Origin: Salinimicrobium catena
GTDB lineage: Bacteria; Bacteroidota; Bacteroidia; Flavobacteriales; Flavobacteriaceae
Direction of reading: 5' to 3'
Assembly (NCBI RefSeq): GCF_900102915.1
Contig: NZ_FNGG01000002.1
Coordinates: 585,097-649,096 of the forward strand
Length of the DNA stretch: 64,000 nucleotides
In this document: one piece after another, positions 1-64,000 of the stretch
How the letters are laid out: the number at the start of each line of letters is the position of its first letter
Position numbering within the stretch: the stretch's first letter is position 1
Notes under the pieces: model-generated
Seen by the model: the letters and a program-made list of their open reading frames with translations, nothing else
What the model was told of the DNA's origin: nothing
Databases searched by the model: none
Program-made: the position numbers and the translations under genes

Positions 1-1053
1 CTTTGCCAGGTACTCCGCTTTTCCGTAATCCTGATAATAGCCGGCATCTTCCCCTGTAAGCAGCGTATGCACTGCATGATGAAAGTCGTCGATCCACTGG
101 CCCTCAAGACCGTAACCGCCCTTTGAATAATCAGTCACAAGACGGTTATCGTTCAGATCGCTTTCGGCGATAAGTACATAATGTTTTCCCGTCTTCTTTT
201 CCAGTGCATCCACTTCTTCGCTCAATTCTTTTAAAAAGTGCCTGGCCCCGCGATCTATTATCTCATGCACGGCATCAAGACGCAGGCCATCAAAATGAAA
301 TTCTTCAAGCCACATGATCGCATTCTGGATAAAGAAATTCCTCACGTGATCGCTGTATTTGTCATCGAGATTAATGGCACTGCCCCAGGGAGTATGATAC
401 TTATCGGTAAAATAAGGTCCGAACTGCGAGAGGTAATTCCCCTCCGGCCCCATGTGGTTATAAACCACATCAAGCAGGATTGAAAAACCCATTTGATGAC
501 AGACCTCAATCAGCTTCTTTAGACCGGTAGCCCCGCCATAGCTATCCTGCGCGGCATAAGGATAGACCCCGTCATAACCCCAGTTTCGATCTCCCGGAAA
601 TTGTGCAATAGGCATTATTTCCAGAGTATTAACCCCCAGCTCCTCAAGATGTGGTAGCTTCTCAATAATGCCTTCAAATGTTCCTTCAGAAGTAAATGTT
701 CCTACGTGCAGCTCATATATGACCATGTCCTCCAGGTTTCGGCTTTCATGGCCTTGGTCCTGCCAATCGTGGGAATAATGATTTATTACCTGTGACCAGG
801 AATGAACGCCTTCAGGCTGAGAGCGCGAGGCAGGATCTGGAAATTCATCCTCTTCATCAAGACGTATCTTATATAAAGAACCCGGTGGTACTTCAGGCAC
901 TTCTGCCTCCCAGTAGCCTTGGGTATCTTTGATTAAGGAAACAGGTTCATTTCTATCTTTTAAAACCACCTCTACCTTTTCGGCTAAAGGTGACCAAACC
1001 GTGAACTGGCAGGTATCGTTCTTCAAATATTCAGCCCCTACTTTTCTTCCCAT
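1..1053 (-). CDS. treZ: Malto-oligosyltrehalose trehalohydrolase TreZ (partial, 3' end outside window)
   Basis: The enzyme releases trehalose from the maltooligosyl-trehalose made by TreY, in the cytoplasm. 351 codons are visible; the gene continues past the left edge. Residues 1-90 form the N-terminal beta-sandwich (starting MGRKVGAEYL, a typical TreZ opening), followed by the GH13 barrel. The nucleophile is D260 in DGLRLDAVHE and the acid/base is E297 in LIAESDLND, the spacing expected for TreZ. The ATG at 1051-1053 was chosen because upstream codons lack TreZ similarity, although a TTG further upstream remains possible. It is divergent from glgE, so trehalose supply and use are probably co-regulated. 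A treY gene would be expected just beyond the edge. Confidence 0.92.
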   Translation of the reverse strand, partial: MGRKVGAEYLKNDTCQFTVWSPLAEKVEVVLKDRNEPVSLIKDTQGYWEAEVPEVPPGSLYKIRLDEEDEFPDPASRSQPEGVHSWSQVINHYSHDWQDQGHESRNLEDMVIYELHVGTFTSEGTFEGIIEKLPHLEELGVNTLEIMPIAQFPGDRNWGYDGVYPYAAQDSYGGATGLKKLIEVCHQMGFSILLDVVYNHMGPEGNYLSQFGPYFTDKYHTPWGSAINLDDKYSDHVRNFFIQNAIMWLEEFHFDGLRLDAVHEIIDRGARHFLKELSEEVDALEKKTGKHYVLIAESDLNDNRLVTDYSKGGYGLEGQWIDDFHHAVHTLLTGEDAGYYQDYGKAEYLAK

Positions 1054-1253
1054 ATTTCCTATGCCTTTTTCCTTCAAAATCAACACTTTCAAAGCTAAGA
1101 AGGATAAGACGGAAGATTGAATGTTTAATAGTTTTTTAACTAAGCTTGTCCCTCTACTTGTCTAAATTTAAGTGATTTAGATTACCATAACACCTGTAGT
1201 TACCAACCAGCGCAGGTAATAATCAACATAGATTTTTTAAAAAACAAAGATGT
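1054..1253. promoter_or_regulatory. Divergent treZ/glgE intergenic region with an inverted repeat
   Basis: This 200-bp AT-rich gap must hold the promoters of both treZ and glgE. A perfect 7-bp inverted repeat (TCTAAAT, 7-nt spacer, ATTTAGA) lies at 1161-1181 and could be an operator. No perfect TAnnTTTG element was found by eye. The regulatory role is inferred from position only. Confidence 0.35.
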
Positions 1254-3233
1254 ATGAAGTTGGACGGTCATAAGCGAGTGAGTATTAGAAATGTTTCCCC
1301 CGAAATAGATTGTGGAAAATACCCCATAAAAAGAGTAATAGACGAAAAAGTGGAAGTTCATGCCGATATCTTTGGCGATGGACATGATAAAGTAGACGCG
1401 GTGCTGCTTACCAGACCCAAAAAGAAAGGTCGCGGGCGCGAGAAGAAATGGCAGGAACAGCATATGGAATTCCAGGGAAATGACCACTGGACCTCTACTT
1501 TTAGTTTTGACGAGACCGGCCTCTACGAGTACACTATTGAATCATGGGTAGACCACTTCACCACCTGGCAGGAAGATCTTAAGAAGAAGGCGGCCGCGAA
1601 TCAAAATCTTAAGACGGAACTACTCATAGGAGCGCAGTTCATGGAAGCAGCCCTGCCACAAGCTACAGCCGCTAACAAGAAAAAACTGAATACCTGGATC
1701 GAATTATTGAGGGATGAGGAAAAAGAAGGGCAGGCAATTTCTGAAGCCCTGAGCGATAGCGCATCCAGGGTGATGTATGAATCAAGAGACCGCTCCAAAG
1801 CTTATAAATATGACAGGATCCTGGAGGTTCGGGTAGAACGGAAAAAGACCCTTTTCAGCGCCTGGTATGAATTCTTTCCGCGTTCAGCCTCTCCCGAAAA
1901 AGGCCGTCACGGTACTTTTAAAGATTGTGAGAACGTGCTTACGGAGGTGGCAAAAATGGGCTTTGACGTCATCTATTTTCCGCCCATTCATCCCATTGGA
2001 AGAAGCCACAGAAAGGGAGTGAACAACGCCGTGGACGCCGAAGAAGGCGATCCTGGCTCCCCCTGGGCCATAGGTGCGAAAGAGGGAGGCCATAAGGCCA
2101 TTCACCCAGAACTGGGCAGCATGGATGACTTTAAGAGCGTGGTGAAAAAAGCAAAAGAGCTGGGCATGGAGATCGCCCTTGATTTTGCCATTCAATGTTC
2201 GCCAGACCATCCTTACGTAAAGGAACATCCGCAGTGGTTCAAATGGAGACCCGATGGCACGGTACAATATGCCGAAAATCCTCCCAAAAAATACCAGGAC
2301 GTGCTACCAGTGAACTTTGAGACCGAAGATTGGGAAAACCTGTGGGACGAACTAAAAAGCATTGTAGAGTTCTGGATAGATAAAGGCGTGAAGATATTCA
2401 GAGTTGATAATCCGCACACTAAAACCTTTTTGTTCTGGGAATGGATGATCAAAGAGATCAATGCAAAATATGACGGGATAATTTTCCTCGCGGAAGCCTT
2501 TACCAGGCCCCGGGTGATGGAAGAACTGGCAAAAATAGGATTTAACCAGTCCTACACCTACTTCACCTGGAGGAACACCAAAGAAGAATTCGTAGAATAC
2601 CTTACACAGCTTACCAAAACTGAAGTGAGGGAGTATTACCGGCCTAATTTCTGGCCAAACACTCCCGATATTCTGCCTATCTCTCTTGAAAACCGGCACG
2701 AACCTTCATTTTTAATAAGGCTTATCCTTGCCGGAACTCTGTCTTCTAACTACGGGATCTATGGACCTGTTTTTGAATTCGGTTTAAATGAAGCCTATCC
2801 CGGAAAAGAGGAATACACTCATTCTGAAAAATATCAGATCTACCACTGGGACTGGCACAGAAATACAAAGATCAAGGAGGTGATCAGTATCCTTAACCGG
2901 GTTCGTAATGAAAATCCGGCCCTGCAAAGCACATGGAATATCGAATTCTGCCATACAGACAACAACCAGTTGATCTGCTACAGTAAAATAGACCAGGAAG
3001 GAATCAACAAGCTCATCATTGTGGTGAGCCTGGACCCTAACCACGTGCAGTCAGGCTGGGTGAAGGTGCCGTTGCATGATCTAAAGATCGAGGCCCATGA
3101 ATCTTATTCAGTGACCGATTTGCTTACCGGCTCGAGTTACATCTGGCAGGATGAATGGAATTACGTTGAACTTCATCCCCAGGCGATCCCGGCTCATATT
3201 TTTAAAGTAGAAACCAAAAAACCACTTAGATAA
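1254..3233 (+). CDS. glgE: Alpha-1,4-glucan:maltose-1-phosphate maltosyltransferase GlgE
   Basis: GlgE adds maltosyl units from alpha-maltose-1-phosphate to the non-reducing end of alpha-1,4-glucans. At 659 aa it is of family size. It has an N-terminal GlgE-type domain (about 15-200, opening with a VSPEIDCGKYP motif) and a GH13 barrel. The nucleophile is D385 in FRVDNPHTK and the acid is E414 in LAEAFTRP; the VDNPHTK signature separates GlgE from amylases. The next gene, a TreS-maltokinase fusion, starts 12 bp downstream and would supply the maltose-1-phosphate, so this is first in a glucan-building operon. Function is inferred from motifs and operon logic. Confidence 0.95.
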   Translation: MKLDGHKRVSIRNVSPEIDCGKYPIKRVIDEKVEVHADIFGDGHDKVDAVLLTRPKKKGRGREKKWQEQHMEFQGNDHWTSTFSFDETGLYEYTIESWVDHFTTWQEDLKKKAAANQNLKTELLIGAQFMEAALPQATAANKKKLNTWIELLRDEEKEGQAISEALSDSASRVMYESRDRSKAYKYDRILEVRVERKKTLFSAWYEFFPRSASPEKGRHGTFKDCENVLTEVAKMGFDVIYFPPIHPIGRSHRKGVNNAVDAEEGDPGSPWAIGAKEGGHKAIHPELGSMDDFKSVVKKAKELGMEIALDFAIQCSPDHPYVKEHPQWFKWRPDGTVQYAENPPKKYQDVLPVNFETEDWENLWDELKSIVEFWIDKGVKIFRVDNPHTKTFLFWEWMIKEINAKYDGIIFLAEAFTRPRVMEELAKIGFNQSYTYFTWRNTKEEFVEYLTQLTKTEVREYYRPNFWPNTPDILPISLENRHEPSFLIRLILAGTLSSNYGIYGPVFEFGLNEAYPGKEEYTHSEKYQIYHWDWHRNTKIKEVISILNRVRNENPALQSTWNIEFCHTDNNQLICYSKIDQEGINKLIIVVSLDPNHVQSGWVKVPLHDLKIEAHESYSVTDLLTGSSYIWQDEWNYVELHPQAIPAHIFKVETKKPLR

Positions 3234-3245
3234 AATAATTTAACC

Positions 3246-6200
3246 ATGGTTAAAGCCATAAATTCAGAAGATCAGGAAAACTGGTATAAAGATGCCATCA
3301 TATACGAGCTGCACATCAAAGCTTTTTTTGACAGCAATGGAGATGGGGTAGGTGATTTTGAAGGCCTGCTGCAAAAGCTGGATTACCTGGAAGACCTGGG
3401 AGTCACGGCCATTTGGTTGCTCCCCTTTTACCCTTCCCCTTTAAAAGATGACGGTTATGACATAGCCGATTATTATAGTATCAACCCTTCGTACGGAGAC
3501 CTGGAAACTTTTCATCGGTTCATCAATGAGGCGCATGAAAGGGGCCTTAAGGTTATTACCGAACTGGTCATCAATCACACCTCAGACCAGCACCCCTGGT
3601 TCCAGAGGGCACGCAAAGCCCCACCCGGTTCTGAGGAACGGGATTTTTACGTCTGGACAGACGACCCTAATAAATACAAGGATACCCGAATCATTTTTAC
3701 CGATACAGAACCTTCCAACTGGACCTGGGATCCCGAGGCCAATCAGTACTTCTGGCACCGATTCTTTTCCCATCAACCCGACCTTAATTTTGATAACCCG
3801 AAGGTACAAAAGGAGGTTTTCAATATTCTCGACTTCTGGTGTGATTTGGGAGTTGACGGCTTCAGGCTTGACGCCGTGCCGTACCTGTACGAACGCGAAG
3901 GCACCAACTGTGAGAACCTTCCCGAAACCCATAGATTTTTGAAAAAACTTCGGGCGCACGTAGATAAATTCTACGACAATAAGTTGTTGCTGGCCGAAGC
4001 CAATATGTGGCCCGAAGATTCCGCTGCGTATTTTGGCGATGGAGATGAATGTCACATGAACTATCATTTTCCCATCATGCCGCGCATGTTCATGTCCATT
4101 AAAATGGAGGATCGATATCCCATTATGGACATCATCGATCAGACTCCCGAAATTCCGGAGTCCTGCCAGTGGGCTATCTTTTTAAGGAACCACGATGAGC
4201 TCACTCTTGAGATGGTGACCGATGAGGAACGGGATTACATGTACAAGGTGTACACTAAAGATCCGCAGGCAAAGATCAACGTGGGAATAAGGCACAGGCT
4301 GGCACCCCTGCTGGAGAACAACCGCAGTAAGATCGAGCTCATGAACGTGCTGTTGTTTTCTTTACCGGGGACACCGGTGATCTATTACGGAGATGAAATA
4401 GGGATGGGAGACAACTTCTACCTGGGGGACCGTGACGGGGTGCGAACCCCAATGCAATGGACAGCCGACAGAAATGCGGGATTCTCCACAGCCAATCCGC
4501 ATAAACTATACCTACCGGTGATCATTGATCCCGCTTATAAATATGAATCGGTCAATGTGGAAACCGAACAAATGAATTCTTCGTCATTGCTCTGGTGGAT
4601 GAAGCGTATCATAAGCATGAGGAAGAAGTTCAAGGCTTTTGGCCGGGGAGACATCAATTTCCTGTCGCCGAGCAATGCCAAGATCATTGCTTATACGCGA
4701 ACCTTTGAGGACGAAGACATTTTGGTGTTGGGTAACCTTTCCAGGTTCCCTCAGGCTGCTGAACTTGACCTGGAACCCTATGAAGATTACATTCCGGTGG
4801 AAGTGTTCAGCCATAACAAGTTCCCAAGGATCACAGACCAGCCCTACCTCTTCACCATGGCGCCGCATGGTTATTACTGGTTTCAGTTGAAAAAGGAAAA
4901 ACCACATGCCGAAAAAGCAATTACGCCCATCCTGAAAGTTTCCGAGTGGGAAAAATTGCTGGAAAACAAGATGCTTTCCCGCTTCGAAAATGAAGTTCTG
5001 CCCTCTTACCTCAACAGCTGCCGCTGGTTTGGGGGAAAATCTCGCGTGATCCAGAACATTTCAGTTATCAATAAGGTGCCTATTCCGGTAAAGGATGTGC
5101 CGGCGACACTTATCACAATTGAGGTGAACTACAACGACGGTCTGCCAGAAGTGTATCAGCTTCCGCTTGGGTTTATTGAAGAAAGTAATGAAGAAGAGTA
5201 CAAGGAAATTCCCCAAAAAGGTATTTTGGCAGAACTTATCATTGATGATAAAAAAGGGCATTTGTTTGATACTGTTTATAATGAAAGCTTCAGAAATGAG
5301 CTTTTCAAGAACATCAGGAAAGGTCGGAAATTAAAGAGTGGAAAAGGAAACTTAGTGTTCTATCACAGTGAAAATGGAATGGAGGCAGATCACCATCACA
5401 TCCACTCAAAGATCCTAAATGCGGAACAAAGCAATACTTCCCTCATTTTTGACAACAAGTATTTCCTGAAGCTTTACAGAAAGCTGGATAATACTATAAA
5501 CCCAGATTTAGAGATCACCCGCTATCTTACCGAAAAGACAGAATATAAGAACTCTCCGCGTTTTGTAGGGGCGATCGAGTACAAGCCCGATCCAAAAAAT
5601 ATTATTGTGCTGGGAATGATGCAGGACCTGGTGCCCAACCAGGGAGATGCTTGGGACTACACCAAAGACTCTCTAAAGCGCTTTTTTGAAAGGGTATTGA
5701 CCCGGCCAAAAGATGCTGAAGAGGAGTTCATAGAACATGATCTTACCCCTCTAAATTACCAGGACCTTTCTGAACAAATGAAAGAATTGATGGGAGTGAT
5801 CTTTCCTGAAAGGATTTCGCTTTTGGGTCAGCGTACGGCCGAAATGCACAAAGCCCTTGCAGCACATCCTGAGGAAAAGGACTTTGAACACGAGCCTTTT
5901 TCACTGCATTACCAGCGTTCATTGTTCTCCTCGCTTCAGTCGCTAACCAGGAACGCTTTTCAGAACCTTCAGAAGAACCTGAAACATCTGCCCGAAGAAC
6001 TGCGGCCAGAAGCCAAGGAAGTACTGGACATGAAGACCGATGTGCTGAAATGCTTTAAAAGGGTTTTTGACCATAAGATCCCCATCATGAAGATACGTAC
6101 GCATGGCGATTATCATTTAGGACAGGTATTATGGACCGGAAAGGATTTTGTAATCATTGACTTTGAAGGTGAACCGGCTCGATCCTTCAGCGAAAGAAGG

Positions 6201-6557
6201 CTCAAACGCTCTCCTCTGCGTGATGTTGCGGGGATGGTAAGATCCTTCCATTACGCTGCCTACAGCAGTATAATTGATACCGAACTGGAGCAGCAAAAGA
6301 AAGAAGGTGACCTGGAAGTCTGGGCAGAGACCTGGTATTACCTGGTCACGAGGATGTTCCTGCAGGGATATTATGAAAATGTTGGAGACAACAATTTCAT
6401 ACCAGATGAGGCTGAAGATATCGAGATCCTGATGGAAACATTCCTGCTTGAAAAAGCGATCTACGAATTGAATTATGAATTGAACAATCGTCCTGACTGG
6501 GTATTGATCCCATTACGGGGCATAAAATCTATTGTAAGGAGGTATAAAAATGGCTAA
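3246..6557 (+). CDS. treS: Trehalose synthase / maltokinase fusion (TreS-Mak)
   Basis: A two-enzyme fusion of 1103 aa. Residues 1 to about 550 are a GH13 trehalose synthase (trehalose-maltose isomerase) with nucleophile D209 (FRLDAV), acid/base E251 (LLLAEAN) and D317 (RNHDEL). From about 565 to the end is a maltokinase that makes maltose-1-phosphate: it opens with LPSYLNSCRWFGGKSR, has the kinase-like catalytic loop HGDYHLGQ (D955) and metal-binding D972 in IIDFEGEP. Fusion of the two is a known arrangement and channels trehalose to the GlgE substrate. The last 8 bp overlap the glgB start, so the genes are translationally linked. Confidence 0.95.
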   Translation: MVKAINSEDQENWYKDAIIYELHIKAFFDSNGDGVGDFEGLLQKLDYLEDLGVTAIWLLPFYPSPLKDDGYDIADYYSINPSYGDLETFHRFINEAHERGLKVITELVINHTSDQHPWFQRARKAPPGSEERDFYVWTDDPNKYKDTRIIFTDTEPSNWTWDPEANQYFWHRFFSHQPDLNFDNPKVQKEVFNILDFWCDLGVDGFRLDAVPYLYEREGTNCENLPETHRFLKKLRAHVDKFYDNKLLLAEANMWPEDSAAYFGDGDECHMNYHFPIMPRMFMSIKMEDRYPIMDIIDQTPEIPESCQWAIFLRNHDELTLEMVTDEERDYMYKVYTKDPQAKINVGIRHRLAPLLENNRSKIELMNVLLFSLPGTPVIYYGDEIGMGDNFYLGDRDGVRTPMQWTADRNAGFSTANPHKLYLPVIIDPAYKYESVNVETEQMNSSSLLWWMKRIISMRKKFKAFGRGDINFLSPSNAKIIAYTRTFEDEDILVLGNLSRFPQAAELDLEPYEDYIPVEVFSHNKFPRITDQPYLFTMAPHGYYWFQLKKEKPHAEKAITPILKVSEWEKLLENKMLSRFENEVLPSYLNSCRWFGGKSRVIQNISVINKVPIPVKDVPATLITIEVNYNDGLPEVYQLPLGFIEESNEEEYKEIPQKGILAELIIDDKKGHLFDTVYNESFRNELFKNIRKGRKLKSGKGNLVFYHSENGMEADHHHIHSKILNAEQSNTSLIFDNKYFLKLYRKLDNTINPDLEITRYLTEKTEYKNSPRFVGAIEYKPDPKNIIVLGMMQDLVPNQGDAWDYTKDSLKRFFERVLTRPKDAEEEFIEHDLTPLNYQDLSEQMKELMGVIFPERISLLGQRTAEMHKALAAHPEEKDFEHEPFSLHYQRSLFSSLQSLTRNAFQNLQKNLKHLPEELRPEAKEVLDMKTDVLKCFKRVFDHKIPIMKIRTHGDYHLGQVLWTGKDFVIIDFEGEPARSFSERRLKRSPLRDVAGMVRSFHYAAYSSIIDTELEQQKKEGDLEVWAETWYYLVTRMFLQGYYENVGDNNFIPDEAEDIEILMETFLLEKAIYELNYELNNRPDWVLIPLRGIKSIVRRYKNG

Positions 6558-9381
6558 GAAAAAGGAAAACACCACAGATAAAGATAAAAAGACCACAGCA
6601 AAAAAGGCTTCCCCTAAACCCGAAAGATCGGGGCAGGTCAAGGGGCCTATAGATGTTGGGGACCGAAAGAAAACGGAGGATACAGCTAAGGTCAAGAAAC
6701 CGGCAAAAGACGCCGGACCTTCAGCTGAAGATGTTCCCAAGAAGAAAAGCACAGCAAAGGAAACCGCAAGTCTTCCTAAGCCCAAAAAAAGTCTTCCGAA
6801 GAAAACTTCTAAGTCCGGTACTACAGCTAAAGCCAAAACTTCGGGCAAGAAAACTGCGGGTACAGCAGATAAAAAAACAAAGATCTCGAAGAAGCCCGCG
6901 AAGTTCCATGAGCCGTTGACAGACGAGGAACTGCCAGATGTGGCAGCGCCGGCATCCAAACAAACTTCCACGCCCGATGAGGAAAAGAAGAGAACTCGCA
7001 AGACTGCAAAGACCAAAGAAGCCATAAAAGCTTCAGAAGATCCTACCAGAAGAAAAAAAGCCACAAAAAAGGCACCTGAACCTGAAGATAAGGAAGCCCC
7101 TAGGAAAATGTCTCGGCACAAGGCCGATCCCGCCATAAGTGCCGAAGAGAAGATGAAGCAGCCTAATACTTCCCCTTCCGAAGACCTGAAGCATACCACC
7201 GAATCTCTTGCTAAAGAGCTGGCCGAGAAGTTATCTCCCGATGAGAAAACGCGGAGTGATATAGAAAAAATGGCACGTGAGCTCATTCCTGATGCCGATG
7301 ATGTCAAGGGAGCGGCAGAGAAACTTACCGCTGCCCTGGCTTCCACACCCGAAAAGGCCCGGGAACTGATGAAAAAAATAATTCCCGACGAGGAAGACCT
7401 CAGCGAGATGGCAGAAAAAGCCCGCACTGTAGCTAAAAAAGCGACACCCACTAAAAAGGAGAAACAGGAGTCCTCTAAGGATAAACCTGTAGAGGCTACC
7501 CTTATTACAGATTATGACGTTCATCTTTTTAAGGAGGGGAAACATTATCACCTTTATAAGAAATTCGGGTCGCACCTAATGGAATATATGGGTACGCAGG
7601 GAGTATATTTCGCGGTGTGGGCACCAAACGCCGAAAAGATCGCCGTAATGGGAGACTTCAACAACTGGAGCAAAGATGCCCATATGATGAAGGCACGCTG
7701 GGACCATTCCGGGATTTGGGAGGTCTTTATTCCGGAGGCAAAAAAAGGCAGCCTGTACAAATATTTCATCCGCTCAAACAATGGATATGAAGCCGAAAAA
7801 GGTGATCCTTTCGCCTTTTCCTGGGAAACTCCGCCCAATACGGCTTCCATGGTCTGGGACTTGGAGAACACCTGGAAAGATAAAAGCTGGATGGAAGCGC
7901 GCAGCAAAAAAGAAGAACCTGCACCTTATTCCGTTTACGAGATCCACATGGGTTCCTGGAAAAGGGTTCCCGAAGACGGGTTTAGATCCCTCTCCTACCG
8001 TGAACTGGCCGAAGATCTTCCCGGTTACCTCAAAGAAATGGGCTTTACGCACGTAGAGTTCATGCCGGTAATGGAACATCCTTTCTTTGGTTCCTGGGGT
8101 TACCAGATCACGGGTTACTTTGCGCCTTCCAGCAGGTACGGGACTCCGCAGGACTTTATGTACCTCATAGACAGTCTGCACCAGGCAGGAATTGGAGTGA
8201 TCCTGGATTGGGTTCCCTCCCACTTCCCTTCAGACCTCCACGGCCTGCACTACTTTGACGGTACCTATCTCTATGAACATGCCGATCCAAAAAAAGGATT
8301 CCATCCGGACTGGCAGAGCTATATCTTTAACTACGGAAGAAATGAGGTACGGGCATTCCTCATTAGTAACGCCCTTTTCTGGCTGGACATGTTCCATGCC
8401 GACGGATTGCGGGTAGATGCGGTGGCTTCTATGCTCTACCTGGATTATTCCAGGAATGAGGGCGAATGGGAGCCAAATGAATTCGGAGGAAGGGAAAATC
8501 TTGAAGCCATCAGCTTCCTCAAAGAATTTAATGAGGCTGTATATAAGGAATTCCCCGATGCCATTACCATTGCCGAAGAATCTACGGCGTGGCCCATGGT
8601 TTCAAAGCCTACGTATATTGGTGGCCTTGGATTCGGGCAAAAATGGATGATGGGCTGGATGCATGATACCCTGGAATATTTCAGCAAAGACCCTGTTTAC
8701 AGGAGACACCATCAAAACACCATTACTTTCAGTTCCAATTATGCCTTCTCAGAAAATTTCATGTTGCCGCTTTCTCATGATGAGGTGGTCTACGGAAAAG
8801 GTTCAATACTGAATAAAATGCCCGGCGACACCTGGAACAGGTTTGCCAACTTAAGGACGCTGTATGCGTATATGTTTGCCCACCCCGGAACCAAACTGCT
8901 CTTCATGGGCGCTGAATTTGGACAGCCTTCAGAGTGGAATCATGACGGTAGCCTGGAATGGCACCTCACCAATGAGGATCTTCATCATAAGGTTCAGGAA
9001 ACCCTAAAGGAACTGAACAACATTTACAGATCTGAACCTGCCCTTTATGAAAAAGCATTTTCTTCTGAAGGATTTGAATGGGTAGATATCAATGATGAAG
9101 AGAACAGCATCATCAGCTTTCTGCGGAAGGGAAAAGATCCTAAGGACAATGTGATGGTGGTTTGTAATTTCACACCGGTACCTCGGGAGAATTATCGCCT
9201 GGGTGTGGCTGAAGCAGGTAATTGGCGGGAGATCTTCAACAGTGATGATGAGAGATTTGGAGGCAGCAATGTGAAGAACCAGGAGGTTATCGAGGCACAA
9301 TCTCTTCCGGCGCACCGTAAGGAGTATTCCCTGGCATTGACAATTCCTCCAATGGCAGTCATCTATTTAAAAAGAGATTGA
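6550..9381 (+). CDS. glgB: 1,4-alpha-glucan branching enzyme GlgB with long basic N-terminal extension
   Basis: GlgB introduces alpha-1,6 branches into glucan. The catalytic part begins near residue 318 (CBM48-like domain with VWAPNAEKIAVMGDFNNW) and continues into the GH13 barrel: D623 in LRVDAV, E676 in TIAEEST, D744 in LSHDEVVYGKGS. Residues 1-317 are atypical. The first 215 or so are rich in Lys, Ala, Thr and Pro and look disordered and strongly basic. About 216-300 is predicted helical with two similar units (around ELIPDADDV and KIIPDEEDL). The start overlaps the TreS-Mak stop, and no later Met gives a better boundary than the core, so the extension appears to be translated. Confidence 0.94.
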   Translation: MAKKKENTTDKDKKTTAKKASPKPERSGQVKGPIDVGDRKKTEDTAKVKKPAKDAGPSAEDVPKKKSTAKETASLPKPKKSLPKKTSKSGTTAKAKTSGKKTAGTADKKTKISKKPAKFHEPLTDEELPDVAAPASKQTSTPDEEKKRTRKTAKTKEAIKASEDPTRRKKATKKAPEPEDKEAPRKMSRHKADPAISAEEKMKQPNTSPSEDLKHTTESLAKELAEKLSPDEKTRSDIEKMARELIPDADDVKGAAEKLTAALASTPEKARELMKKIIPDEEDLSEMAEKARTVAKKATPTKKEKQESSKDKPVEATLITDYDVHLFKEGKHYHLYKKFGSHLMEYMGTQGVYFAVWAPNAEKIAVMGDFNNWSKDAHMMKARWDHSGIWEVFIPEAKKGSLYKYFIRSNNGYEAEKGDPFAFSWETPPNTASMVWDLENTWKDKSWMEARSKKEEPAPYSVYEIHMGSWKRVPEDGFRSLSYRELAEDLPGYLKEMGFTHVEFMPVMEHPFFGSWGYQITGYFAPSSRYGTPQDFMYLIDSLHQAGIGVILDWVPSHFPSDLHGLHYFDGTYLYEHADPKKGFHPDWQSYIFNYGRNEVRAFLISNALFWLDMFHADGLRVDAVASMLYLDYSRNEGEWEPNEFGGRENLEAISFLKEFNEAVYKEFPDAITIAEESTAWPMVSKPTYIGGLGFGQKWMMGWMHDTLEYFSKDPVYRRHHQNTITFSSNYAFSENFMLPLSHDEVVYGKGSILNKMPGDTWNRFANLRTLYAYMFAHPGTKLLFMGAEFGQPSEWNHDGSLEWHLTNEDLHHKVQETLKELNNIYRSEPALYEKAFSSEGFEWVDINDEENSIISFLRKGKDPKDNVMVVCNFTPVPRENYRLGVAEAGNWREIFNSDDERFGGSNVKNQEVIEAQSLPAHRKEYSLALTIPPMAVIYLKRD

Positions 9382-9387
9382 TTAAAT

Positions 9388-10434
9388 ATGACACCAAAAC
9401 CCCTACAGCAAATAGATCTTTCAGTATTAGATCTCGTACCTGTCATTAAGGGTAATACCATAGCAGATTCTTTTAAGAATACGCTGGACCTTGCGAACCG
9501 TTGTGACGAACTTGGTTTCACCCGCTTCTGGATCTCGGAACATCATAATATGGAAAGTGTGGCGAGTTCGGCTACGGCCGTTCTTCTGGGACAGGTGGCG
9601 GCGAATACTTCGCGCATCAGGGTAGGTTCGGGTGGTATTATGTTGCCAAATCACTCTCCATTAATGGTCGCAGAACAATTCGGTACGCTGGAAACCTTAT
9701 TCCCTGGCAGGATCGACCTTGGCCTGGGAAGAGCGCCGGGAACAGACCAACAGACCGCTGCCGCTCTTAGGAGAGGACGTACAGAGACCGTAGAAGATTT
9801 TCCAAAAGATATCGCTGCCTTGCAAAAGTATTTTTCAGCAGCCAATAAAAATGCTGCAGTTCGTGCCATCCCGGGAGAGGGATTGGACATTCCCCTCTAC
9901 CTGCTTGGTTCCAGTACATTCAGCGCGCAGCTGGCGGCTATGTTCGGATTGAGCTATGCCTTTGCCAGTCATTTTGCACCGGCTTATCTGCAGGAGGCAC
10001 TACAACTTTACCGGGAAAAGTTCAGACCTTCAGAAAACCTGAAAAAACCTTACAGTATAGCATGTGTGAATGTTATCGCGGCAGAAACTGATGAAGAAGC
10101 CGAATTCCTGGCCAGCAGTCAGAAGCTGTTTGCCCTGGGGATCATCAGAAATCAGCGGAAGCCGATGCCACCTCCGGTAAATAACTTAAGCGAACTGTGG
10201 AACAAAGGCGAAGAAGCAGCGATCTCGCAAATGATGAAGTACAGCTTTGTGGGTTCAAAAACCACCATTGAAGACCGGCTTTCGGAGTTTATAAAAGAAA
10301 CAGAAGTTGATGAGATCATGGCGGTTTCTCACATTTTTAATCATGAAAGCCGTATACGGTCTTACGAGATCCTTTCAGAAATAAAAGAACCTCTAAAAGA
10401 TCCGTTTTTTGACTCCCAACCACCTATTGAATAA
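9388..10434 (+). CDS. LLM-class (luciferase-like) flavin-dependent oxidoreductase
   Basis: A 348-aa bacterial-luciferase-fold protein resembling the YhbW group. Motifs include SVLDLVPV near the N terminus, the FWISEHHNM segment, [14 protein letters not shown] and the [14 protein letters not shown] loop, all typical of this subfamily. It probably uses FMN; the substrate cannot be told from sequence. It begins 6 bp after glgB, so it should be co-transcribed with the glucan genes. Together with the following dehydrogenase and OsmC-like protein it suggests that the distal part of the operon handles redox stress. Confidence 0.88.
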
Positions 10435-10445
10435 AAATTTTAAAA

Positions 10446-11501
10446 ATGAAAGAAGTAAAAGCCTATGCAGCCCATGCTGCGGAAAAAGAACTGGAACCAT
10501 TAAATATCAAGCGCCGTTTACCGGGGCCGGAAGATGTTGAGATCGAGATCCTGTACTGCGGTATTTGTCATTCAGACATACATACCGCCCGCAATGAGTG
10601 GGGCGGAACGCAGTATCCTGTTGTTCCCGGCCATGAGATCGTGGGAAAGGTAACCGGCCTTGGCAGTGAAGTAACCAAATACAAAGAAGGAGACACCGTG
10701 GGTGTTGGCTGTTTTGTGGATTCCTGCGGTCATTGCGAAAACTGTGAAGAGCACCAGGAACAATATTGCTTAAATGGTCCTACAGCCACTTATAATTCGC
10801 CTTCAAGGCTGGACAAAGATGTGATCACCTATGGCGGGTATTCCACTCATATTGTGGTCAAAGAGGATTTTGTTCTGAAGATCTCAGACAAACTGCCGTT
10901 GAACGCGGTTGCACCTTTATTATGCGCAGGAATCACTACTTATTCCCCTTTGCGTAACTGGAACGTAAAAAAAGGCGACAAAGTTGGTGTGGTAGGCCTG
11001 GGAGGCCTGGGACATATGGCCGTAAAACTGGCTTCTTCCATGGGAGCTGAAGTCACCATGCTCAGCCGCTCTCCCGAAAAGGAAAAAGACGCATCAGATC
11101 TGGGTGCGGCCCATTTTGAACTTACCACAAATGAAGAAACTTTGAAACGCCTTGCGGGCAGCTTCGACCTGATCATAGATACAGTATCTGCTCAGCACGA
11201 TTACAATCAATATTTGGCCCTGCTGAAAACCAACGGAGTCATGGTACTGTTAGGCGTACCCCCTAAACCTTCTGAAGTGCAGGCAGGCCAGCTGATCATG
11301 AAAAGAAGAAGCCTGGTAGGTTCTTTGGTAGGTGGTATCAAAGAGACCCAGGAGATGCTCGATTATTGTGCCGAACACGGAATAGTTTCAGAAGTGGAAA
11401 TGATCAATATTGACCAGATCAATGAGGCTTATGAACGCACCCTTAAATCAGACGTGAGATATCGCTTTGTAATTGACATGAAGTCGCTAAAAGAAGAATA
11501 A
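10446..11501 (+). CDS. Zinc-dependent NAD(P) alcohol dehydrogenase (cinnamyl/YahK-like)
   Basis: A 351-aa medium-chain dehydrogenase/reductase. Catalytic zinc ligands lie in CGICHSDIH and GHEIVGKV; the structural zinc cysteines are in the CGHCENCEEHQEQYC loop; the Rossmann motif is VGLGGLGHMAVK. The layout matches the broad-range aldehyde reductase/cinnamyl alcohol dehydrogenase group (E. coli YahK), so it probably reduces reactive aldehydes using NADPH. It starts 11 bp after the LLM gene in the same operon. The true substrate is unknown. Confidence 0.88.
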   Translation: MKEVKAYAAHAAEKELEPLNIKRRLPGPEDVEIEILYCGICHSDIHTARNEWGGTQYPVVPGHEIVGKVTGLGSEVTKYKEGDTVGVGCFVDSCGHCENCEEHQEQYCLNGPTATYNSPSRLDKDVITYGGYSTHIVVKEDFVLKISDKLPLNAVAPLLCAGITTYSPLRNWNVKKGDKVGVVGLGGLGHMAVKLASSMGAEVTMLSRSPEKEKDASDLGAAHFELTTNEETLKRLAGSFDLIIDTVSAQHDYNQYLALLKTNGVMVLLGVPPKPSEVQAGQLIMKRRSLVGSLVGGIKETQEMLDYCAEHGIVSEVEMINIDQINEAYERTLKSDVRYRFVIDMKSLKEE

Positions 11502-11538
11502 ATTCATTAAATTTAATCCAAACACCAAACCAATAAAA

Positions 11539-11952
11539 ATGAAAAGAAAAGCTACCGCCGTTTGGCACGGAACATTAAAAGAAGGAAAAGGTCAATTATC
11601 AACTGCAAGTGGCGCACTTGAACAAACGCCATATACTTATAAAATGCGTTTTGAAGACGAAAAGGGTACCAATCCCGAAGAATTGGTTGGCGCAGCCCAT
11701 TCGGGATGTTTTACCATGCAGCTCTCCGCCTACCTGGGAGAAAAAGGTCATAATCCGGTGGAACTTGAAACTCATGCCGAAGTAACCCTTGAAAGCGGCA
11801 CCGTGACCAGTTCCCATCTCACCTTAAAAGCCAAAGTCCCGGGCATTGATCGCGACCAGTTCCATGAACTGGTGAACAAGGCCAAAGAGAACTGCCCTAT
11901 TTCAAAATTATTAAATGCTGATATTTCTGTGGACGCTACACTCAACGAGTAA
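11539..11952 (+). CDS. OsmC/Ohr-family peroxidase-like protein
   Basis: A 137-aa OsmC-family protein. These reduce organic hydroperoxides with a cysteine pair, visible here as C57 (in AHSGCFTM) and C119 (in ENCPISKLL); R37 and E48 match the conserved supporting residues. OsmC is induced by osmotic stress in other bacteria, and the gene sits at the end of a trehalose/glucan operon, which fits osmoprotection. It follows the dehydrogenase by 37 bp and is followed by a strong terminator. Confidence 0.9.
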
Positions 11953-11978
11953 TAGAAGTAGACACCAGAAAAGATAGA

Positions 11979-12007
11979 CGGGAGCTTCATTAGGCTCCCG
12001 TTTTTTT
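11979..12007 (+). terminator. Intrinsic terminator closing the glgE operon
   Basis: A 7-bp stem (CGGGAGC at 11979-11985 with GCTCCCG at 11994-12000) is followed directly by seven T. It ends the glgE-to-osmC run and abuts the stop codon of the convergent ftsH. Confidence 0.9.
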
Positions 12008-13922
12008 ATGCGGTGACCCGCTCTCCCAGAATTTCTTTGATTTCCTCTTTTTGCAAGGTCTCTTTTTCCATTAACCGGGCGGCCAGGTTTTCCACCCTTT
12101 CCCTGTGTGTAGTAAGGATCTCTTTAGAAGTTGCAAAAGCCTTGTCTATTATAGCCTGCACTTCTTCATCTATCTTTTCAGCCGTTTTCTCGCTGTAGGG
12201 TTTATGAAGGGATTGCCGCAGTTTTCCGGTAGAATCGTAGAAACTCAGGTTCCGAAGCACATCGCTCAATCCGTAGTTCATCACCATGCTGTAAGCTTGT
12301 TTGGTCGCCTTTTCAAGATCATCTACGGCATTGGAGGAGATCTCTTCAAAAAAGATCTCTTCTGCAGCCCGTCCGCCCAAGGCTGTGCACAGCGCGTCAA
12401 AAAATTCAGATTTGGTGACTATCTGATGCTCTTCGGGTAAATACCATGCAGAACCCAAAGATTTCCCCCTGGGTATGATAGAAACTTTATGCACCGGCTG
12501 CGCGTGTTTCAGGAACCAGGAAGTGGTGACATGACCTGCTTCGTGAAAAGCGATCCTCTTTTTCTCTTCAGGAGAGATGATCTTACTCCTTTTTTCCATA
12601 CCTCCTATCACCCTGTCTATAGCGTCCAGGAAATCCTGTTTTTGGATCAATTCTTTCTGCCGGTGTGTCGCGATAAGAGCAGCTTCATTACAGATATTGG
12701 CAATATCTGCCCCGGAGAATCCGGGAGTTTGGGCTGCCAGCATGCCAACGTCCACATCAGCATCCAAAGCCAGGGGCTTCATGTGCACTTCAAAAATGGC
12801 CTTTCTTTCAGTCTGGTTAGGTAACTCCAGCTGAATATGTCTGTCAAACCTTCCCGGCCTTAACAAAGCGGGGTCGAGTATATCACCCCGGTTGGTGGCA
12901 GCGAGCACGATCACTCCCGTGTTAGTACCAAAACCGTCCAGCTCAGCCAGCAGCTGGTTCAACGTACTGTCGCGTTCATCGCTCTCGTGGAAGACAGAGG
13001 TACCGCTGCGGGCTCGTCCAATGGTATCGATCTCATCAATGAAGATAATGCTTGGCGTCTGTGCTTTAGCTTTTTTGAAGAGGTCTCTTACCCGGGCCGC
13101 GCCCACCCCCACGAACATTTCAATGAACTCAGAACCTGAAAGGGAGAAAAACGGAACTCCTGCTTCGCCTGCAACAGCCTTGGCTAAAAGCGTCTTTCCT
13201 GTTCCGGGAGGTCCTAAAAGGAGAATTCCTTTGGGGATCTTTGCCCCCAGTTTCTAGTATTTGTCTGGTGCCTTTAAAAAGTTGACCAGCTCAAAGATCT
13301 CCTCTTTGGCTTCTTCTAGTCCGGCGACGTCTTTAAAGGTCACCTGGCTCTGCTCACCCTGCTCCAGCACCCGGGCTTTGGTCTGCCCGAATTTCATCAT
13401 GGAAGAATCCCCGCTCATCCTGGAAGACATTCTCCTTATCAAAAAGAGCCAGAATAAGATAATAAGGGCAAGAGGAAGTAGCCAGGAAAAGATCTCCCAC
13501 CCCCAATTTTCCCTCGTGCTGTAAGTAACATTTACCGGTTCAATTGCGGCTGTTTCCATGACTTTTTCCAGTTGGGCATGGAAGACTTCCACAGAACCAA
13601 TATTGAAGAAGTACTGTGGACCTGTAGCCTGCTGCTGACTTTCGAAAAGGCTTTTTGTATCTTCCTCTTCGGAAGCTTCCTCCACCGGCATTTTCAGGTA
13701 AACCTCTACCCTCTGATTGTTCACCACATCAAGCCTATCCACCTGCCCTTTCACCAGGAGTTCTTGCTCAAACTCGTTCCAGGAGATCTCAGGAATGGCA
13801 GGTTGCCGGTTAAATAACCATAACCAAACGAAGGTTCCGAAGAAGATAATGTATAACCAGCCCAGATGCGGCCTCCTCGCAGGAGGAGTAGACTTTGGTG
13901 TATTATTCTGGTCAAGAGGCAT
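12006..13922 (-). pseudogene. ftsH: ATP-dependent zinc metalloprotease FtsH interrupted by an in-frame amber codon
   Basis: Read through the stop, this is a 638-residue FtsH: short cytoplasmic tail, TM1 (about 20-40), extracytoplasmic domain, TM2 (about 145-165), AAA module with Walker A GPPGTGKT (244 is its Thr), Walker B IIFIDEID, and zinc site HEAGH (460-464). Codon 223 (plus positions 13254-13256) is TAG between DKY and KLGAKIPKG, where FtsH proteins usually have an amino acid such as Gln; CAG to TAG is a single change. The frame is intact on both sides. The first Met after the stop (13118) lies beyond Walker A, so internal initiation would not give a working ATPase. It may be a recent null allele, a sequencing error, or a read-through case. 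Confidence 0.85.
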
Positions 13923-13985
13923 GGTAATTCAATTACGGCTCCTTACAAATATCACCTACTTCAGACTATTTTTAAATGATATTGA

Positions 13986-15026
13986 TCATTCAGAAATCCG
14001 CAAAACTTTGGCACCTTTTATCTTACCCCCTTTAAGTTCCAGTAAGGCTTCATTTGCTTTTTCCAATGAAAATTCCTGATACTCGGGTTTTATTCCTGCC
14101 CCGGCTGCCAATTGAAGAAACTCTTTCACATCGTTAGCTGTAACGTTTGCCACACTTTGAATTTGCTTCTCAAGCCACAGGTGCTGTGGATAATCAAGCT
14201 GTAAAAGGGAGTTTCTGTCCTTTACCTCTTTTCTAATGGCATTGATCACCAGTTTTCCACCCTTTTCAAGGTTGCCCAAAGCTTGTACCATGGGTTCCCA
14301 GGCAGGAGTGGTATCAATGATCTTGTGCATTCTTTCGGGAGAAATATCTGAAATTCCTCCTGCCCAATCAGCTCCCAGTTGAAGGGCGAATTTTCGCTCT
14401 TTTTCACTGCGGGTGAAAACATAAACCGGGGAATCAGGATAGCGGGCTTTGACCATTTTGAAGACCAGGTGGGCAGAGGCTCCGAAACCGGTAAGTCCGA
14501 GATTCTCTCCATTTTTAAGTCCCGAAATTAGGATGGAGCGGTAACCAATGGCACCCGCGCAAAGCAGGGGTGCTGCCTGGGCATCTGAGAAAGCATAAGG
14601 GATCAAATGAACATATTTCGCCGAAGCTGTCATATATTCGGCGTAACCTCCATGTGCGTCCCTTCCCGTCGCCTTAAAATCATCACATAAATTCTCCCTG
14701 CCCTCCCTGCAAAAACGGCATTTTCCGCAGGCGGAAAAGATCCAGGCCACTCCCACTCTTTTTCCAAGTTCACTCTCATCTACCCCTTTTCCTGTCTTTA
14801 TGATCTTTCCTACCGCCTGGTGCCCAGGAACAATGGGATAGAAAGCAGGCGCGGTCCTGCCTTCGATCTCATCCAGTTCAGTGTGGCAGACACCGCACAC
14901 TTTGACCTTTATCAAAACCTCTCCCTCTCCCGGTTCCGGAACCGGAAGCTCTGCCAATCGTAGCGGCTCCCCGCACTTCTCCAGGTCTTTAACCCCGTCC
15001 AACACCATAGCTTTCATCAGCTCCAT
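13986..15026 (-). CDS. Zinc-dependent alcohol dehydrogenase
   Basis: A 346-aa medium-chain zinc dehydrogenase. The catalytic zinc motif is CGVCHTELDEIEG with GHQAVGKI, the structural zinc cysteines are in CGKCRFCREGRENLC, and the nucleotide-binding motif is LTGFGASAH, in which the usual Gly-rich turn is slightly altered. The chosen ATG (15024-15026) lies one base after the stop of the proline-rich small protein; an ATG six codons upstream would overlap it. The tight spacing implies one transcript with the PEBP gene and the small protein. The substrate is unknown. Confidence 0.87.
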   Translation of the reverse strand: MELMKAMVLDGVKDLEKCGEPLRLAELPVPEPGEGEVLIKVKVCGVCHTELDEIEGRTAPAFYPIVPGHQAVGKIIKTGKGVDESELGKRVGVAWIFSACGKCRFCREGRENLCDDFKATGRDAHGGYAEYMTASAKYVHLIPYAFSDAQAAPLLCAGAIGYRSILISGLKNGENLGLTGFGASAHLVFKMVKARYPDSPVYVFTRSEKERKFALQLGADWAGGISDISPERMHKIIDTTPAWEPMVQALGNLEKGGKLVINAIRKEVKDRNSLLQLDYPQHLWLEKQIQSVANVTANDVKEFLQLAAGAGIKPEYQEFSLEKANEALLELKGGKIKGAKVLRISE

Positions 15027-15027
15027 T

Positions 15028-15213
15028 TTACAGCGGATTTTCATTCGGAATTTCTGGGTCGGGTGGCCCCGGGATCTCGGGTCCTATAGGCTCCGGATCC
15101 TCCGGCACAGGATCAGGCTGCTTTTCCGGAGGAACCGTGGTGGGTGGTTCTTCGGGCATTGTGAACGGAGGTTCGCGAGGCGGGTCTTTTGGTTGTTGGT
15201 CTAGCTTTTTCAT
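15028..15213 (-). CDS. Small proline/glutamate-rich protein
   Basis: A 61-aa protein of unknown function. After MKKLDQQPKDPP it is almost entirely Pro, Glu, Asp and Gly, ending in NENPL, with no signal peptide or membrane segment. It is translated in a compact context: 3 bp after the PEBP gene stop and 1 bp before the dehydrogenase ATG. The low-complexity composition precludes a family call. It may be an extended linker-like or polyproline peptide; being a chance frame is less likely given the exact fit between neighbours. Confidence 0.6.
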   Translation of the reverse strand: MKKLDQQPKDPPREPPFTMPEEPPTTVPPEKQPDPVPEDPEPIGPEIPGPPDPEIPNENPL

Positions 15214-15216
15214 CTT

Positions 15217-15660
15217 CTATTTTTTACTGTAAAGGCACATGATCTCTCCACGGCCCAGGATCTTACCGGTCATCGCCTTTTCCAGAGCCTCTTTTTCGGT
15301 ATCAGCTCCCAGGTCAAGCCGGGAATCAAGCGCATAAATTTTGAAAAAGTAGCGGTGGGTCCCTGAAGGCGGGCAGGGTCCGCCATAATGGTGTTTATGA
15401 AATGAATTTTTTCCTTCAGTTCCGGGAATACTGTCTTCCTGTATTTCACCGGCGGGAGGAATGTTCCAGACCAGCCAATGGTCCCAGGTACCCATCGGGG
15501 CATCGGGATCTTCAACGATGAGTGTCAGGCTCTGGGTCTTGTCCGGGAGTTTTCCTATCGTCAGGGGCGGGTTCACATCTTCCCCGTCACAGGTGTACCT
15601 GGAAGGGATCTCGTCACCCGCAGAAAATACTTTGCTGCTCAAATTAATTGTTGCCACCAT
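15217..15660 (-). CDS. YbhB/YbcL-family phosphatidylethanolamine-binding-like protein
   Basis: A 147-aa member of the PEBP/Raf-kinase-inhibitor-like family. Diagnostic motifs are RYTCDGEDVNPPL, VEDPDAPMGTWDHWLVWNIP and the GPCPPSGTHRYFFKIYALD stretch that builds the anion-binding pocket. Its length matches bacterial YbhB. There is no signal peptide, so it is cytoplasmic. The role of bacterial members is poorly known. It heads a three-gene group with the proline-rich protein and a zinc dehydrogenase. Confidence 0.9.
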   Translation of the reverse strand: MVATINLSSKVFSAGDEIPSRYTCDGEDVNPPLTIGKLPDKTQSLTLIVEDPDAPMGTWDHWLVWNIPPAGEIQEDSIPGTEGKNSFHKHHYGGPCPPSGTHRYFFKIYALDSRLDLGADTEKEALEKAMTGKILGRGEIMCLYSKK

Positions 15661-15752
15661 AACCTCTCAATTATATTAATAACATGAGAAAATTAGCTCT
15701 TAACGAACAGAATTTCAATGAGTTTTGTCATCCTATATGGAATACGGTTATT

Positions 15753-16787
15753 TCAGTCCAAAAGATCTGCGTAGAGTTTGGAAAGTTTCAGGCAACGATC
15801 TGTTCTTATCCTCCATTTGAGTTCCTCCCTGTACCTCGCTTCCCGCAAGTGCCAAATGGCAAATTTCGCCCTAAGAAACGCCTGCCTGCTTTTGTAATAA
15901 TTCTTTAATGCCTGCGGAACTTTGTCCCCGCTGTGCCTTTGATAAATTTTAAAAAAGAGCTCTCCCGTCTGCGCACTACCCAGCAGTTCGCATTCGGTGG
16001 CCAAAAAAGCGAGTTCTTCAGCTATGTCCTGTATCCGCAGATCCCGGTTGAATTCAAGGCGGTCAATGATCACCGGTTCCTCATCCAGACAAATGTGTTC
16101 GGGTTTTAGGTCACCATGCGTTTCAACGATCACACCTCTATTTATCCTTTTGCTGAAAAGAGCCTTGTGCTCCCGAAGAAATTTCATCTGTTTGTCGAAG
16201 ATCCTGGTGAGCAGTTCCCGGGATAGACCAAATTGCGGATCTTGAAGTTCCTCATAGATGGCTGTGGTCTTCTTTTCCAGTCTCAACAGGTAATCCTCAG
16301 GTTCAAATAAGATCGCTTCTCTGGACTCATAAAATGAGACCAGCTTCTTCGCGGCTTTTGATAGTAGGTTCTTATCTACCTGCTTTGTCTTTAGAACATG
16401 ATTCAGCAGCTTATTTTCATCAAGCCGTTTCATCTTCACCAGCCAGTCCACCGGTTTCCCCCTGCGGTCAAGATTTAGCTTTCCGAATTTGTCCAGACTC
16501 AATGGCAAGACCTCCAGGTAAACCTCTTTTGCCAGTTCTCTGTTAAGCCTTAGTTCCTCCAGGCAATTCCTGTGGCGGGCCTGCGGAGTAGAAAAATCTA
16601 TAGCGTCAAATTTGACCGGCTTCTTGAGCTTGAAGACCAAAGTAGGCGTAAGAAAGAGCAAAGACATGTGGGTCTCAATGACTTCAATGCTGTGTGGATT
16701 TTCCGGATATGTCTCGGGATCGCTCAAAAAAGCCACTTTTTTCGAGGTGCTCGTTGCTTCCAGAATGATCGTTTCGCTTTGTACCAT
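15753..16787 (-). CDS. Aminoglycoside-phosphotransferase-like (APH-fold) kinase
   Basis: A 344-aa protein resembling the kinase half of the two-domain COG2187 proteins (APH plus P-loop domain), without the C-terminal P-loop domain. The N-lobe contains LVFKLKKPVKF. The catalytic loop is HGDLKPEHICL (H224, D226), and the metal-binding segment IIDRLEFN follows. The usual Asn five residues after the catalytic Asp is His (H231). It lies 67 bp downstream of the FGase-like gene, fourth in the RimK-GCS2-FGase series on the same strand, so it may phosphorylate the product or an intermediate. The substrate is unknown. Confidence 0.75.
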   Translation of the reverse strand: MVQSETIILEATSTSKKVAFLSDPETYPENPHSIEVIETHMSLLFLTPTLVFKLKKPVKFDAIDFSTPQARHRNCLEELRLNRELAKEVYLEVLPLSLDKFGKLNLDRRGKPVDWLVKMKRLDENKLLNHVLKTKQVDKNLLSKAAKKLVSFYESREAILFEPEDYLLRLEKKTTAIYEELQDPQFGLSRELLTRIFDKQMKFLREHKALFSKRINRGVIVETHGDLKPEHICLDEEPVIIDRLEFNRDLRIQDIAEELAFLATECELLGSAQTGELFFKIYQRHSGDKVPQALKNYYKSRQAFLRAKFAIWHLREARYREELKWRIRTDRCLKLSKLYADLLD

Positions 16788-16854
16788 TCCTAAAATTAGG
16801 ATATCTCTAACGCCTTTTCAACGACCAATGTCATGAAAAATGAGAATCTTTCTT

Positions 16855-17538
16855 TTAATCCAAGAATTCGGTCACAGTCTTGTGAAAAATCTTTTTCATG
16901 CGCTCGGCAAAAAACCTTTTTTGGGAGTATTTCTGATTCACCTCTATTTCTATCCCTGTATAATGCTTCGGAAATTTCTTCCGAAGATAAGTAGTGAACC
17001 CATCCGCTTTTCCCAGGTAAGGATAATTGAACCGCACCCTGAGCTCAGGATCTTCCTTTACCAAAAACGCCTTAAGATCCCGGGAGATTTCCTTTTCAAA
17101 TGTTCGGGCAGGGTCATATAACAGCCCTACATCGGCATTTCTCTCTTTTCCATGAAGCCAGGGCGTAAAAGAATGGATGGAAAGATGCAGCACATTCTCC
17201 CCGGAAAGGATCAAACCTCTTATATTTTCTTCTACTTCATTTCGGTATGGGAAATAATAATTCTCGAGAATCTCCTTTTTTTCTTCGGAAGGCAATTCTT
17301 TAGTGAATTCTGAGAACAGCTGAGGATGGTGCAAAGATCTATTGAGCTCAACCAACAATCGGCTGATAGTGCTATATTTGGCAAACACTGCAAGCTCCTT
17401 TAGCTCGTTAAACAGCTGAAGAGCGCCAGGATCATAGCCTCTGTGAGAACCAAGCACTTCCCCGGCCGACCTGAACAGCGGCAAATATTTCGCCGGAACT
17501 TCGTTCCCGGCATGTTCGCAGGTGAGGATGAGTTTCAA
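16855..17538 (-). CDS. N-formylglutamate amidohydrolase (FGase)-like protein
   Basis: A 227-aa protein of the N-formylglutamate amidohydrolase superfamily. The metal-binding opening ILTCEHAGNEVP, the SHRGYDPGAL segment and VLHLSIHSFTPWLHGKERN are characteristic, as is the late GIEIEVNQKY. The superfamily hydrolyses N-acyl-glutamate-type or other amide bonds. No histidine-utilisation (hut) genes are nearby; instead it follows the GCS2-like ligase by 15 bp, so it probably works on an amide product of the neighbouring ligases, for trimming, recycling or editing. The exact reaction is unknown. Confidence 0.82.
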   Translation of the reverse strand: MKLILTCEHAGNEVPAKYLPLFRSAGEVLGSHRGYDPGALQLFNELKELAVFAKYSTISRLLVELNRSLHHPQLFSEFTKELPSEEKKEILENYYFPYRNEVEENIRGLILSGENVLHLSIHSFTPWLHGKERNADVGLLYDPARTFEKEISRDLKAFLVKEDPELRVRFNYPYLGKADGFTTYLRKKFPKHYTGIEIEVNQKYSQKRFFAERMKKIFHKTVTEFLD

Positions 17539-17553
17539 TCAGTATTTTGAGAT

Positions 17554-18804
17554 TTAGTTCTTCCTGAAGGTCGGCTCAACCGGAAGGTGTAAGAACATCC
17601 TGTTTTCCTGCAGGCAGCGGCCCAGTTCCATGTAAACTTCTCTGATCTTTTCTTCGGAAGGTTCTGGCCCCAGACTTCTCAGGATCCTGGTAGACAAGCT
17701 GCCCTGGTCAAGGATTACCTCGATGGCTTCCCGGTAATTTTCGCAAATATTTTCTTTTACCCGCAAGTAAAGCTTCTTCCAGATCTCTTTCACCACAACC
17801 GGCTTATGCAGATCGAACAGTGCCAGGTAGGGCAGATCGTTCACGATGCTATCCTCGGCATCTTTGACCACCTCGTCAAAGATCTCAAAAAGCTCATCTT
17901 CATGCCACTTTTTTTGATCTTCAAGAGACACCAGTTCTTCGCTCACCAGCACCTTAAGCACCTCTACGAGGAACACAGCTATGGCCACATCGGCTTTTGG
18001 GCATTCCTGAAGGTCAATGACCCTTATCTCTATCGCGTGTCTGTCAAACCTCGCTATCGCTCCCCTGGAATTTAAAAAATGGTGGTCCAGGATATTCTCC
18101 GTATCATAAGGTTTTATCGCCTCATTGATAGGTTTGAATATTTTTTCAAAGTAGTCCCCGCGGGAAAATACCTGCTCGGGGATCACTTTTCCGGTCATTT
18201 GCGGGATCTCCTTTTGGTTCGTTTTGTATACCTGCATTCTGGCATCCTTATAGCCGGTAAACTTGCCTTCAAAAACAGGAGAACTGGCGCACAAACCTGG
18301 TATTATTGGCAACAGCAATCGCACTGCGGCATGGAGCCGTTCAAATTCCTCATCATCGTAAAAAGGCAGATTGATGTGCATGCTCTGCACATTGCTCCAA
18401 CCGTGCCCACGGCAGTCAAAGATGCGGTGATACAGGGCGTAGATCTTACTGTAGCTGTGCTGCCATAGCTTCATATCCCTTTCAGGATTCATCAACGGGT
18501 GAGCGGCCGTTGGCAACAGTTCGGTATCAAGATCGGCGAGAAGCGCGTTCATCTCTCGCACGTTATCTGCGAAAAGGCTTCCAAGATGCTCCAGATCGGC
18601 AGTGGGACCATTGGTCTTCATCTCCACCACATGCGCCACCAGCTCGTTGCTCCACTCTATTGCCCCATTCTCCACGTCTGACGTCAAGGAGCCGTGTTTT
18701 TTAGTGAGCAACTGGTCTACAATAGGGTTCACAGAAAGATCAGCTTTACGCACCAGCATATATTCCAGTTCTATGCCGTAAACTTCAAATAAATGGTAGC
18801 TCAT
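17554..18804 (-). CDS. GCS2-type carboxylate-amine ligase (glutamate-cysteine ligase fold)
   Basis: A 416-aa protein of the GCS2 family, related to E. coli YbdK and plant-type gamma-glutamylcysteine ligases. The family opening is seen as EVYGIELEYMLV; RDMKLWQHSYSKIY, NVQSMHINLP and RFDRHAIEIRVIDLQECPKAD fit the substrate and ATP/Mg pocket. Such enzymes activate a carboxylate (often the glutamate side chain) with ATP and join it to an amine. Its ATG overlaps the RimK-like stop by 4 bp (ATGA), so the two ligases are translationally coupled. A role in ordinary glutathione synthesis is less likely given the partners. Confidence 0.87.
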   Translation of the reverse strand: MSYHLFEVYGIELEYMLVRKADLSVNPIVDQLLTKKHGSLTSDVENGAIEWSNELVAHVVEMKTNGPTADLEHLGSLFADNVREMNALLADLDTELLPTAAHPLMNPERDMKLWQHSYSKIYALYHRIFDCRGHGWSNVQSMHINLPFYDDEEFERLHAAVRLLLPIIPGLCASSPVFEGKFTGYKDARMQVYKTNQKEIPQMTGKVIPEQVFSRGDYFEKIFKPINEAIKPYDTENILDHHFLNSRGAIARFDRHAIEIRVIDLQECPKADVAIAVFLVEVLKVLVSEELVSLEDQKKWHEDELFEIFDEVVKDAEDSIVNDLPYLALFDLHKPVVVKEIWKKLYLRVKENICENYREAIEVILDQGSLSTRILRSLGPEPSEEKIREVYMELGRCLQENRMFLHLPVEPTFRKN

Positions 18805-20258
18805 TCCTGTTTCTTTTCAAGCCTGTTCTTGAGGGCAGTTAAGATCTCAAGATATACTTTATCCCCGTAATAAACGTCCTCCACCCCAAAATCAATGTTA
18901 GGGTTGTCGTTGATCTCAATGACCATCGGCTGTCCATTCACCATTTTCACATCGATACCGTACAGGCCTTTTCCCATAATTTTGACCGATCTAAGCGCCA
19001 CGTCCAGCACCTTTTCGGGAACTTCTTCAATAGGCAGGGAATCTGCATTGCCATCGCGGTCATCTTTTTTACTGGCATCCCAGTTGTATATCTGCCAGTG
19101 ATCTTTTGCCATGTAATATTTTGAAGCATAGAATGGCTTTTCATCCAGGATCCCTATCCTCCAATCATATTCTGACGGGGAGAACTCCTGCGCGATGACC
19201 AGCTCAGATTTTTTCAGCATAGCTTTTACGAGCGTTTCATACTCTTCCTCTGTTTCCGCTTTTTTCACCCCAAAGGAAAAGGTTGAGTCGGGAGATTTCA
19301 GCACCAGGGGTAATCCGGTCTTTTGGATCACCTTGTTCTTGTTCTCCTTATGTACAATAACTGTCTTTGGCGTGGGTATTCCGGCATTTTCAAGCGCTTC
19401 GGCCATAAAGACCTTGTTGCAGCACTTCAGGATGGCATCGGGATAATCAATGATGGCGATATCTTCCTGCTGCGCCTTGCGCGCAAAGGCATAAGCTTCA
19501 TTATTAACCTCGGTACTTTGGCGAATAAAAAGGGCATCAAAGGCCGAAAGTCTGGAGAGATCCTTGGGTGAAACGAATTCCACATAAAAGTTCATTTTCT
19601 CAGCCAGTTCGGCGAACTTCTTCAAGGCCTTCGGATTGCTTGGCGGGGCCGGATCGTTCGGTTGTACCAGAATGGCCAGGTCATATTCAAAATTGCTGTT
19701 GCGGGGTGTGTCATAACGTTTTTTAGCAAAGTACTCTTCCGCGAAATTATGCATGAGGGCCTTGTGCTCTTCAGGAATTTCAGCTTCAGAAAGGGCTTTT
19801 ATTGACCTTATGTTCCATTTATTGGTATACTGAAATCTCACCCTTAAGAAAGGGATCTGGAAGTGCCTGTAGAACATCGCGCTCAGTTCCCTGTATTTCT
19901 GGGCCACGTTTTGTCCAAAGTAGATGCTCAGGGTGAATTCGGGAGATTTTATAGCCTTAAGGCTTTTCTGAATAAGATCGTCAAATTCATCTGACACGAT
20001 CTTTACCAGCCTTGGTTCCCGCAGATCTACCAGGTTTTTCACAGTAGGTATCGGCAAATGTCCGCGTGCTTCTGCCAGTAAAGAAACATAGTAGCCTTTG
20101 GACTGGTATGAATAATCTTTGCAAAGATTGAAGATCCGGGCTTTTTTAAGTTTGGAAAATCCGGGGTGGGTGAGGTATTCCCGGGCCGAGATAACTTTCA
20201 TGTTTTCAAGGGTAAAGTTCCAATGCGCGGGATTATTGACAACTAAATATTTATTCAT
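18801..20258 (-). CDS. RimK-like ATP-grasp ligase with RimK-like N-terminal domain
   Basis: A 485-aa protein. Residues 1 to about 185 resemble the RimK-like ATP-grasp N-terminal (RLAN) domain, with ARIFNLCKDYSYQSKGYYVS. From about 200 to 485 is an ATP-grasp ligase: the DALFIRQSTEVNNEAYAFA pre-ATP region, KSPDSTFSFGVKKAE nucleotide loop, IAQEFSPSEYDWRIGILDEK and the metal-binding GIDVKMVNGQPMVIEINDNPN. ATP-grasp ligases of this type form amide bonds between a carboxylate and an amino acid or peptide. It is first in the cassette and has a Bacteroidota -7 element just upstream. The substrate is unknown. Confidence 0.87.
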   Translation of the reverse strand: MNKYLVVNNPAHWNFTLENMKVISAREYLTHPGFSKLKKARIFNLCKDYSYQSKGYYVSLLAEARGHLPIPTVKNLVDLREPRLVKIVSDEFDDLIQKSLKAIKSPEFTLSIYFGQNVAQKYRELSAMFYRHFQIPFLRVRFQYTNKWNIRSIKALSEAEIPEEHKALMHNFAEEYFAKKRYDTPRNSNFEYDLAILVQPNDPAPPSNPKALKKFAELAEKMNFYVEFVSPKDLSRLSAFDALFIRQSTEVNNEAYAFARKAQQEDIAIIDYPDAILKCCNKVFMAEALENAGIPTPKTVIVHKENKNKVIQKTGLPLVLKSPDSTFSFGVKKAETEEEYETLVKAMLKKSELVIAQEFSPSEYDWRIGILDEKPFYASKYYMAKDHWQIYNWDASKKDDRDGNADSLPIEEVPEKVLDVALRSVKIMGKGLYGIDVKMVNGQPMVIEINDNPNIDFGVEDVYYGDKVYLEILTALKNRLEKKQE

Positions 20259-20278
20259 TCAGGTTTTAAATAGTTGAT

Positions 20279-20286
20279 CAAAATTA
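20279..20286 (-). promoter_or_regulatory. Promoter -7 element of the RimK-GCS2-FGase-APH cassette
   Basis: On the minus strand this reads TAATTTTG, an exact match to the Bacteroidota -7 consensus TAnnTTTG. Initiation about 7 nt downstream would leave a leader of roughly 14 nt before the RimK-like ATG. A clear -33 TTG at the right distance was not found. Confidence 0.5.
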
Positions 20287-20413
20287 GATGAAAAATCAAT
20301 CCCTTTTCTAAAATAATTTGCTGCTTCAGAATTATTTTTTTGCTGATCTGAAAAACAAAAGATGGATATAAAAACCTTTTAATAAAACATTGATTTTTAG
20401 TAATTTAATAGTG

Positions 20414-20461
20414 CATTTCACGAGAAATGTGTTCTTCGAAAAATGAATGATTTCCGAAGAA
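20414..20461 (+). promoter_or_regulatory. Two hairpin-forming repeats upstream of the DUF2267 gene
   Basis: CATTTC-ACGA-GAAATG (20414-20429) and TTCTTCG (20432-20438) with CGAAGAA (20455-20461) are two consecutive perfect inverted repeats ending 40 bp before the DUF2267 ATG. They could be operators or leader-RNA hairpins. No function is demonstrated. Confidence 0.35.
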
Positions 20462-20500
20462 AAAACAGAAACTGAGAGTTGAACTAAAAATGACAGAATT

Positions 20501-20944
20501 ATGGCAACCAATCTGAATTTTGAAAAATTTGCAAAGGACGCACATGAGTACATCAACTTTTTGGCAAAAGAACTTGGGCATCCAGATGAAAAAGAACGGG
20601 TTTTGATCATTTGGCGGGCGGTAATGCATTGCATAAGAGACAGGATACACCTGGGAGAATCAATGCAACTTATCGCTCCTTTACCCATGATCCTAAAGGG
20701 AATATATGTAGAGGACTGGAAATATTCTGAACATCCGCCGAAGAAATTCCATACCATTGATGAGATGAAGGAAGAAGTGAAGGCCATCCAGCGGCAGTAT
20801 GGTGAGGAAGATTTCCCCTGGAACAAATCTACAGAAGAGATCATAGCCATTACTATACATTCCCTGAAACGTTTCATGCACGATGAACAGCTCCAACAGC
20901 TTAAGGAACAGATGCCCAAAGAACTACAGGAACTGGTAAGCTAG
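20501..20944 (+). CDS. DUF2267 domain-containing protein
   Basis: A 147-aa protein recognisable as DUF2267 by its helical repeats: the N-terminal FAKDAHEYINFLAKELG, the RVLIIWRAVMHCIRDRI segment, LPMILKGIYVEDW, and a second helical half ending TIHSLKRFMHDEQLQQLKEQ. No catalytic motif is evident. The protein is probably cytoplasmic. DUF2267 genes often lie among stress genes, but a molecular function is not established. It is a single gene, divergent from the RimK cassette. Confidence 0.85.
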   Translation: MATNLNFEKFAKDAHEYINFLAKELGHPDEKERVLIIWRAVMHCIRDRIHLGESMQLIAPLPMILKGIYVEDWKYSEHPPKKFHTIDEMKEEVKAIQRQYGEEDFPWNKSTEEIIAITIHSLKRFMHDEQLQQLKEQMPKELQELVS

Positions 20945-21042
20945 GATTAATAAGAATTTAATAGTCTTCATTGTTTTTTCACATTTCATTTCATATTGAT
21001 TATTCTTAATCACAAATTTCTGTTAATCAATAAATTGAAGTT

Positions 21043-21071
21043 TTGAAAAAATAAAATATCTTTTACTTTTG
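21043..21071 (+). promoter_or_regulatory. Promoter of a candidate non-coding RNA
   Basis: TTG at 21043-21045 is followed after 18 nt by TACTTTTG (21064-21071), a perfect TAnnTTTG match. The predicted start is near 21078. No open reading frame follows before the terminator at 21297. Confidence 0.6.
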
Positions 21072-21077
21072 GAATAG

Positions 21078-21297
21078 CAAAACAGTTGGACATCGTATGA
21101 TGATTTAACTGTAAATTTTCGAAATCGATGATCGGGTAATTTTTACTGGGGGGCAAAAATTACTTTTAAAATCATTGAAATTGAGAGAAAGAGAACGCCA
21201 GTTTAGCTTGCCGGTAATGTAATAGTTTCCTATACAGCTACATAAGGGTTTAAATTCTCAGATAAGCAGGAACGTTATTCGTTCCTGCTTATTTTTT
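21078..21297 (+). ncRNA. Candidate structured non-coding RNA of about 220 nt
   Basis: The transcript would run from a good promoter to a long terminator and carries no convincing reading frame. Hairpin 1 (21082-21112) has ACAGTT/AACTGT closing an inner CATC/GATG stem. Hairpin 2 (21136-21163) has a perfect 9-bp stem, GTAATTTTT with AAAAATTAC, and a ten-base loop ACTGGGGGGC. A third domain is closed by GAGAA (21191-21195) and TTCTC (21255-21259). The G-rich loop resembles exposed seed loops of regulatory RNAs. 6S RNA was considered, but the 5' end pairs locally rather than with the 3' end. The family is not recognised. Confidence 0.5.
21263..21297 (+). terminator. Strong intrinsic terminator of the candidate ncRNA
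   Basis: A 12-bp perfect stem (TAAGCAGGAACG with CGTTCCTGCTTA) and a 5-nt loop are followed by six T. The only transcript that could use it on this strand is the candidate RNA or read-through from DUF2267. Confidence 0.88.
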
Positions 21298-21304
21298 ATA
21301 CCAA

Positions 21305-21333
21305 AACGGGAATCCAATAATTGGACTCCCGTT
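21305..21333 (-). terminator. Terminator downstream of fhs
   Basis: On the minus strand an inverted repeat (AACGGGA-TCCAA pairing with TTGGA-TCCCGTT with one mismatch, 3-nt loop) is followed by a short T-rich stretch, 27 bp after the fhs stop. Confidence 0.7.
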
Positions 21334-21359
21334 CTTAAAAGGATATAGATCTTGCTCTC

Positions 21360-23045
21360 TTAAATTAGCCCCGAAATATTTCCTTCTTGATCTATGTCAA
21401 TTCTTTCTGATGCAGGATGCCCCGGCAAGCCAGGCATTCTCATCATGTCTCCTGTAATAGGAATTAAAAAGCCTGCCCCGGCTGCGATCTCTATCTCCCT
21501 AACGGTAAGGGTAAAACCTTTTGGCCTGCCCAGCAGCGTGGGATCATCAGACAGTGACTTTTGGGTTTTCGCGATACATACCGGCAGATTATCCAACTTG
21601 AGGTTGGCGATGGTCTTAAGATCCTTTTTGGCTTTTGGACCGAATTCCACTTTTTCTGCGCCGTAAATTCCGGTGGCTATGGTCTCGATCTTAGTGATAA
21701 CATCCATATCCCAGTCATAGAGCGGTGTAAATTCATCCTCACTTTGCTCTACTACCTCCACAACCTTTTCAGCCAGTTCAATAGCGCCTTCTCCCCCACG
21801 GGCCCAGCCATCGGCAACGGCTACTTTCACCTGCATCCTCTCTGCCAGCTCTCTGATCACTTCGATCTCTTCTTCACTATCACTTATGAACTTGTTGATA
21901 GCGATCACCGGGGTGATGTTGTAAAGACGGGCGTTCTCAAGATGCTTTTCAAGGTTAGGCAAACCTTTCTTCAACGCCTCCACATCTGGAGTGGTGAGAC
22001 TGCTTAAAGGAGCGCCACCGTGATATTTCAAAGCTCTTATGGTTGTGGTCAGCACAATGGCTTTAGGTGCAAGACCTGCACTCTGGCATTTGATGTCAAG
22101 GAATTTCTCTGCCCCCAGGTCAGATCCAAATCCCGCCTCGGTCACGGTATAATCTGAAAGGCTCAAGCCCATACGGGTAGCGATCACAGAATTCGTTCCC
22201 TGGGCGATGTTCGCGAACGGTCCGAGGTGGATGATCGCAGGGTTACCTTCTATGGTTTGTACCAGGTTAGGTTTAAGCGCATCCTTCAGCAGGGCGGCCA
22301 TAGAACCTTCAGCCTGCAGGTCTCTTGCGTAAATCGGCCTCTTATCATAAGTATAGCCTACAAAAATATTTCCAAGGCGACGTTTAAGATCTTCCAGGTC
22401 TTCAGCCAGGCACATGATGGCCATGATCTCTGACGCTGCCGTAATATCAAATCCGCTTTCACGGGGTATACCAGATCCTGTTCCTCCCAGGCCTATCACG
22501 ATATTTCTTAGGGAGCGGTCATTCACGTCCATCACCCTTTTCAGGGAAATGGTCCGGGCATCCAGCCCCAGGTTATTTGTCTTGCTCTGCAGGTTATTGT
22601 CGATTAAAGCTGCCAGCAGGTTGTGTGCCTTTTCTATTGCTGAAAAATCCCCGGTAAAATGAAGGTTGATATCTTCCATAGGCAGCACCTGCGAGAATCC
22701 GCCTCCCGTTGCTCCTCCCTTGATCCCGAAGACCGGACCTAAAGAAGGTTCCCGCAGAACCACAGTGGTCTTTTTTCCAATGCGGTTAAGCGCTTCAGAA
22801 AGACCTATGGAAACCGTGGTCTTACCTTCCCCTGCAGGGGTTGGAGAAATAGCAGAAACCAGGATAAGATTTCCCGTCTTTACCTTTTCTCTATCGATCT
22901 TATTAAGCGGGATCTTCGCCTTGTATTTACCGTACATTTCAATGTCATCTGCATCAAGACCAAGTTTTGCTGCAATTAAGGTTATATGTTTCAGCTCTAC
23001 CTGTTGAGCGATCTCCAGATCATTTAAGGGTTTGGTGTTTTTCAT
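21360..23045 (-). CDS. fhs: Formate--tetrahydrofolate ligase
   Basis: A 561-aa cytoplasmic enzyme making 10-formyl-THF from formate, THF and ATP. The P-loop-like TPAGEGKTTVSIGLSEAL, REPSLGPVFGIKGGATGGG, and the C-terminal GAGFLIPITGDMMRMPGLP are family signatures. The ATG at 23043-23045 (MKNTKPLNDLEIAQ) gives the usual family length; the frame stays open 39 codons further upstream but that part shows no Fhs similarity. It is a single gene with its own terminator. Confidence 0.96.
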   Translation of the reverse strand: MKNTKPLNDLEIAQQVELKHITLIAAKLGLDADDIEMYGKYKAKIPLNKIDREKVKTGNLILVSAISPTPAGEGKTTVSIGLSEALNRIGKKTTVVLREPSLGPVFGIKGGATGGGFSQVLPMEDINLHFTGDFSAIEKAHNLLAALIDNNLQSKTNNLGLDARTISLKRVMDVNDRSLRNIVIGLGGTGSGIPRESGFDITAASEIMAIMCLAEDLEDLKRRLGNIFVGYTYDKRPIYARDLQAEGSMAALLKDALKPNLVQTIEGNPAIIHLGPFANIAQGTNSVIATRMGLSLSDYTVTEAGFGSDLGAEKFLDIKCQSAGLAPKAIVLTTTIRALKYHGGAPLSSLTTPDVEALKKGLPNLEKHLENARLYNITPVIAINKFISDSEEEIEVIRELAERMQVKVAVADGWARGGEGAIELAEKVVEVVEQSEDEFTPLYDWDMDVITKIETIATGIYGAEKVEFGPKAKKDLKTIANLKLDNLPVCIAKTQKSLSDDPTLLGRPKGFTLTVREIEIAAGAGFLIPITGDMMRMPGLPGHPASERIDIDQEGNISGLI

Positions 23046-23333
23046 AATTCTGTTTGTTTCCCACAAACGCCGCTGTGGATTAACTTCCTGTTTCTGGATC
23101 AAAGTAAGAGAAAACACAACATTTAAATTATGACGGGAGTCAGTAATTCCTGAATATTTCACTGTTCCAGGATCTTTTACTAAATCTCACAAATAACTGA
23201 TTACCAGTTAATTGTTTTTTGTGCAATATGACTTTAGTCATGTATTATTTTTATTCCGGTTAATATCTTCAGAATCTACTTCCCCGCAGTACCGCCTTCC
23301 CAAAAGTTCTGTAACCTATTAATTTGCAACAAT

Positions 23334-25436
23334 ATGAAGACTTCATTACTCAAACGAAGCCTGACGCTTCTAATTCTCAGCCTGAGCTTTACAATACCAT
23401 CAACAGGCCAGGAACATTTAGAGCCGGGGGAGTTAGATCCCTTGTCGCAGCCAAAATTCGTGAATCCGCTTCCTTTTCCGGCTACTCTTACCGGAACTTA
23501 TCATGAGCTCACGCTTTCTCAATTTACACAGGGTTTAGGGGTTTTTGACCCGGCAACACTTTCCCATTCCGAGCCAACAGAATTCGAACCAAAAGTTTGG
23601 GGCTATAACGGCAGTTATCCTGGGCCTACCATTGAAGCCACTACCGGAACTCAAATTCAGGTAAAATGGGTAAATGACCTGCCAAAGGGAAACGTACTGG
23701 AAAAACATCTTTTTAGAATAGATCCCTCCATACACTGGGCCGGATCTGTTAATGGCAATTCAGAAAATGGCAATGAGGGCCATGCAGTAAAATTCCTTAG
23801 CGGCATACCCTCTATCACTCACCTGCATGGAGGACATTCTGAAGCCGCCAGTGACGGGCACCCCGAAGCCTGGTACACTCCTGGGTTGATGGAAACAGGG
23901 CCGCAGTTCTATGACAACGGTGGTCTTTTTACCTACCATAATGATCAGGAAGCTGCCACTTTATGGTATCATGACCATACCCTGGGCATTACCCGCCTAA
24001 ATGTATATGCAGGCCTTGCAGGATTCTATATTCTGAGGGATTCCTGGGAAGAAAATCTTGGATTGCCTTCAGGCGAATATGAGATCCCCCTGGTGATCCA
24101 GGACCGCAGGTTTTACGAAAACGGAGAACTTTACTACCCTTACAAAGTGGAAGAGCTGGAAGATCCTTTAGAAAAACCTTTGAATACAGACGGAGTAACC
24201 GTTCTGCCTGAAATGTTTGGTGATTTTATTCTGGTCAATGGAAAGGCATGGCCTTTCCTGGAGGTAGAGCCACGTAAATACCGCCTCCGCCTGCTGAACG
24301 GATCTGATTCCCGCTTTTATGACCTGTTTCTTCCAGGCATCACTTTTTATCAGATAGGTTCAGATGGAGGTTTACTGGCAGAACCGGTAAGAAGAAACCG
24401 ACTTTTAGTAGGTCCCGGGGAAAGACTGGATGTGATCGTGGACTTTTCAGATCCAGGATTATGGGGACAAACCCTTATATTAAAGAACAATGCCCGTTCC
24501 CCATTTCCGTTCGGGACCACCCCTACTCCTCAAACCAGCGGACAGATCATGGCCTTCAAAGTGGTATTGCCCATGGAAGAAGGAAGTGTTGACGAAAGCG
24601 TCATTCCTCATAACCTAAGGCCGGCAGCATTTGAAGTGGAAGAAGCCGTAAGTAAAAGAAAGCTGGTCCTGTTTGAGGGCACAGATGAATACGGCCGTTT
24701 AAAGCCCATGCTTGGAACTGCTGAAGAAGGACGGCTGCCCTTTACCGCTGAGGTGACCGAAAAACCGGAACTGAATACTGTTGAGGAGTGGGAAATCTAT
24801 AACACTACTGCAGATGCTCATCCCATTCACCTGCATCTGGTACATTTTCAGGTAATAAACACTCAGAAATTCAATACAAAAAAATTTGTGGAAGGCGATC
24901 CAGATTCCATTAAACTCCTGGGACAGCCCAACCCCCCTTCAGCCGGAAATGCCGGAAGAAAAGACACTTTCATCGTCTACCCTGGAGAAGTCGCCCGGGT
25001 GAGGGCCTTGTTCGACAAGGAAGGTCTGTACGTGTGGCACTGCCATATCCTCTCTCATGAGGACTATGACATGATGAGGCCATTTGAAGTTATTAAAAAA
25101 ACCGAAGAAGTGGCCACAGTTGGCAATACATTTGAAACCTCTAGCACTTTCATAAAAGATCTTTCGGAGGAAAATATTGAAAAATTTGAGATCTCACCCA
25201 ACCCGGTGAAAGATGTGACCAGAATCAGATTCAGTTTCAGGAAAGCTTCGAAAGTGATCATACAGATCCACGATTTTTCAGGAAAAATTGTGGCAACACC
25301 ATTTAAGGGATCAATAACCACAGACCGGAACTACGAGGTCATGTTCGACAGAGGCGGCCTTCCCGGGTCAACTTATATTTGTAAAATAAGCACAGATGAT
25401 GGCAGGTCTTATGAAAAATTGATCGTAGTAGAATAG
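23334..25436 (+). CDS. Secreted multicopper oxidase with T9SS sorting domain
   Basis: A 700-aa laccase/CotA-like oxidase. The signal peptide runs to about 26 (LLILSLSFTIPSTGQ). Three cupredoxin domains contain the copper ligands: HLHGG (H163, H165), WYHDH (H213, H215), HPIHLHL (H496, H499, H501) and HCHILSHEDYDMM (H569, C570, H571), with Met as likely axial ligand of the type 1 copper. Residues about 618-700 form a type A T9SS sorting domain (SPNPVKDVTRIRF and a conserved end). The enzyme should therefore be exported across the outer membrane, either released or anchored. The substrate may be a phenol, Cu(I) or Mn(II); sequence does not decide. Confidence 0.92.
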   Translation: MKTSLLKRSLTLLILSLSFTIPSTGQEHLEPGELDPLSQPKFVNPLPFPATLTGTYHELTLSQFTQGLGVFDPATLSHSEPTEFEPKVWGYNGSYPGPTIEATTGTQIQVKWVNDLPKGNVLEKHLFRIDPSIHWAGSVNGNSENGNEGHAVKFLSGIPSITHLHGGHSEAASDGHPEAWYTPGLMETGPQFYDNGGLFTYHNDQEAATLWYHDHTLGITRLNVYAGLAGFYILRDSWEENLGLPSGEYEIPLVIQDRRFYENGELYYPYKVEELEDPLEKPLNTDGVTVLPEMFGDFILVNGKAWPFLEVEPRKYRLRLLNGSDSRFYDLFLPGITFYQIGSDGGLLAEPVRRNRLLVGPGERLDVIVDFSDPGLWGQTLILKNNARSPFPFGTTPTPQTSGQIMAFKVVLPMEEGSVDESVIPHNLRPAAFEVEEAVSKRKLVLFEGTDEYGRLKPMLGTAEEGRLPFTAEVTEKPELNTVEEWEIYNTTADAHPIHLHLVHFQVINTQKFNTKKFVEGDPDSIKLLGQPNPPSAGNAGRKDTFIVYPGEVARVRALFDKEGLYVWHCHILSHEDYDMMRPFEVIKKTEEVATVGNTFETSSTFIKDLSEENIEKFEISPNPVKDVTRIRFSFRKASKVIIQIHDFSGKIVATPFKGSITTDRNYEVMFDRGGLPGSTYICKISTDDGRSYEKLIVVE

Positions 25437-25440
25437 CTGT

Positions 25441-25470
25441 TGATCCGGCTGTTTCTTAACAGCCGGATCA
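25441..25470. terminator. Bidirectional terminator between the convergent oxidase and antiporter genes
   Basis: A perfect 13-bp stem (TGATCCGGCTGTT with AACAGCCGGATCA) and TCTT loop sit in the 37-bp gap between the convergent stop codons. The T-runs are weak on both sides, so efficiency is uncertain. Confidence 0.75.
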
Positions 25471-25473
25471 CCT

Positions 25474-27474
25474 TTAATTAACTGCCTTAAAAAAGTGGTC
25501 AATATGCTCCTGATCCCCGCTTATGAAAACCAGATCGTTCTTAAGGATCTTTTGATCTGGAGTAATACTATTGATCATTTCATCTTTGCGGTTAATGGCC
25601 AGCACGTTCACTCCAAATTTCTTCCTCACGTCAATTTCATTGATGGTCTTTCCCGCTACTTCCCCGGCATCGGCCATGACCCTTACGCAGGTGATCTTAA
25701 AATCGGGAATCTTTGGTGTGGTAAGGGTCCTGGAAACCCTTTTCTGTGACTGGAACATTTTGTAATTATCGGCCCTTATTCTATCGACCAGGTTCTCGAG
25801 GTCATCAACAGGCACCAGATAGTTGGAGAGTACCCTGGAGAAGATCTCTACCGAAGTCTCGAACTCTTCGGGGATCACTTCATCTGCACCCAGGGCCAGG
25901 AGGTTTTCTGTTTCCTTTATATAACGGGTTCGTACCAGCAAATAGACCGATGGACTTAGATGCCGGATATTGGCAACGATGATCTTAGTTGCCTGCGGAT
26001 CTGATATGGCCACCACTACTACCCTGGCCTTCTTCATTTTTACCCTTTCCAGGATATGTTCGTGTACCGCGTCACCGTAGTAGATAGGTTCGCCGTTCAT
26101 ACGTTCCTGTCTCACTATCTGCGCATTGAGTTCCAGGATCACGTAAGGGATTTTGGCGAAACGCGCTGCCCGCGCCAGGTTCCTTCCGTTGATCCCGTAA
26201 CCTACAATCAACAGGTGATTATCAAGATCCTTCAAGGTGGAGCGGTCTTCCATCTTCGGGTTCTTTATGATCATTTTCCATGGTTTTTGAAGAGGGGAAT
26301 TGAGAATAAAATTCGAAAGCTTATCAGAAAAAATAATCACAAAAGGTGTGATTAGCATGGATAGTACAGAAACCGAAAGAAAATACTGGTTCATTGTTCG
26401 GGTGAGAAGACCGCTTTCAAGGCCGATTCGGGATAAAATAAAAGAGAACTCACCAATTTGAAAAAGAGCCAGGCCCGTTAATACCACCGTTCGCAACGGG
26501 TATTTTAGAATAGCCGTGACCAGGGCTACTATAGTTCCTTTAACAAAGAAAACGACAAGGACAAGCATCAGGATCAAGCCCATGTTCTTCACGAAAAAAT
26601 CCAACTGCAGCAGCATTCCTATGGATATGAAAAAGAAACTGATAAAAAGTTCTCGAAAGGGCAAGATGGTACTGGTGGCCTGAAAACTGTATTCAGATTC
26701 AGAAATGATCAACCCGGCCAGGAAAGCTCCAAAAGCCAGTGAAAGTCCGGCTGAAGCCGTTAAAAAAGCAACGGCAAAGCACAAAGTAATGGTAGAAAGA
26801 AGGAACAGCTCTTTACTACCGGTTTTGGCGATCACGTACATGGCACGGGGCACAATGTATCTTGCCCCGATATAGGTGAGTAGTATTACCAGGCCAGATT
26901 TGAGCAGCAACAAAAGGATCTCTCTGCCCATATCTACTGCCCCGCCCGCAAGGATGGGTGTAAAAAGCATCATGGGCACCACAATGATATCCTGGAAAAT
27001 AAGCAGGCCCAGGGCGGTACGGCCATGCGGCGCTGAGATCTCATTGCGATCCTGCAGGATCTTAAGGACGATTGCGGTACTGGAAAGTGAGAACAGGAAG
27101 CCTATGAAAACGCATTCATTCCACGGAAAACCAAGGAAATAATATACTACTGCAGCCACTGTAATGGTAAGCCCCACCTGCAGAAAGCCCCCGTAGAGCA
27201 CCGTGCGCTTTATGGAAGCCAGCTGATTTACCGTCAGTTCCATACCTATCACGAACATGAGCAGGATAACCCCTATCTCTGAAAGGACCTCTACCTGTTC
27301 GGGGTTTTCAATAAGGCTCAGGCCGTAGGGTCCAATAATGACACCGGTGATAAGAAACCCGAGTATACTCGGCAGTCTGATCTTTTGAAGCACGAATACG
27401 ACCACTACAGAAAAACCGAGTAAGATGACGATGTCCTGTAGTAAAGGAAAATCCATAGGCGGTGTAGACTTCAA
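25474..27474 (-). CDS. CPA2-family cation:proton antiporter with TrkA domains (KefB/C-like)
   Basis: A 666-aa inner-membrane protein. Residues about 5-390 hold 11-13 hydrophobic segments of the Na+/H+ exchanger fold, with LGFLITGVIIGPYG and FLAGLIISESEYSFQ. A TrkA-N (RCK) domain at about 410-530 starts with LLIVGYGINGRNLARAAR, a Rossmann loop binding NAD(H). A TrkA-C domain follows at about 580-666. Such proteins move K+ or Na+ in exchange for H+ under nucleotide or electrophile control. It is a single gene; a second CPA2 member lies at 34257-35918. Confidence 0.92.
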   Translation of the reverse strand: MKSTPPMDFPLLQDIVILLGFSVVVVFVLQKIRLPSILGFLITGVIIGPYGLSLIENPEQVEVLSEIGVILLMFVIGMELTVNQLASIKRTVLYGGFLQVGLTITVAAVVYYFLGFPWNECVFIGFLFSLSSTAIVLKILQDRNEISAPHGRTALGLLIFQDIIVVPMMLFTPILAGGAVDMGREILLLLLKSGLVILLTYIGARYIVPRAMYVIAKTGSKELFLLSTITLCFAVAFLTASAGLSLAFGAFLAGLIISESEYSFQATSTILPFRELFISFFFISIGMLLQLDFFVKNMGLILMLVLVVFFVKGTIVALVTAILKYPLRTVVLTGLALFQIGEFSFILSRIGLESGLLTRTMNQYFLSVSVLSMLITPFVIIFSDKLSNFILNSPLQKPWKMIIKNPKMEDRSTLKDLDNHLLIVGYGINGRNLARAARFAKIPYVILELNAQIVRQERMNGEPIYYGDAVHEHILERVKMKKARVVVVAISDPQATKIIVANIRHLSPSVYLLVRTRYIKETENLLALGADEVIPEEFETSVEIFSRVLSNYLVPVDDLENLVDRIRADNYKMFQSQKRVSRTLTTPKIPDFKITCVRVMADAGEVAGKTINEIDVRKKFGVNVLAINRKDEMINSITPDQKILKNDLVFISGDQEHIDHFFKAVN

Positions 27475-27550
27475 TGTGACATCTTAAAAATAAGGCTTTT
27501 TCAGGGAATATTACGAGCTAATTTACTGGTGCCTATGCAGATATGTTCCT

Positions 27551-27745
27551 TTATCTGCTCCTTATTCCAAAAGCAGTATACAGCGGACAATATTCAAATA
27601 AGCCGGTGAGCAAGAAGATACCCGCCGGCACCAGCACGATAAGAGCCAGGGATTCTGGGATGATCCCTTTGAAAAGCAATCCGGTAATGACAAGAGCGAG
27701 GGATATCCTTATGATCTTATCGGGAATTCCAATGTTTCTTTCCAT
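27551..27745 (-). CDS. DUF2892 small membrane protein
   Basis: A 64-aa protein matching DUF2892 (the membrane tail of YgaP-type rhodaneses): MERNIGIPDKIIRISLAL, two hydrophobic segments and the C-terminal GLFEYCPLYTAFGI. No rhodanese domain is attached. The ATG at 27745 is preferred over a GTG nine codons upstream because the family begins there. The function of stand-alone members is unknown. Confidence 0.85.
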   Translation of the reverse strand: MERNIGIPDKIIRISLALVITGLLFKGIIPESLALIVLVPAGIFLLTGLFEYCPLYTAFGIRSR

Positions 27746-27821
27746 GAAGAGAAGCTTAAAGAGGTTCAGCACCCAAACCTATGGCATTTAAAAACCCTAT
27801 ACACTGATCGAGATCATAAAA

Positions 27822-28358
27822 TCAGTTTCCGAATGTAAATTCCGTGCTTATATCCCAGGTCTTGCCATTATGCTGAAAAAGATAGATCCCTTCTGCTATA
27901 AAGGTTTCATCAAATTCCCTGTTCCGAAAATCTTCCCAGACGGCCTTGAATCTATTTCTGGCAATGTCTCTTGTGGCAAGGGTGATATGGGGATGAAACT
28001 CTCGCAGATTCTCTTCCCGGGTTAGCAGGTCCTTTTGCAGCACCTTTAAAAGTTCGTTTTGCAAACTTTTTAATGGACCGGGATCTACCACATCAATATA
28101 GATCACCCGGGGCGGGAAAGCCCCGAAGCCTTCAAGTTTTAGTGGGAAAGCGTGCCTGGCAAGGGCAAATTCCCTGATGGTATTGTGCAACACCGGTAAT
28201 CTCGAGGATTCCATTTTGAACGGAGGTTGCAAAGTTATGTGTGCAGGTAATCTCAAAGCTCTTTTTGCACCGTATTTCCTGTGTATCTCTTCCTTTAGGG
28301 ATCTCACTTTTTCTTTTAAATCTTCCGGCGGCACAAGGGCGATAAAACAAAGTGGCAT
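27822..28358 (-). CDS. 2'-5' RNA ligase family / 2H phosphoesterase
   Basis: A 178-aa 2H-superfamily protein. The two catalytic HxT motifs are present as HITL, one near residue 40 (LPAHITLQPPF) and one near 124 (FHPHITLATRD). This fold hydrolyses cyclic phosphodiesters or ligates RNA ends (ThpR/LigT). Its length and spacing fit bacterial ThpR-like proteins. The physiological substrate is unknown. It lies 17 bp downstream of the CDF-like gene and is probably co-transcribed with it. Confidence 0.87.
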   Translation of the reverse strand: MPLCFIALVPPEDLKEKVRSLKEEIHRKYGAKRALRLPAHITLQPPFKMESSRLPVLHNTIREFALARHAFPLKLEGFGAFPPRVIYIDVVDPGPLKSLQNELLKVLQKDLLTREENLREFHPHITLATRDIARNRFKAVWEDFRNREFDETFIAEGIYLFQHNGKTWDISTEFTFGN

Positions 28359-28375
28359 AGGAAAAATTTAAATTG

Positions 28376-29005
28376 TTAGAACAACAAAGGCCGTTCACTG
28401 CCTATACGAAGAAAGCAGCGTTTGCCTTCCCTAAGTGCGAGCCAGGCAAGAACAAGCCCCCCCAGGCTGTCAATATAGCCCAGGCCTGTCACCGCATACA
28501 CCACACTGCTTAGCAAGAGTACCATAGACATATAATGACACACCAGAGTACAGTAAGCATCGGCAAGAATGGCGTCTGACTGCAGTTTTTCCCCAGCCTT
28601 TTTCTTACCCAGTACTACGGCCCACATCACCACTATTGAAAATACCGAGATCATCACCCCCCAAAAAGTGGCCTTTGGCCTGTGCCCAATTATGATATTG
28701 AAAACACTTACAAAGGTTAGTCCCAGGGCCAGGAAATAAAAAGCCGTACCGGTGATTCGCAATGCCTTGCGTTCAAAATGACCTCTCTTTTCCTGCGGAT
28801 TCCTTTTTATGCGGCGCACCATATGAGCTATGCCCATACCAGAGACCACTTCGATAAAGCTGTCCACACCAAAACCAAAAAGCGTAACGCTTTCTCCTTC
28901 AAGCCCAAAATATAAGGAAAAGATCCCTTCAAATATATTGTAGACGATGGTGAAGACCGCAAGGCCGTATGCGAGTCTAAAGAAAAACCTCTCCTTCGCC
29001 TTCAT
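28376..29005 (-). CDS. CDF-like cation transporter membrane protein
   Basis: A 209-aa polytopic membrane protein with about six hydrophobic segments resembling the transmembrane part of cation diffusion facilitators. FGFGVDSFIEVVSGMGI and SDAILADAYCTLVCHYMSM correspond to the helices that bear metal-binding Asp/His pairs. The cytoplasmic C-terminal dimerisation domain of CDF proteins is absent. It may transport Zn or Co, but could have another substrate because the second metal site is degenerate. Confidence 0.72.
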   Translation of the reverse strand: MKAKERFFFRLAYGLAVFTIVYNIFEGIFSLYFGLEGESVTLFGFGVDSFIEVVSGMGIAHMVRRIKRNPQEKRGHFERKALRITGTAFYFLALGLTFVSVFNIIIGHRPKATFWGVMISVFSIVVMWAVVLGKKKAGEKLQSDAILADAYCTLVCHYMSMVLLLSSVVYAVTGLGYIDSLGGLVLAWLALREGKRCFLRIGSERPLLF

Positions 29006-29078
29006 AACCCCTTTTGTTTAAAGATACAAAATAAGCTAATGACTTGTAAGCAACATACTAAGGTTCAGGATGTTAATT

Positions 29079-29912
29079 TTAATTCTTGATCCTGAAGATC
29101 AATGAGGAAGATCTTTCCTCAAAAAGCCATTTTACGGCTGCAGGAAAATGTTCTCTCCAAAAAACTTCATCGTGCTTCCCGCCTTCAATGATCTCCAGCT
29201 TTAAATTATTTACAGGAATCTCTTTGGCTTTTAACAGTTCTTGCATGTGTCTAAGATCGGAGACCATGTTTTCATCTTCGGCTGTACCGCCTAAAAAGTA
29301 AAACCGGTGTTTTGGATCGATCTCAGCGGAATCTGCCGCTTTGAAGATCTCTTCGCTGAACCAAAAAGAAGGCGAGAAAACCCCGGCGCTGCCAAAGGTT
29401 TCCGGATACTTCAGAATAGCATAAAAGGAGACCAGTCCACCCAGGGAAGATCCCATTATAGCGGTGTTTTCAGCTTCGGGCAGGGTTCTGAAACTAGCGT
29501 CCACGTGAGGCTTCAGAGTTAATCTCAAAAACTCGAGATAAGCGTCGGCTTTACCTCCGCCATATTTTTCATGGGGAAAAGGGGTTAATTCTTCTATCCG
29601 CTTCTCATTGCCATGCTCCAACCCAATTACGATCACCTCCGGTTGCTGCATGGAATCAAGAGCCTCATCGACTTTCCACTCCCCCACGAAGGAAGTACTC
29701 GCGTCAAAAAGATTCTGCGCGTCGTGCATGTAAAGCACCGGATACCTTTTATCTGAAGTGGCATAAGCTTCGGGCAGGTACACCCATATCTTTTTAATGG
29801 TATCCAATTGCGGAGCTTCAATCTCAAAAGTAGAAACGTTAGCAGAGGCGGTGCTTTGGGCAAAGCCTGAACAACAACTTAAGGCGAAAATAAAAAGTAT
29901 AAGATTCCTCAT
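29079..29912 (-). CDS. Secreted esterase of the putative-esterase (BesA/IroE-like) family
   Basis: A 277-aa alpha/beta hydrolase with a signal peptide (cleaved near FAQS, about residue 18). The nucleophile elbow is GSSLGG (first Ser of the pair preceding LGG), and the catalytic His is probably in GGKHDEVFWREHFP; LPEAYATSDKRYPVLYMHDAQNLF is typical of the family. Relatives hydrolyse siderophore esters or acetyl esters; the substrate cannot be assigned. It is periplasmic by prediction and 10 bp upstream of the DUF2752 gene. Confidence 0.85.
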   Translation of the reverse strand: MRNLILFIFALSCCSGFAQSTASANVSTFEIEAPQLDTIKKIWVYLPEAYATSDKRYPVLYMHDAQNLFDASTSFVGEWKVDEALDSMQQPEVIVIGLEHGNEKRIEELTPFPHEKYGGGKADAYLEFLRLTLKPHVDASFRTLPEAENTAIMGSSLGGLVSFYAILKYPETFGSAGVFSPSFWFSEEIFKAADSAEIDPKHRFYFLGGTAEDENMVSDLRHMQELLKAKEIPVNNLKLEIIEGGKHDEVFWREHFPAAVKWLFEERSSSLIFRIKN

Positions 29913-29922
29913 TTTTCAATTT

Positions 29923-30315
29923 TTATAAATTCCGGAAGATCCAGAAAAGGCAAATTATGCCCAGCACCAGGTAAATGGCTTTTTTTCCGTAGAACTTCCT
30001 TTTCCAGGTATAGGTCTTTTCCGAAGGTTTCGCAAGCCTGTCAAGATAAAACCCGAAGAGCACATAAGGAATGGCGATCACCAGCAAGGCATTCTGTTTA
30101 AAGGCATTCAAAAATTCCATTTTCAGCAGCTGATGCAAGGCCCGTTGGGAGCCGCAGCCGGGACATTCCAGCCCGGTAACGGAATAAAAGGGGCAGGCAG
30201 GAAAATACCCGCTTTCCGAAGGGTCAAAACTTCCGTAGATCACCAGCAGGAGCAATCCCAAAAGAAGAAGCCCTCCCCACTTCCCTATTTTAGTAACGGT
30301 CAAGCGCAAAGACAA
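29923..30315 (-). CDS. DUF2752 membrane protein
   Basis: A 130-aa protein with about three membrane segments. The family signature CPFYSVTGLECPGCGSQRALHQLL (written here in part: TGLECPGCGSQRALH) is clear, with cysteines that could bind metal or form disulphides. It overlaps the upstream dispanin-like gene by 26 bp, implying coupled translation. The function of DUF2752 is unknown, and pairing with CD225/dispanin proteins is frequent in Bacteroidota as far as I know. Confidence 0.86.
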   Translation of the reverse strand: MSLRLTVTKIGKWGGLLLLGLLLLVIYGSFDPSESGYFPACPFYSVTGLECPGCGSQRALHQLLKMEFLNAFKQNALLVIAIPYVLFGFYLDRLAKPSEKTYTWKRKFYGKKAIYLVLGIICLFWIFRNL

Positions 30316-30751
30316 CAGCTAAGAAGGCCAAATAGATCACGAAACCGGCAACGGCGATCCAGAAGCCTATCTGTGTCCATTTCCCCGCCTCTTCAGAACT
30401 TCTTTGAGCACCGGCAATATCCCCGCAATTGTATTTGGTCTCTACCCTTGCAGCATTGACAATTCCGGCGATACCAAAGGGCAGACAACAAAAAATAGTC
30501 ACCAGGATAGATTCCACGAACCAGGTGCGCGGCATGGGTACATTGGCAGTCTCTCTGCTGTAAATGGGTGATGCGGCAACAGGTTCTTCTCCAAAACTGC
30601 CTTCCAGTTCGGGAAACTGTTCGGCAGGAAGCCATTTTTCCGAAGACTCCACGCGTACCATGGCGTTTCGGCTGAGTTTTTTCGCTCTTAATTCTTCAAG
30701 GGAAAATGGTCCGTGAGTGGTAAGACCATCAGAATAGTAATAATTTTTCAT
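30290..30751 (-). CDS. GYF_2 / CD225 (dispanin-like) membrane protein
   Basis: A 153-aa two-domain protein. Residues 1 to about 50 are a GYF_2 (DUF4339) domain: YYYSDGLTTHGPFSLEELR and the WLPAEQFPEL end. About 75-150 is a CD225/dispanin domain: WFVESILVTIFCCLPFGIAG, the conserved NAARVETKYNCGD loop, and a second membrane helix. Dispanins include the vertebrate IFITM proteins; bacterial roles are unknown. Its 3' end overlaps the DUF2752 gene. Confidence 0.86.
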   Translation of the reverse strand: MKNYYYSDGLTTHGPFSLEELRAKKLSRNAMVRVESSEKWLPAEQFPELEGSFGEEPVAASPIYSRETANVPMPRTWFVESILVTIFCCLPFGIAGIVNAARVETKYNCGDIAGAQRSSEEAGKWTQIGFWIAVAGFVIYLAFLAVVFALDRY

Positions 30752-30784
30752 TGATTAGTTATAAGACTTCTAAAATAGTAATTT

Positions 30785-31261
30785 TTAGAACAGGTACCAG
30801 CCATGGCTTCCAGCCACAGCCCCGAATATGGTTACCAGGCTTAACAGCAGTAGTACCCAATGAGCTCGATGCATGATCCTGAAAGCTTTTTCTGGGTCTT
30901 TATACGCGTATTTCCTGAAGATCTTGTGTAGAAAAAAGGGTTCCAGCACGAACAGTACTATAGTAAAAAGCAGCCACACCAGGATCATGGCGTGCAGCCA
31001 CCAATAGCGCAGGTCCAGCAGCCGCTGCCAGGCGTTAAGCACATGCAGCATGTAAAAGCCTGTAATTGCTGTGATGAGGGTGGTTATTTTTGCCTGCAGG
31101 GAAAAACGCCCCTCCAGCCGTTCAAAGGTTTCGATCTGTTCCTCTTTTGAACTCATTCTTTTTACGGCTGGGATAATGACCGTGGTGACCATGGCCACCC
31201 CTCCTATCCATAACACTACCGCCAGTACATGCAGTACCCTCGCCAGGGTAAAATATTCCAT
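30785..31261 (-). CDS. CopD/DUF2269-like integral membrane protein
   Basis: A 158-aa protein with four membrane helices. LHVLAVVLWIGGVAM, and conserved His and Trp in the helices (HVLNAWQRLLDLRYWWLHA), resemble the CopD/YubM-like heme or copper membrane family. The function is uncertain. It is 12 bp downstream of the small lipoprotein gene on the same strand. Confidence 0.7.
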   Translation of the reverse strand: MEYFTLARVLHVLAVVLWIGGVAMVTTVIIPAVKRMSSKEEQIETFERLEGRFSLQAKITTLITAITGFYMLHVLNAWQRLLDLRYWWLHAMILVWLLFTIVLFVLEPFFLHKIFRKYAYKDPEKAFRIMHRAHWVLLLLSLVTIFGAVAGSHGWYLF

Positions 31262-31273
31262 AATTTCTAATAA

Positions 31274-31465
31274 TTACATTCCGGCTCCCTGCGCGTCATT
31301 ATCTATCTCCTCGTTCTGCGGAACGGACTCTTTTTTTTCAATTTCTGACTTTGTCTCCGGGTCTGCCTCACTTAATATCTCACCCAGCCGACAGGACGTA
31401 AACGAAAATATTACCAACACCAGAAGTATTATCTTAATTATCTTATTCTTTTCCATATCTCTCAT
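31274..31465 (-). CDS. Small lipoprotein
   Basis: A 63-aa (or 60-aa, from the second ATG at 31456) protein with a lipoprotein signal peptide ending at the lipobox FTSC. The mature part of about 40 residues is acidic and polar (many Glu and Asp), with no recognisable domain. It was probably anchored in the inner or outer membrane. It precedes the CopD-like gene by 12 bp. Confidence 0.7.
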   Translation of the reverse strand: MRDMEKNKIIKIILLVLVIFSFTSCRLGEILSEADPETKSEIEKKESVPQNEEIDNDAQGAGM

Positions 31466-31580
31466 TTTCCCTATAAAATAAGGAATTACCGGCTCTTAGC
31501 CTCTTCTTCTTTTCCTTCGGAAGGCACGAAGATTTTCAGAGTAGACTTTAGTCGCAATTCGGGCAGGTCCTGTTCTTCAT

Positions 31581-33461
31581 TTATTTCAGGGTTTCTTCCA
31601 GCCACTTGAAGAATTCCCGCTGCCAAATAATGGCATTCTGCGCGGTGAGTATCCAGTGGTTCTCCATAGGGAAGTACAACAACTTGCTCTTTAATCCTTT
31701 CAGCTGCGCGGCCTGAAAAGCTTCCAGCCCCTGACCTATCGGCACCCTGAAGTCTTTCCCGCCCTGCACGATCATGATAGGCGTATCCCAGTTTTGAACG
31801 TAATTGATCGGGTTGAACTCGGTGTAAGATTCCGGAACATTTTCCTGCCAGTAAGGTCCGCCCAGGTCCTTGTTCACGAAGAACAGTTCTTCGGTAGTGC
31901 CGTACATGCTGCGGGTGTTAAAGATCCCGTCGTGGGCAATGAAACTTTTGAAGCGGCCTTCGTGATTTCCGGCAAGAAAGAACACCGAATATCCTCCATA
32001 GCTCGCACCAACGGCTCCAATCCGGTCGTTGTCCACAAATGGCTCTTTGGCTACCTCGTCAATGGCCGATAAATAATCCCGGATGTTCTGGCCGCCCCAG
32101 TCACCGCTTATCTGTTCATTCCACTCCACTCCATATCCCGGCATTCCGCGACGGTTTGGCGCCACCACTATGTACCCATTGGCTGCCATAAGCTGAAAGT
32201 TCCATCGGAAAGAGTAGAACTGCGACAAGGGTGATTGTGGGCCGCCCTGCAGGTATAGCAGGGTTGGATATTTTTTATTCGGATCAAAGTCTGGAGGATA
32301 GATCACCCAGGTGAGCATCTCCTTGCCATCGGTGGTAGGGATCATCCTCTTTTCCACCTTGCTCAGCTCAATTCCATCATAAAATTCATCATTCACGTGG
32401 GTAAGCTGGGTCATTTTTCCGTTGCGCAGATCAACGGTGAAGATCTCGGCGGCATGGTTCATATCGGTGCGGGTCACCACCATGGTCTCTCCTACCTGCC
32501 CGGCCATGCCGGTGATGTCGAACTGGCCTTCGGTGATCTGTTTTACTCCGTTTTTTCCGGAAGTGTTGATCTGGAACAATTGTTTGGTTCCCATTACCGG
32601 GGCTGTGAAATAGATCTTCTTGCCGTCACTGCTCCACAGGAAGCTGCTTACGGTACCATCCCAGTCTTTGGTCAGGTTGACCTTTTCCCCTTTTTTAAGC
32701 AGGATGATGTCGTTCTTGTCAGATTCATAACCCGGCTCATCCATTTGCAGCCAGGCCAGTACTCCGTCCTTTGAGTAAGCCGGGCTGGTATCGTAGCCTT
32801 TATTTTCTTCTGTAAGATTTTTGGTGCTGCGGGCAGAAAGGTCGTACTCGTAAATATCAGTATTGGTACTCACGGCATACTCCTTTCCTTTTAGCTTCTT
32901 GGAAACATAGAGCAGTTTGCTGCCGTCATTGTTCCAGGTGTAATCCTCCGGGCCGCCAAACGGCTGCAGGGGTGTGTCATGAGGTTCGCTCTTCATGATA
33001 TCCCATTCCTCGCCCGTGGAAACGTCCTGCACGAACAAATGGCTGTACTTGCCGTCTTCCCATTTATCCCAATGCCTGTAATTCAGGTCGTCGTAAATGT
33101 AGACCTCAGACTTTTCCATTTCCGGGTAGAAATCCTGTCCCGTCACCGGGTGCACTTCCACTTCTTTTGGGATCACTTTATATTTTCCCGAGGGCGAGAG
33201 GTGTTTATCCCTGTAAATGCTGTCATAGCTGCTCACCTGCACAGGATCGCCGCCTTTCACCGGGATCACAAAGGTCTTTGAACTGCTCTTGTTCTCCTGC
33301 ACGTCATAGGTACGGGTGGTAAAGATCACTTTTGTCCCATCCTCTGTAAGGCCTACTGCGGAAACCCTTTGCAGTTCCCAAAGTTTTTCAGGGGTCATGA
33401 CCTGTGAAGTGGCCGTAAAACAAAGTCCCGAAAAGAGCAGGAACAGGTATATATTTTTCAT
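31581..33461 (-). CDS. S9-family prolyl oligopeptidase-type peptidase
   Basis: A 626-aa exported peptidase. The signal peptide is MKNIYLFLLFSGLCFTATSQ. The beta-propeller (about 25-380) has TolB/PD40-like repeats such as LLYVSKKLKG and KIYFTAP. The alpha/beta hydrolase domain contains the nucleophile in GASYGGYS, the Asp region in GGKDFRVP and the His in MENHWI. This resembles dipeptidyl-peptidase/acylaminoacyl-peptidase-like enzymes of Bacteroidota. The start at 33461 is preferred to one 10 codons upstream because it begins the signal peptide. Confidence 0.9.
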   Translation of the reverse strand: MKNIYLFLLFSGLCFTATSQVMTPEKLWELQRVSAVGLTEDGTKVIFTTRTYDVQENKSSSKTFVIPVKGGDPVQVSSYDSIYRDKHLSPSGKYKVIPKEVEVHPVTGQDFYPEMEKSEVYIYDDLNYRHWDKWEDGKYSHLFVQDVSTGEEWDIMKSEPHDTPLQPFGGPEDYTWNNDGSKLLYVSKKLKGKEYAVSTNTDIYEYDLSARSTKNLTEENKGYDTSPAYSKDGVLAWLQMDEPGYESDKNDIILLKKGEKVNLTKDWDGTVSSFLWSSDGKKIYFTAPVMGTKQLFQINTSGKNGVKQITEGQFDITGMAGQVGETMVVTRTDMNHAAEIFTVDLRNGKMTQLTHVNDEFYDGIELSKVEKRMIPTTDGKEMLTWVIYPPDFDPNKKYPTLLYLQGGPQSPLSQFYSFRWNFQLMAANGYIVVAPNRRGMPGYGVEWNEQISGDWGGQNIRDYLSAIDEVAKEPFVDNDRIGAVGASYGGYSVFFLAGNHEGRFKSFIAHDGIFNTRSMYGTTEELFFVNKDLGGPYWQENVPESYTEFNPINYVQNWDTPIMIVQGGKDFRVPIGQGLEAFQAAQLKGLKSKLLYFPMENHWILTAQNAIIWQREFFKWLEETLK

Positions 33462-33532
33462 AATTTCTAAAGATTGGTTGTTAACGGTCATAAAGATAAG
33501 CAGGAAGGCTGAAAAAACCGGTATTTCAGGAT

Positions 33533-34063
33533 TTATTCTTCCTCCTCCTCTACGCTGAACCTGTACAGCAGGATCTCCTCCTCCTCATTGGGCAGGGTGA
33601 TGGTACGTTCGAATTTAAGCCCCAATTTCAGCAGCAGTTTCTGGGAGGCCAGGTTGGCTTTTGAGGTGATCCCCAGGATCTGTTTTATCCCGAAATTCTC
33701 CAGGGCAGCCTGCTTCAGCCGTAGCGCCGACTCATAGGCATAGCCCATTCTTTCATGCTGCGGAAGAAAAGCGAATCCGATATCTACCCCTTCCAGGCCT
33801 TCACGGTCATGCAACCCACAGGTACCCAGTAACTCCCCGTCTGTCTTTCGCACAACGGCATAATTTCCGAAGCCCAGCCGGTACAGTTGCGGCAGCATTT
33901 TTTTACGAATGTACTGCTTAGCTTCATCTGCCGTACGCACCTCCCGGTCCCCGATAAGTTCCAGGAATTTAGGGGTATTGAGCAGCTCCAGAATGAATTC
34001 GGCATCCTCCTCTTCTACAGGCCGTATGAGGAGCCTTTCTGTTTCAAAAGTTTTGTAATTCAT
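33533..34063 (-). CDS. GNAT-family acetyltransferase (RimJ/RimL-like)
   Basis: A 176-aa GNAT enzyme. It begins YKTFETERLLIRPVEEED, a standard RimJ/RimL-type opening; HDREGLEGVDIGFAFLPQHERMGYAYES covers the acetyl-CoA site (here quoted only as IGFAFLPQHERMGYA), and KANLASQKLLLKLGLKFE is the usual C-terminal motif. Substrates of relatives are ribosomal protein N termini or small amines. The ATG at 34063 is used because the frame upstream begins with TTG. Confidence 0.85.
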   Translation of the reverse strand: MNYKTFETERLLIRPVEEEDAEFILELLNTPKFLELIGDREVRTADEAKQYIRKKMLPQLYRLGFGNYAVVRKTDGELLGTCGLHDREGLEGVDIGFAFLPQHERMGYAYESALRLKQAALENFGIKQILGITSKANLASQKLLLKLGLKFERTITLPNEEEEILLYRFSVEEEEE

Positions 34064-34256
34064 GCCAATCAACTTAAAACGAAGATAGCGATTTGCAATA
34101 ATTTACTGGGCCTGCAAAAAGCAGGTTTCTAAGCAAGCTAAACTTTTGATCCTTACTCACCCCTTTGTATGGAATTTTCTCAATTGCTGATCTGAGATTT
34201 CTCTGAATTCGGCTCAACGTCAACTGTAGGATTTGACCCTGTTTTAACTGTTCACC

Positions 34257-35918
34257 TCATGAGGTATCTTTATCTTCCAAAAAAGTATGATAAAAATATT
34301 GAGCTGCCATTTGATGGGGACGTAATATATGTTCTTCACTAATTCCGAAACTGCGTAATTCTCTGTAATCTGTAGAGGTGCTGGTCGTCACAAAATATCC
34401 CTTAACCGGTTTTTTCTGCAGTAGTTTTACCAACTGATAGGAAAGTTTATTATTTGCCACTGTACTGACTATCACAGTTTTTTCCGAATAGGGTATGTGT
34501 TCAAGAAGATCTGGATCTTCCATATCACCATACATGACGTCCTTTCTCCCTACCTTACATTCACTGATGACTCCTGGATCAAAATCTACCACAAGGTAGT
34601 TGATCTTTGATTGTTCATCAAGCTTTTCAGCCAGCCTCCTCCCGAATCTTCCTAACCCAATAATGATTAGATCATAATCTATATGCCTATCATAGATATA
34701 CTCTTTTTCAGCATCAATTTCACCTCTCTGAAACAGGTTGAGTGTAGGGGAAAGCATTTCATAAAGTTGATGTGAGTAGAGAATCATATATGTAGAGAGT
34801 CCAATCGTGATAAGTCCCACCAGGGTGATCAACCCAACTACTTCATTAGTTATATGACCGAGTGTGAATCCCAGGCCGGCAAAGATCAGTGAGAACTCAC
34901 TAATCTGGGCGACGGTCAATCCCGCTAAAAAAGAGGTTCTTCTGTGGTATCCCATCAATCCCATAATGATCAAAACTATTAGAGGGTTCCCAATTAGTAC
35001 AAAAACTGAAAATATCATGGCAGGATATATCTGGCTCCCAATTACAGAAAGGTCAAGATTAGCTCCAAGGTTTACAAAGAAAAACAACAGCAGGAAGTCT
35101 CTTAAGCTAATCAGTCTAACACTTATTACTTCTTTAAATTCTGAAGAGGCGAGGCTCACACCGGCCAAAAAGGCTCCTACTTCCCCACTAAAACCAATAA
35201 ATTCTCCTACCGATGCCAGCCATATTGCCCAGGCAATGGAAAAAAGGGTTAGCAGTTCTTGAGACCGGCCTATAAAATTATTCAACTGTGGAAAAACCCA
35301 CTTCATGGAGATAAAGGCAAACAGCAACAGGCCAAGTCCGGCAAGAAGTGTTTGAAAAAGTTCTTCTACAAAATTTGTTCCTTCACCATGGTGAAGGGTG
35401 GATAATATAATCATCATGACAATGACGACAATGTCCTGGACAATAAGAAAACCAATGGCTATTTGCCCATGCAGGGAATCGATCTCTTTTTTGTCTGATA
35501 GAAGCTTTACTATGATGATAGTGCTTGAAAAAGTAAGAGCAACGGCAATATAAAAACTGTGGAGATCTGGAAAACCCAGAAGTAATCCAATAATGTAACC
35601 AAACAAGGATGTAAAAATGACTTGTCCGAGCCCGGTTAAAAGGGCAACTTTCCCCATAGATCTGATTATACGCAGATCCAGTCTAAGTCCCACTATGAAA
35701 AGGAGGAGTGCGATACCTATCTCTGCCAGCAAATGGATTTGGTCCCGGGAAGAAACAATATCAAGAACTGCAGGTCCCACCAAAATACCCAGAGCAATAA
35801 ACATGACGATCAAAGGTTGCTTCAATATTTGTCCCAGTACCCCTAAAAAAGCAGCAAGAGCGAGTATAATGGCAATTTCATAAAAAGGATTCTCGAAAAT
35901 ACTGTGAAGCCAGTTCAT
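34257..35918 (-). CDS. CPA2-family cation:proton antiporter with TrkA-N domain
   Basis: A 553-aa inner-membrane antiporter, distinct from the one at 25474. The exchanger domain (about 1-385) has LGILVGPAVLDIV and FLAGVSLASSEF; a TrkA-N domain from about 415 starts LIIIGLGRFGRRLAEKL, a nucleotide-binding loop. A TrkA-C domain is missing. It starts with a 4-bp overlap to the USP-like gene, so the transporter and the stress protein are coupled. The ion is probably K+ or Na+. Confidence 0.9.
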   Translation of the reverse strand: MNWLHSIFENPFYEIAIILALAAFLGVLGQILKQPLIVMFIALGILVGPAVLDIVSSRDQIHLLAEIGIALLLFIVGLRLDLRIIRSMGKVALLTGLGQVIFTSLFGYIIGLLLGFPDLHSFYIAVALTFSSTIIIVKLLSDKKEIDSLHGQIAIGFLIVQDIVVIVMMIILSTLHHGEGTNFVEELFQTLLAGLGLLLFAFISMKWVFPQLNNFIGRSQELLTLFSIAWAIWLASVGEFIGFSGEVGAFLAGVSLASSEFKEVISVRLISLRDFLLLFFFVNLGANLDLSVIGSQIYPAMIFSVFVLIGNPLIVLIIMGLMGYHRRTSFLAGLTVAQISEFSLIFAGLGFTLGHITNEVVGLITLVGLITIGLSTYMILYSHQLYEMLSPTLNLFQRGEIDAEKEYIYDRHIDYDLIIIGLGRFGRRLAEKLDEQSKINYLVVDFDPGVISECKVGRKDVMYGDMEDPDLLEHIPYSEKTVIVSTVANNKLSYQLVKLLQKKPVKGYFVTTSTSTDYRELRSFGISEEHILRPHQMAAQYFYHTFLEDKDTS

Positions 35919-36733
35919 TTGGATAAAACTATTAATGGGATCTGCCCAAGGTATACCAGTTCATTAATCATGAATTTCCTGAACAATTTATCGTTGATAG
36001 CACGTGATCCTTGCTGGAGCACCAGAAAGGCATTCTTTGAGAACTCCATGCGTTTTTTTAAAAGAGTAAGGGCATCTTCCCCTTTGAATAACTGAATTTC
36101 GGGTTTATGAGTTTCATATTCTGATTGAAGGCCCAGGAGAAGATCCCTGGCAGGTAATTGATCTTCCCCTTCTTTAAGGATCGTAAAGAATTCCAACTCC
36201 CTGATCTGATCTTTTAATGAATCAAGTACAATTTCAAATTGAATTTTGTTAAGTGGATATTTGGGGCTTACCCCAACCATTAATTTTTTGGGGACAGAGA
36301 TATGGGTTCGTGCAGGAACCGCCACGGTTAAATGATCTGACTCTTCCACGATGGAAAGTGTAGTGCTGCCAATGAACAAGCGCTTCAATGTTCCTGTACT
36401 TTTTAAACCTGCTAAAACCCAGTCAAAGAAAAATTCATTTTCAAGATCTTTAAGGATGTTTAAAATGGGTTTTTCACTAACAAAAAAGGATTCTTCACTG
36501 TACACTCTTCCCCTGGATAATTTACGCAGGTTCGAGAGGGCTTCTTCTGCTTTTTCTTTTATGATCACCTCCCTGATCTCCTGGTCGGCCATTGCAGGAG
36601 CCATAACGGGAACCTGGTGCACAAAAATAACCTTGCCCCCTATGATCTCAGAAAGTTCAAAGGCAAAGTCGGTAAGATTTTCTGAATTTTCAGAAAAATC
36701 GGTAAGCAAGAAGATCCTGTTCCTTTGGTACAT
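35915..36733 (-). CDS. Universal stress protein (UspA)-like protein
   Basis: A 272-aa protein with an N-terminal UspA-type fold (IFLLTDFSENSENLTDFAFEL, WVLAGLKSTGTLKRLFIGSTTLSIV) and a second, weaker Usp-like half. The ATP-binding GxxG(9-10)G(S/T) motif is incomplete, so nucleotide binding is uncertain. It is coupled by ATGA overlap to the antiporter and may regulate it. The tandem layout is typical of Bacteroidota USPs. Confidence 0.78.
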   Translation of the reverse strand: MYQRNRIFLLTDFSENSENLTDFAFELSEIIGGKVIFVHQVPVMAPAMADQEIREVIIKEKAEEALSNLRKLSRGRVYSEESFFVSEKPILNILKDLENEFFFDWVLAGLKSTGTLKRLFIGSTTLSIVEESDHLTVAVPARTHISVPKKLMVGVSPKYPLNKIQFEIVLDSLKDQIRELEFFTILKEGEDQLPARDLLLGLQSEYETHKPEIQLFKGEDALTLLKKRMEFSKNAFLVLQQGSRAINDKLFRKFMINELVYLGQIPLIVLSK

Positions 36734-36818
36734 TTCCTTTAGATCTTAATGAGATGTAATAATGCAATCCAGGATGATCATAATAGGGGAATGGGGAGAG
36801 ATTCTGCAGGATCATCTT

Positions 36819-36848
36819 TTGAATAAAAGCTCTCTAAATTTACGTTTT
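36819..36848 (+). promoter_or_regulatory. Candidate promoter of a small RNA
   Basis: TTG at 36819-36821, a 19-nt spacer and TACGTTTT at 36841-36848 (7 of 8 against TAnnTTTG) give good Bacteroidota promoter geometry. The predicted start is near 36855. Confidence 0.4.
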
Positions 36849-36854
36849 TTTCGG

Positions 36855-36962
36855 CTAATTTATCAGGGAAAAAAATAGCAAAAACCTGATTTTAAAAACT
36901 TTGCTTCTGAACCTATTCCGGAGAACTTCTGAGGTTTAGGTTTCACTTAAAACCTCTTTTTT
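36855..36962 (+). ncRNA. Candidate small RNA of about 108 nt
   Basis: A promoter-like element and a downstream terminator frame a stretch without a coding sequence. The RNA would have a 5' hairpin (ATCAGG at about 36871 with CCTGAT) and the terminator hairpin at the 3' end. Alternatively it is the untranslated remnant of a lost gene. No family is recognised. Confidence 0.35.
36931..36962 (+). terminator. Orphan plus-strand terminator
   Basis: A 7-bp stem GAGGTTT (36931-36937) with AAACCTC (36950-36956) is followed by six T. No plus-strand gene lies upstream, so it ends either the candidate small RNA or a lost gene. The 76-codon frame that begins immediately after (36963) has no room for a ribosome binding site and was not called. 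Confidence 0.65.
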
Positions 36963-37107
36963 ATGGTGGGTACTCTTATTATAACAAAGGGGTTTGAGAA
37001 GGCTGCTGAATATGAGAGAATAGTAATATTGGCCGAGAATGAAAACTTCCTTGCACCTGCCAAAAAGGGAACTGCAGGGTATCATATAGTAACCCTTCCA
37101 GAAATGC

Positions 37108-38322
37108 TTAATTTGGTTTTATTATTTTCCAAAAGAAAGTCGACATTGTATTGTTATTGTTTACCCCTTCAAGATTGTTTGAAAATGTATTGAAAGTAAG
37201 TAAATAACCATCCCTAAGAGGTAATATAGATCTTATTTTATCGTAATCATTCCCTCCGAAGGTTTTATCAAATTTCTGCTCAAATGAGGTGCATAGATTC
37301 ATTATAAATGCGTCTTGATCATTTCCTAAGCCTAAATCTCCTACAACTGAAATATTGCCTTCTTGATCCACAATAATGTCATTTATAGAATATTGCTTAG
37401 TAGAACCTAAACTGTTAATAGTTTTTGTATCTATTATTTCTCCATTTAGGTTAATTTTATGAAGTAAGAGCTCATAAAAATTCGTATTAGCAGAGATTAT
37501 ATTGTTTGAAGAGTCTATAGTTAATGAACCTGAATTTATACCTCCAAGAAAAGTATTCCACACAATTTTTCCTTCATCGTCAGAATTTAGGATCCAATTT
37601 CCTTCTTTATTGAAACTCCCATCACTTGAACCATACTTTAGCAGAACGTTATAGTTTGAATTATTTATGATCAATTCTCTTCCAAAATCGTTTTTCGTAC
37701 CACCATAAGTTTTTCGAAAAACTAGTTCACCCTCAGAGGTTACTTGGAATAACAATGCATCGTAACCGCCCTTATATTCCGAACCTTCGAATTTAGATTT
37801 CGTATAACCGGTTATAGTAAGTTTTCCATTTTCATTTTCGACAACAGATCTTTTGCCACTAAGTCCATCGGCAGAGTTGCCACCGTAATTTTTTTTCCAT
37901 TCTAAATCTCCAAGTGGATTTAATTTTAAAATCCATATGTCATAATCACCGTAATTTTGATCGAAATCTCCATCATTTGATCTAGAATATCCTGCAACTA
38001 TAAAACCATTATCATTTGTTTGGATAATTGATTGTGCTCGATCTATATCTGAACCACTAAAAGTTTTCTCCCAAACAATACTGAAATTTTGATCAAATTT
38101 ATGAATGATAAAATCTTCAGCATGATGGAGACCTATGTAGCCCCCATCGTTAGTTTTAATTATTTCGACTAATTCAAGAGAATTGATTGTTTTCAACACC
38201 TCATGCGAAAAATTCATCCCTTCTTCGCAAATATTTGGATTTTCTTCCTCCGTAGTGTCATTTTTTGAACAACAAAAAAAGGTTAATGATAAAACTGAAA
38301 TGAAGAAGGTCTTTTTTAGCAT
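37108..38322 (-). CDS. Repeat-containing lipoprotein, AT-rich (probably acquired)
   Basis: A 404-aa protein with a lipoprotein signal (LSLTFFCCS) and a repetitive beta-rich body. A motif of the form W/F-x-K-x-F/Y-x-G-G-x-x-x-D recurs (TFSGSDIDRAQSI, NYGGNSADGL, TYGGTKNDFGRE, TFGGNDYDKIRSI), as in delta-60/propeller-type surface proteins of Bacteroidota. Base composition is visibly much more AT-rich than the flanks, and the 3' end abuts a small-RNA terminator region. It is probably a cell-surface lipoprotein; no ligand can be assigned. Confidence 0.7.
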   Translation of the reverse strand: MLKKTFFISVLSLTFFCCSKNDTTEEENPNICEEGMNFSHEVLKTINSLELVEIIKTNDGGYIGLHHAEDFIIHKFDQNFSIVWEKTFSGSDIDRAQSIIQTNDNGFIVAGYSRSNDGDFDQNYGDYDIWILKLNPLGDLEWKKNYGGNSADGLSGKRSVVENENGKLTITGYTKSKFEGSEYKGGYDALLFQVTSEGELVFRKTYGGTKNDFGRELIINNSNYNVLLKYGSSDGSFNKEGNWILNSDDEGKIVWNTFLGGINSGSLTIDSSNNIISANTNFYELLLHKINLNGEIIDTKTINSLGSTKQYSINDIIVDQEGNISVVGDLGLGNDQDAFIMNLCTSFEQKFDKTFGGNDYDKIRSILPLRDGYLLTFNTFSNNLEGVNNNNTMSTFFWKIIKPN

Positions 38323-38571
38323 AAGTAGTTAATTTTAATATCGGGCAAATTCATACAACGTCCTAAACCCCAGCTCATTCTATCATCAGCTCCTTCTCAG
38401 GGATAGAAGATTATTTTTTTATTCTTCTGCTAATTTACAAAGATGCTACTGCTGCCGCATCTCTTTTCTAAAAAAGCTTTCAACAACAAACGGTTGATAA
38501 ACAGGATGCTTTCTTCAGCAAAAGCCGCATTTCAAAAAAATGAGTATTTTGAGCCTTCAAAACCCAAAACC

Positions 38572-39849
38572 ATGAAAATTAAGCACACTTACCTGCTTGC
38601 TTTCCTCACCGCCTTCGCGGCACAGGCCCAGTCCAACGGGGAGCAGCTGGAGGAAAAAGCAAGAAGAATCCACGAGAACGTGATCACCATTGATACGCAC
38701 AACGACATCAATGTGGACAATTTTACCGCAGAGACCAACTACACCCAAAACCTGGACACGCAGGTGAACCTGCCCAAGATGGAAGAGGGTGGCGTTGACG
38801 TTTCCTGGCTCATTGTCTATACCGGGCAGGACGAGCTCACACCCGCAGGTTACAAAAAGGCCCATGAAACAGCCATGTCAAAATTCCAGGCCATTCACAG
38901 GCTTACCGAAGAAATAGCCCCTGATGAAATAGGCCTGGCCACTACCTCACAGGAGGTGCGGGACCTGGTGGCACAGGGCAAAAAAGTGGCTATGATAGGC
39001 ATCGAGAACGGGTATCCCGTTGGGACCGATATTGGTAACGTCAAGAAGTTCTACGACCTGGGCGCCCGCTACATGTCCCTGTCCCACAATGGCCACAGTC
39101 AGCTTTGCGATTCCAATACGGGAGAAGAGAACGACGAATGGCTGCACGGCGGACTTAGTTCGCTGGGTAAAGAAGTGGTAAAAGAAATGAACCGCCTGGG
39201 AATGATGATCGATGTTTCGCATCCGTCTAAAGAGGCTATGCGGCAAATGATCGAACTGTCACAGGCGCCGCTTATCGCCAGCCACTCCTCTGCCCGCGCC
39301 CTTTGCAACCACAGTCGTAATCTTGACGACGAGCAGCTGCAGTGGATCAAGGAGAACGGCGGTGTGGTACAGACCGTGGCCTTCACCTCTTACGTGAACA
39401 CCGAAAAACACAACGCCTTCAATGCCGCTGCCAACGAGGTCTATGCCGACGTGGGGAAAAAAATAGGCTTCAAGCTCCTGGAAAGAGACGAAGTACGGGC
39501 CATGAAGCCCGAAGAACGGCAAGCCTACTACAAGGAATACAGAAAAGTGCGGAAACTGGCCCTACCCAAGGTTCAGAAATTAAAGGAAAAAGTTCCACCG
39601 GTAGATGTGAAAGATTTTGTGGATCACATTGATTACATGGTTGAGAAGATAGGGATAGACCACGTGGGGATCAGCTCAGATTTTGACGGGGGCGGCGGAA
39701 TTGAAGGCTGGAGCGATGCTTCAGAAACCTTCAACATCACCCTGGAGCTGGTAAAAAGAGGCTATACAGAAAAGGAGATCTCCAAACTTTGGGGCGAGAA
39801 CCTGCTGCGGGTGCTTGACGAGGTACAGGCCGTCGCCGAGAGGCTGTAA
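38572..39849 (+). CDS. Membrane (renal-type) dipeptidase, M19 family
   Basis: A 425-aa exported zinc dipeptidase. The signal peptide is MKIKHTYLLAFLTAFAAQA. Motifs: DTHNDIN (metal-binding His and Asp), the GIENGYPVG Glu, LSHNGHSQLCDS, and HSSARALCNHSRNLDD, plus GISSDFDGGGGIEGW. M19 enzymes hydrolyse dipeptides and D-amino-acid-containing substrates. The ATG at 38572 is used because it gives a signal peptide; the frame is open further upstream, but that stretch is not peptidase-like. It has its own terminator. Confidence 0.93.
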   Translation: MKIKHTYLLAFLTAFAAQAQSNGEQLEEKARRIHENVITIDTHNDINVDNFTAETNYTQNLDTQVNLPKMEEGGVDVSWLIVYTGQDELTPAGYKKAHETAMSKFQAIHRLTEEIAPDEIGLATTSQEVRDLVAQGKKVAMIGIENGYPVGTDIGNVKKFYDLGARYMSLSHNGHSQLCDSNTGEENDEWLHGGLSSLGKEVVKEMNRLGMMIDVSHPSKEAMRQMIELSQAPLIASHSSARALCNHSRNLDDEQLQWIKENGGVVQTVAFTSYVNTEKHNAFNAAANEVYADVGKKIGFKLLERDEVRAMKPEERQAYYKEYRKVRKLALPKVQKLKEKVPPVDVKDFVDHIDYMVEKIGIDHVGISSDFDGGGGIEGWSDASETFNITLELVKRGYTEKEISKLWGENLLRVLDEVQAVAERL

Positions 39850-39864
39850 ACTACCCAAAAAAAG

Positions 39865-39897
39865 AAAGCCGTGGCTGTTCTCCAGTCACGGCTTTTT
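39865..39897 (+). terminator. Intrinsic terminator of the dipeptidase gene
   Basis: AAAGCCGTG (39865-39873) pairs with CACGGCTTT (39887-39895), extendable inward with one G-U pair, followed by a T-rich tract. It lies 15 bp after the stop codon. Confidence 0.85.
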
Positions 39898-39916
39898 ATT
39901 TTCTCTTCTACAGCGA

Positions 39917-40321
39917 TCAGTTTCCCGTGTTCATTCTGAAACCGTCAGAAGTAAGTCCGATAATGCCCGCGGCCCCCACAATGGGAACTCCCACATTCAC
40001 CAGGGTTGAGGTTTTCTTGTCCTTGAGATGGACCTCTTTGATATCATTTTCGGGAAGGATTATCTTGATATTATGGCCGTTGGGCACCTGCTGGTAATGC
40101 GCCAGTTGTTTCACTGCGTCAGAATTCCTTCCGGTGATCCCAACCAGTTGATTGTTTTCCCGCAGCAATCTTTTGAACTCGTACTCCACATGGTCTGTGG
40201 TCACCACCTTCACCCGTGTATCTGAATCCACGGCCTCATTGACACTCGCATTTCCGGAGTGGTACACATTACACCCTGTTAACAGAAAGAATGCTGCTAA
40301 CGCTCCTACTAACTTTTTCAT
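39917..40321 (-). CDS. Small lipoprotein
   Basis: A 134-aa lipoprotein with the signal MKKLVGALAAFFLLTGC. The mature part is a small beta-rich region (VKVVTTDHVEYEFKRLL, IKIILPENDIKEVHLKDKK) ending in a hydrophobic stretch VGVPIVGAAGIIGL. No family was recognised. A nearby upstream ATG (40330) would add three residues. It is a single gene. Confidence 0.72.
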   Translation of the reverse strand: MKKLVGALAAFFLLTGCNVYHSGNASVNEAVDSDTRVKVVTTDHVEYEFKRLLRENNQLVGITGRNSDAVKQLAHYQQVPNGHNIKIILPENDIKEVHLKDKKTSTLVNVGVPIVGAAGIIGLTSDGFRMNTGN

Positions 40322-40501
40322 CGCACACATTTTTTAAATTACATTGATCAACAACTGGGGATAAGGCGGATCACTCCGTCGGGTCGAAGCAGGCTTAGGT
40401 GAGACAGGGGTTTGCCATTCCGTACCTTAAATTTACGGCTAATTAAATTTCAACCTTCTGATTATTAGGAATTTATTTACGTGTTTTTTTTAAAAAAAAG
40501 A

Positions 40502-41212
40502 TCAGGGTTTGTGTTTTCGCTTTTTTTTGTCCCACCACACAAAAAGGATGAACAGCATAAGGCTCACTACCGAGGTCCAGATAAGGCCGGTTTTGAGCCG
40601 TTCATAGTCCCCGCCAAGGTAGGCGATGAAGATGATGAGCGGGGAAATCCCTATCATGGTGGCCCCAATGAATTTCCAGTAGCCCATTTTAAGCACACCA
40701 CCTACAAAGCTGATGGCATCATTGGAAAGAAAAGGGCTAAGCCGTATCACGATGACCGTCCAGAACCCATAGTCCTCAATAAAGGAAGAGATCTTCTTTT
40801 CAGATTTAGGCCCAATAAGCTTCTCCACGATCACCGGGCCAAAATACCGCCCAATGAAATACCCGAAACTGGAAGCCAGGAAGATGGCGGTGAACAGAAT
40901 AAGGCTGCCCCACACCGGCCCGTACGCGATTATGGCCACTACCATGAGAATGGGCGTGGGAATTACGATAAGGAACATCTGCACAATCATGGTGAGGATG
41001 ATCACAAGCGGACCAAACCAGCCGAACTGTGCCACCCACTGTTGGGTCCGTTGCTTGTCGCCGCTGGTAAGCACGCTCCAGCCTTTGTCCAGGAATTCCT
41101 GTACCTGCGGAATAAAAAAGTAACTCAGGATCACCGCGGCAATAATGCCTATCGAAATATATAAAGGGGCTTTGCTTTTCTTTACTGATGTGGTCTCTAT
41201 GGTTTCTGGCAT
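40502..41212 (-). CDS. TVP38/TMEM64-family (VTT domain) membrane protein
   Basis: A 236-aa integral membrane protein. Key motifs are the pre-VTT region FGWFGPLVIILTMIVQMF, GYFIGRYFG, RLSPFLSNDAISFVGGVLKM and the late FIGATMIGISPL. These DedA-superfamily proteins transport or scramble lipids or ions. It is followed 6 bp later (upstream on the minus strand) by the SdiA-regulated-like gene, so it is its downstream operon partner. Confidence 0.9.
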   Translation of the reverse strand: MPETIETTSVKKSKAPLYISIGIIAAVILSYFFIPQVQEFLDKGWSVLTSGDKQRTQQWVAQFGWFGPLVIILTMIVQMFLIVIPTPILMVVAIIAYGPVWGSLILFTAIFLASSFGYFIGRYFGPVIVEKLIGPKSEKKISSFIEDYGFWTVIVIRLSPFLSNDAISFVGGVLKMGYWKFIGATMIGISPLIIFIAYLGGDYERLKTGLIWTSVVSLMLFILFVWWDKKKRKHKP

Positions 41213-41218
41213 AAAGGC

Positions 41219-42070
41219 TTAATCGATTTTAACTTTGTGAATGGTTCCCGGCTTTCCTTCATTTGAAATATAAAGGTTTCCGGCAGGATCAAAGGCCAGG
41301 CCTTCCGGCTGTGGAAAATCGTCTTTGTCAAGCCGGTAAAGGGCTTTGGTTTTACCGGAAGGGTCAAGCACCAGCAGCTGCGGGTTTTCCCCTTCCAGTA
41401 CAAAGATCTCGCCCGCAGAATTCATGGCAACTTCAGAAGGTTTGAAGATATTTTGCACATCGTCTCTGTCGGCTCTTCCAAAAGGCCTTCCCTCAAACCG
41501 CATTTTATAAGCGGGAGCCTTCAGCAGCTTTTTCTGTGCCAGGTCAAAGGCGTAGATGCCTTTATAATCCTTCGCCTGCGGATCTTTTTCCTTCACCACC
41601 AACAGGAGCCGGTTCTTGTTCTTGTCAAAGAACAGCCCTTCCACGTCATTGTTGCGGCTAAGCCGGGTGGAATGTTCGGTCACTTTGGGTTCTTCAGAGG
41701 AAAAATTGGTGATTTCATAGATGCTACCGTTGCTCTTCACCACGTACAGGACATTTTTGGCGACAGCGATGCCTTCGTAATCGCCGTTTCCCGCAAAATG
41801 TATCTCCCTTACGATCTCTTCCGAAGAAAGGTCATAGATATACACCATCCCTTTTTCATCCTGCACGCAGGCTACTCTTTGGGCATCCAAAAAAACGATA
41901 CCGGAAACCTCTTCCAGAACATCTGGCAATTCCCAGGTCTTTTCGATCTTTACCCCATCGGTGAACAATCTCGCCTGCCCCCTGCTCTTTCTCTCAAGGG
42001 CAAAGACCATGAGGCTGATAATGGCTACCAGGCCCACGGTAATCAATGTCACTGTCTTGTTTATCCCCAT
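41219..42070 (-). CDS. SdiA-regulated/YjiK-like beta-propeller membrane protein
   Basis: A 283-aa protein with one N-terminal membrane helix (VTLITVGLVAIISLMVFAL) and an extracytoplasmic beta-propeller. Repeats such as LEEVSGIVFLDAQRVACVQDE, NGDYEGIAVAKNVLYVV, NDVEGLFFDKNKNRLLLV and QPEGLAFDPAGNLYISNEG (quoted in part) are characteristic of the YjiK family. It starts at the ATG at 42070; an upstream TTG is discarded. It is 6 bp upstream of the TVP38 gene; function unknown. Confidence 0.85.
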   Translation of the reverse strand: MGINKTVTLITVGLVAIISLMVFALERKSRGQARLFTDGVKIEKTWELPDVLEEVSGIVFLDAQRVACVQDEKGMVYIYDLSSEEIVREIHFAGNGDYEGIAVAKNVLYVVKSNGSIYEITNFSSEEPKVTEHSTRLSRNNDVEGLFFDKNKNRLLLVVKEKDPQAKDYKGIYAFDLAQKKLLKAPAYKMRFEGRPFGRADRDDVQNIFKPSEVAMNSAGEIFVLEGENPQLLVLDPSGKTKALYRLDKDDFPQPEGLAFDPAGNLYISNEGKPGTIHKVKID

Positions 42071-42247
42071 GAGCTTCAAGTTACTAAAAAAGCCATTTAA
42101 GAGAGTGACTTTAAAAGATTCTTACCACAAATTAGTAAAGGTTTAGCAACTCCTCGCGGACCTTTTTTTCATGAATTCTTAAAGTTTATTAAACTTGGAG
42201 ACGTTTTTGTGTAAGGCTTCGTTACTTTGACAGACACTTAAACAATT

Positions 42248-44569
42248 ATGTTTGAAAAAATAAAGCTACAACTGCTTAAGCTTAAGAATATCCCCAGATC
42301 TACGCTTAAAAAATGGGCTATTGGTTTGCCAGCCGCGGGAATCCTCCTTTCAGTGCTCTTTTACCTTAGCATTTACTGGGGGATGTGGGGCAAGATACCT
42401 TCTGAACAGGAACTAAAGGACCTTAAACAGAATGAGGCCACAGAGATCTTTTCTTCGGAAGGAAAACTTATAGGAAAATATTACATTTTTGACCGGCAGC
42501 CCGTGCTTTACGAGGAGCTGCCACAGCATCTCATAGACGCGCTCGTGGCTACCGAAGATGTGCGGTTTTACGAACACTCGGGTATTGACAGCCGAAGCCT
42601 GATGCGGGTCTTCTTTAAGACCCTGCTCATGGGCGATGAGTCATCGGGCGGGGGAAGCACCATTACTCTGCAGCTGGCCAAAAATCTCTTCGGAAGAAAG
42701 GATTACGGACACCTCAGCATCGTGGTGAACAAATTGCGTGAATCGGTCATTGCCGGAAGGCTGGAAGATATCTATTCCAAAGATGAGATAATCGGCCTGT
42801 ATTTCAATACTGTTCCTTTTAGCGACAATACCTGGGGAATTGAAAGTGCGGCCAGAAAATTCTATAATACCACCGCTTCTGAACTTACGCTGACCCAGGG
42901 AGCTACCCTCGTGGGTACCCTCAAGGCCTCCCATTATTACAACCCGAGGCTTTTTCCCGAAAGAAGTCTTGCCCGTAGAAATGTGGTGCTGTCACAAATG
43001 AAGAAGTACGACTATCTTTCCGAGGAAAAATACGCGCAGTATAAACAGCAGCCCCTGGCTCTTGAATACCAGTATTTCAACAGCAATGAAGGAGTGGCGC
43101 CTTATTTCAGGTCACAGCTTAAAAAAGATGTAGCAGCCATACTTGATACACTGGAGAACGAAAACGGCGAAAAGTATAATATTTACCGTGACGGATTGCA
43201 GATCTACACCACGCTTGACTATGACATGCAGCTGCTGGCCGAAGAAGCCATGACCGAGCACATGTCTGCCCTTCAGAAGAACTTTGAAAAGGCGTACGGA
43301 AAGTGGGCTCCCTGGAAAAAGGAAAGACTGATCACCGCTTCCCTCGAACAAACTGAGCAGTACAAGTCGCTGAGCAAGGCCGGCTGGAAACAGGAAAAGA
43401 TCATGGATTCCCTTCACAGAAAGGTTGAAATGCAACTTTTTGACTGGGGAAAGAAAAAGATGGTCAACGCCAGCATTGCCGACAGCATACAGCATTACAT
43501 GAAGTTCCTCAACATGGGAATGATCAATCTGGAGCCTTCAACCGGGGCCGTCAAATCTTGGGTTGGAGGGATCAATCACAAGTATTTTAAATATGACCAC
43601 GTAGCCCAGAGCAAACGGCAGGTAGGTTCCACTTTTAAACCGGTGGTCTACACTGCGGCGGTGGAAGCCGGCATAGATCCATGTACCTATTATTCGGTAA
43701 GGGAAGTCACCTACGAAGGCGGCTGGACCCCTACCAACTCCGGCGAGGAGGAAGATCCGTTCGTCAATTATCCCATGGCTGTGGCTCTGGCCAATTCCAT
43801 TAACACCATCGCGGTAAAAGTGTTGTTTGATGTAGGGCTTAATAATGTGCTGGACCAGGCAAAGAAAATGGGCTTTCCGCCTAACCTTCCTCCCTACCCG
43901 TCCATCGCCCTGGGTACGGCCGAATTGAGCGCGGCTGATCTTGCAGGCTCTTACGCCAGTTTCGCCAACGGCGGTAAACCAACGCAACCTTATTACATTA
44001 CAGAGATAAAGGACAAATACGGTAACACTCTGGTTAAGTTTGAGCCTAAAGTGGCAAAAGACCACGCATTTTCGAACACCACAAGGCAGGTGATGATAGA
44101 GATGATGAAGGCCACGGTGAACGAGGGTACTGCCCAAAGGCTGCGCTACAAATACGGCCTCAACAATGATATAGCCGGAAAGACCGGAACCACACAGGAC
44201 AACCGTGACGGTTGGTTCGTGGGGATTACGCCCAACCTGGTATCGGTGACCTGGGCAGGCGCCGATGATCCCCGGATAAAATTCCCTTCCACTGCCCTGG
44301 GGCAGGGAGCGAATTCGGCCTTACCGGCCTTCGCGCTCATGATGCAAAAAATGAATAAGGATCCGCAGTTCAAAGAGATCACCCAGGCGCGTTTTGAAGC
44401 CCCTTCAGCCAACGTTCAAATGATGCTGGATTGTGAGCCTATGGAAAGGGATAACTTCCTGGAACGCCTCTTCTCCAAAAACGTGGCCCCAGGACAAAAC
44501 GATAAGCAGGAAAAAGAGAAAAAAGGCCTCTTCTCCAAGATCAAAGGTCTCTTTAAAAAGAAGAACTAA
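42248..44569 (+). CDS. Penicillin-binding protein 1A
   Basis: A 773-aa bifunctional class A PBP for peptidoglycan synthesis. There is an N-terminal membrane helix (about 24-42), a glycosyltransferase domain with ATEDVRFYEHSGID (catalytic Glu) and the GSTITLQLAKN stretch, and a transpeptidase domain with S461 in VGSTFKP, the SIN triad member, and K645 in AGKTGTT. The tail is very basic (KKGLFSKIKGLFKKKN). A strong terminator follows. Confidence 0.95.
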   Translation: MFEKIKLQLLKLKNIPRSTLKKWAIGLPAAGILLSVLFYLSIYWGMWGKIPSEQELKDLKQNEATEIFSSEGKLIGKYYIFDRQPVLYEELPQHLIDALVATEDVRFYEHSGIDSRSLMRVFFKTLLMGDESSGGGSTITLQLAKNLFGRKDYGHLSIVVNKLRESVIAGRLEDIYSKDEIIGLYFNTVPFSDNTWGIESAARKFYNTTASELTLTQGATLVGTLKASHYYNPRLFPERSLARRNVVLSQMKKYDYLSEEKYAQYKQQPLALEYQYFNSNEGVAPYFRSQLKKDVAAILDTLENENGEKYNIYRDGLQIYTTLDYDMQLLAEEAMTEHMSALQKNFEKAYGKWAPWKKERLITASLEQTEQYKSLSKAGWKQEKIMDSLHRKVEMQLFDWGKKKMVNASIADSIQHYMKFLNMGMINLEPSTGAVKSWVGGINHKYFKYDHVAQSKRQVGSTFKPVVYTAAVEAGIDPCTYYSVREVTYEGGWTPTNSGEEEDPFVNYPMAVALANSINTIAVKVLFDVGLNNVLDQAKKMGFPPNLPPYPSIALGTAELSAADLAGSYASFANGGKPTQPYYITEIKDKYGNTLVKFEPKVAKDHAFSNTTRQVMIEMMKATVNEGTAQRLRYKYGLNNDIAGKTGTTQDNRDGWFVGITPNLVSVTWAGADDPRIKFPSTALGQGANSALPAFALMMQKMNKDPQFKEITQARFEAPSANVQMMLDCEPMERDNFLERLFSKNVAPGQNDKQEKEKKGLFSKIKGLFKKKN

Positions 44570-44574
44570 AAAAG

Positions 44575-44611
44575 AAGGTCCGGAAATTGTTTCCGGACCT
44601 TTTAATTTTTA
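44575..44611 (+). terminator. Intrinsic terminator of the PBP1A gene
   Basis: A 12-bp perfect stem AAGGTCCGGAAA with TTTCCGGACCTT and a 3-nt loop, followed by T-rich TTTAATTTTT. It lies between convergent genes and may serve both. Confidence 0.9.
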
Positions 44612-44622
44612 GCTGCTCAGTT

Positions 44623-46140
44623 CTAAAACTCAGCCTGGTTGATGCGCAGCCTCAGCTTGCGCATGTAATCTTCCTTAAGCCAGTCACGATAGTTCTTTGT
44701 ACTGTTGCTAATGCAGTAGGAATAACGTCTTATCCTGTACGCGATGTCTTCAGCCAGTTCTTTGGCCAAAAGGCGGGCGTCAAAGACATCCTCGCTGTTC
44801 TCCACACACATCTTGGTGTGCTGATCAAGGGAACGCTCCAAAACGGTCTTGGATTTAAGGCCTTTTGAGATGATGTCGTCATATTCGGCTTCCACATCAA
44901 AGGAAACATCATCAGACTTCGCGAACCTCTTCCGTAGCTCTGCAGGCATTTCGTACTTGAAGTTCTGCTCGATCTCCTCATCGCTCACCAGGTTCTCCAG
45001 GAAGTAATCGGGTGACCTGAAGATCTGTTTCCAATCAACCGGCGCGCTCCATAGGCCAAAGCGTGCGGCGTTATTACCCAGGTCTATCACGGTGAACTCA
45101 TTCTTGCCGGGTAGCACACGGGAGCCACGCCCTATCATCTGGTAATACAACGTGAGGGACTTTGTTGCCCTGTTAAGTATAATGGATTCCACAGTAGGCT
45201 CGTCAAATCCGGTGGTAAGAATACTCACCGAAGTAAGAATGGCATCAGGTTTCTTCTTGAACCACTTCAGGATATCTTTCCTGTCCTGTTTGCTAGTGGT
45301 ATTGTCCAGGTGCCTCACATCAAAGCCGGCATTCCTAAAGGTCTCATACACTTCCTTGGAAGTGTTGATACCGTTGTTGAAAATAAGCGTCTTTTTCCCA
45401 AGGGACTTCTCCATATAGGCATCCAGCAGCTTTTCCTGCATGGAAAAATTGGAGTAAAGTTCTTCCGAAGACTTTACCGTATAATCCCCGTTGATCCCGA
45501 CTTTCAAAGTAGACAGTCCCACATCATAACTGTAGGTGTTGGCCTTTGCCAAAAAACCTTTTTCGATAAGGGAACTAATGGAATCTCCCACGATCAATTC
45601 GCGGTAATTGTCCTTCATAGGAAGTTTGATGTTAGAGCTCAGCGGCGTCGCTGTTACCCCAAGGATGAAAGACTTTTCAAAGAACTTGAAGAGCTTTCTA
45701 AAGGAGTTGTAATGCGCTTCATCAATAATGACCATTCCCAGGTTGTCCAGCTCCACTTTTTCATCATTAAGCCGATTGTTCAGGGTTTCCACCATGGCCA
45801 CAAAGCACATATACTCATCCTGGTCTGGCAGCTCCTTTATCTTGCTGTTGATGATCTTGTTGCGGACACCAAAACCGGTAAGCATCCTGGAGGTTTGCTT
45901 GCACAGTTCTATCCTGTGGGTAAGGATAAGCACCTTTTTATTGGTTCGCTGAATGTACTCGCGTACGATCTGCGAAAAGATCACCGTCTTGCCTCCTCCC
46001 GTAGGCAGCTGGTACAAAAGATTGTACCGCTCTGGGTGGGCTTCAAGTATTTTGAAAATTTTGTCTATGTCCTGCTGCTGATAGTCGTAAAGTTCCTTAT
46101 CAACCGTTTTTTCTTCAATTCCGAAAGTGTCCTGCGTCAT
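44623..46140 (-). CDS. Stand-alone SF2 DEAD/DEAH-type helicase (SSL2-like)
   Basis: A 505-aa helicase with all core motifs: YDYQQQDI (Q-like), Walker A LPTGGGKT, DEAH (VIIDEAHY), GVTATPLSS, and the second RecA-like domain with LTTGFDEP and YYQMIGRGSR. It resembles the helicase of type III restriction/RAD3-like families but no methyltransferase, nuclease or defence gene is adjacent. The C-terminal 130 residues are helical and unassigned. Its role (DNA repair or RNA) is unknown. Confidence 0.85.
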   Translation of the reverse strand: MTQDTFGIEEKTVDKELYDYQQQDIDKIFKILEAHPERYNLLYQLPTGGGKTVIFSQIVREYIQRTNKKVLILTHRIELCKQTSRMLTGFGVRNKIINSKIKELPDQDEYMCFVAMVETLNNRLNDEKVELDNLGMVIIDEAHYNSFRKLFKFFEKSFILGVTATPLSSNIKLPMKDNYRELIVGDSISSLIEKGFLAKANTYSYDVGLSTLKVGINGDYTVKSSEELYSNFSMQEKLLDAYMEKSLGKKTLIFNNGINTSKEVYETFRNAGFDVRHLDNTTSKQDRKDILKWFKKKPDAILTSVSILTTGFDEPTVESIILNRATKSLTLYYQMIGRGSRVLPGKNEFTVIDLGNNAARFGLWSAPVDWKQIFRSPDYFLENLVSDEEIEQNFKYEMPAELRKRFAKSDDVSFDVEAEYDDIISKGLKSKTVLERSLDQHTKMCVENSEDVFDARLLAKELAEDIAYRIRRYSYCISNSTKNYRDWLKEDYMRKLRLRINQAEF

Positions 46141-46350
46141 TCTGTTTTTTTCAATTCCAATTTTGCAAAAATAGCTGATTTTAAGGGTTCAGTCAAATAT
46201 TTCAGGATAAAAACCTACGCCCTAATAATCTGAAGTTTAACTTCACTATTCCTCTGCAAAATGTGTATCTTTAATATCAACCTTTCTCAACCAAGTAACC
46301 GGCCCCAAATCGTTTCCTATTCAGAGTTTGTCTATTTTGACCGATGCAGT

Positions 46351-47097
46351 ATGGAGATGACTATTAAAAAACGTAAGCAATATATTCAGGCGTTGCAGAA
46401 CAACAAATTGCTAAAAGGCCTTCCGGAGTATCGTCTCCAGAATATCCTGAACGACCTGGAGGAAGAGACCTGGACCAAACACACCTGCAGGGTAGACAGG
46501 CAAAAGTCGCTTTTCCATTTTTATTTTATCCTCTCCGGCCGATTAAAGGTATATAAGGTGGATAAGGATACCGGCAGGGAATTCACTCTTTTCATACTCA
46601 CAAAAAATGATGTTTTTGATGTGCTTTGTCTTCTAGAGCAAACAGAACATCCGGTATACTACGAAACTTTGGATAAGGTAGGTCTGCTCTGCGCGCCCAT
46701 GGGCAAAATGAGACAATGGGTGCAGGAAAATCCCGAGATCAACCGTAATATGTTGCCTTACCTGGGGCAACAATTGAAGACCATGGAAGAATATGCTTCA
46801 AATGTGACTTTAATAGATATTTCTACCCGGCTAGCCAAGTTGATCCTCACCCACATCAACTCAGAATCCAAAAAACTGGAATTGATCAATGACCTCTCCA
46901 ACGAAGAGCTGGCCAATCTTATTGGTTCTACCCGCGCAGTGGTTAACAGGCACCTGCAAGATTTCAAAAATGACGGCATTCTGTCCCTGGGAAGACAAAA
47001 AGTAGAGATCAAGAACCTCCAGCTATTGCTGGAGCGGGCCAACATTTCCTCACAAAAAAAACCTAACACAGCAGCTGACGATTTAACAGAGAAGTGA
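46351..47097 (+). CDS. Crp/Fnr-family transcriptional regulator
   Basis: A 248-aa regulator: N-terminal cyclic-nucleotide-binding-like beta-roll (LFHFYFILSGRLKVYKVDKD, REFTLFILTKNDVFDV) and a C-terminal helix-turn-helix (LSNEELANLIGSTRAVVNRHL). FNR-type Fe-S cysteines are absent. Position 46351 is a likely start; an upstream ATG (46261) would add a 30-residue stretch unlike the family. It is divergent from the helicase and 72 bp upstream of a small secreted protein. Confidence 0.85.
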   Translation: MEMTIKKRKQYIQALQNNKLLKGLPEYRLQNILNDLEEETWTKHTCRVDRQKSLFHFYFILSGRLKVYKVDKDTGREFTLFILTKNDVFDVLCLLEQTEHPVYYETLDKVGLLCAPMGKMRQWVQENPEINRNMLPYLGQQLKTMEEYASNVTLIDISTRLAKLILTHINSESKKLELINDLSNEELANLIGSTRAVVNRHLQDFKNDGILSLGRQKVEIKNLQLLLERANISSQKKPNTAADDLTEK

Positions 47098-47168
47098 TAC
47101 TTAGGTAGTATGACCCCGGGGACCAAAATCCTAACTTTATACCATTGTTAATCTAAAATGTGTGTGCT

Positions 47169-47714
47169 ATGAAAACTTTAATTCTTTGTTTGCTTTTGAT
47201 GGGCTTTACAGCCATCGGGCATTCGCAGATCGTATTGGAGGAAACAAGGGTGGATTACGTCCCTTACTCCATGAAAGTTGACCCTGTTACCAACTCTGTA
47301 ACCTTAAAGATTTCGGAATCCTATTACGGAGAGTTCCAGGAAGACCCACTGGCTTTTATCGAAGATAACTTCAGCATTGACCAGTTCATTCGTGAGAACG
47401 AGGAACTTGATTTCGATTCTTATGAAGTCTATTTTAAAAGCATGAAAGGAGATGTAAAGGCCAATTATGACAAAGACGGAGAAATGGTGTCTACTTACCA
47501 GCGTTTCAAGAACGTGAACCTTCCCGATGACGTGAAACTGGAAATACTGCAACAGTTCCGCAATTCACGGGTATTAAAGAACAGCCACGTCGTTACCTCC
47601 AAGAAATGGATGATAGACAAAGAATTTTATAAGGTCAAGATCCAGGATGGCGATAAGGTAAGAAGGCTGAGAATAGACAGGAATACTCAAGGCTTAAGCC
47701 TGGTAGGTTTATAA
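47169..47714 (+). CDS. Small secreted protein of unknown function
   Basis: A 181-aa protein with signal peptide MKTLILCLLLMGFTAIGHSQ and a beta-rich mature domain (SVTLKISESYYGEF, FDSYEVYFKSMKGDVKANYD). The fold is not recognised. It follows the Crp/Fnr regulator by 71 bp on the same strand and could be its target, but this is only suggested by position. Confidence 0.68.
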   Translation: MKTLILCLLLMGFTAIGHSQIVLEETRVDYVPYSMKVDPVTNSVTLKISESYYGEFQEDPLAFIEDNFSIDQFIRENEELDFDSYEVYFKSMKGDVKANYDKDGEMVSTYQRFKNVNLPDDVKLEILQQFRNSRVLKNSHVVTSKKWMIDKEFYKVKIQDGDKVRRLRIDRNTQGLSLVGL

Positions 47715-47740
47715 AATCACGTGTTTATTTTAATGAAGGA

Positions 47741-47772
47741 ACCGCACCGGCTCTCAACCCGGGCGGTTTTTT
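47741..47772 (+). terminator. Probable terminator downstream of the small secreted protein
   Basis: An imperfect GC-rich hairpin (ACCGCACCGG with CCCGGGCGGT) followed by seven T, between the convergent gene and cysM. Confidence 0.6.
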
Positions 47773-48659
47773 TACTGTTCAAAAAGATCTGAAGACAGGT
47801 AACGGTCGCCACGGTCACACACAATGCTCACCACGACTCCCTCTTTAAGTTCTTCACAAAGACGTACGGCGGCAGCAGCGGCGCCACCACTGCTCATTCC
47901 GGCAAAGATGCCCTCTTCCTTTGCAAGCCTGCGGGTCATCTCTTTGGCCTCCTGCTCGCTTACCTCCAGGATGCGGTCTACCTTCTTGGCATCAAAAATA
48001 GACGGCAGGTATTCTTTTGGCCATTTCCTGATGCCGGGGATTCGCGAATTCTCTGTAGGCTGTACTCCTATTATTTCTACGGAAGATGTTTTCTCCTTCA
48101 GAAAGGTGGAAGTTCCCATTATAGTACCTGTAGTCCCCATGGAAGAGACAAAATGCGTGATCTTTTGTTTGGTATCCCTCCAGATCTCCGGTCCTGTAGT
48201 GTGATAATGAGCGCGCCAGTTATCGTTATTCCCAAACTGGTTCAGCATAAAATAACCGCCTTCTTTCATTTTATTTTCTGCAAAGTCTCTCGAGCCTTCG
48301 ATTCCCCCTTCAGCAGAAGTCAATGTTACTTTGGCTCCGTACGCACGCATGGTCTGCACTCTTTCCACGGTGGAATTTTCGGGCATCACCAGTTCGATAT
48401 CCAGATTAAAAAGTCCGGCGATCATCGCCAGTGCTATCCCGGTGTTTCCACTCGTGGCTTCTATGAGTTTGGTCTCTTTTGTGATCTCCCCCCGCTCCAA
48501 AGCCATTTTTATCATGTTATATGCCGGCCGGTCCTTTACGCTGCCACCGGGATTCTGTCCTTCTAGTTTGAAATACAGTTCAACATTTGGGTTTTTGACC
48601 AGGTGCTTTGCTTTCACCAATGGCGTATTTCCTATAAGGTTTAATACTGATTTGCTCAT
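47772..48659 (-). CDS. cysM: Cysteine synthase (CysM/CysK family)
   Basis: A 295-aa PLP-dependent cysteine synthase, converting O-acetylserine plus sulphide to cysteine. The PLP lysine is in GSVKDRPAYNM, the phosphate loop in SSMGTTGTIMG, and EATSGNTGIALA is the substrate loop. The C-terminal motif GIFAGMSSGGAAAAAVRL is family-typical. Its ATG overlaps the cysE stop by 4 bp, so the two steps are coupled. Confidence 0.93.
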   Translation of the reverse strand: MSKSVLNLIGNTPLVKAKHLVKNPNVELYFKLEGQNPGGSVKDRPAYNMIKMALERGEITKETKLIEATSGNTGIALAMIAGLFNLDIELVMPENSTVERVQTMRAYGAKVTLTSAEGGIEGSRDFAENKMKEGGYFMLNQFGNNDNWRAHYHTTGPEIWRDTKQKITHFVSSMGTTGTIMGTSTFLKEKTSSVEIIGVQPTENSRIPGIRKWPKEYLPSIFDAKKVDRILEVSEQEAKEMTRRLAKEEGIFAGMSSGGAAAAAVRLCEELKEGVVVSIVCDRGDRYLSSDLFEQ

Positions 48660-49447
48660 TTTTGCTGACGGTTTTTGATCTTGATCTGCGGGGAATGGGT
48701 GACAAAGGAATTTTCAGGCACCGAGGCGGTGAGCCATACGTTCCCTCCTATGATGCTGTTGGCGCCTACCACGGTTTCCCCGCCCAAAATTGTGGCGTTG
48801 GCGTAGATGGTTACATTATCTTCAATGGTAGGATGCCTCTTCTTGTTTCGTAGTTCCCGTTCCACATATAGCGCCCCCAGCGTCACTCCCTGATAGATCT
48901 TCACATTGTTCTTTATGACGGCGGTCTCTCCTATCACCACACCCGTGGCGTGATCAATAAAAAAGGATTCGCCTATTTCTGCGCCGGGGTTGATATCTGT
49001 TCCGGTTATTTTATGGGCGCATTCGGTCATAAGACGGGGCACCAGCGGAAATTTGTACTTGTAAAGTTCATGGCTCAGCCTGTACACGGCGATCACAAAA
49101 AATCCGGGGTAGGAAAGGTACACCTCCTCAACCGAATTGGCCGCGGGATCATTTTCGGCAATGGCCACGGCATCTTTGTGCAGTTTTCTCAGAATTCCGG
49201 GCAATAATCCGCAGTAATCCTCCCAGATCTCTGCACAGGGTTTTTCGGGTTCCCAGCAAACCAGGTCGGCCAGCTCCTTGAAATCAAAAGCCAGCTTTTC
49301 CATGTTTTCCTTTACCGGGGTATCCTCATCGAAAAGGGTGTAAAAAAGGCTGTTTGTAAAAGCCTCTGCCCTTTCCTTAATCCGTAATTTTAGATGCGGC
49401 AGTTTTTTTTGAGAAATAATATCCTGAATTACTTTATCCTCGATCAT
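48656..49447 (-). CDS. cysE: Serine O-acetyltransferase (EpsC-type CysE)
   Basis: A 263-aa left-handed-beta-helix acetyltransferase making O-acetylserine. The N-terminal helical part precedes the active-site helix; hexapeptide repeats include GAEIGESFFIDHATGVVIG, NNVKIYQGVTLGAL and the tail NVTIYANATILGGETVVGANS (quoted in part). Catalytic His lies in FIDHATGVVI. It directly precedes and overlaps cysM. Confidence 0.94.
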   Translation of the reverse strand: MIEDKVIQDIISQKKLPHLKLRIKERAEAFTNSLFYTLFDEDTPVKENMEKLAFDFKELADLVCWEPEKPCAEIWEDYCGLLPGILRKLHKDAVAIAENDPAANSVEEVYLSYPGFFVIAVYRLSHELYKYKFPLVPRLMTECAHKITGTDINPGAEIGESFFIDHATGVVIGETAVIKNNVKIYQGVTLGALYVERELRNKKRHPTIEDNVTIYANATILGGETVVGANSIIGGNVWLTASVPENSFVTHSPQIKIKNRQQK

Positions 49448-49626
49448 AGCTGAAGAATCTTCTTTTTTCTCAAATTTAATAAAAGCATTATCAATTGTGC
49501 CTTACGCAACTGCTTAATTACGTCGTGTCAATGAACTCCTAAATCAAAGTTAAAATATCATAATTATAAATCACTCAAAACCAGAGTGTTGTAAATTTAT
49601 ATCATTAATCAAAAAACCTTAACGTC

Positions 49627-49743
49627 ATGGCACAGCAAGAAAAATCCAGACAAAATCAACCACGGAAAGAAGCTGAAAAAAAGGCAGCTCCAAGAAGAGG
49701 AGAACAGCAAAAATCTGAACAAAAAAAACACGAAAAGAAATAG
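49627..49743 (+). CDS. 38-residue basic micro-protein
   Basis: A short reading frame starting MAQQEKSRQNQPRK and ending in QKKHEKK, almost entirely Lys, Glu, Gln, Arg and Ala, predicted disordered. It has an ATG in an isolated intergenic interval of 357 bp and its stop is followed 39 bp later by a good terminator, so a dedicated transcript seems probable. No known family was recognised. Confidence 0.5.
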   Translation: MAQQEKSRQNQPRKEAEKKAAPRRGEQQKSEQKKHEKK

Positions 49744-49782
49744 TTTTTAGTGTTATAGATTTACATGCGAGTTTGTTTTCAG

Positions 49783-49808
49783 GCCACCTCAAAAGGGTGG
49801 CTTTTTAA
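49783..49808. terminator. Terminator between the micro-protein and the FUSC gene
   Basis: A 6-bp stem GCCACC (49783-49788) with GGTGGC (49796-49801) followed by TTTTT on the plus strand; on the minus strand it could also end FUSC transcription. Confidence 0.75.
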
Positions 49809-52057
49809 TTGGTAAAATTCTTTTCCAGCAGATCCCCCAGGTTCTCAGAAAGGTCCAACAGCCACCGCAGCTGATGGGTGATGATTTGCACCTCCTGGAA
49901 CTGCTCCCTTAGCTGCTCGCTGATCCCGGTCATTCCCTGCTCTTTTTCCAGCCGCCGAAGCTCTGCCAGTTCTCCATATTTTTCGCGGAAATAAGTTTCA
50001 GCTTTTTCGATCTCACTTTGTAATTGTTTTTCTCTCAGAACTTTTTCCTGGAGAACGCTTACTGAAGATTCCAGATTTGACCTGATGACTTTCATATAAT
50101 TCAAAAAGTGCCCCGAAACTGAAGTGGTTGGATTGGCTTTGATGAAGGTCCCCAGGGAAGCCGCAGAAGACAACAGTTCCTGGTTAAGAGAGACCACCTG
50201 AAACACCTGCTCCATGTCTGTTTCACCTGTTTTAGGTTCCTGGGCCATCCGCTGAAAGGCTGCGCTAAGGTCACCCATGGCCAGAAAAGCTTCTTTGCGC
50301 GCCAGTTTATAAGCGGCCGGCAATTTCCCCTTTTTGGAGTAGAACTCTTCGATCTCTTGCAGATAAAGCATGTTGGCGGTGATACTTTTCGAAATGTAAT
50401 TCCTGATGCCGGTGTATTCCCAGGTGGGCCATAAGAATTTGTTCCCTAAAAAAGCAAGGGCTGCGCCAATGATGGTATCCAAAACCCGGAATTGAATGAC
50501 CTCAAAGGCATTGGGCCTAATAAGGGTGTAGACAAAGATCACGTTAAGGGTGATGAAGGCTGCAGCTGTCTTGTAGTTACGCTGGATCATCGAAAACGCC
50601 AGCACCAGGGTGATCACCGCCAGAATGCCATAGACGATCGTATTTTGGACCAGCAGCACTATGGTCACTGCTATGGCACCTCCTATTAAAGTGCCATAAA
50701 GCCTTTGCTTGAACCTGTCGCGGGTAAGCGCATACCCCGGCCTCATGATCACCAGCGTGGTAAGCAGGATCCAGTATGCGTTTTGGAAATGAAAGATCCT
50801 GCCCAGGAAAAATCCGGCTACGAGGATGACCGTAAGCCGCAGCGAATGCCGGAAAATGGGAGATTTAAGATCAAGATTGTCGGTCAGGGTTTTGAGATCA
50901 TACTCCTGTGAAGTGAGGAATTTTTCTGCCTCTTTTGTCCTGCCGGAAAAGTACTGCTTGCCTTCCTTTTCTCTTAAAAACCGTTCAATGGATAAGATCT
51001 TCTGGTACTGCCGGTCTTTGAACACCAGCAGATTTCGATACACCAGGAGCGCCTCGCGCTCGCCGGGCAGATCGGCTTCTCTTTCAAAATCTTCGAAGGC
51101 CTGCCACACTTTTTCACGTTGAGCCTCAAGTTCGGGGTTGGGCTGATATTTCCGGTTCCTGGACCACACCTCTCCGATCTTTTCCACCTGCCGGGCCATC
51201 ATTTCACTCCACAGCCTTATCACCTCCAGCTGTTCCTGTCTTTTGCTGAACAGTTGCTCCATACGGTTATAGTTCACCGGATTGGCCATGGCCAGCTCCA
51301 GGATATCAACCATCTCCATGAAAATGAGCAGTTTCTTTTGCACCACCCCAGATCTTCCGGAATTCTTTCGGCGGGAAATGAGGATCTCCCTGATGATCTC
51401 ATGTTTTTCGTTGATGCTACTCTGTACTTCTGCCAGTTCTTTTTTCAACTCCTCCCGTTGGGCGGGAGTAGCGCGTAATAACCGGTTCCTAATGTCCAGG
51501 TACTGGGCAGTAAGTTCAAATCCTTCAGCCATCATGGTTTCGGTCTCCTTCCGGCGAGTCAGGTAATGCAGGGTTACCGTAAAGATCAAATACCAAAGGC
51601 CACCTGCACCCACAAGGAGGCTGTGGGTAAGCACAGAACTTTCCGAAGGCACTTTTGCCAGGCTCAGCACAACGGCAAACAGGCCCGAAAACGAGATGAG
51701 CGAGGCTCTGAAGCCGTAAACCGAAAGCATGGAAAAACTGAACATGAGCACAGCAAGAACCGGCACAAAAAAGACAGCGTTCATGGCAGCATAACCTGCC
51801 AGTAAGGTTCCCACAAAGGCCATGACTGCCGAAAACCCCACTCCTATCATCCTTCGCCTTAAACTACCCGGAACATCACTGGGAGAAGACAATAGCACCC
51901 CTATCGCCATTGGGATCCCTACTTGCATGGCGCCAAATTGGTTGGCGATAAGCAATGGGAGTATGGCTGCCACTGCAAAGCTGATGCCTTTGGAAAACTC
52001 GGCTGTTTTTAGCAGCTCCAGGAAAGATCTCAGGTGGGAAAGCAGGTTGAGTTTCAT
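49805..52057 (-). CDS. FUSC-family membrane protein (YccS/YhfK-like)
   Basis: A 750-aa membrane protein with two hydrophobic blocks (about residues 30-155 and 405-540) separated by a large helical cytoplasmic domain. PMAIGVLLSSPSDVPGSLRRR and LRLTVILVAGFFLGRIFHFQNAYWILLTTLVIMRPGYALTRDR (quoted in part) are typical of the family related to aromatic-acid exporters. The C-terminal region is coiled-coil. The substrate is unknown. The ATG at 52057 is preferred to a TTG upstream. Confidence 0.87.
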   Translation of the reverse strand: MKLNLLSHLRSFLELLKTAEFSKGISFAVAAILPLLIANQFGAMQVGIPMAIGVLLSSPSDVPGSLRRRMIGVGFSAVMAFVGTLLAGYAAMNAVFFVPVLAVLMFSFSMLSVYGFRASLISFSGLFAVVLSLAKVPSESSVLTHSLLVGAGGLWYLIFTVTLHYLTRRKETETMMAEGFELTAQYLDIRNRLLRATPAQREELKKELAEVQSSINEKHEIIREILISRRKNSGRSGVVQKKLLIFMEMVDILELAMANPVNYNRMEQLFSKRQEQLEVIRLWSEMMARQVEKIGEVWSRNRKYQPNPELEAQREKVWQAFEDFEREADLPGEREALLVYRNLLVFKDRQYQKILSIERFLREKEGKQYFSGRTKEAEKFLTSQEYDLKTLTDNLDLKSPIFRHSLRLTVILVAGFFLGRIFHFQNAYWILLTTLVIMRPGYALTRDRFKQRLYGTLIGGAIAVTIVLLVQNTIVYGILAVITLVLAFSMIQRNYKTAAAFITLNVIFVYTLIRPNAFEVIQFRVLDTIIGAALAFLGNKFLWPTWEYTGIRNYISKSITANMLYLQEIEEFYSKKGKLPAAYKLARKEAFLAMGDLSAAFQRMAQEPKTGETDMEQVFQVVSLNQELLSSAASLGTFIKANPTTSVSGHFLNYMKVIRSNLESSVSVLQEKVLREKQLQSEIEKAETYFREKYGELAELRRLEKEQGMTGISEQLREQFQEVQIITHQLRWLLDLSENLGDLLEKNFTN

Positions 52058-52243
52058 TACCAACAAATCTACGAAGCTTTCTGTTATAGATGCTCCTCTT
52101 ACCCGCTTAGATTTTTAACCTTTTATTAGTACGCCTGCTTTGGTGAAGGCCGCTGTAGGTCGTAATTTTAAAGATAACAACTATAAGATCAACCTTTCTG
52201 CAGGTCTTTGTTCTGCGGAAGGAAAACCAAAAATTATAAAGCT

Positions 52244-52930
52244 ATGAAGATATTGATGGTGCTTACCTCACACGACAAACTGGGAGATACAGAAAAAAAA
52301 ACGGGGTTTTGGGTAGAGGAATTCGCCGCACCCTATTATGTACTGGCAGATGCCGGGGCAGAGATCACCCTCGCCTCTCCAAAAGGCGGACAACCTCCCA
52401 TAGACCCTTCCAGCACTACGGAAGATGCCCAAACAGAAGCGACCAAGAGATTTGACAAGGATGAGGAGCTTAAGAAAAAGCTTTCGATGACCAAAAAACT
52501 GGAAGACGTAAAAGCCGAAGATTTTGATGGCGTTTTTTATCCCGGAGGCCACGGGCCGCTGTGGGATCTTTCCAACGACCTTAAGTCAATTGCCCTGATA
52601 GAGGCTTTTAATGAACAGATGAAGCCCATGGCTTTTGTTTGCCACGGGCCTGCCGCCCTCGCGAACGTTGAGGATCACAAGAAACCTCTTGTGAGAGGGA
52701 AAAATGTGACCGGCTTTGCCAATACAGAGGAAGAAGCCGTGCAGCTTACAGATGTGGTTCCTTTCAGCATTGAAGATAAAATGAACCAGTTGGGTGCCAA
52801 CTTCAGCAAGGGAGAAGACTGGAGTTCTTATGTGATGGTTGACGGCAGATTGGTCACAGGGCAAAATCCGGCATCTTCAGAAAAAGCGGCAAGGGAACTA
52901 TTAAAAATGTTGCAAAAGAAAGCAGTCTGA
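52244..52930 (+). CDS. DJ-1/PfpI-family protein (Hsp31-like)
   Basis: A 228-aa class I glutamine-amidotransferase-fold protein. It opens MKILMVLTSHDKLG; the nucleophile Cys is in FVCHGPAAL, with a nearby acidic residue in YPGGHGPLWDLS. The family includes glyoxalase III and holding chaperones against carbonyl stress. The start at 52244 is the family-like Met. It is 6 bp upstream of the alpha/beta hydrolase. Confidence 0.9.
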   Translation: MKILMVLTSHDKLGDTEKKTGFWVEEFAAPYYVLADAGAEITLASPKGGQPPIDPSSTTEDAQTEATKRFDKDEELKKKLSMTKKLEDVKAEDFDGVFYPGGHGPLWDLSNDLKSIALIEAFNEQMKPMAFVCHGPAALANVEDHKKPLVRGKNVTGFANTEEEAVQLTDVVPFSIEDKMNQLGANFSKGEDWSSYVMVDGRLVTGQNPASSEKAARELLKMLQKKAV

Positions 52931-52936
52931 TCGCGT

Positions 52937-53830
52937 ATGGCCAAAAAAGGACGTAACATTCAGGCGGTAATTGAAGAGCACGAGGCTTCGGGCAAATACA
53001 TCACAGTAGACGGAATAAGGACCTTTGCCCTTAACTACGGGCGAGGAGAAGCTGTGCTGTGCATTCACGGGGTTCCTACCTCTTCTTTCCTTTATAGAAA
53101 GGTACTGACCTCTCTTGCCAAAAAGGGTTACAGAGGAGTCTCGGTAGACCTGCCCGGGCTGGGTCTGTCTGACCGGCCGAAGGATTTTGACTATTCCTTC
53201 TCCAATTTCGCCGATTTCCTCTACCGCGCCAGCATCGCTCTAAAAATGAAAAAATTTCACCTGGTGGTTCACGACATTGGCGGGCCTATCGGGTTTGCCC
53301 TGGCAGCCCGTCACCCGCACAAGATCATGTCGCTTACCATTCTTAATTCGTGGATAGACGTGGTGAATTTCAAAAAGCCGGCTGTAATGCGGCCTTTTGA
53401 AAAGAGGCTTCTGGGCGAGGCAGAGCTTAAAATGATCAGCCACGTTACCTGGCCCGTGATGTTCAAAGGAATGGGCGTGGTCAATGCAGGGCGCATACCT
53501 CTTGAAGAGGTCAACGCTTATGTAGACCTGCTGAAAAGAAATGATGAAGGCAAGGCCTTTTTGAAGATCATGAGAAATTTTGAGCGATCCCGGGAATTCA
53601 GGGATCTGTGCCTGCGGGCAGTTCAAAATGTGAAATATCCGGTGCAGGCCATTTGGGGCGAAAAAGATCCGGCGCTCACGGTAGATACCTTTGGAAAAGA
53701 GATCCAGGAGGCAGCCGGCCTAAAAGAGATCATAAAATTGCCTTCCAGGCACCTGCTGCAGGAAGAAACCTGGCTGGCCATTGCCGACCAGATAGTGGAA
53801 CAGGCCAAAAGCGTACACCTCAAGACATAA
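52937..53830 (+). CDS. Alpha/beta hydrolase, haloalkane-dehalogenase/epoxide-hydrolase-like
   Basis: A 297-aa hydrolase with oxyanion-hole CIHGVPTSSFLYR, a nucleophile elbow VHDIGGPIG that bears Asp rather than Ser, and a C-terminal His in SRHLLQEET. Asp at the nucleophile position points to haloalkane dehalogenase or epoxide hydrolase chemistry. Trp halide-binding residues are not obvious, so the exact reaction is open. It is probably co-transcribed with the DJ-1-like gene. Confidence 0.85.
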   Translation: MAKKGRNIQAVIEEHEASGKYITVDGIRTFALNYGRGEAVLCIHGVPTSSFLYRKVLTSLAKKGYRGVSVDLPGLGLSDRPKDFDYSFSNFADFLYRASIALKMKKFHLVVHDIGGPIGFALAARHPHKIMSLTILNSWIDVVNFKKPAVMRPFEKRLLGEAELKMISHVTWPVMFKGMGVVNAGRIPLEEVNAYVDLLKRNDEGKAFLKIMRNFERSREFRDLCLRAVQNVKYPVQAIWGEKDPALTVDTFGKEIQEAAGLKEIIKLPSRHLLQEETWLAIADQIVEQAKSVHLKT

Positions 53831-53857
53831 AAAAGGAGGCTTTTCGTCTCCTTTTTC
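53829..53857 (+). terminator. Terminator of the DJ-1/hydrolase pair
   Basis: A 9-bp stem AAAAAGGAG with CTCCTTTTT and about 11-nt loop, ending in T-rich sequence just after the hydrolase stop and before the convergent SDR. Confidence 0.8.
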
Positions 53858-53864
53858 TTATTGC

Positions 53865-54584
53865 TTATTTCTTTGGAGGTTTTGTTGGCCTCATCTCTAT
53901 TTTACTTGGGAGGGCGCGGTGATTCAGTTTTAAAAGGTCAACCACCAGTTCCCCAATATCTTCGATCTGTATCTTCCAGGAATCGGCGGAAGACGGGGTG
54001 TGGTCATTGAAGTAAGTAGCCACAGATCCCGGCATTATGGTAGTCACTTTTATATCATGCTCCCTTAGGTCAAGCATGGCAGCCTGGGTAAAGCCGGTCA
54101 CACCAAACTTGCTGGCATTGTAGGCAGCGCCCCCTGCGAAGAAGTTGGTGCCCGCAAGGCTGGAAATGGTAAAAACGTAACCTTTAGAACTCTTTAGGTA
54201 TGGTAACGCGGCTTTCATACTGTAAAAAACCCCGGTAAGGTTGGTATCTATGGTTTGCTGCCACTGCTCGGCCGTAAGTTCCTCTATGGAGCCAAAATGG
54301 CCGACTCCCGCATTAGCCACAAGAATGTCAAGTTGACCGAACTTTTCGGTTAGTTTTTTAAGGGCGGTTTCCTGGCTTTCCAGGCTTCTCACATCGGCTT
54401 CAAATCCCATTACCTGGCCTCCACCCTCATTCGTAAGTTCACGGGCGGCTTTTTCGGCTTCATCTTTATGCCTGCTGGTAATACCCACGTTCACTCCCAT
54501 TTGGGCAAGGGCAGCTGCAATTCCATATCCTATTCCTTTACTGCCGCCGGTAACGAAGGCCACTTTTTCCTCTAATGTTGTCAT
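53865..54584 (-). CDS. Short-chain dehydrogenase/reductase
   Basis: A 239-aa SDR. The cofactor loop is TGGSKGIGYGIA, with VANAGVG and the catalytic YNASK (Tyr and Lys) and a Ser two strands earlier (TISSLAG). R in ITSRHKDEAEK suggests NADPH preference. The start MTTLEEKVAFVTGG at 54584 is family-typical; the upstream 16 codons are not. The substrate is unknown. It is divergent from the gene at 54839. Confidence 0.9.
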   Translation of the reverse strand: MTTLEEKVAFVTGGSKGIGYGIAAALAQMGVNVGITSRHKDEAEKAARELTNEGGGQVMGFEADVRSLESQETALKKLTEKFGQLDILVANAGVGHFGSIEELTAEQWQQTIDTNLTGVFYSMKAALPYLKSSKGYVFTISSLAGTNFFAGGAAYNASKFGVTGFTQAAMLDLREHDIKVTTIMPGSVATYFNDHTPSSADSWKIQIEDIGELVVDLLKLNHRALPSKIEMRPTKPPKK

Positions 54585-54701
54585 TAATGCTGATTTTTGA
54601 TTCAGCTTAAAGCTAAAAAATTCCGGCCCCATCAGGAAGACCAGGAATTTTAAGAATTTGTTAATTCTTGGCGATATAAATCCCTCTTCTGAAAAAAATA
54701 G

Positions 54702-54807
54702 CTTCGGAAGAAAAAATCTTTGAATTTCCTAACGGAATTTACAATAAGAATAAATTATCTTTGCACTCCTTCCGAAGAAACCCGGATCAAAGATGAAGCT
54801 TCGGAAA
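54702..54807. promoter_or_regulatory. Three CTTCnGAA(G) palindromes and a -7 element in the SDR/unknown-gene divergent gap
   Basis: CTTCGGAAG (54702-54710), CTTCCGAAG (54769-54777) and CTTCGGAAA (54799-54807) are near-identical 9-bp palindromes. TATCTTTG at 54756-54763 is an exact plus-strand -7 match, pointing to the gene at 54839 with a leader of about 70 nt that contains two of the repeats. They may be operator sites. Confidence 0.4.
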
Positions 54808-54838
54808 CATTAAGTAACAGTTCAAAAAAATAGCTACG

Positions 54839-55216
54839 TTGGAAAATCCTAAAGCCCAAAAACTTCTGAATAAAATACAGCGCGATCTTATGCGTAACGG
54901 GATCATCACAAACACGATTGTTGATGATCTAAAGGAACTAAGGCCTTATGCCGTTGAGGAGCAAAACCCGTTACTGGCAAAAGTCATTCGCCTTACTTTT
55001 GAGCACATTGAAGAGTACCAGACCTTTGATATTCCTATTCCTGAAGATGAGCCGGTAGAAGGATTTGAAGGCGAAAACGAAGAAACATCTGCTGTTGATC
55101 CGCAGGAAAGCCTGGATTACCTGCTTTCTCTAATGGCCGAGCCGAAGAACAAAGTGAATGCTTTGGAATTAAGGGAATACAGTAACAACCTAATAGCTTA
55201 CGCAGAAGAGAATTAA
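54839..55216 (+). CDS. Conserved-looking protein of unknown function with TTG start
   Basis: A 125-aa acidic protein. It starts MENPKAQKLLNKIQRDLMRNG from a TTG codon (54839-54841); there is no nearer ATG that keeps the helical N terminus. Two helical regions flank an acidic linker (PEDEPVEGFEGENEETSA). No domain was recognised. It has a strong -7 element upstream and is followed by the VTT protein, with which it may form an operon. Confidence 0.68.
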   Translation: MENPKAQKLLNKIQRDLMRNGIITNTIVDDLKELRPYAVEEQNPLLAKVIRLTFEHIEEYQTFDIPIPEDEPVEGFEGENEETSAVDPQESLDYLLSLMAEPKNKVNALELREYSNNLIAYAEEN

Positions 55217-55283
55217 CTTTTTCTTTCCCATTGTTGGCTTGGTATTTGAACTTACTGCTGAAAAATATCTGTTGAAAAGGAAT

Positions 55284-55904
55284 ATGAAGAAGAAAAATGT
55301 TGTCTTGAATAAAAAACCACGCTGGAAATTACTCCACCAATATTATAACTATACCGGATTCTATAAATTCGTTGGCGGTAGCCTTAGAAAAGCCATTCTG
55401 CCCATTGTTTTATTCATAGGGGCGCTTTTAGCGATCAACGAATATGTGGTCAACATTAACCAGGTTCTGGTAACAGTTACCGAAACCTTTTCTCCTTTAG
55501 GCATACTTGCCGTATTCCTTGCTTCAGAATCTTTACTTGGACTGGTACCGCCGGAGCTATTCATAGCATGGGCAGGAAAATCTGCTTCCCCGGTATTCAA
55601 CCTAAGTTTGCTGGCGCTGGCATCCTACTTGGGCGGGATCTTCTCCTATTTCATGGGAAAAGCCATTACCAGGATACCTTCAGTGCACAACTACCTGGAG
55701 AACAAGATGAGCAAACACATCAAGAATACTGAAAAATGGGGAGGTTTTCTAATTGTAGTGGGAGCATTATTGCCCATTCCTTTCGCGATGACAAGTATCG
55801 CAGCAGGTATCATCAACTATAAGTTCAGGCATTATTTGCTTTTCGGGCTTTTGAGATTCGTACGCTTTTACGGGTATGCCCTGGTGATCTTTAAGATCGT
55901 ATAA
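55284..55904 (+). CDS. DedA-family/VTT-domain membrane protein
   Basis: A 206-aa integral membrane protein with about 4-5 helices. VPPELFIAWAGK and GGIFSYFMGKAITRIP resemble the VTT-domain core, and GGFLIVVGALLPIPFAMTSI the late motif. The ATG at 55284 is preferred over a TTG 15 codons upstream. Transport of undecaprenyl phosphate or lipids is the function of characterised relatives, but this member is unassigned. Confidence 0.82.
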   Translation: MKKKNVVLNKKPRWKLLHQYYNYTGFYKFVGGSLRKAILPIVLFIGALLAINEYVVNINQVLVTVTETFSPLGILAVFLASESLLGLVPPELFIAWAGKSASPVFNLSLLALASYLGGIFSYFMGKAITRIPSVHNYLENKMSKHIKNTEKWGGFLIVVGALLPIPFAMTSIAAGIINYKFRHYLLFGLLRFVRFYGYALVIFKIV

Positions 55905-55990
55905 GCAGCAGCAGCAACTTCCATTTCTTTATTTTTTAATCCCTGTAAATTTCTCGTAAATTGGTTCTGCGTTAACCAACAGAGCATTTC

Positions 55991-56866
55991 ATGGGGCATG
56001 ACCACGACCACCATTCGGCAGGAAAGAATCTGAAATTCGCTTTCTTCCTCAATGCCGCCTTCACGATTTTTGAGCTCATCGGGGGATTTTATGTCAATAG
56101 TGTCGCGATCATTTCTGATGCTGTGCATGACCTCGGGGACACATTATCCCTGGGCACTTCGTGGTACCTTCAAAATAAGTCCCAACAAAAGAGAGACAGC
56201 AAGTTCTCCTTTGGCTACAAGCGCTTTTCGCTGTTAGGTGCATTGATCAACAGCCTGGTGCTGCTGGGCGGCTCTATCTTTGTGATCACAGAAGCCGTAA
56301 ACCGCCTTATTGAACCCGAACGTTCAGACGCTGAGGGAATGATGATCTTTGCTATAGTGGGAGTGGCCGTAAACGGAATTGCAGCCTACAAATTGAGTAG
56401 CGGAGAATCGCTCAACGAGAAAGTGGTTTCCTGGCACCTTTTAGAGGATGTTCTGGGCTGGGTGGCCGTTTTGATCGTTGCCATTATCTTGCAATTCAAG
56501 GAGATCCTGTATTTGGACCCTGCCCTTTCCCTGCTCATCACTTTCTATATTCTTTGGAATGTCTTTAAACGACTGAAGGAGACGCTATTCATTTTTTTAC
56601 AGGGAGTACCCAAGGAGATCGATCTGGATGAGATCGAAGAAAGACTTAAGAAGATCCCGAACATTTCTTCTCTACACCATATGCACGTCTGGTCCCTTGA
56701 AGGCACAGACCATGTTTTTACTACCCATATCAAACTGAAGAACATTAACAGGTTCCAGCAACTGCTGGACGTCAAGAGGCAGGTAAAAAATGTTTTACAG
56801 GAATATCATTTTGACCACTACACCATTGAGACCGAACTGGACGAGGAAACCTGCGACCTGCTCTAA
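55991..56866 (+). CDS. Cation diffusion facilitator (Zn/Co/Cd efflux) transporter
   Basis: A 291-aa CDF protein beginning with a His/Asp-rich loop (MGHDHDHHSAGK). Metal sites are in SVAIISDAVHDLGDTLSLG and the second HLLEDVLGW, with six membrane helices; the cytoplasmic domain from about 205 contains HHMHVWSLEG and HIKLKN. It exports divalent cations, probably Zn2+. It faces the convergent helicase gene. Confidence 0.93.
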   Translation: MGHDHDHHSAGKNLKFAFFLNAAFTIFELIGGFYVNSVAIISDAVHDLGDTLSLGTSWYLQNKSQQKRDSKFSFGYKRFSLLGALINSLVLLGGSIFVITEAVNRLIEPERSDAEGMMIFAIVGVAVNGIAAYKLSSGESLNEKVVSWHLLEDVLGWVAVLIVAIILQFKEILYLDPALSLLITFYILWNVFKRLKETLFIFLQGVPKEIDLDEIEERLKKIPNISSLHHMHVWSLEGTDHVFTTHIKLKNINRFQQLLDVKRQVKNVLQEYHFDHYTIETELDEETCDLL

Positions 56867-56867
56867 A

Positions 56868-57980
56868 TTAGCGTATCTGGTTGAACCTGATCCCGAGTTC
56901 CCTCTCTAGTTGTCGCAGCCGTTTTATCTCCGCCTGATTGACTAAAGCCAAAGAAATTCCCGTGTTTCCGGCACGGGCGGTACGGCCACTCCTGTGGGTA
57001 TAGTAGTCGGTTTGATCGGGCAGCTGATAATGCACTACAAAAGCGAGGTTAGCCACATCGATTCCGCGAGCGGCAACATCTGTGGAAACCAGCAGCCTCA
57101 AACTTTTATTTTTAAAGGCACGCATTACCTTATCCCTGTCTTTCTGCAGCATATCGCCTTCCAGAAGTCCTACCTCATGATTCTTGGCTGCCAGTTGTTT
57201 GGCGAGAGTCCTAGCAGCAGCCTTGGTCCTGGTGAAAATGATTCCTCTCTCCTTGCCTTTAGACTTAAGAAAATAGGCAAGGGTATCGAGCTTGTTATTG
57301 TCGTCTCCTGCCACGAATTGATGCTGAATGCCTGTGTTTACCGCATCCTGCTTATCTATGTTAACCCGGCGGGCCTTTTTGGAAACATACTTGTTGATGA
57401 TCTCGTTTAACTCCTGCGGAATGGTAGCTGAAAATAACCAGACATTTCTTTTAGCCGAAGCTGTGGCCTCCAGGATGGCGGTAAGATCTTTTTTGAACCC
57501 CATGCTCAGCATTTCATCGGCCTCGTCAAGAACCAGGGTTTTGATGTGAGAAATATCGACAGCTTTCCTTTTCATAAGGTCGATCAACCTTCCGGGTGTT
57601 GCAACCACGATCTGCGTAGGGCGATCAAGCCGTGCGATCTGTATATCGATCTTTTCTCCCCCATAAACCGCTTCAGTAAAGACCTTATCTGAATACTTGG
57701 TGAACTTAAAGAGCTGTTTGGCTATCTGCTGGCCCAGTTCGCGGGTTGGAGAAAGGATCAATGCCTGTACATGATCTGCGGAAGGATCAATTTGCGCCAA
57801 AATAGGCAGGCCAAAAGCGGCTGTTTTTCCGGTACCGGTCTGGGCTTGCCCTACAAAATCCACTTCTCCTTCAGTTAGCAGAGGTATCGCGGCTTCCTGG
57901 ATCTTTGTCGGGTTATAGATTCCCATTTCGTTCAGTCCTTTTACCAGCTTTTCTGAAACTCCCAGCTCCTTAAATGTCAT
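56868..57980 (-). CDS. DEAD-box ATP-dependent RNA helicase
   Basis: A 370-aa core DEAD-box protein without a long C-terminal extension. Motifs: Q motif GIYNPTKIQEAAIP, AQTGTGKTAA, PTRELGQQ, LVLDEADEMLS, SATIP, and VSTDVAARGID with HRSGRTARAG. These remodel RNA in ribosome assembly or decay, with cold-shock relevance. The short length is unusual relative to CsdA/RhlE but compatible with a core enzyme. Confidence 0.92.
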   Translation of the reverse strand: MTFKELGVSEKLVKGLNEMGIYNPTKIQEAAIPLLTEGEVDFVGQAQTGTGKTAAFGLPILAQIDPSADHVQALILSPTRELGQQIAKQLFKFTKYSDKVFTEAVYGGEKIDIQIARLDRPTQIVVATPGRLIDLMKRKAVDISHIKTLVLDEADEMLSMGFKKDLTAILEATASAKRNVWLFSATIPQELNEIINKYVSKKARRVNIDKQDAVNTGIQHQFVAGDDNNKLDTLAYFLKSKGKERGIIFTRTKAAARTLAKQLAAKNHEVGLLEGDMLQKDRDKVMRAFKNKSLRLLVSTDVAARGIDVANLAFVVHYQLPDQTDYYTHRSGRTARAGNTGISLALVNQAEIKRLRQLERELGIRFNQIR

Positions 57981-58204
57981 GTCGTTAATTTTTTGCGAAG
58001 ATAGTTCTTATCCAACACCTGAAAGATGAAAACCTTAAATTTCTTGAGCCTACAATCACAGCGGGCGCATCTAAAATTTGATCGACGAACGATCAAAATT
58101 GAACTTAAAAGCTACCTGTTAAAGTGAAGCTAAACCTCCTTTTTTAGGATAAAAACTGACAAATTAATATTAATTTGAGGTTATAATCAACAAAAACCTA
58201 AATC

Positions 58205-58348
58205 ATGCTTACGATAATTCTGAATATTCTTTTACCCCCATTAGCGGTATATCTAAACCATGGTGTGGGCACAACATTGTTAATTAGTATCATCCTTACC
58301 CTTATTGGGTGGTTACCCGGAGTGATACACGCTTTTATCGTGAATTAA
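58205..58348 (+). CDS. Pmp3/YqaE (UPF0057)-family membrane micro-protein
   Basis: A 47-aa protein that spans the membrane twice. LLPPLAVYLNHGVGTTLL and LIGWLPGVIHAFIVN match the UPF0057 (Pmp3/YqaE) signature. Such proteins modulate membrane potential or salt tolerance in yeast and bacteria. It is a single gene in a 488-bp gap, followed 20 bp later by the inverted-repeat element at 58369. Confidence 0.9.
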   Translation: MLTIILNILLPPLAVYLNHGVGTTLLISIILTLIGWLPGVIHAFIVN

Positions 58349-58368
58349 TTTGCTGTCTTGTTTATATG

Positions 58369-58480
58369 AAAACTGTCTAAAATATATTTCCCTAATAAGC
58401 CTGCCAAAGCAGGTATTAAGTTCCTTCACCAAGGAAGACAAGTTTGAATTAGCCCTTAAACTTATATTTTAGACAGTTTT
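58369..58480. repeat. 112-bp element with perfect 18-bp terminal inverted repeats
   Basis: AAAACTGTCTAAAATATA (58369-58386) is exactly reverse-complemented at 58463-58480; between them 76 bp hold two inner hairpins (CCTGC-CAAA-GCAGG, extendable by AATA/TATT, and TTCCTT-CACC-AAGGAA). It overlaps the stop codon and last codons of galE. It may be a miniature transposable element, a structured RNA, or a large bidirectional terminator (T-runs occur outside both arms). Confidence 0.55.
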
Positions 58481-59521
58481 ATTTTTTTCCTCTGTTTCTT
58501 TCTTCTTCAACTTAAGCTGCCATTTCCAGGCGCTTTCCATCGCATCATCAATAGAATACTCGGCTTTCCATTTTAAAACTTCGTTCGCCTTTGTTGTATC
58601 TGCATACGCCGCGGTGATGTCTCCTTCTCTTCTTGCAGCAATGACGTAGGGCAATTTTGTTTCTGAAACCTTTTCAAATGCCTTGATGGCTTCCAGTACA
58701 GAATTTCCTTTCCCGGTTCCCAAATTGAAAACCTCGTAGTTGGTTTCCTGCTCCTCATCAAGAAGTCTTTCTAAAGCCACCACGTGGGCACGCGCAAGGT
58801 CCATCACATGAATGTAATCCCTGATGCAGGTCCCGTCAGGCGTAGGATAATCATTTCCAAAGACCGAAAGTTTTTCCCTTTTTCCAATTGCCGTCTGGGT
58901 AATGAATGGCACCAGGTTTTGCGGGGTTCCTATGGGAAGTTCTCCAATGTTCGCACTTGGGTGCGCTCCTATTGGGTTGAAATAGCGCAATGAAATGGCG
59001 CTAATGTTTTTTGTGACCTTACAGGTGTCGGCAATGATCTCCTCCCCTATCTGCTTGGTATTTCCATAAGGAGATTCGGCTTTTTTCACCGGCGCAGATT
59101 CTGTAATGGGCAACTCGTCTGCCTGACCGTAGACGGTACAGGAAGAACTGAAAATGAATTTTGAATTCTCTCTTTCCTTCAGTTGCTGTAAAAGGTAAAT
59201 GAGGGTGTTCAGGTTGTTCTCATAATAAAGCAACGGATTTTCAACACTTTCGCCTACCGCTTTAGAGGCGGCAAAATGGATCACTCCTTCAATATCTGGA
59301 TACTTGTCAAAAAAAGCACTTACCGCTTCTTTTTCCCGCAGGTCCATGTTCTCGAATTCAGGAGAGATCTTCGTGATCTTGGTTATACCTCCCAAAACTT
59401 CAAGTGAAGAATTCGAAAGGTTATCAATGATCACTACGTCAAAACCTCTTTCCTGAAGCGCTACTACCGTGTGTGAACCAATAAATCCTAGTCCGCCGGT
59501 AACCAGTATTTTTTTACCCAT
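58469..59521 (-). CDS. galE: UDP-glucose 4-epimerase
   Basis: A 350-aa SDR-type epimerase interconverting UDP-glucose and UDP-galactose. The NAD loop is VTGGLGFIGSHTV, the catalytic region includes SSSCTVYGQ and the YxxxK pair (SPYGNTKQIGEE), and RYFNPIGAHPSANIGE is typical of GalE. Its last codons lie inside the 18-bp arm of the inverted-repeat element, which indicates the element abuts or arose at the 3' end. Confidence 0.93.
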   Translation of the reverse strand: MGKKILVTGGLGFIGSHTVVALQERGFDVVIIDNLSNSSLEVLGGITKITKISPEFENMDLREKEAVSAFFDKYPDIEGVIHFAASKAVGESVENPLLYYENNLNTLIYLLQQLKERENSKFIFSSSCTVYGQADELPITESAPVKKAESPYGNTKQIGEEIIADTCKVTKNISAISLRYFNPIGAHPSANIGELPIGTPQNLVPFITQTAIGKREKLSVFGNDYPTPDGTCIRDYIHVMDLARAHVVALERLLDEEQETNYEVFNLGTGKGNSVLEAIKAFEKVSETKLPYVIAARREGDITAAYADTTKANEVLKWKAEYSIDDAMESAWKWQLKLKKKETEEKNKTV

Positions 59522-59722
59522 TTCAATTTTTTCTGAATTACCCGCAAATTAAGAAAATACACCTTTTTACCAGCGGCATTAGTTAAAATTTAAGTTTCCC
59601 CCCTGCTCTTTTCCGCAGTTCCCGAAGAGAACACACCTGCTAGTATGCTCTGCAGCAATGGCCTCGTAAAGTTTCTCTTTTGAAAAAATCAAATTTCCGA
59701 AGAGGGTTCGGGCGTAAAAAAG

Positions 59723-59730
59723 TATATTTG
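59723..59730 (+). promoter_or_regulatory. Promoter -7 element of the DUF3817/MscS pair
   Basis: TATATTTG followed by CACC is an exact TAnnTTTG(CA) match, about 22 bp upstream of the DUF3817 ATG. No -33 TTG at the ideal distance was found. Confidence 0.5.
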
Positions 59731-59752
59731 CACCACTTAAAATGAAGTAAAA

Positions 59753-60037
59753 ATGACGCTAGATCAACAGGTAAAAACTTTTAAATGGGTGAGCATTCTT
59801 GAGGGAGTTTCCTTTCTTGTACTGCTTCTTATCGCCATGCCGCTGAAATATATCTGGGAAGCCCCGCAAATGGTAGAAGTTGTGGGAATGCTCCACGGAA
59901 TTCTTTTCGTACTCTACGTTCTTGGCGCCTTTTGGATGGCAAAGGCACTGGAATGGAACCTGAAAACTCTTTTTGTGGTATGCATAAGTTCTGTGCTACC
60001 GCTTGGGCCTTTCTATGTTGAAAAAAAATATCTGTAA
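59753..60037 (+). CDS. DUF3817 membrane protein
   Basis: A 94-aa protein with three hydrophobic segments. FKWVSILEGVSFLVLLLIAMPLKY, GMLHGILFVLYV and the late VLPLGPFYVEKK are typical of DUF3817. Function unknown. The mechanosensitive channel gene starts 3 bp after its stop, so they form an operon. Confidence 0.88.
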   Translation: MTLDQQVKTFKWVSILEGVSFLVLLLIAMPLKYIWEAPQMVEVVGMLHGILFVLYVLGAFWMAKALEWNLKTLFVVCISSVLPLGPFYVEKKYL

Positions 60038-60040
60038 CCT

Positions 60041-61321
60041 ATGCAGGAGCAAATCAGGGAAATAAGCAATTATCTGGCTAATTTTTTTATCGAAAAAGGA
60101 CTTGATGAAGACGCAGCCCATTTCCTGAACATGCTTATCAACATAGCCGTGGTTTTCGTGCTGTGGTACATGATCCATTACCTTACGAAAACCCTGCTGC
60201 TTAAAGCCTTCAAACGCTTTACCAACAAGACGAAGACCACTTTTGACGATTTCCTGGTCAAGAGCAACTTTCCGCGGTATGTGAGTAATGTGCTGCCATT
60301 GCTTCTCTTGATCCTCACCATCCCGGTGGTTTTCCAGGATTATCCGAAGTTGCTCAAGGTTTTTGAAACCCTGGTGGACATCTACATCATTTTCCTCCTG
60401 GTGCTCATTGCCCGCAGCCTGTTGCGTACGACCACCAATTACATGAAAAGGCATGAGCGCTACAGGGATAAGCCACTCGAGAGCTACACCCAGATCCTCA
60501 TGATCATTTTCTGGTCTATAGGGATCATTTTCACCTTTTCTGAACTTACGGGTAAGTCGGTAGTTGGATTTTTGATCTCTTTGGGAGCCGCATCGGCCAT
60601 TATTCTGTTCATTTTCAAGGATACCATTTTGGGCTTCATCGCCTCCATCCAGGTCTCGGTTAACGACATTGTTCGTATCGGGGACTGGATCACCTTCAGC
60701 AAATACGGGGCTGACGGATTTGTCACCGAGATCACCCTGGCCACCGTAAGGGTCCAGAACTGGGACAACACCTACACGACCATTCCCACTTACAACCTTA
60801 TCGCCGATTCTTTTCACAACTGGCGCGGAATGCAAGAATCGCCCGGAAGAAGGATCAAACGTTCGCTTTTCATCAAACAGAATTCCATCAGGTACATTGA
60901 CGAGAAGGACATAGAAAAGTTCCAGGAATTCAACCTGATAAGCTCCTACATCAAAGAAAGACAACTGGAGATCAATGATTACAATACTAAATTGGGAATT
61001 AATAAAAAGTTCCTAATAAACGGAAGGCATCAGACTAACCTCGGCGTTTTCCGGAAATACGCCTTGAGCTTCCTGCAATCACATCCTCAGATCAACCAGG
61101 AGATGACCATCATGGTGCGTCACCTTGCTCCTACCACTCAGGGAATTCCGCTGGAGATCTACTGTTTCAGCAAAGACAAACTCTGGGAATTCTACGAAGG
61201 TATTACTGCGGATATCTTTGATCACCTTATCGCCGCTATCCCATTCTTCGACCTGCAGCTGTTTGAGTCCCCTTCGGGAGATGACATCATTAAGGCCCTG
61301 AAAAGCTTTAAAGAAGAATAA
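60041..61321 (+). CDS. Mechanosensitive ion channel (MscS family, YbdG-like)
   Basis: A 426-aa MscS-type channel. About five helices precede the pore segment GFLISLGAASAIILFIFKD; the beta domain starts DTILGFIASIQVSVNDIVRIGDWI, with FVTEITLATVRVQNWDNTYTTIP after it (quoted in part). The C-terminal domain is larger than in MscS and ends with FKEE, as in YbdG-like proteins. It releases osmolytes in hypo-osmotic shock. Co-transcribed with DUF3817. Confidence 0.92.
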   Translation: MQEQIREISNYLANFFIEKGLDEDAAHFLNMLINIAVVFVLWYMIHYLTKTLLLKAFKRFTNKTKTTFDDFLVKSNFPRYVSNVLPLLLLILTIPVVFQDYPKLLKVFETLVDIYIIFLLVLIARSLLRTTTNYMKRHERYRDKPLESYTQILMIIFWSIGIIFTFSELTGKSVVGFLISLGAASAIILFIFKDTILGFIASIQVSVNDIVRIGDWITFSKYGADGFVTEITLATVRVQNWDNTYTTIPTYNLIADSFHNWRGMQESPGRRIKRSLFIKQNSIRYIDEKDIEKFQEFNLISSYIKERQLEINDYNTKLGINKKFLINGRHQTNLGVFRKYALSFLQSHPQINQEMTIMVRHLAPTTQGIPLEIYCFSKDKLWEFYEGITADIFDHLIAAIPFFDLQLFESPSGDDIIKALKSFKEE

Positions 61322-61427
61322 TTTTTCGGCTTCTGCAGCTTCACAAACGTGAAGAAAATGATAATTGCGGGGCAGGAGAAAAAATATTACTTACCTTCAT
61401 CTACCGTAATCATCAGCTAACCAGAAA

Positions 61428-62525
61428 ATGAGCCTCAAACCGTTTTTACAGGCCGTAGGGATACTTGCCGTGATCCTTACCCTTTTTCCTTTTGTAGCCG
61501 CCGATTACTGGTGGATAAGAATGTTCGATTACCCGCACGTGCAGCTAACCACCTTCACCCTGGTGGCCCTGCTGGTATATTTTTTCAGGTTTGACCTGCG
61601 CTCCTGGAGAGACTACGCCTTTGTGGTGATCCTGGCAGGGTGTTTTTTGTTTCAGCTCACCAAGATCTACCCCTACACCCCTTTAGCCGGTTACGAGGTG
61701 GAAAACAATGAGATGGTCGACCCTGAGAACACCCTTAGCCTGATGGTCTCAAATGTGCTTCAGAAAAATACCGAGCACCAACGGGTACTGGATGAGGTCT
61801 TGACCAAAGATCCAGACATGGTAATTCTTACCGAAACCAATCACCGCTGGCGGGATGCTCTTGCACCGAGTCTTCAGGAATTTGGATACATCTATAAAAC
61901 CGAAATGCCCCTGGACAATACCTACGGAATGTTGCTTTATTCTAAACTGGAAACGATCAATCCGCAGGTACGCTTTCTGCTGGAGGACAGCATTCCTTCC
62001 ATGCACATGGGGTTAAGAATTCCCTCGGGCAAGCTTATTGAAATGCATATTATTCATCCTACTCCACCCATGCCGCCACATGACGCATCTTCTACCGACA
62101 GGGATGCGCAGATGATGATGGTGGCGAAAATGGCAAGGAATTCCCCTAATCCTGTTATTGTGGCCGGAGATTTCAATGATGTGGCCTGGTCTGAGTCTAC
62201 TTCGCTGTTTCAGAATGTGAGCGAGCTGCTTGATCCGCGGGTGGGAAGAGGTTTTTACAATACCTTCAACGCCAACAGCTGGCTCATGCGCTGGCCACTG
62301 GATCATCTTTTTGTTTCTGAAGAGTTCCGGGTGATGGACCTGCGTCTTGGTAATGACGTGGAATCAGATCACTTTCCCCTCTATGTCAAACTTAGCCTGG
62401 AACCAACGGGTGCGCCGGAACAGGAAAGGGAGCCCGCTACCAAAGAGGAATTAAAAGAAGCTGAAAAGCAAATAGAAAAAGAAGAGAAAAAAGATCAAAA
62501 AGAAAAGACTGAAGGAAAGTCTTAA
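61428..62525 (+). CDS. Membrane-anchored endonuclease/exonuclease/phosphatase family protein
   Basis: A 365-aa protein: three N-terminal membrane helices (about 8-85) and an EEP catalytic domain with MVILTETN (Glu), the VAGDFNDVAWS box and SDHFPLYVKL end. The tail from about 325 is a highly charged Lys/Glu stretch. Relatives cleave phosphodiesters of nucleic acids or lipids. The catalytic domain faces the periplasm by prediction. Its last 4 bp overlap the convergent thioesterase gene. Confidence 0.85.
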   Translation: MSLKPFLQAVGILAVILTLFPFVAADYWWIRMFDYPHVQLTTFTLVALLVYFFRFDLRSWRDYAFVVILAGCFLFQLTKIYPYTPLAGYEVENNEMVDPENTLSLMVSNVLQKNTEHQRVLDEVLTKDPDMVILTETNHRWRDALAPSLQEFGYIYKTEMPLDNTYGMLLYSKLETINPQVRFLLEDSIPSMHMGLRIPSGKLIEMHIIHPTPPMPPHDASSTDRDAQMMMVAKMARNSPNPVIVAGDFNDVAWSESTSLFQNVSELLDPRVGRGFYNTFNANSWLMRWPLDHLFVSEEFRVMDLRLGNDVESDHFPLYVKLSLEPTGAPEQEREPATKEELKEAEKQIEKEEKKDQKEKTEGKS

Positions 62526-62911
62526 TCTCCCAACCTGTCCTTAACGTATTCTATCCGGGTTTTCCCGTGAGGTTTAGCCTTTCCTTCCTCATCAAGGCTT
62601 ACCATTACGATCCTGTCAACCACAATAATACTCTCCCGGGTCATTTTGTTACGCACCTCGCAGGTAAGGGTTAGAGAGGCTCTTCCAAAGGTCACCACGT
62701 CCATTCCTATTTCAATAATATCCCCTTGTCGCGCAGAACTGCGGAAATCTATTTCACTCATGTATTTTGTCACCGTCTTGGGATTTTCAAGCTGAATGAT
62801 GGCGTAGAGCGCTGCTTCTTCGTCTATCCATTCCAAAAGGCGTCCACCGAACAAGGTGCCGTTGGGATTAAGATCTTCGGGTTTGACCCATTTTCTTGTG
62901 TGAAATCTCAT
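62522..62911 (-). CDS. Acyl-CoA thioesterase (hotdog fold, YciA-like)
   Basis: A 129-aa hotdog-fold thioesterase. The N-terminal FGGRLLEWIDEEAALYA contains the catalytic Asp/Glu region typical of the YciA/BFIT family, and SEIDFRSSARQGDIIEI is the second strand motif. It hydrolyses acyl-CoA. It is 7 bp upstream-adjacent to the Nudix gene on the same strand. Confidence 0.9.
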   Translation of the reverse strand: MRFHTRKWVKPEDLNPNGTLFGGRLLEWIDEEAALYAIIQLENPKTVTKYMSEIDFRSSARQGDIIEIGMDVVTFGRASLTLTCEVRNKMTRESIIVVDRIVMVSLDEEGKAKPHGKTRIEYVKDRLGD

Positions 62912-62918
62912 ATTTAAA

Positions 62919-63341
62919 TTATTTTGAGCGATATTGTTCTATAGCGGTTCTGACTATTTCATCATGATCAAAAGCCAGTACGGGCAGTTCATTTATCGGG
63001 ATCCACTTAGCCTCGGCCGCGTCATCTTTACCTTCTACTTTTTCTTCTGAAGGGATCTTTCCCCAAAAAGCAATACTGATGGTTCGTCCACGAGGGTCCC
63101 TACCAGGGTCTCCAAAAGCCCGGATCTGATGCAACTTTTCAACCTTTAGTCCTGTTTCCTCTTCCAGCTCCCGCATCGCCCCTACTACAAGAGGTTCGTC
63201 ATTCTCCAGAAACCCTCCCGGGATAGCCCATTGATCTTTGAACGGATCTTTTTTTCGCCTTACCAGCAAAATTTTTTCCTCTCCGCTCTTTCCGCAGAAG
63301 ATCACGGCATCTGTAGTTACGGCTATTTCCTGTTTCGGCAT
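62919..63341 (-). CDS. Nudix hydrolase
   Basis: A 140-aa Nudix protein with the box GGFLENDEPLVVGAMRELEEETGL (quoted in part: AMRELEEETGL), matching GX5EX7REUXEEXGU. The substrate is probably a nucleoside diphosphate derivative such as an oxidised nucleotide or ADP-ribose. It is 1 bp after the aldehyde dehydrogenase gene end, so it is likely in one transcript. Confidence 0.92.
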   Translation of the reverse strand: MPKQEIAVTTDAVIFCGKSGEEKILLVRRKKDPFKDQWAIPGGFLENDEPLVVGAMRELEEETGLKVEKLHQIRAFGDPGRDPRGRTISIAFWGKIPSEEKVEGKDDAAEAKWIPINELPVLAFDHDEIVRTAIEQYRSK

Positions 63342-63342
63342 C

Positions 63343-64000
63343 TTAAAATTGATTTATGTAGACGGTTTTGATATTCACGAACTCTTTGATCCCCACAAAA
63401 GAAAGTTCCCTGCCATAGCCGGAATTCTTTGTTCCCCCGAAAGGCAACCGCGGATCACTCTTTACCAGCTCGTTGACAAAGACTGCCCCGTCCTCTATTT
63501 GCCCTGCAAGTTCTTTGGCTTTGGCAAGATCTTTAGTAAAAAGGGAAACTCCCAGGCCATATTGAGAGGCGTTCACCAGGTCTATGGCTTCATTCTCGTC
63601 CTTAAAAGTGGTGACTCCAATGGCAGGTCCAAAGGTTTCTTCTTTAAAAACGGGCATTTCGGGGGTAACCCCTGTAAGGATCGTCGGTTCATAATAGGCG
63701 TCTTTCCTTTTCCCGCCCATGAGAATTTCAGCTCCCATTTTTACTGATTCCTGCACCTGTTTGTCGAGGTCTTTTGCTAGATCTTCCCTGGCCTGCACCC
63801 CCACATAAGTATCCTCGTCCATAGGGTCGCCGCTTTTGAGGTTCTCAACTTCGTTCTTAAAGAGCTTCAGGAATTCATCGGCGACAGATTCTTGTAATAA
63901 CAGTCTTTTCCCGGCTATACAACTTTGTCCGGTATTCTGAAAACGGGCCTGCACGCACACCTTCACGGTTTTCTCAAGATTGGCATCTTTGAACACGACC
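63343..64000 (-). CDS. Aldehyde dehydrogenase, succinate-semialdehyde type (partial, 5' end outside window)
   Basis: The C-terminal 218 or so codons of an NAD(P)-dependent aldehyde dehydrogenase. The catalytic Cys is in FQNTGQSCIAGKRLLLQ, and GPAIGVTTFKDENEAIDLVN with LPFGGTKNSGYGRELS is typical of GabD-like enzymes. The frame continues beyond the right edge. It is followed by the Nudix and thioesterase genes on the same strand. Confidence 0.92.
   Translation of the reverse strand, partial: VVFKDANLEKTVKVCVQARFQNTGQSCIAGKRLLLQESVADEFLKLFKNEVENLKSGDPMDEDTYVGVQAREDLAKDLDKQVQESVKMGAEILMGGKRKDAYYEPTILTGVTPEMPVFKEETFGPAIGVTTFKDENEAIDLVNASQYGLGVSLFTKDLAKAKELAGQIEDGAVFVNELVKSDPRLPFGGTKNSGYGRELSFVGIKEFVNIKTVYINQF

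Follow-up and report, generated by a model that had tools for sequence, protein, structure and literature searches.

Between a DUF2267 protein gene and a convergent gene lies a gap that raises the question of whether it holds an RNA gene of its own and, if so, to which family this RNA belongs and what it might do. A preliminary description had proposed an independently transcribed RNA of about 220 nt, regulatory or of 6S type, whose exposed G-rich loop could bind C-rich targets. We examined this proposal in the window, i.e. the whole 64-kb stretch of Salinimicrobium DNA that was analysed, and in related genomes. Coordinates are collected in Table 1.

The predicted RNA gene in the DUF2267-fhs gap

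The convergent neighbour is presumably fhs, encoding formate-tetrahydrofolate ligase, the gene named in the preliminary description. The TTG-N18-TACTTTTG promoter, which we take to be of the Bacteroidota type, the 9-bp hairpin with six G in its loop, and the 12-bp terminator followed by six T were all present exactly where they had been placed. The absence of a reading frame was also confirmed: the sole ORF of at least 40 aa located mainly inside the interval is a 48-aa frame with a TTG start, on the opposite strand (21010-21156). At the level of its sequence, the interval has the make-up of a small-RNA gene, with its own promoter, a terminator and no ORF.

Table 1. Features of the predicted RNA gene, its neighbours and two related loci. 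Positions are those of the window, unless another sequence is named.
Feature	Position	Strand	Remarks
DUF2267 protein gene, upstream neighbour	20501-20944	+	PF10025, E 1.4e-16
Upstream box AAATTTCTGTTAATCA, 16 nt	21014-21029	+	Probable activator site
Promoter TTG-N18-TACTTTTG	21043-21071	+	TTG 21043-21045, 18-nt spacer, TACTTTTG 21064-21071
Predicted small RNA, ~220 nt	21078-21297	+	Start inferred; fold, and no + strand ORF of at least 40 aa
5' stem-loop	21082-21112	+	MFE fold; no homologue found
Stalk and G6 hairpin	21124-21180	+	Matches covariance models of the genus element
G6 hairpin GTAATTTTT-ACTGGGGGGC-AAAAATTAC, 28 nt, 9 perfect pairs	21136-21163	+	
Apical loop ACUGGGGGGC	21145-21154	+	ACUGGGGGG within the loop in 14/14 copies, other stems included
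Third structured domain	21185-21259	+	MFE fold; no convincing homologue
Intrinsic terminator TAAGCAGGAACG-TTATT-CGTTCCTGCTTA-TTTTTT, 12 bp + T6	21263-21297	+	
Separate inverted repeat	21306-21332	-	Probably the fhs terminator
fhs (formate-tetrahydrofolate ligase), convergent neighbour	21360-23162	-	Name as in the preliminary description
ORF of the ~140-aa helical protein, own genome	L013, 1548-1970	-	Orthologues in 10 other Salinimicrobium genomes
tRNA-Pro(GGG)	L156, 1466-1540	-	Anticodon arm carries CUGGGGGGC

The 220 nt fold with -67.2 kcal/mol (z -6.7), and none of 200 shuffles did as well; without the terminator, z was -3.3, again with 0 of 200 shuffles as good. In the MFE fold, the terminator stem pairs onward into the T run, reaching 15 bp. 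A search of the whole window for perfect 9-bp hairpins with loops of 4 to 10 nt gave 13 records, which are registers of 6 hairpins; 20 mononucleotide shuffles averaged 2.25 records. Among these hairpins, a G run in the loop is seen in the G6 hairpin alone, and this run is the sole G6 on the + strand of the window. Elsewhere, a perfect 12-bp hairpin devoid of a T run is found directly 3' of a gene that is presumably multicopper-oxidase-like (25442-25469), and a perfect hairpin followed by a T run is probably an ordinary terminator (44575-44601).

Simple scans of positions 20500 to 22000 detected neither end of the gene. Two promoter-like sites were returned, neither of them at 21043-21071, where shuffles give 3.4, and no terminator, where shuffles give 1.4. 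The promoter is of another type, and the stem of the terminator extends into the T run, which may explain the miss. The strongest case against chance is the comparative evidence, drawn from the sequences of relatives.

As to known families, the Rfam comparison suggested in the preliminary description gave no match for the interval: at the gathering cut-offs of Rfam 15 the 64-kb window had none, and among sub-threshold matches at the interval the lowest E was 0.023 (23.5 bits, cut-off 58.7). At the aconitase-like (acn) loci described below, the 9 matches were all tRNAs, in 5 of the 11 loci, and the best sub-threshold match of the acn element of the own genome was on the other strand (27.8 bits, against 100). 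The proposed 6S type has to be abandoned. The 6S-Flavo model (RF01685) had no match in the window, nor up to E 10 in 20900-21400, and all 12 Salinimicrobium genomes have a genuine copy at another place, which in the own genome is C14:702289-702396, outside the window. An independently promoted, structured RNA, the other half of that proposal, is supported at the level of the sequence by the hairpin conservation, the compensatory changes and the shared box reported below. GibS/FopS (RF04182) was rejected as well: it was not among the matches at the window interval, and the own acn element scored 21.2 bits on the same strand (cut-off 115, E 0.55). The G6-loop RNAs would form a new family, apparently restricted to the genus, of which the window gene is a stand-alone member.

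The G6 hairpin in Salinimicrobium

At a locus other than that of the window, 11 of the 12 Salinimicrobium genomes have the same 28-nt hairpin without any change. Its exact 24-mer is present in the same proportion of genomes, with two copies in the own genome, and the genome missing it (G001) is 74% complete. Among named genomes, a set that may omit records close to that of the window, 9 of 9 contigs with exact hairpin patterns are from Salinimicrobium. BLAST with a 241-nt query against 99 relatives returned the window itself and, in the own genome and in 10 others of the genus, the part covering the hairpin; the single match in another genus (L012) is inside a coding sequence that we take to be ABC-F-like, and was attributed to chance. 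A pattern search allowing one mismatch, in 199 family genomes, matched four of them, two being Salinimicrobium and two coding-sequence coincidences (L014 and L015, presumably ribonuclease G-like).

Two covariance models were built without the window copy, R1 being made of the 11 acn-locus sequences. The window copy scored 38.3 bits with R1 (E 4.2e-6 over 96,642 bases) and 37.8 bits with R2 (E 7.2e-5). Over 40 relatives, strong R2 matches were confined to the genus (11 genomes), and three weak matches devoid of the loop were obtained (G014, G060 and a second place in G011). R1 yielded five weak matches in other genera among 397 family genomes, also devoid of the loop. Candidates L117-L121, L132 and L133 (other genera) and L134 (G011) were discarded, as by eye the loop is absent and they resemble terminator hairpins or similar structures. 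A mobile origin was rejected too, with no exact pattern match in viral contigs, and short weak matches only in plasmids (4 records) and phages (5 records).

In 11 of 11 species, the hairpin starts 14-22 nt 3' of the stop codon of an ORF of 140-141 aa, and aconitase motifs are found in convergent orientation 176-515 nt beyond it; we take this convergent gene to be aconitase-like. The element reads, in order, ATAGATGAGA, hairpin A with the G6 loop, a linker, hairpin B and TCTCATCTA, forming a three-way-junction RNA, and by eye a terminator-like hairpin then follows in most loci. Over the 11 loci, hairpin A and the 5' outer stem had a mean pairwise identity of 1.000; the 3' outer stem reached 0.964, the ORF 0.749 (74.9%) and hairpin B 0.728. 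Pairing of loop A with hairpin B was considered and rejected, as it is not conserved by eye. Among 249 family genomes, the ~140-aa protein was detected in 3 Salinimicrobium, plus two weak partial matches elsewhere. In G009, its ORF comes after a tRNA-Lys/Lys/Leu cluster.

The compensatory changes whose absence was to count against a structured RNA were found for the family, the window locus itself being present in one genome only. Among the 11 acn sequences, hairpin B contains 3 doubly changed pairs, in 7 cells. None of 500 shuffles reached the score or the cell count, 33 of 500 reached the count of doubly changed pairs, and 122 of 500 that of pair types. R1 also detected two more copies in S. 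marinum (G003), at 52 and 43 bits. Both copies, L122 and L124, keep ACTGGGGGG while their stem sequences differ, mostly still paired. With these 13 sequences, 7 doubly changed pairs and 13 cells were counted. Each of these two values lay beyond all 500 shuffles, and 18 of the 500 reached the number of pair types; because the sequences had been aligned to fit the model, the counts lean towards structure. When partners were slid by +1, 6 doubly changed pairs and 8 cells were still obtained, with 46.8% of the cells pairing, versus 96.9%. In hairpin A and in the outer stem, the double changes come from one sequence each. That the loop ACUGGGGGG is kept on changed, mostly pairing stems favours a function as RNA over one as DNA.

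The two S. marinum copies differ by what precedes them. L124 has in front of it a paralogue of the ORF, with 45% identity to the own protein, and L122 only a short C-terminal ORF remnant, which was significant against the own acn copy (C17; 0 of 1000 shuffles) and not against the acn copy of S. marinum itself (80 of 1000). The window RNA and L122 thus look like ORF-less, stand-alone versions of the element.

Upstream sequences are also shared. A box ending in GTTAATCA precedes the window RNA, and all 11 species have it before the 140-aa ORF as well. Its 16-mer AAATTTCTGTTAATCA is identical between the window and the own acn copy, which gives a score of 16; the best of 2000 shuffles scored 15. 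In 12 of 14 units, i.e. the window and the 11 acn loci, the distance from the end of the box to TAnnTTT is exactly 34 nt, and L122 and L124 have box-like sequences with no TAnnTTT at 34 nt. The motif TGTTAATCA occurs at 2 places in 464 kb, both at G6 units, this stretch having been chosen to include both; its rarity proves little alone, because letter-shuffled versions are not much commoner (mean 5.1). Genus-wide, TTCTGTTAATCA was found at 20 places, 10 of them at G6 units, and in the own genome at 3, 2 of them at G6 units. Several of the other 10 are in coding sequence, and two are beside an integrase-like gene: at L137 and L138 (near 1500), in two species and in similar surroundings, TTCTGTTAATCA is found between the integrase-like gene and an apparent tRNA 3' end.

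How did the window gene arise? Five other genomes carry the DUF2267 gene. In G004, G009 and G010, fhs is convergent behind it after a short gap; by eye, G008 has the same arrangement as far as its contig reaches, and no fhs motif was seen within 1.5 kb in G003. Loop and box are absent from the DUF2267 site in all five, and the gap is empty in the four that have it (G008 on a short contig). An inverted repeat was recognised by eye in this gap in L042-L045 too. From the DUF2267 stop codon to the fhs motif, 179-196 nt were measured in G004, G009 and G010, versus 532 nt here, so that this lineage gained ~340 nt. A single one of the 12 genomes was found to have the window locus. Outside of the box, promoter and hairpin, no convincing homology to the acn unit was detected in 20 comparisons with 500 shuffles each (best 3/500, with L006, then 38 and 50/500; taken as chance). 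The three-way junction with hairpin B and the TAGATGAGA/TCTCATCTA outer stem was rejected for the window copy, which has another stalk and no hairpin B. It has in common with the family the ACUGGGGGG loop on a stem, and the box followed at 34 nt by TAnnTTT. Judged by these parts, it is a variant form of the Salinimicrobium G6-loop RNA, with hairpin B absent and a different stalk. On the simplest reading, the gene is a duplicated unit in which the ORF disappeared while control box and loop stayed, a course that L122 seemingly took separately. Alternatively, it may be a chimera formed around the box, promoter and hairpin blocks.

Possible roles of the loop

We favour, with a probability of about 0.55, the view that the window contains a real, separately controlled small-RNA gene, a stand-alone form of the acn-locus 3' UTR RNA under the same regulator, with a loop acting in trans. 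The core form would be the 3' UTR of the ~140-aa gene beside the aconitase-like gene, and the window gene its ORF-less form. One regulator, binding at the AAATTTCTGTTAATCA box, is predicted to switch on both. Both would expose the ACUGGGGGG loop on the same hairpin, and we infer that the RNA works through this loop, which would act in trans on another RNA or on a protein. The window gene would then provide an extra dose, or an ORF-independent supply, of the same loop. Transcription, trans action and the regulator are all predictions at this stage.

Binding of C-rich targets by the loop, as put forward initially, is possible, and our searches lent it no support. In the own genome, the 9-mer CCCCCCAGT occurs only in the two hairpins, and CCCCCCAG at 18 places, 2 of them the hairpins. 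We compared CCCCCCAG sites in 5 of the 12 genus genomes, with orthology judged by blastn only (16 of 16 non-hairpin sites in the own genome, 30 of 30 in G003, 22 of 22 in G011, 18 of 18 in G007 and 30 of 36 in G002). Among these 116 sites, none in an mRNA was common to all five genomes, for this 8-mer, the only one compared. Three own-genome ORFs with an early sense CCCCCCAG, L158 and L167 (near 1500; judging from their protein sequences, presumably dnaA-like and dnaB-like) and L157, were treated as chance: the dnaA-like site is common only to the own genome and G011 among the five, and the other two are found in the own genome only. By analogy with GsrN and FopS, base pairing through the loop would be somewhat likelier than protein binding.

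Outside the G6 units, the sole one of the 116 sites found in all five genomes (a CTGGGGGG place) is the tRNA-Pro(GGG) gene. The CUGGGGGGC of its anticodon arm, common to 5 of 5 genomes, is identical to nine of the ten bases of the loop ACUGGGGGGC; by our numbering it comprises C32, U33, anticodon GGG, G37, G38, then G39 and C40. This likeness may be anticodon mimicry or coincidence.

Several other explanations were weighed against the trans-acting RNA. The hairpin could be a protein site, most simply for the ~140-aa protein in an autoregulatory loop, with the window RNA and L122 as decoys titrating that or another RNA-binding protein. The ORF or its paralogue does precede the hairpin at all 11 acn loci and at L124, the sequence invariance of loop and stem at the acn loci is as expected for such a site, and the protein is predicted to be all-helical (pLDDT 84), with weak structural neighbours including the S23-family protein 2rld (TM 0.58, E 0.48). 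Yet in L122 and L124 the stems change and the loop stays, so that only the loop would be readable there, and no sign of RNA binding emerged from the protein searches made. These gave no assignment by Pfam (best E 0.014, from one of the 12 members searched, the first having no match), PADLOC (0 matches) or PDB sequences (best E 0.32), and no structural match with E <= 0.001; an hhalign match to one four-helix-like protein (probability 74, E 2.7e-5) covers only 42 columns, too little for assignment. We therefore hold a protein site to be unlikely. More doubtful is a role as decoy or sensor, in which the loop would stand in for the anticodon loop of tRNA-Pro(GGG) and be bound by a protein that reads it, such as prolyl-tRNA synthetase, a tRNA-modifying enzyme or an anticodon nuclease. 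The shared CUGGGGGGC, at the only site present in all five genomes, speaks for it, and a putative anticodon mimic in a synthetase-bound mRNA has been reported (PMC6542539). Against this, any U-G6 loop resembles a GGG anticodon, which leaves the match with little weight, conservation is usual for tRNA genes, the loop measures 8-10 nt in the RNA versus 7 in a tRNA, and we saw no genes linking it to proline or tRNA metabolism. Slightly less probable still is the full scenario of an anticodon-mimic decoy, in which a copy of the tRNA-Pro(GGG) loop was placed at the 3' end of the helical-protein gene, then became stand-alone under the same regulator, and would sense or shield an enzyme reading tRNA-Pro.

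The two remaining alternatives deny the window locus a function as RNA. It might be a functionless, decaying duplicate of the acn-locus unit, as its presence in a single genome and the lack of relatedness to the parent over most of its length could suggest; but box, promoter spacing and hairpin were kept while what lies between them has become unrecognisable, and the locus ends in a strong terminator of its own. The blocks kept are control and hairpin, which is not the pattern expected of decay, and we find this explanation improbable. Finally, the palindrome might act as DNA, whether as a dif-like recombination site, as an operator or as one end of a mobile repeat. It is single copy in 9 of the 11 genomes that have the hairpin, it is exactly conserved, and we can read it as an 11+6+11 layout. 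The changed yet pairing stems and the place behind a shared promoter box speak for RNA, and the viral contigs, phages and plasmids searched above contained no copy, which makes a DNA role very improbable. As a XerCD dif site it was rejected: in the single-contig genome G009 the hairpin is at 0.84 Mb, versus a cumulative skew minimum near 1.6-1.75 Mb, estimated from 20 sampled stretches, and a dnaA-like motif lies in the first 20 kb. Over these 20 stretches (G009 C1, L093-L112), GC skew goes from negative values in the first half, after the dnaA-like motif, to mainly positive ones in the second, opposite to the usual sign.

Comparison with known systems

Small RNAs of environmental Flavobacteria are, to our knowledge, little known. 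An open-access literature search returned no paper on Salinimicrobium small RNAs, and the transcriptome matches listed did not, by title, concern Salinimicrobium transcripts. If the trans-acting RNA reading holds, the genus offers a natural series in which stand-alone small-RNA genes exist beside a relative in an mRNA tail, with the same box and loop and the ORF kept or missing, so that the origin of small RNAs from 3' UTRs becomes directly testable within one genus. In this family with no Rfam match, the invariant G-rich loop would point to a definite partner, identifiable by one pull-down.

GsrN, a stress small RNA of Caulobacter, resembles the G6-loop RNA, as a lineage-restricted small RNA whose exposed homopolymer-rich loop is its most conserved part (PMC5869019). 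Its loop is C-rich, unlike ours, and its shown target is a G tract in the katG leader; GsrN was looked for by way of sigma-EcfG promoters, and some predicted relatives in Rhizobiaceae have a G-rich loop (PMC5869019). The two are likened by description only, and the consulted part of that paper mentions no ORF-bearing form. FopS/GibS of Bacteroides are, similarly, dispersed paralogous small RNAs of Bacteroidota with a short functional stretch in common and a divergent remainder; FopS has its seed in a 5' stretch predicted to be single-stranded, in contrast to a hairpin loop, and no ORF-bearing form is seen in the part of the source consulted (PMC11697453). The 6S-Flavo RNA is, like the window RNA, a structured RNA of Flavobacteria, and differs from it by its genomic place in 12 of 12 genomes and by the lack of a window match. 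In enterobacteria, small RNAs derived from 3' UTRs provide a functional RNA directly after a coding region. The acn element is likewise directly 3' of a coding region; unlike the enterobacterial case, Salinimicrobium would have, in addition, ORF-less stand-alone copies equipped with the promoter box of the parent gene.
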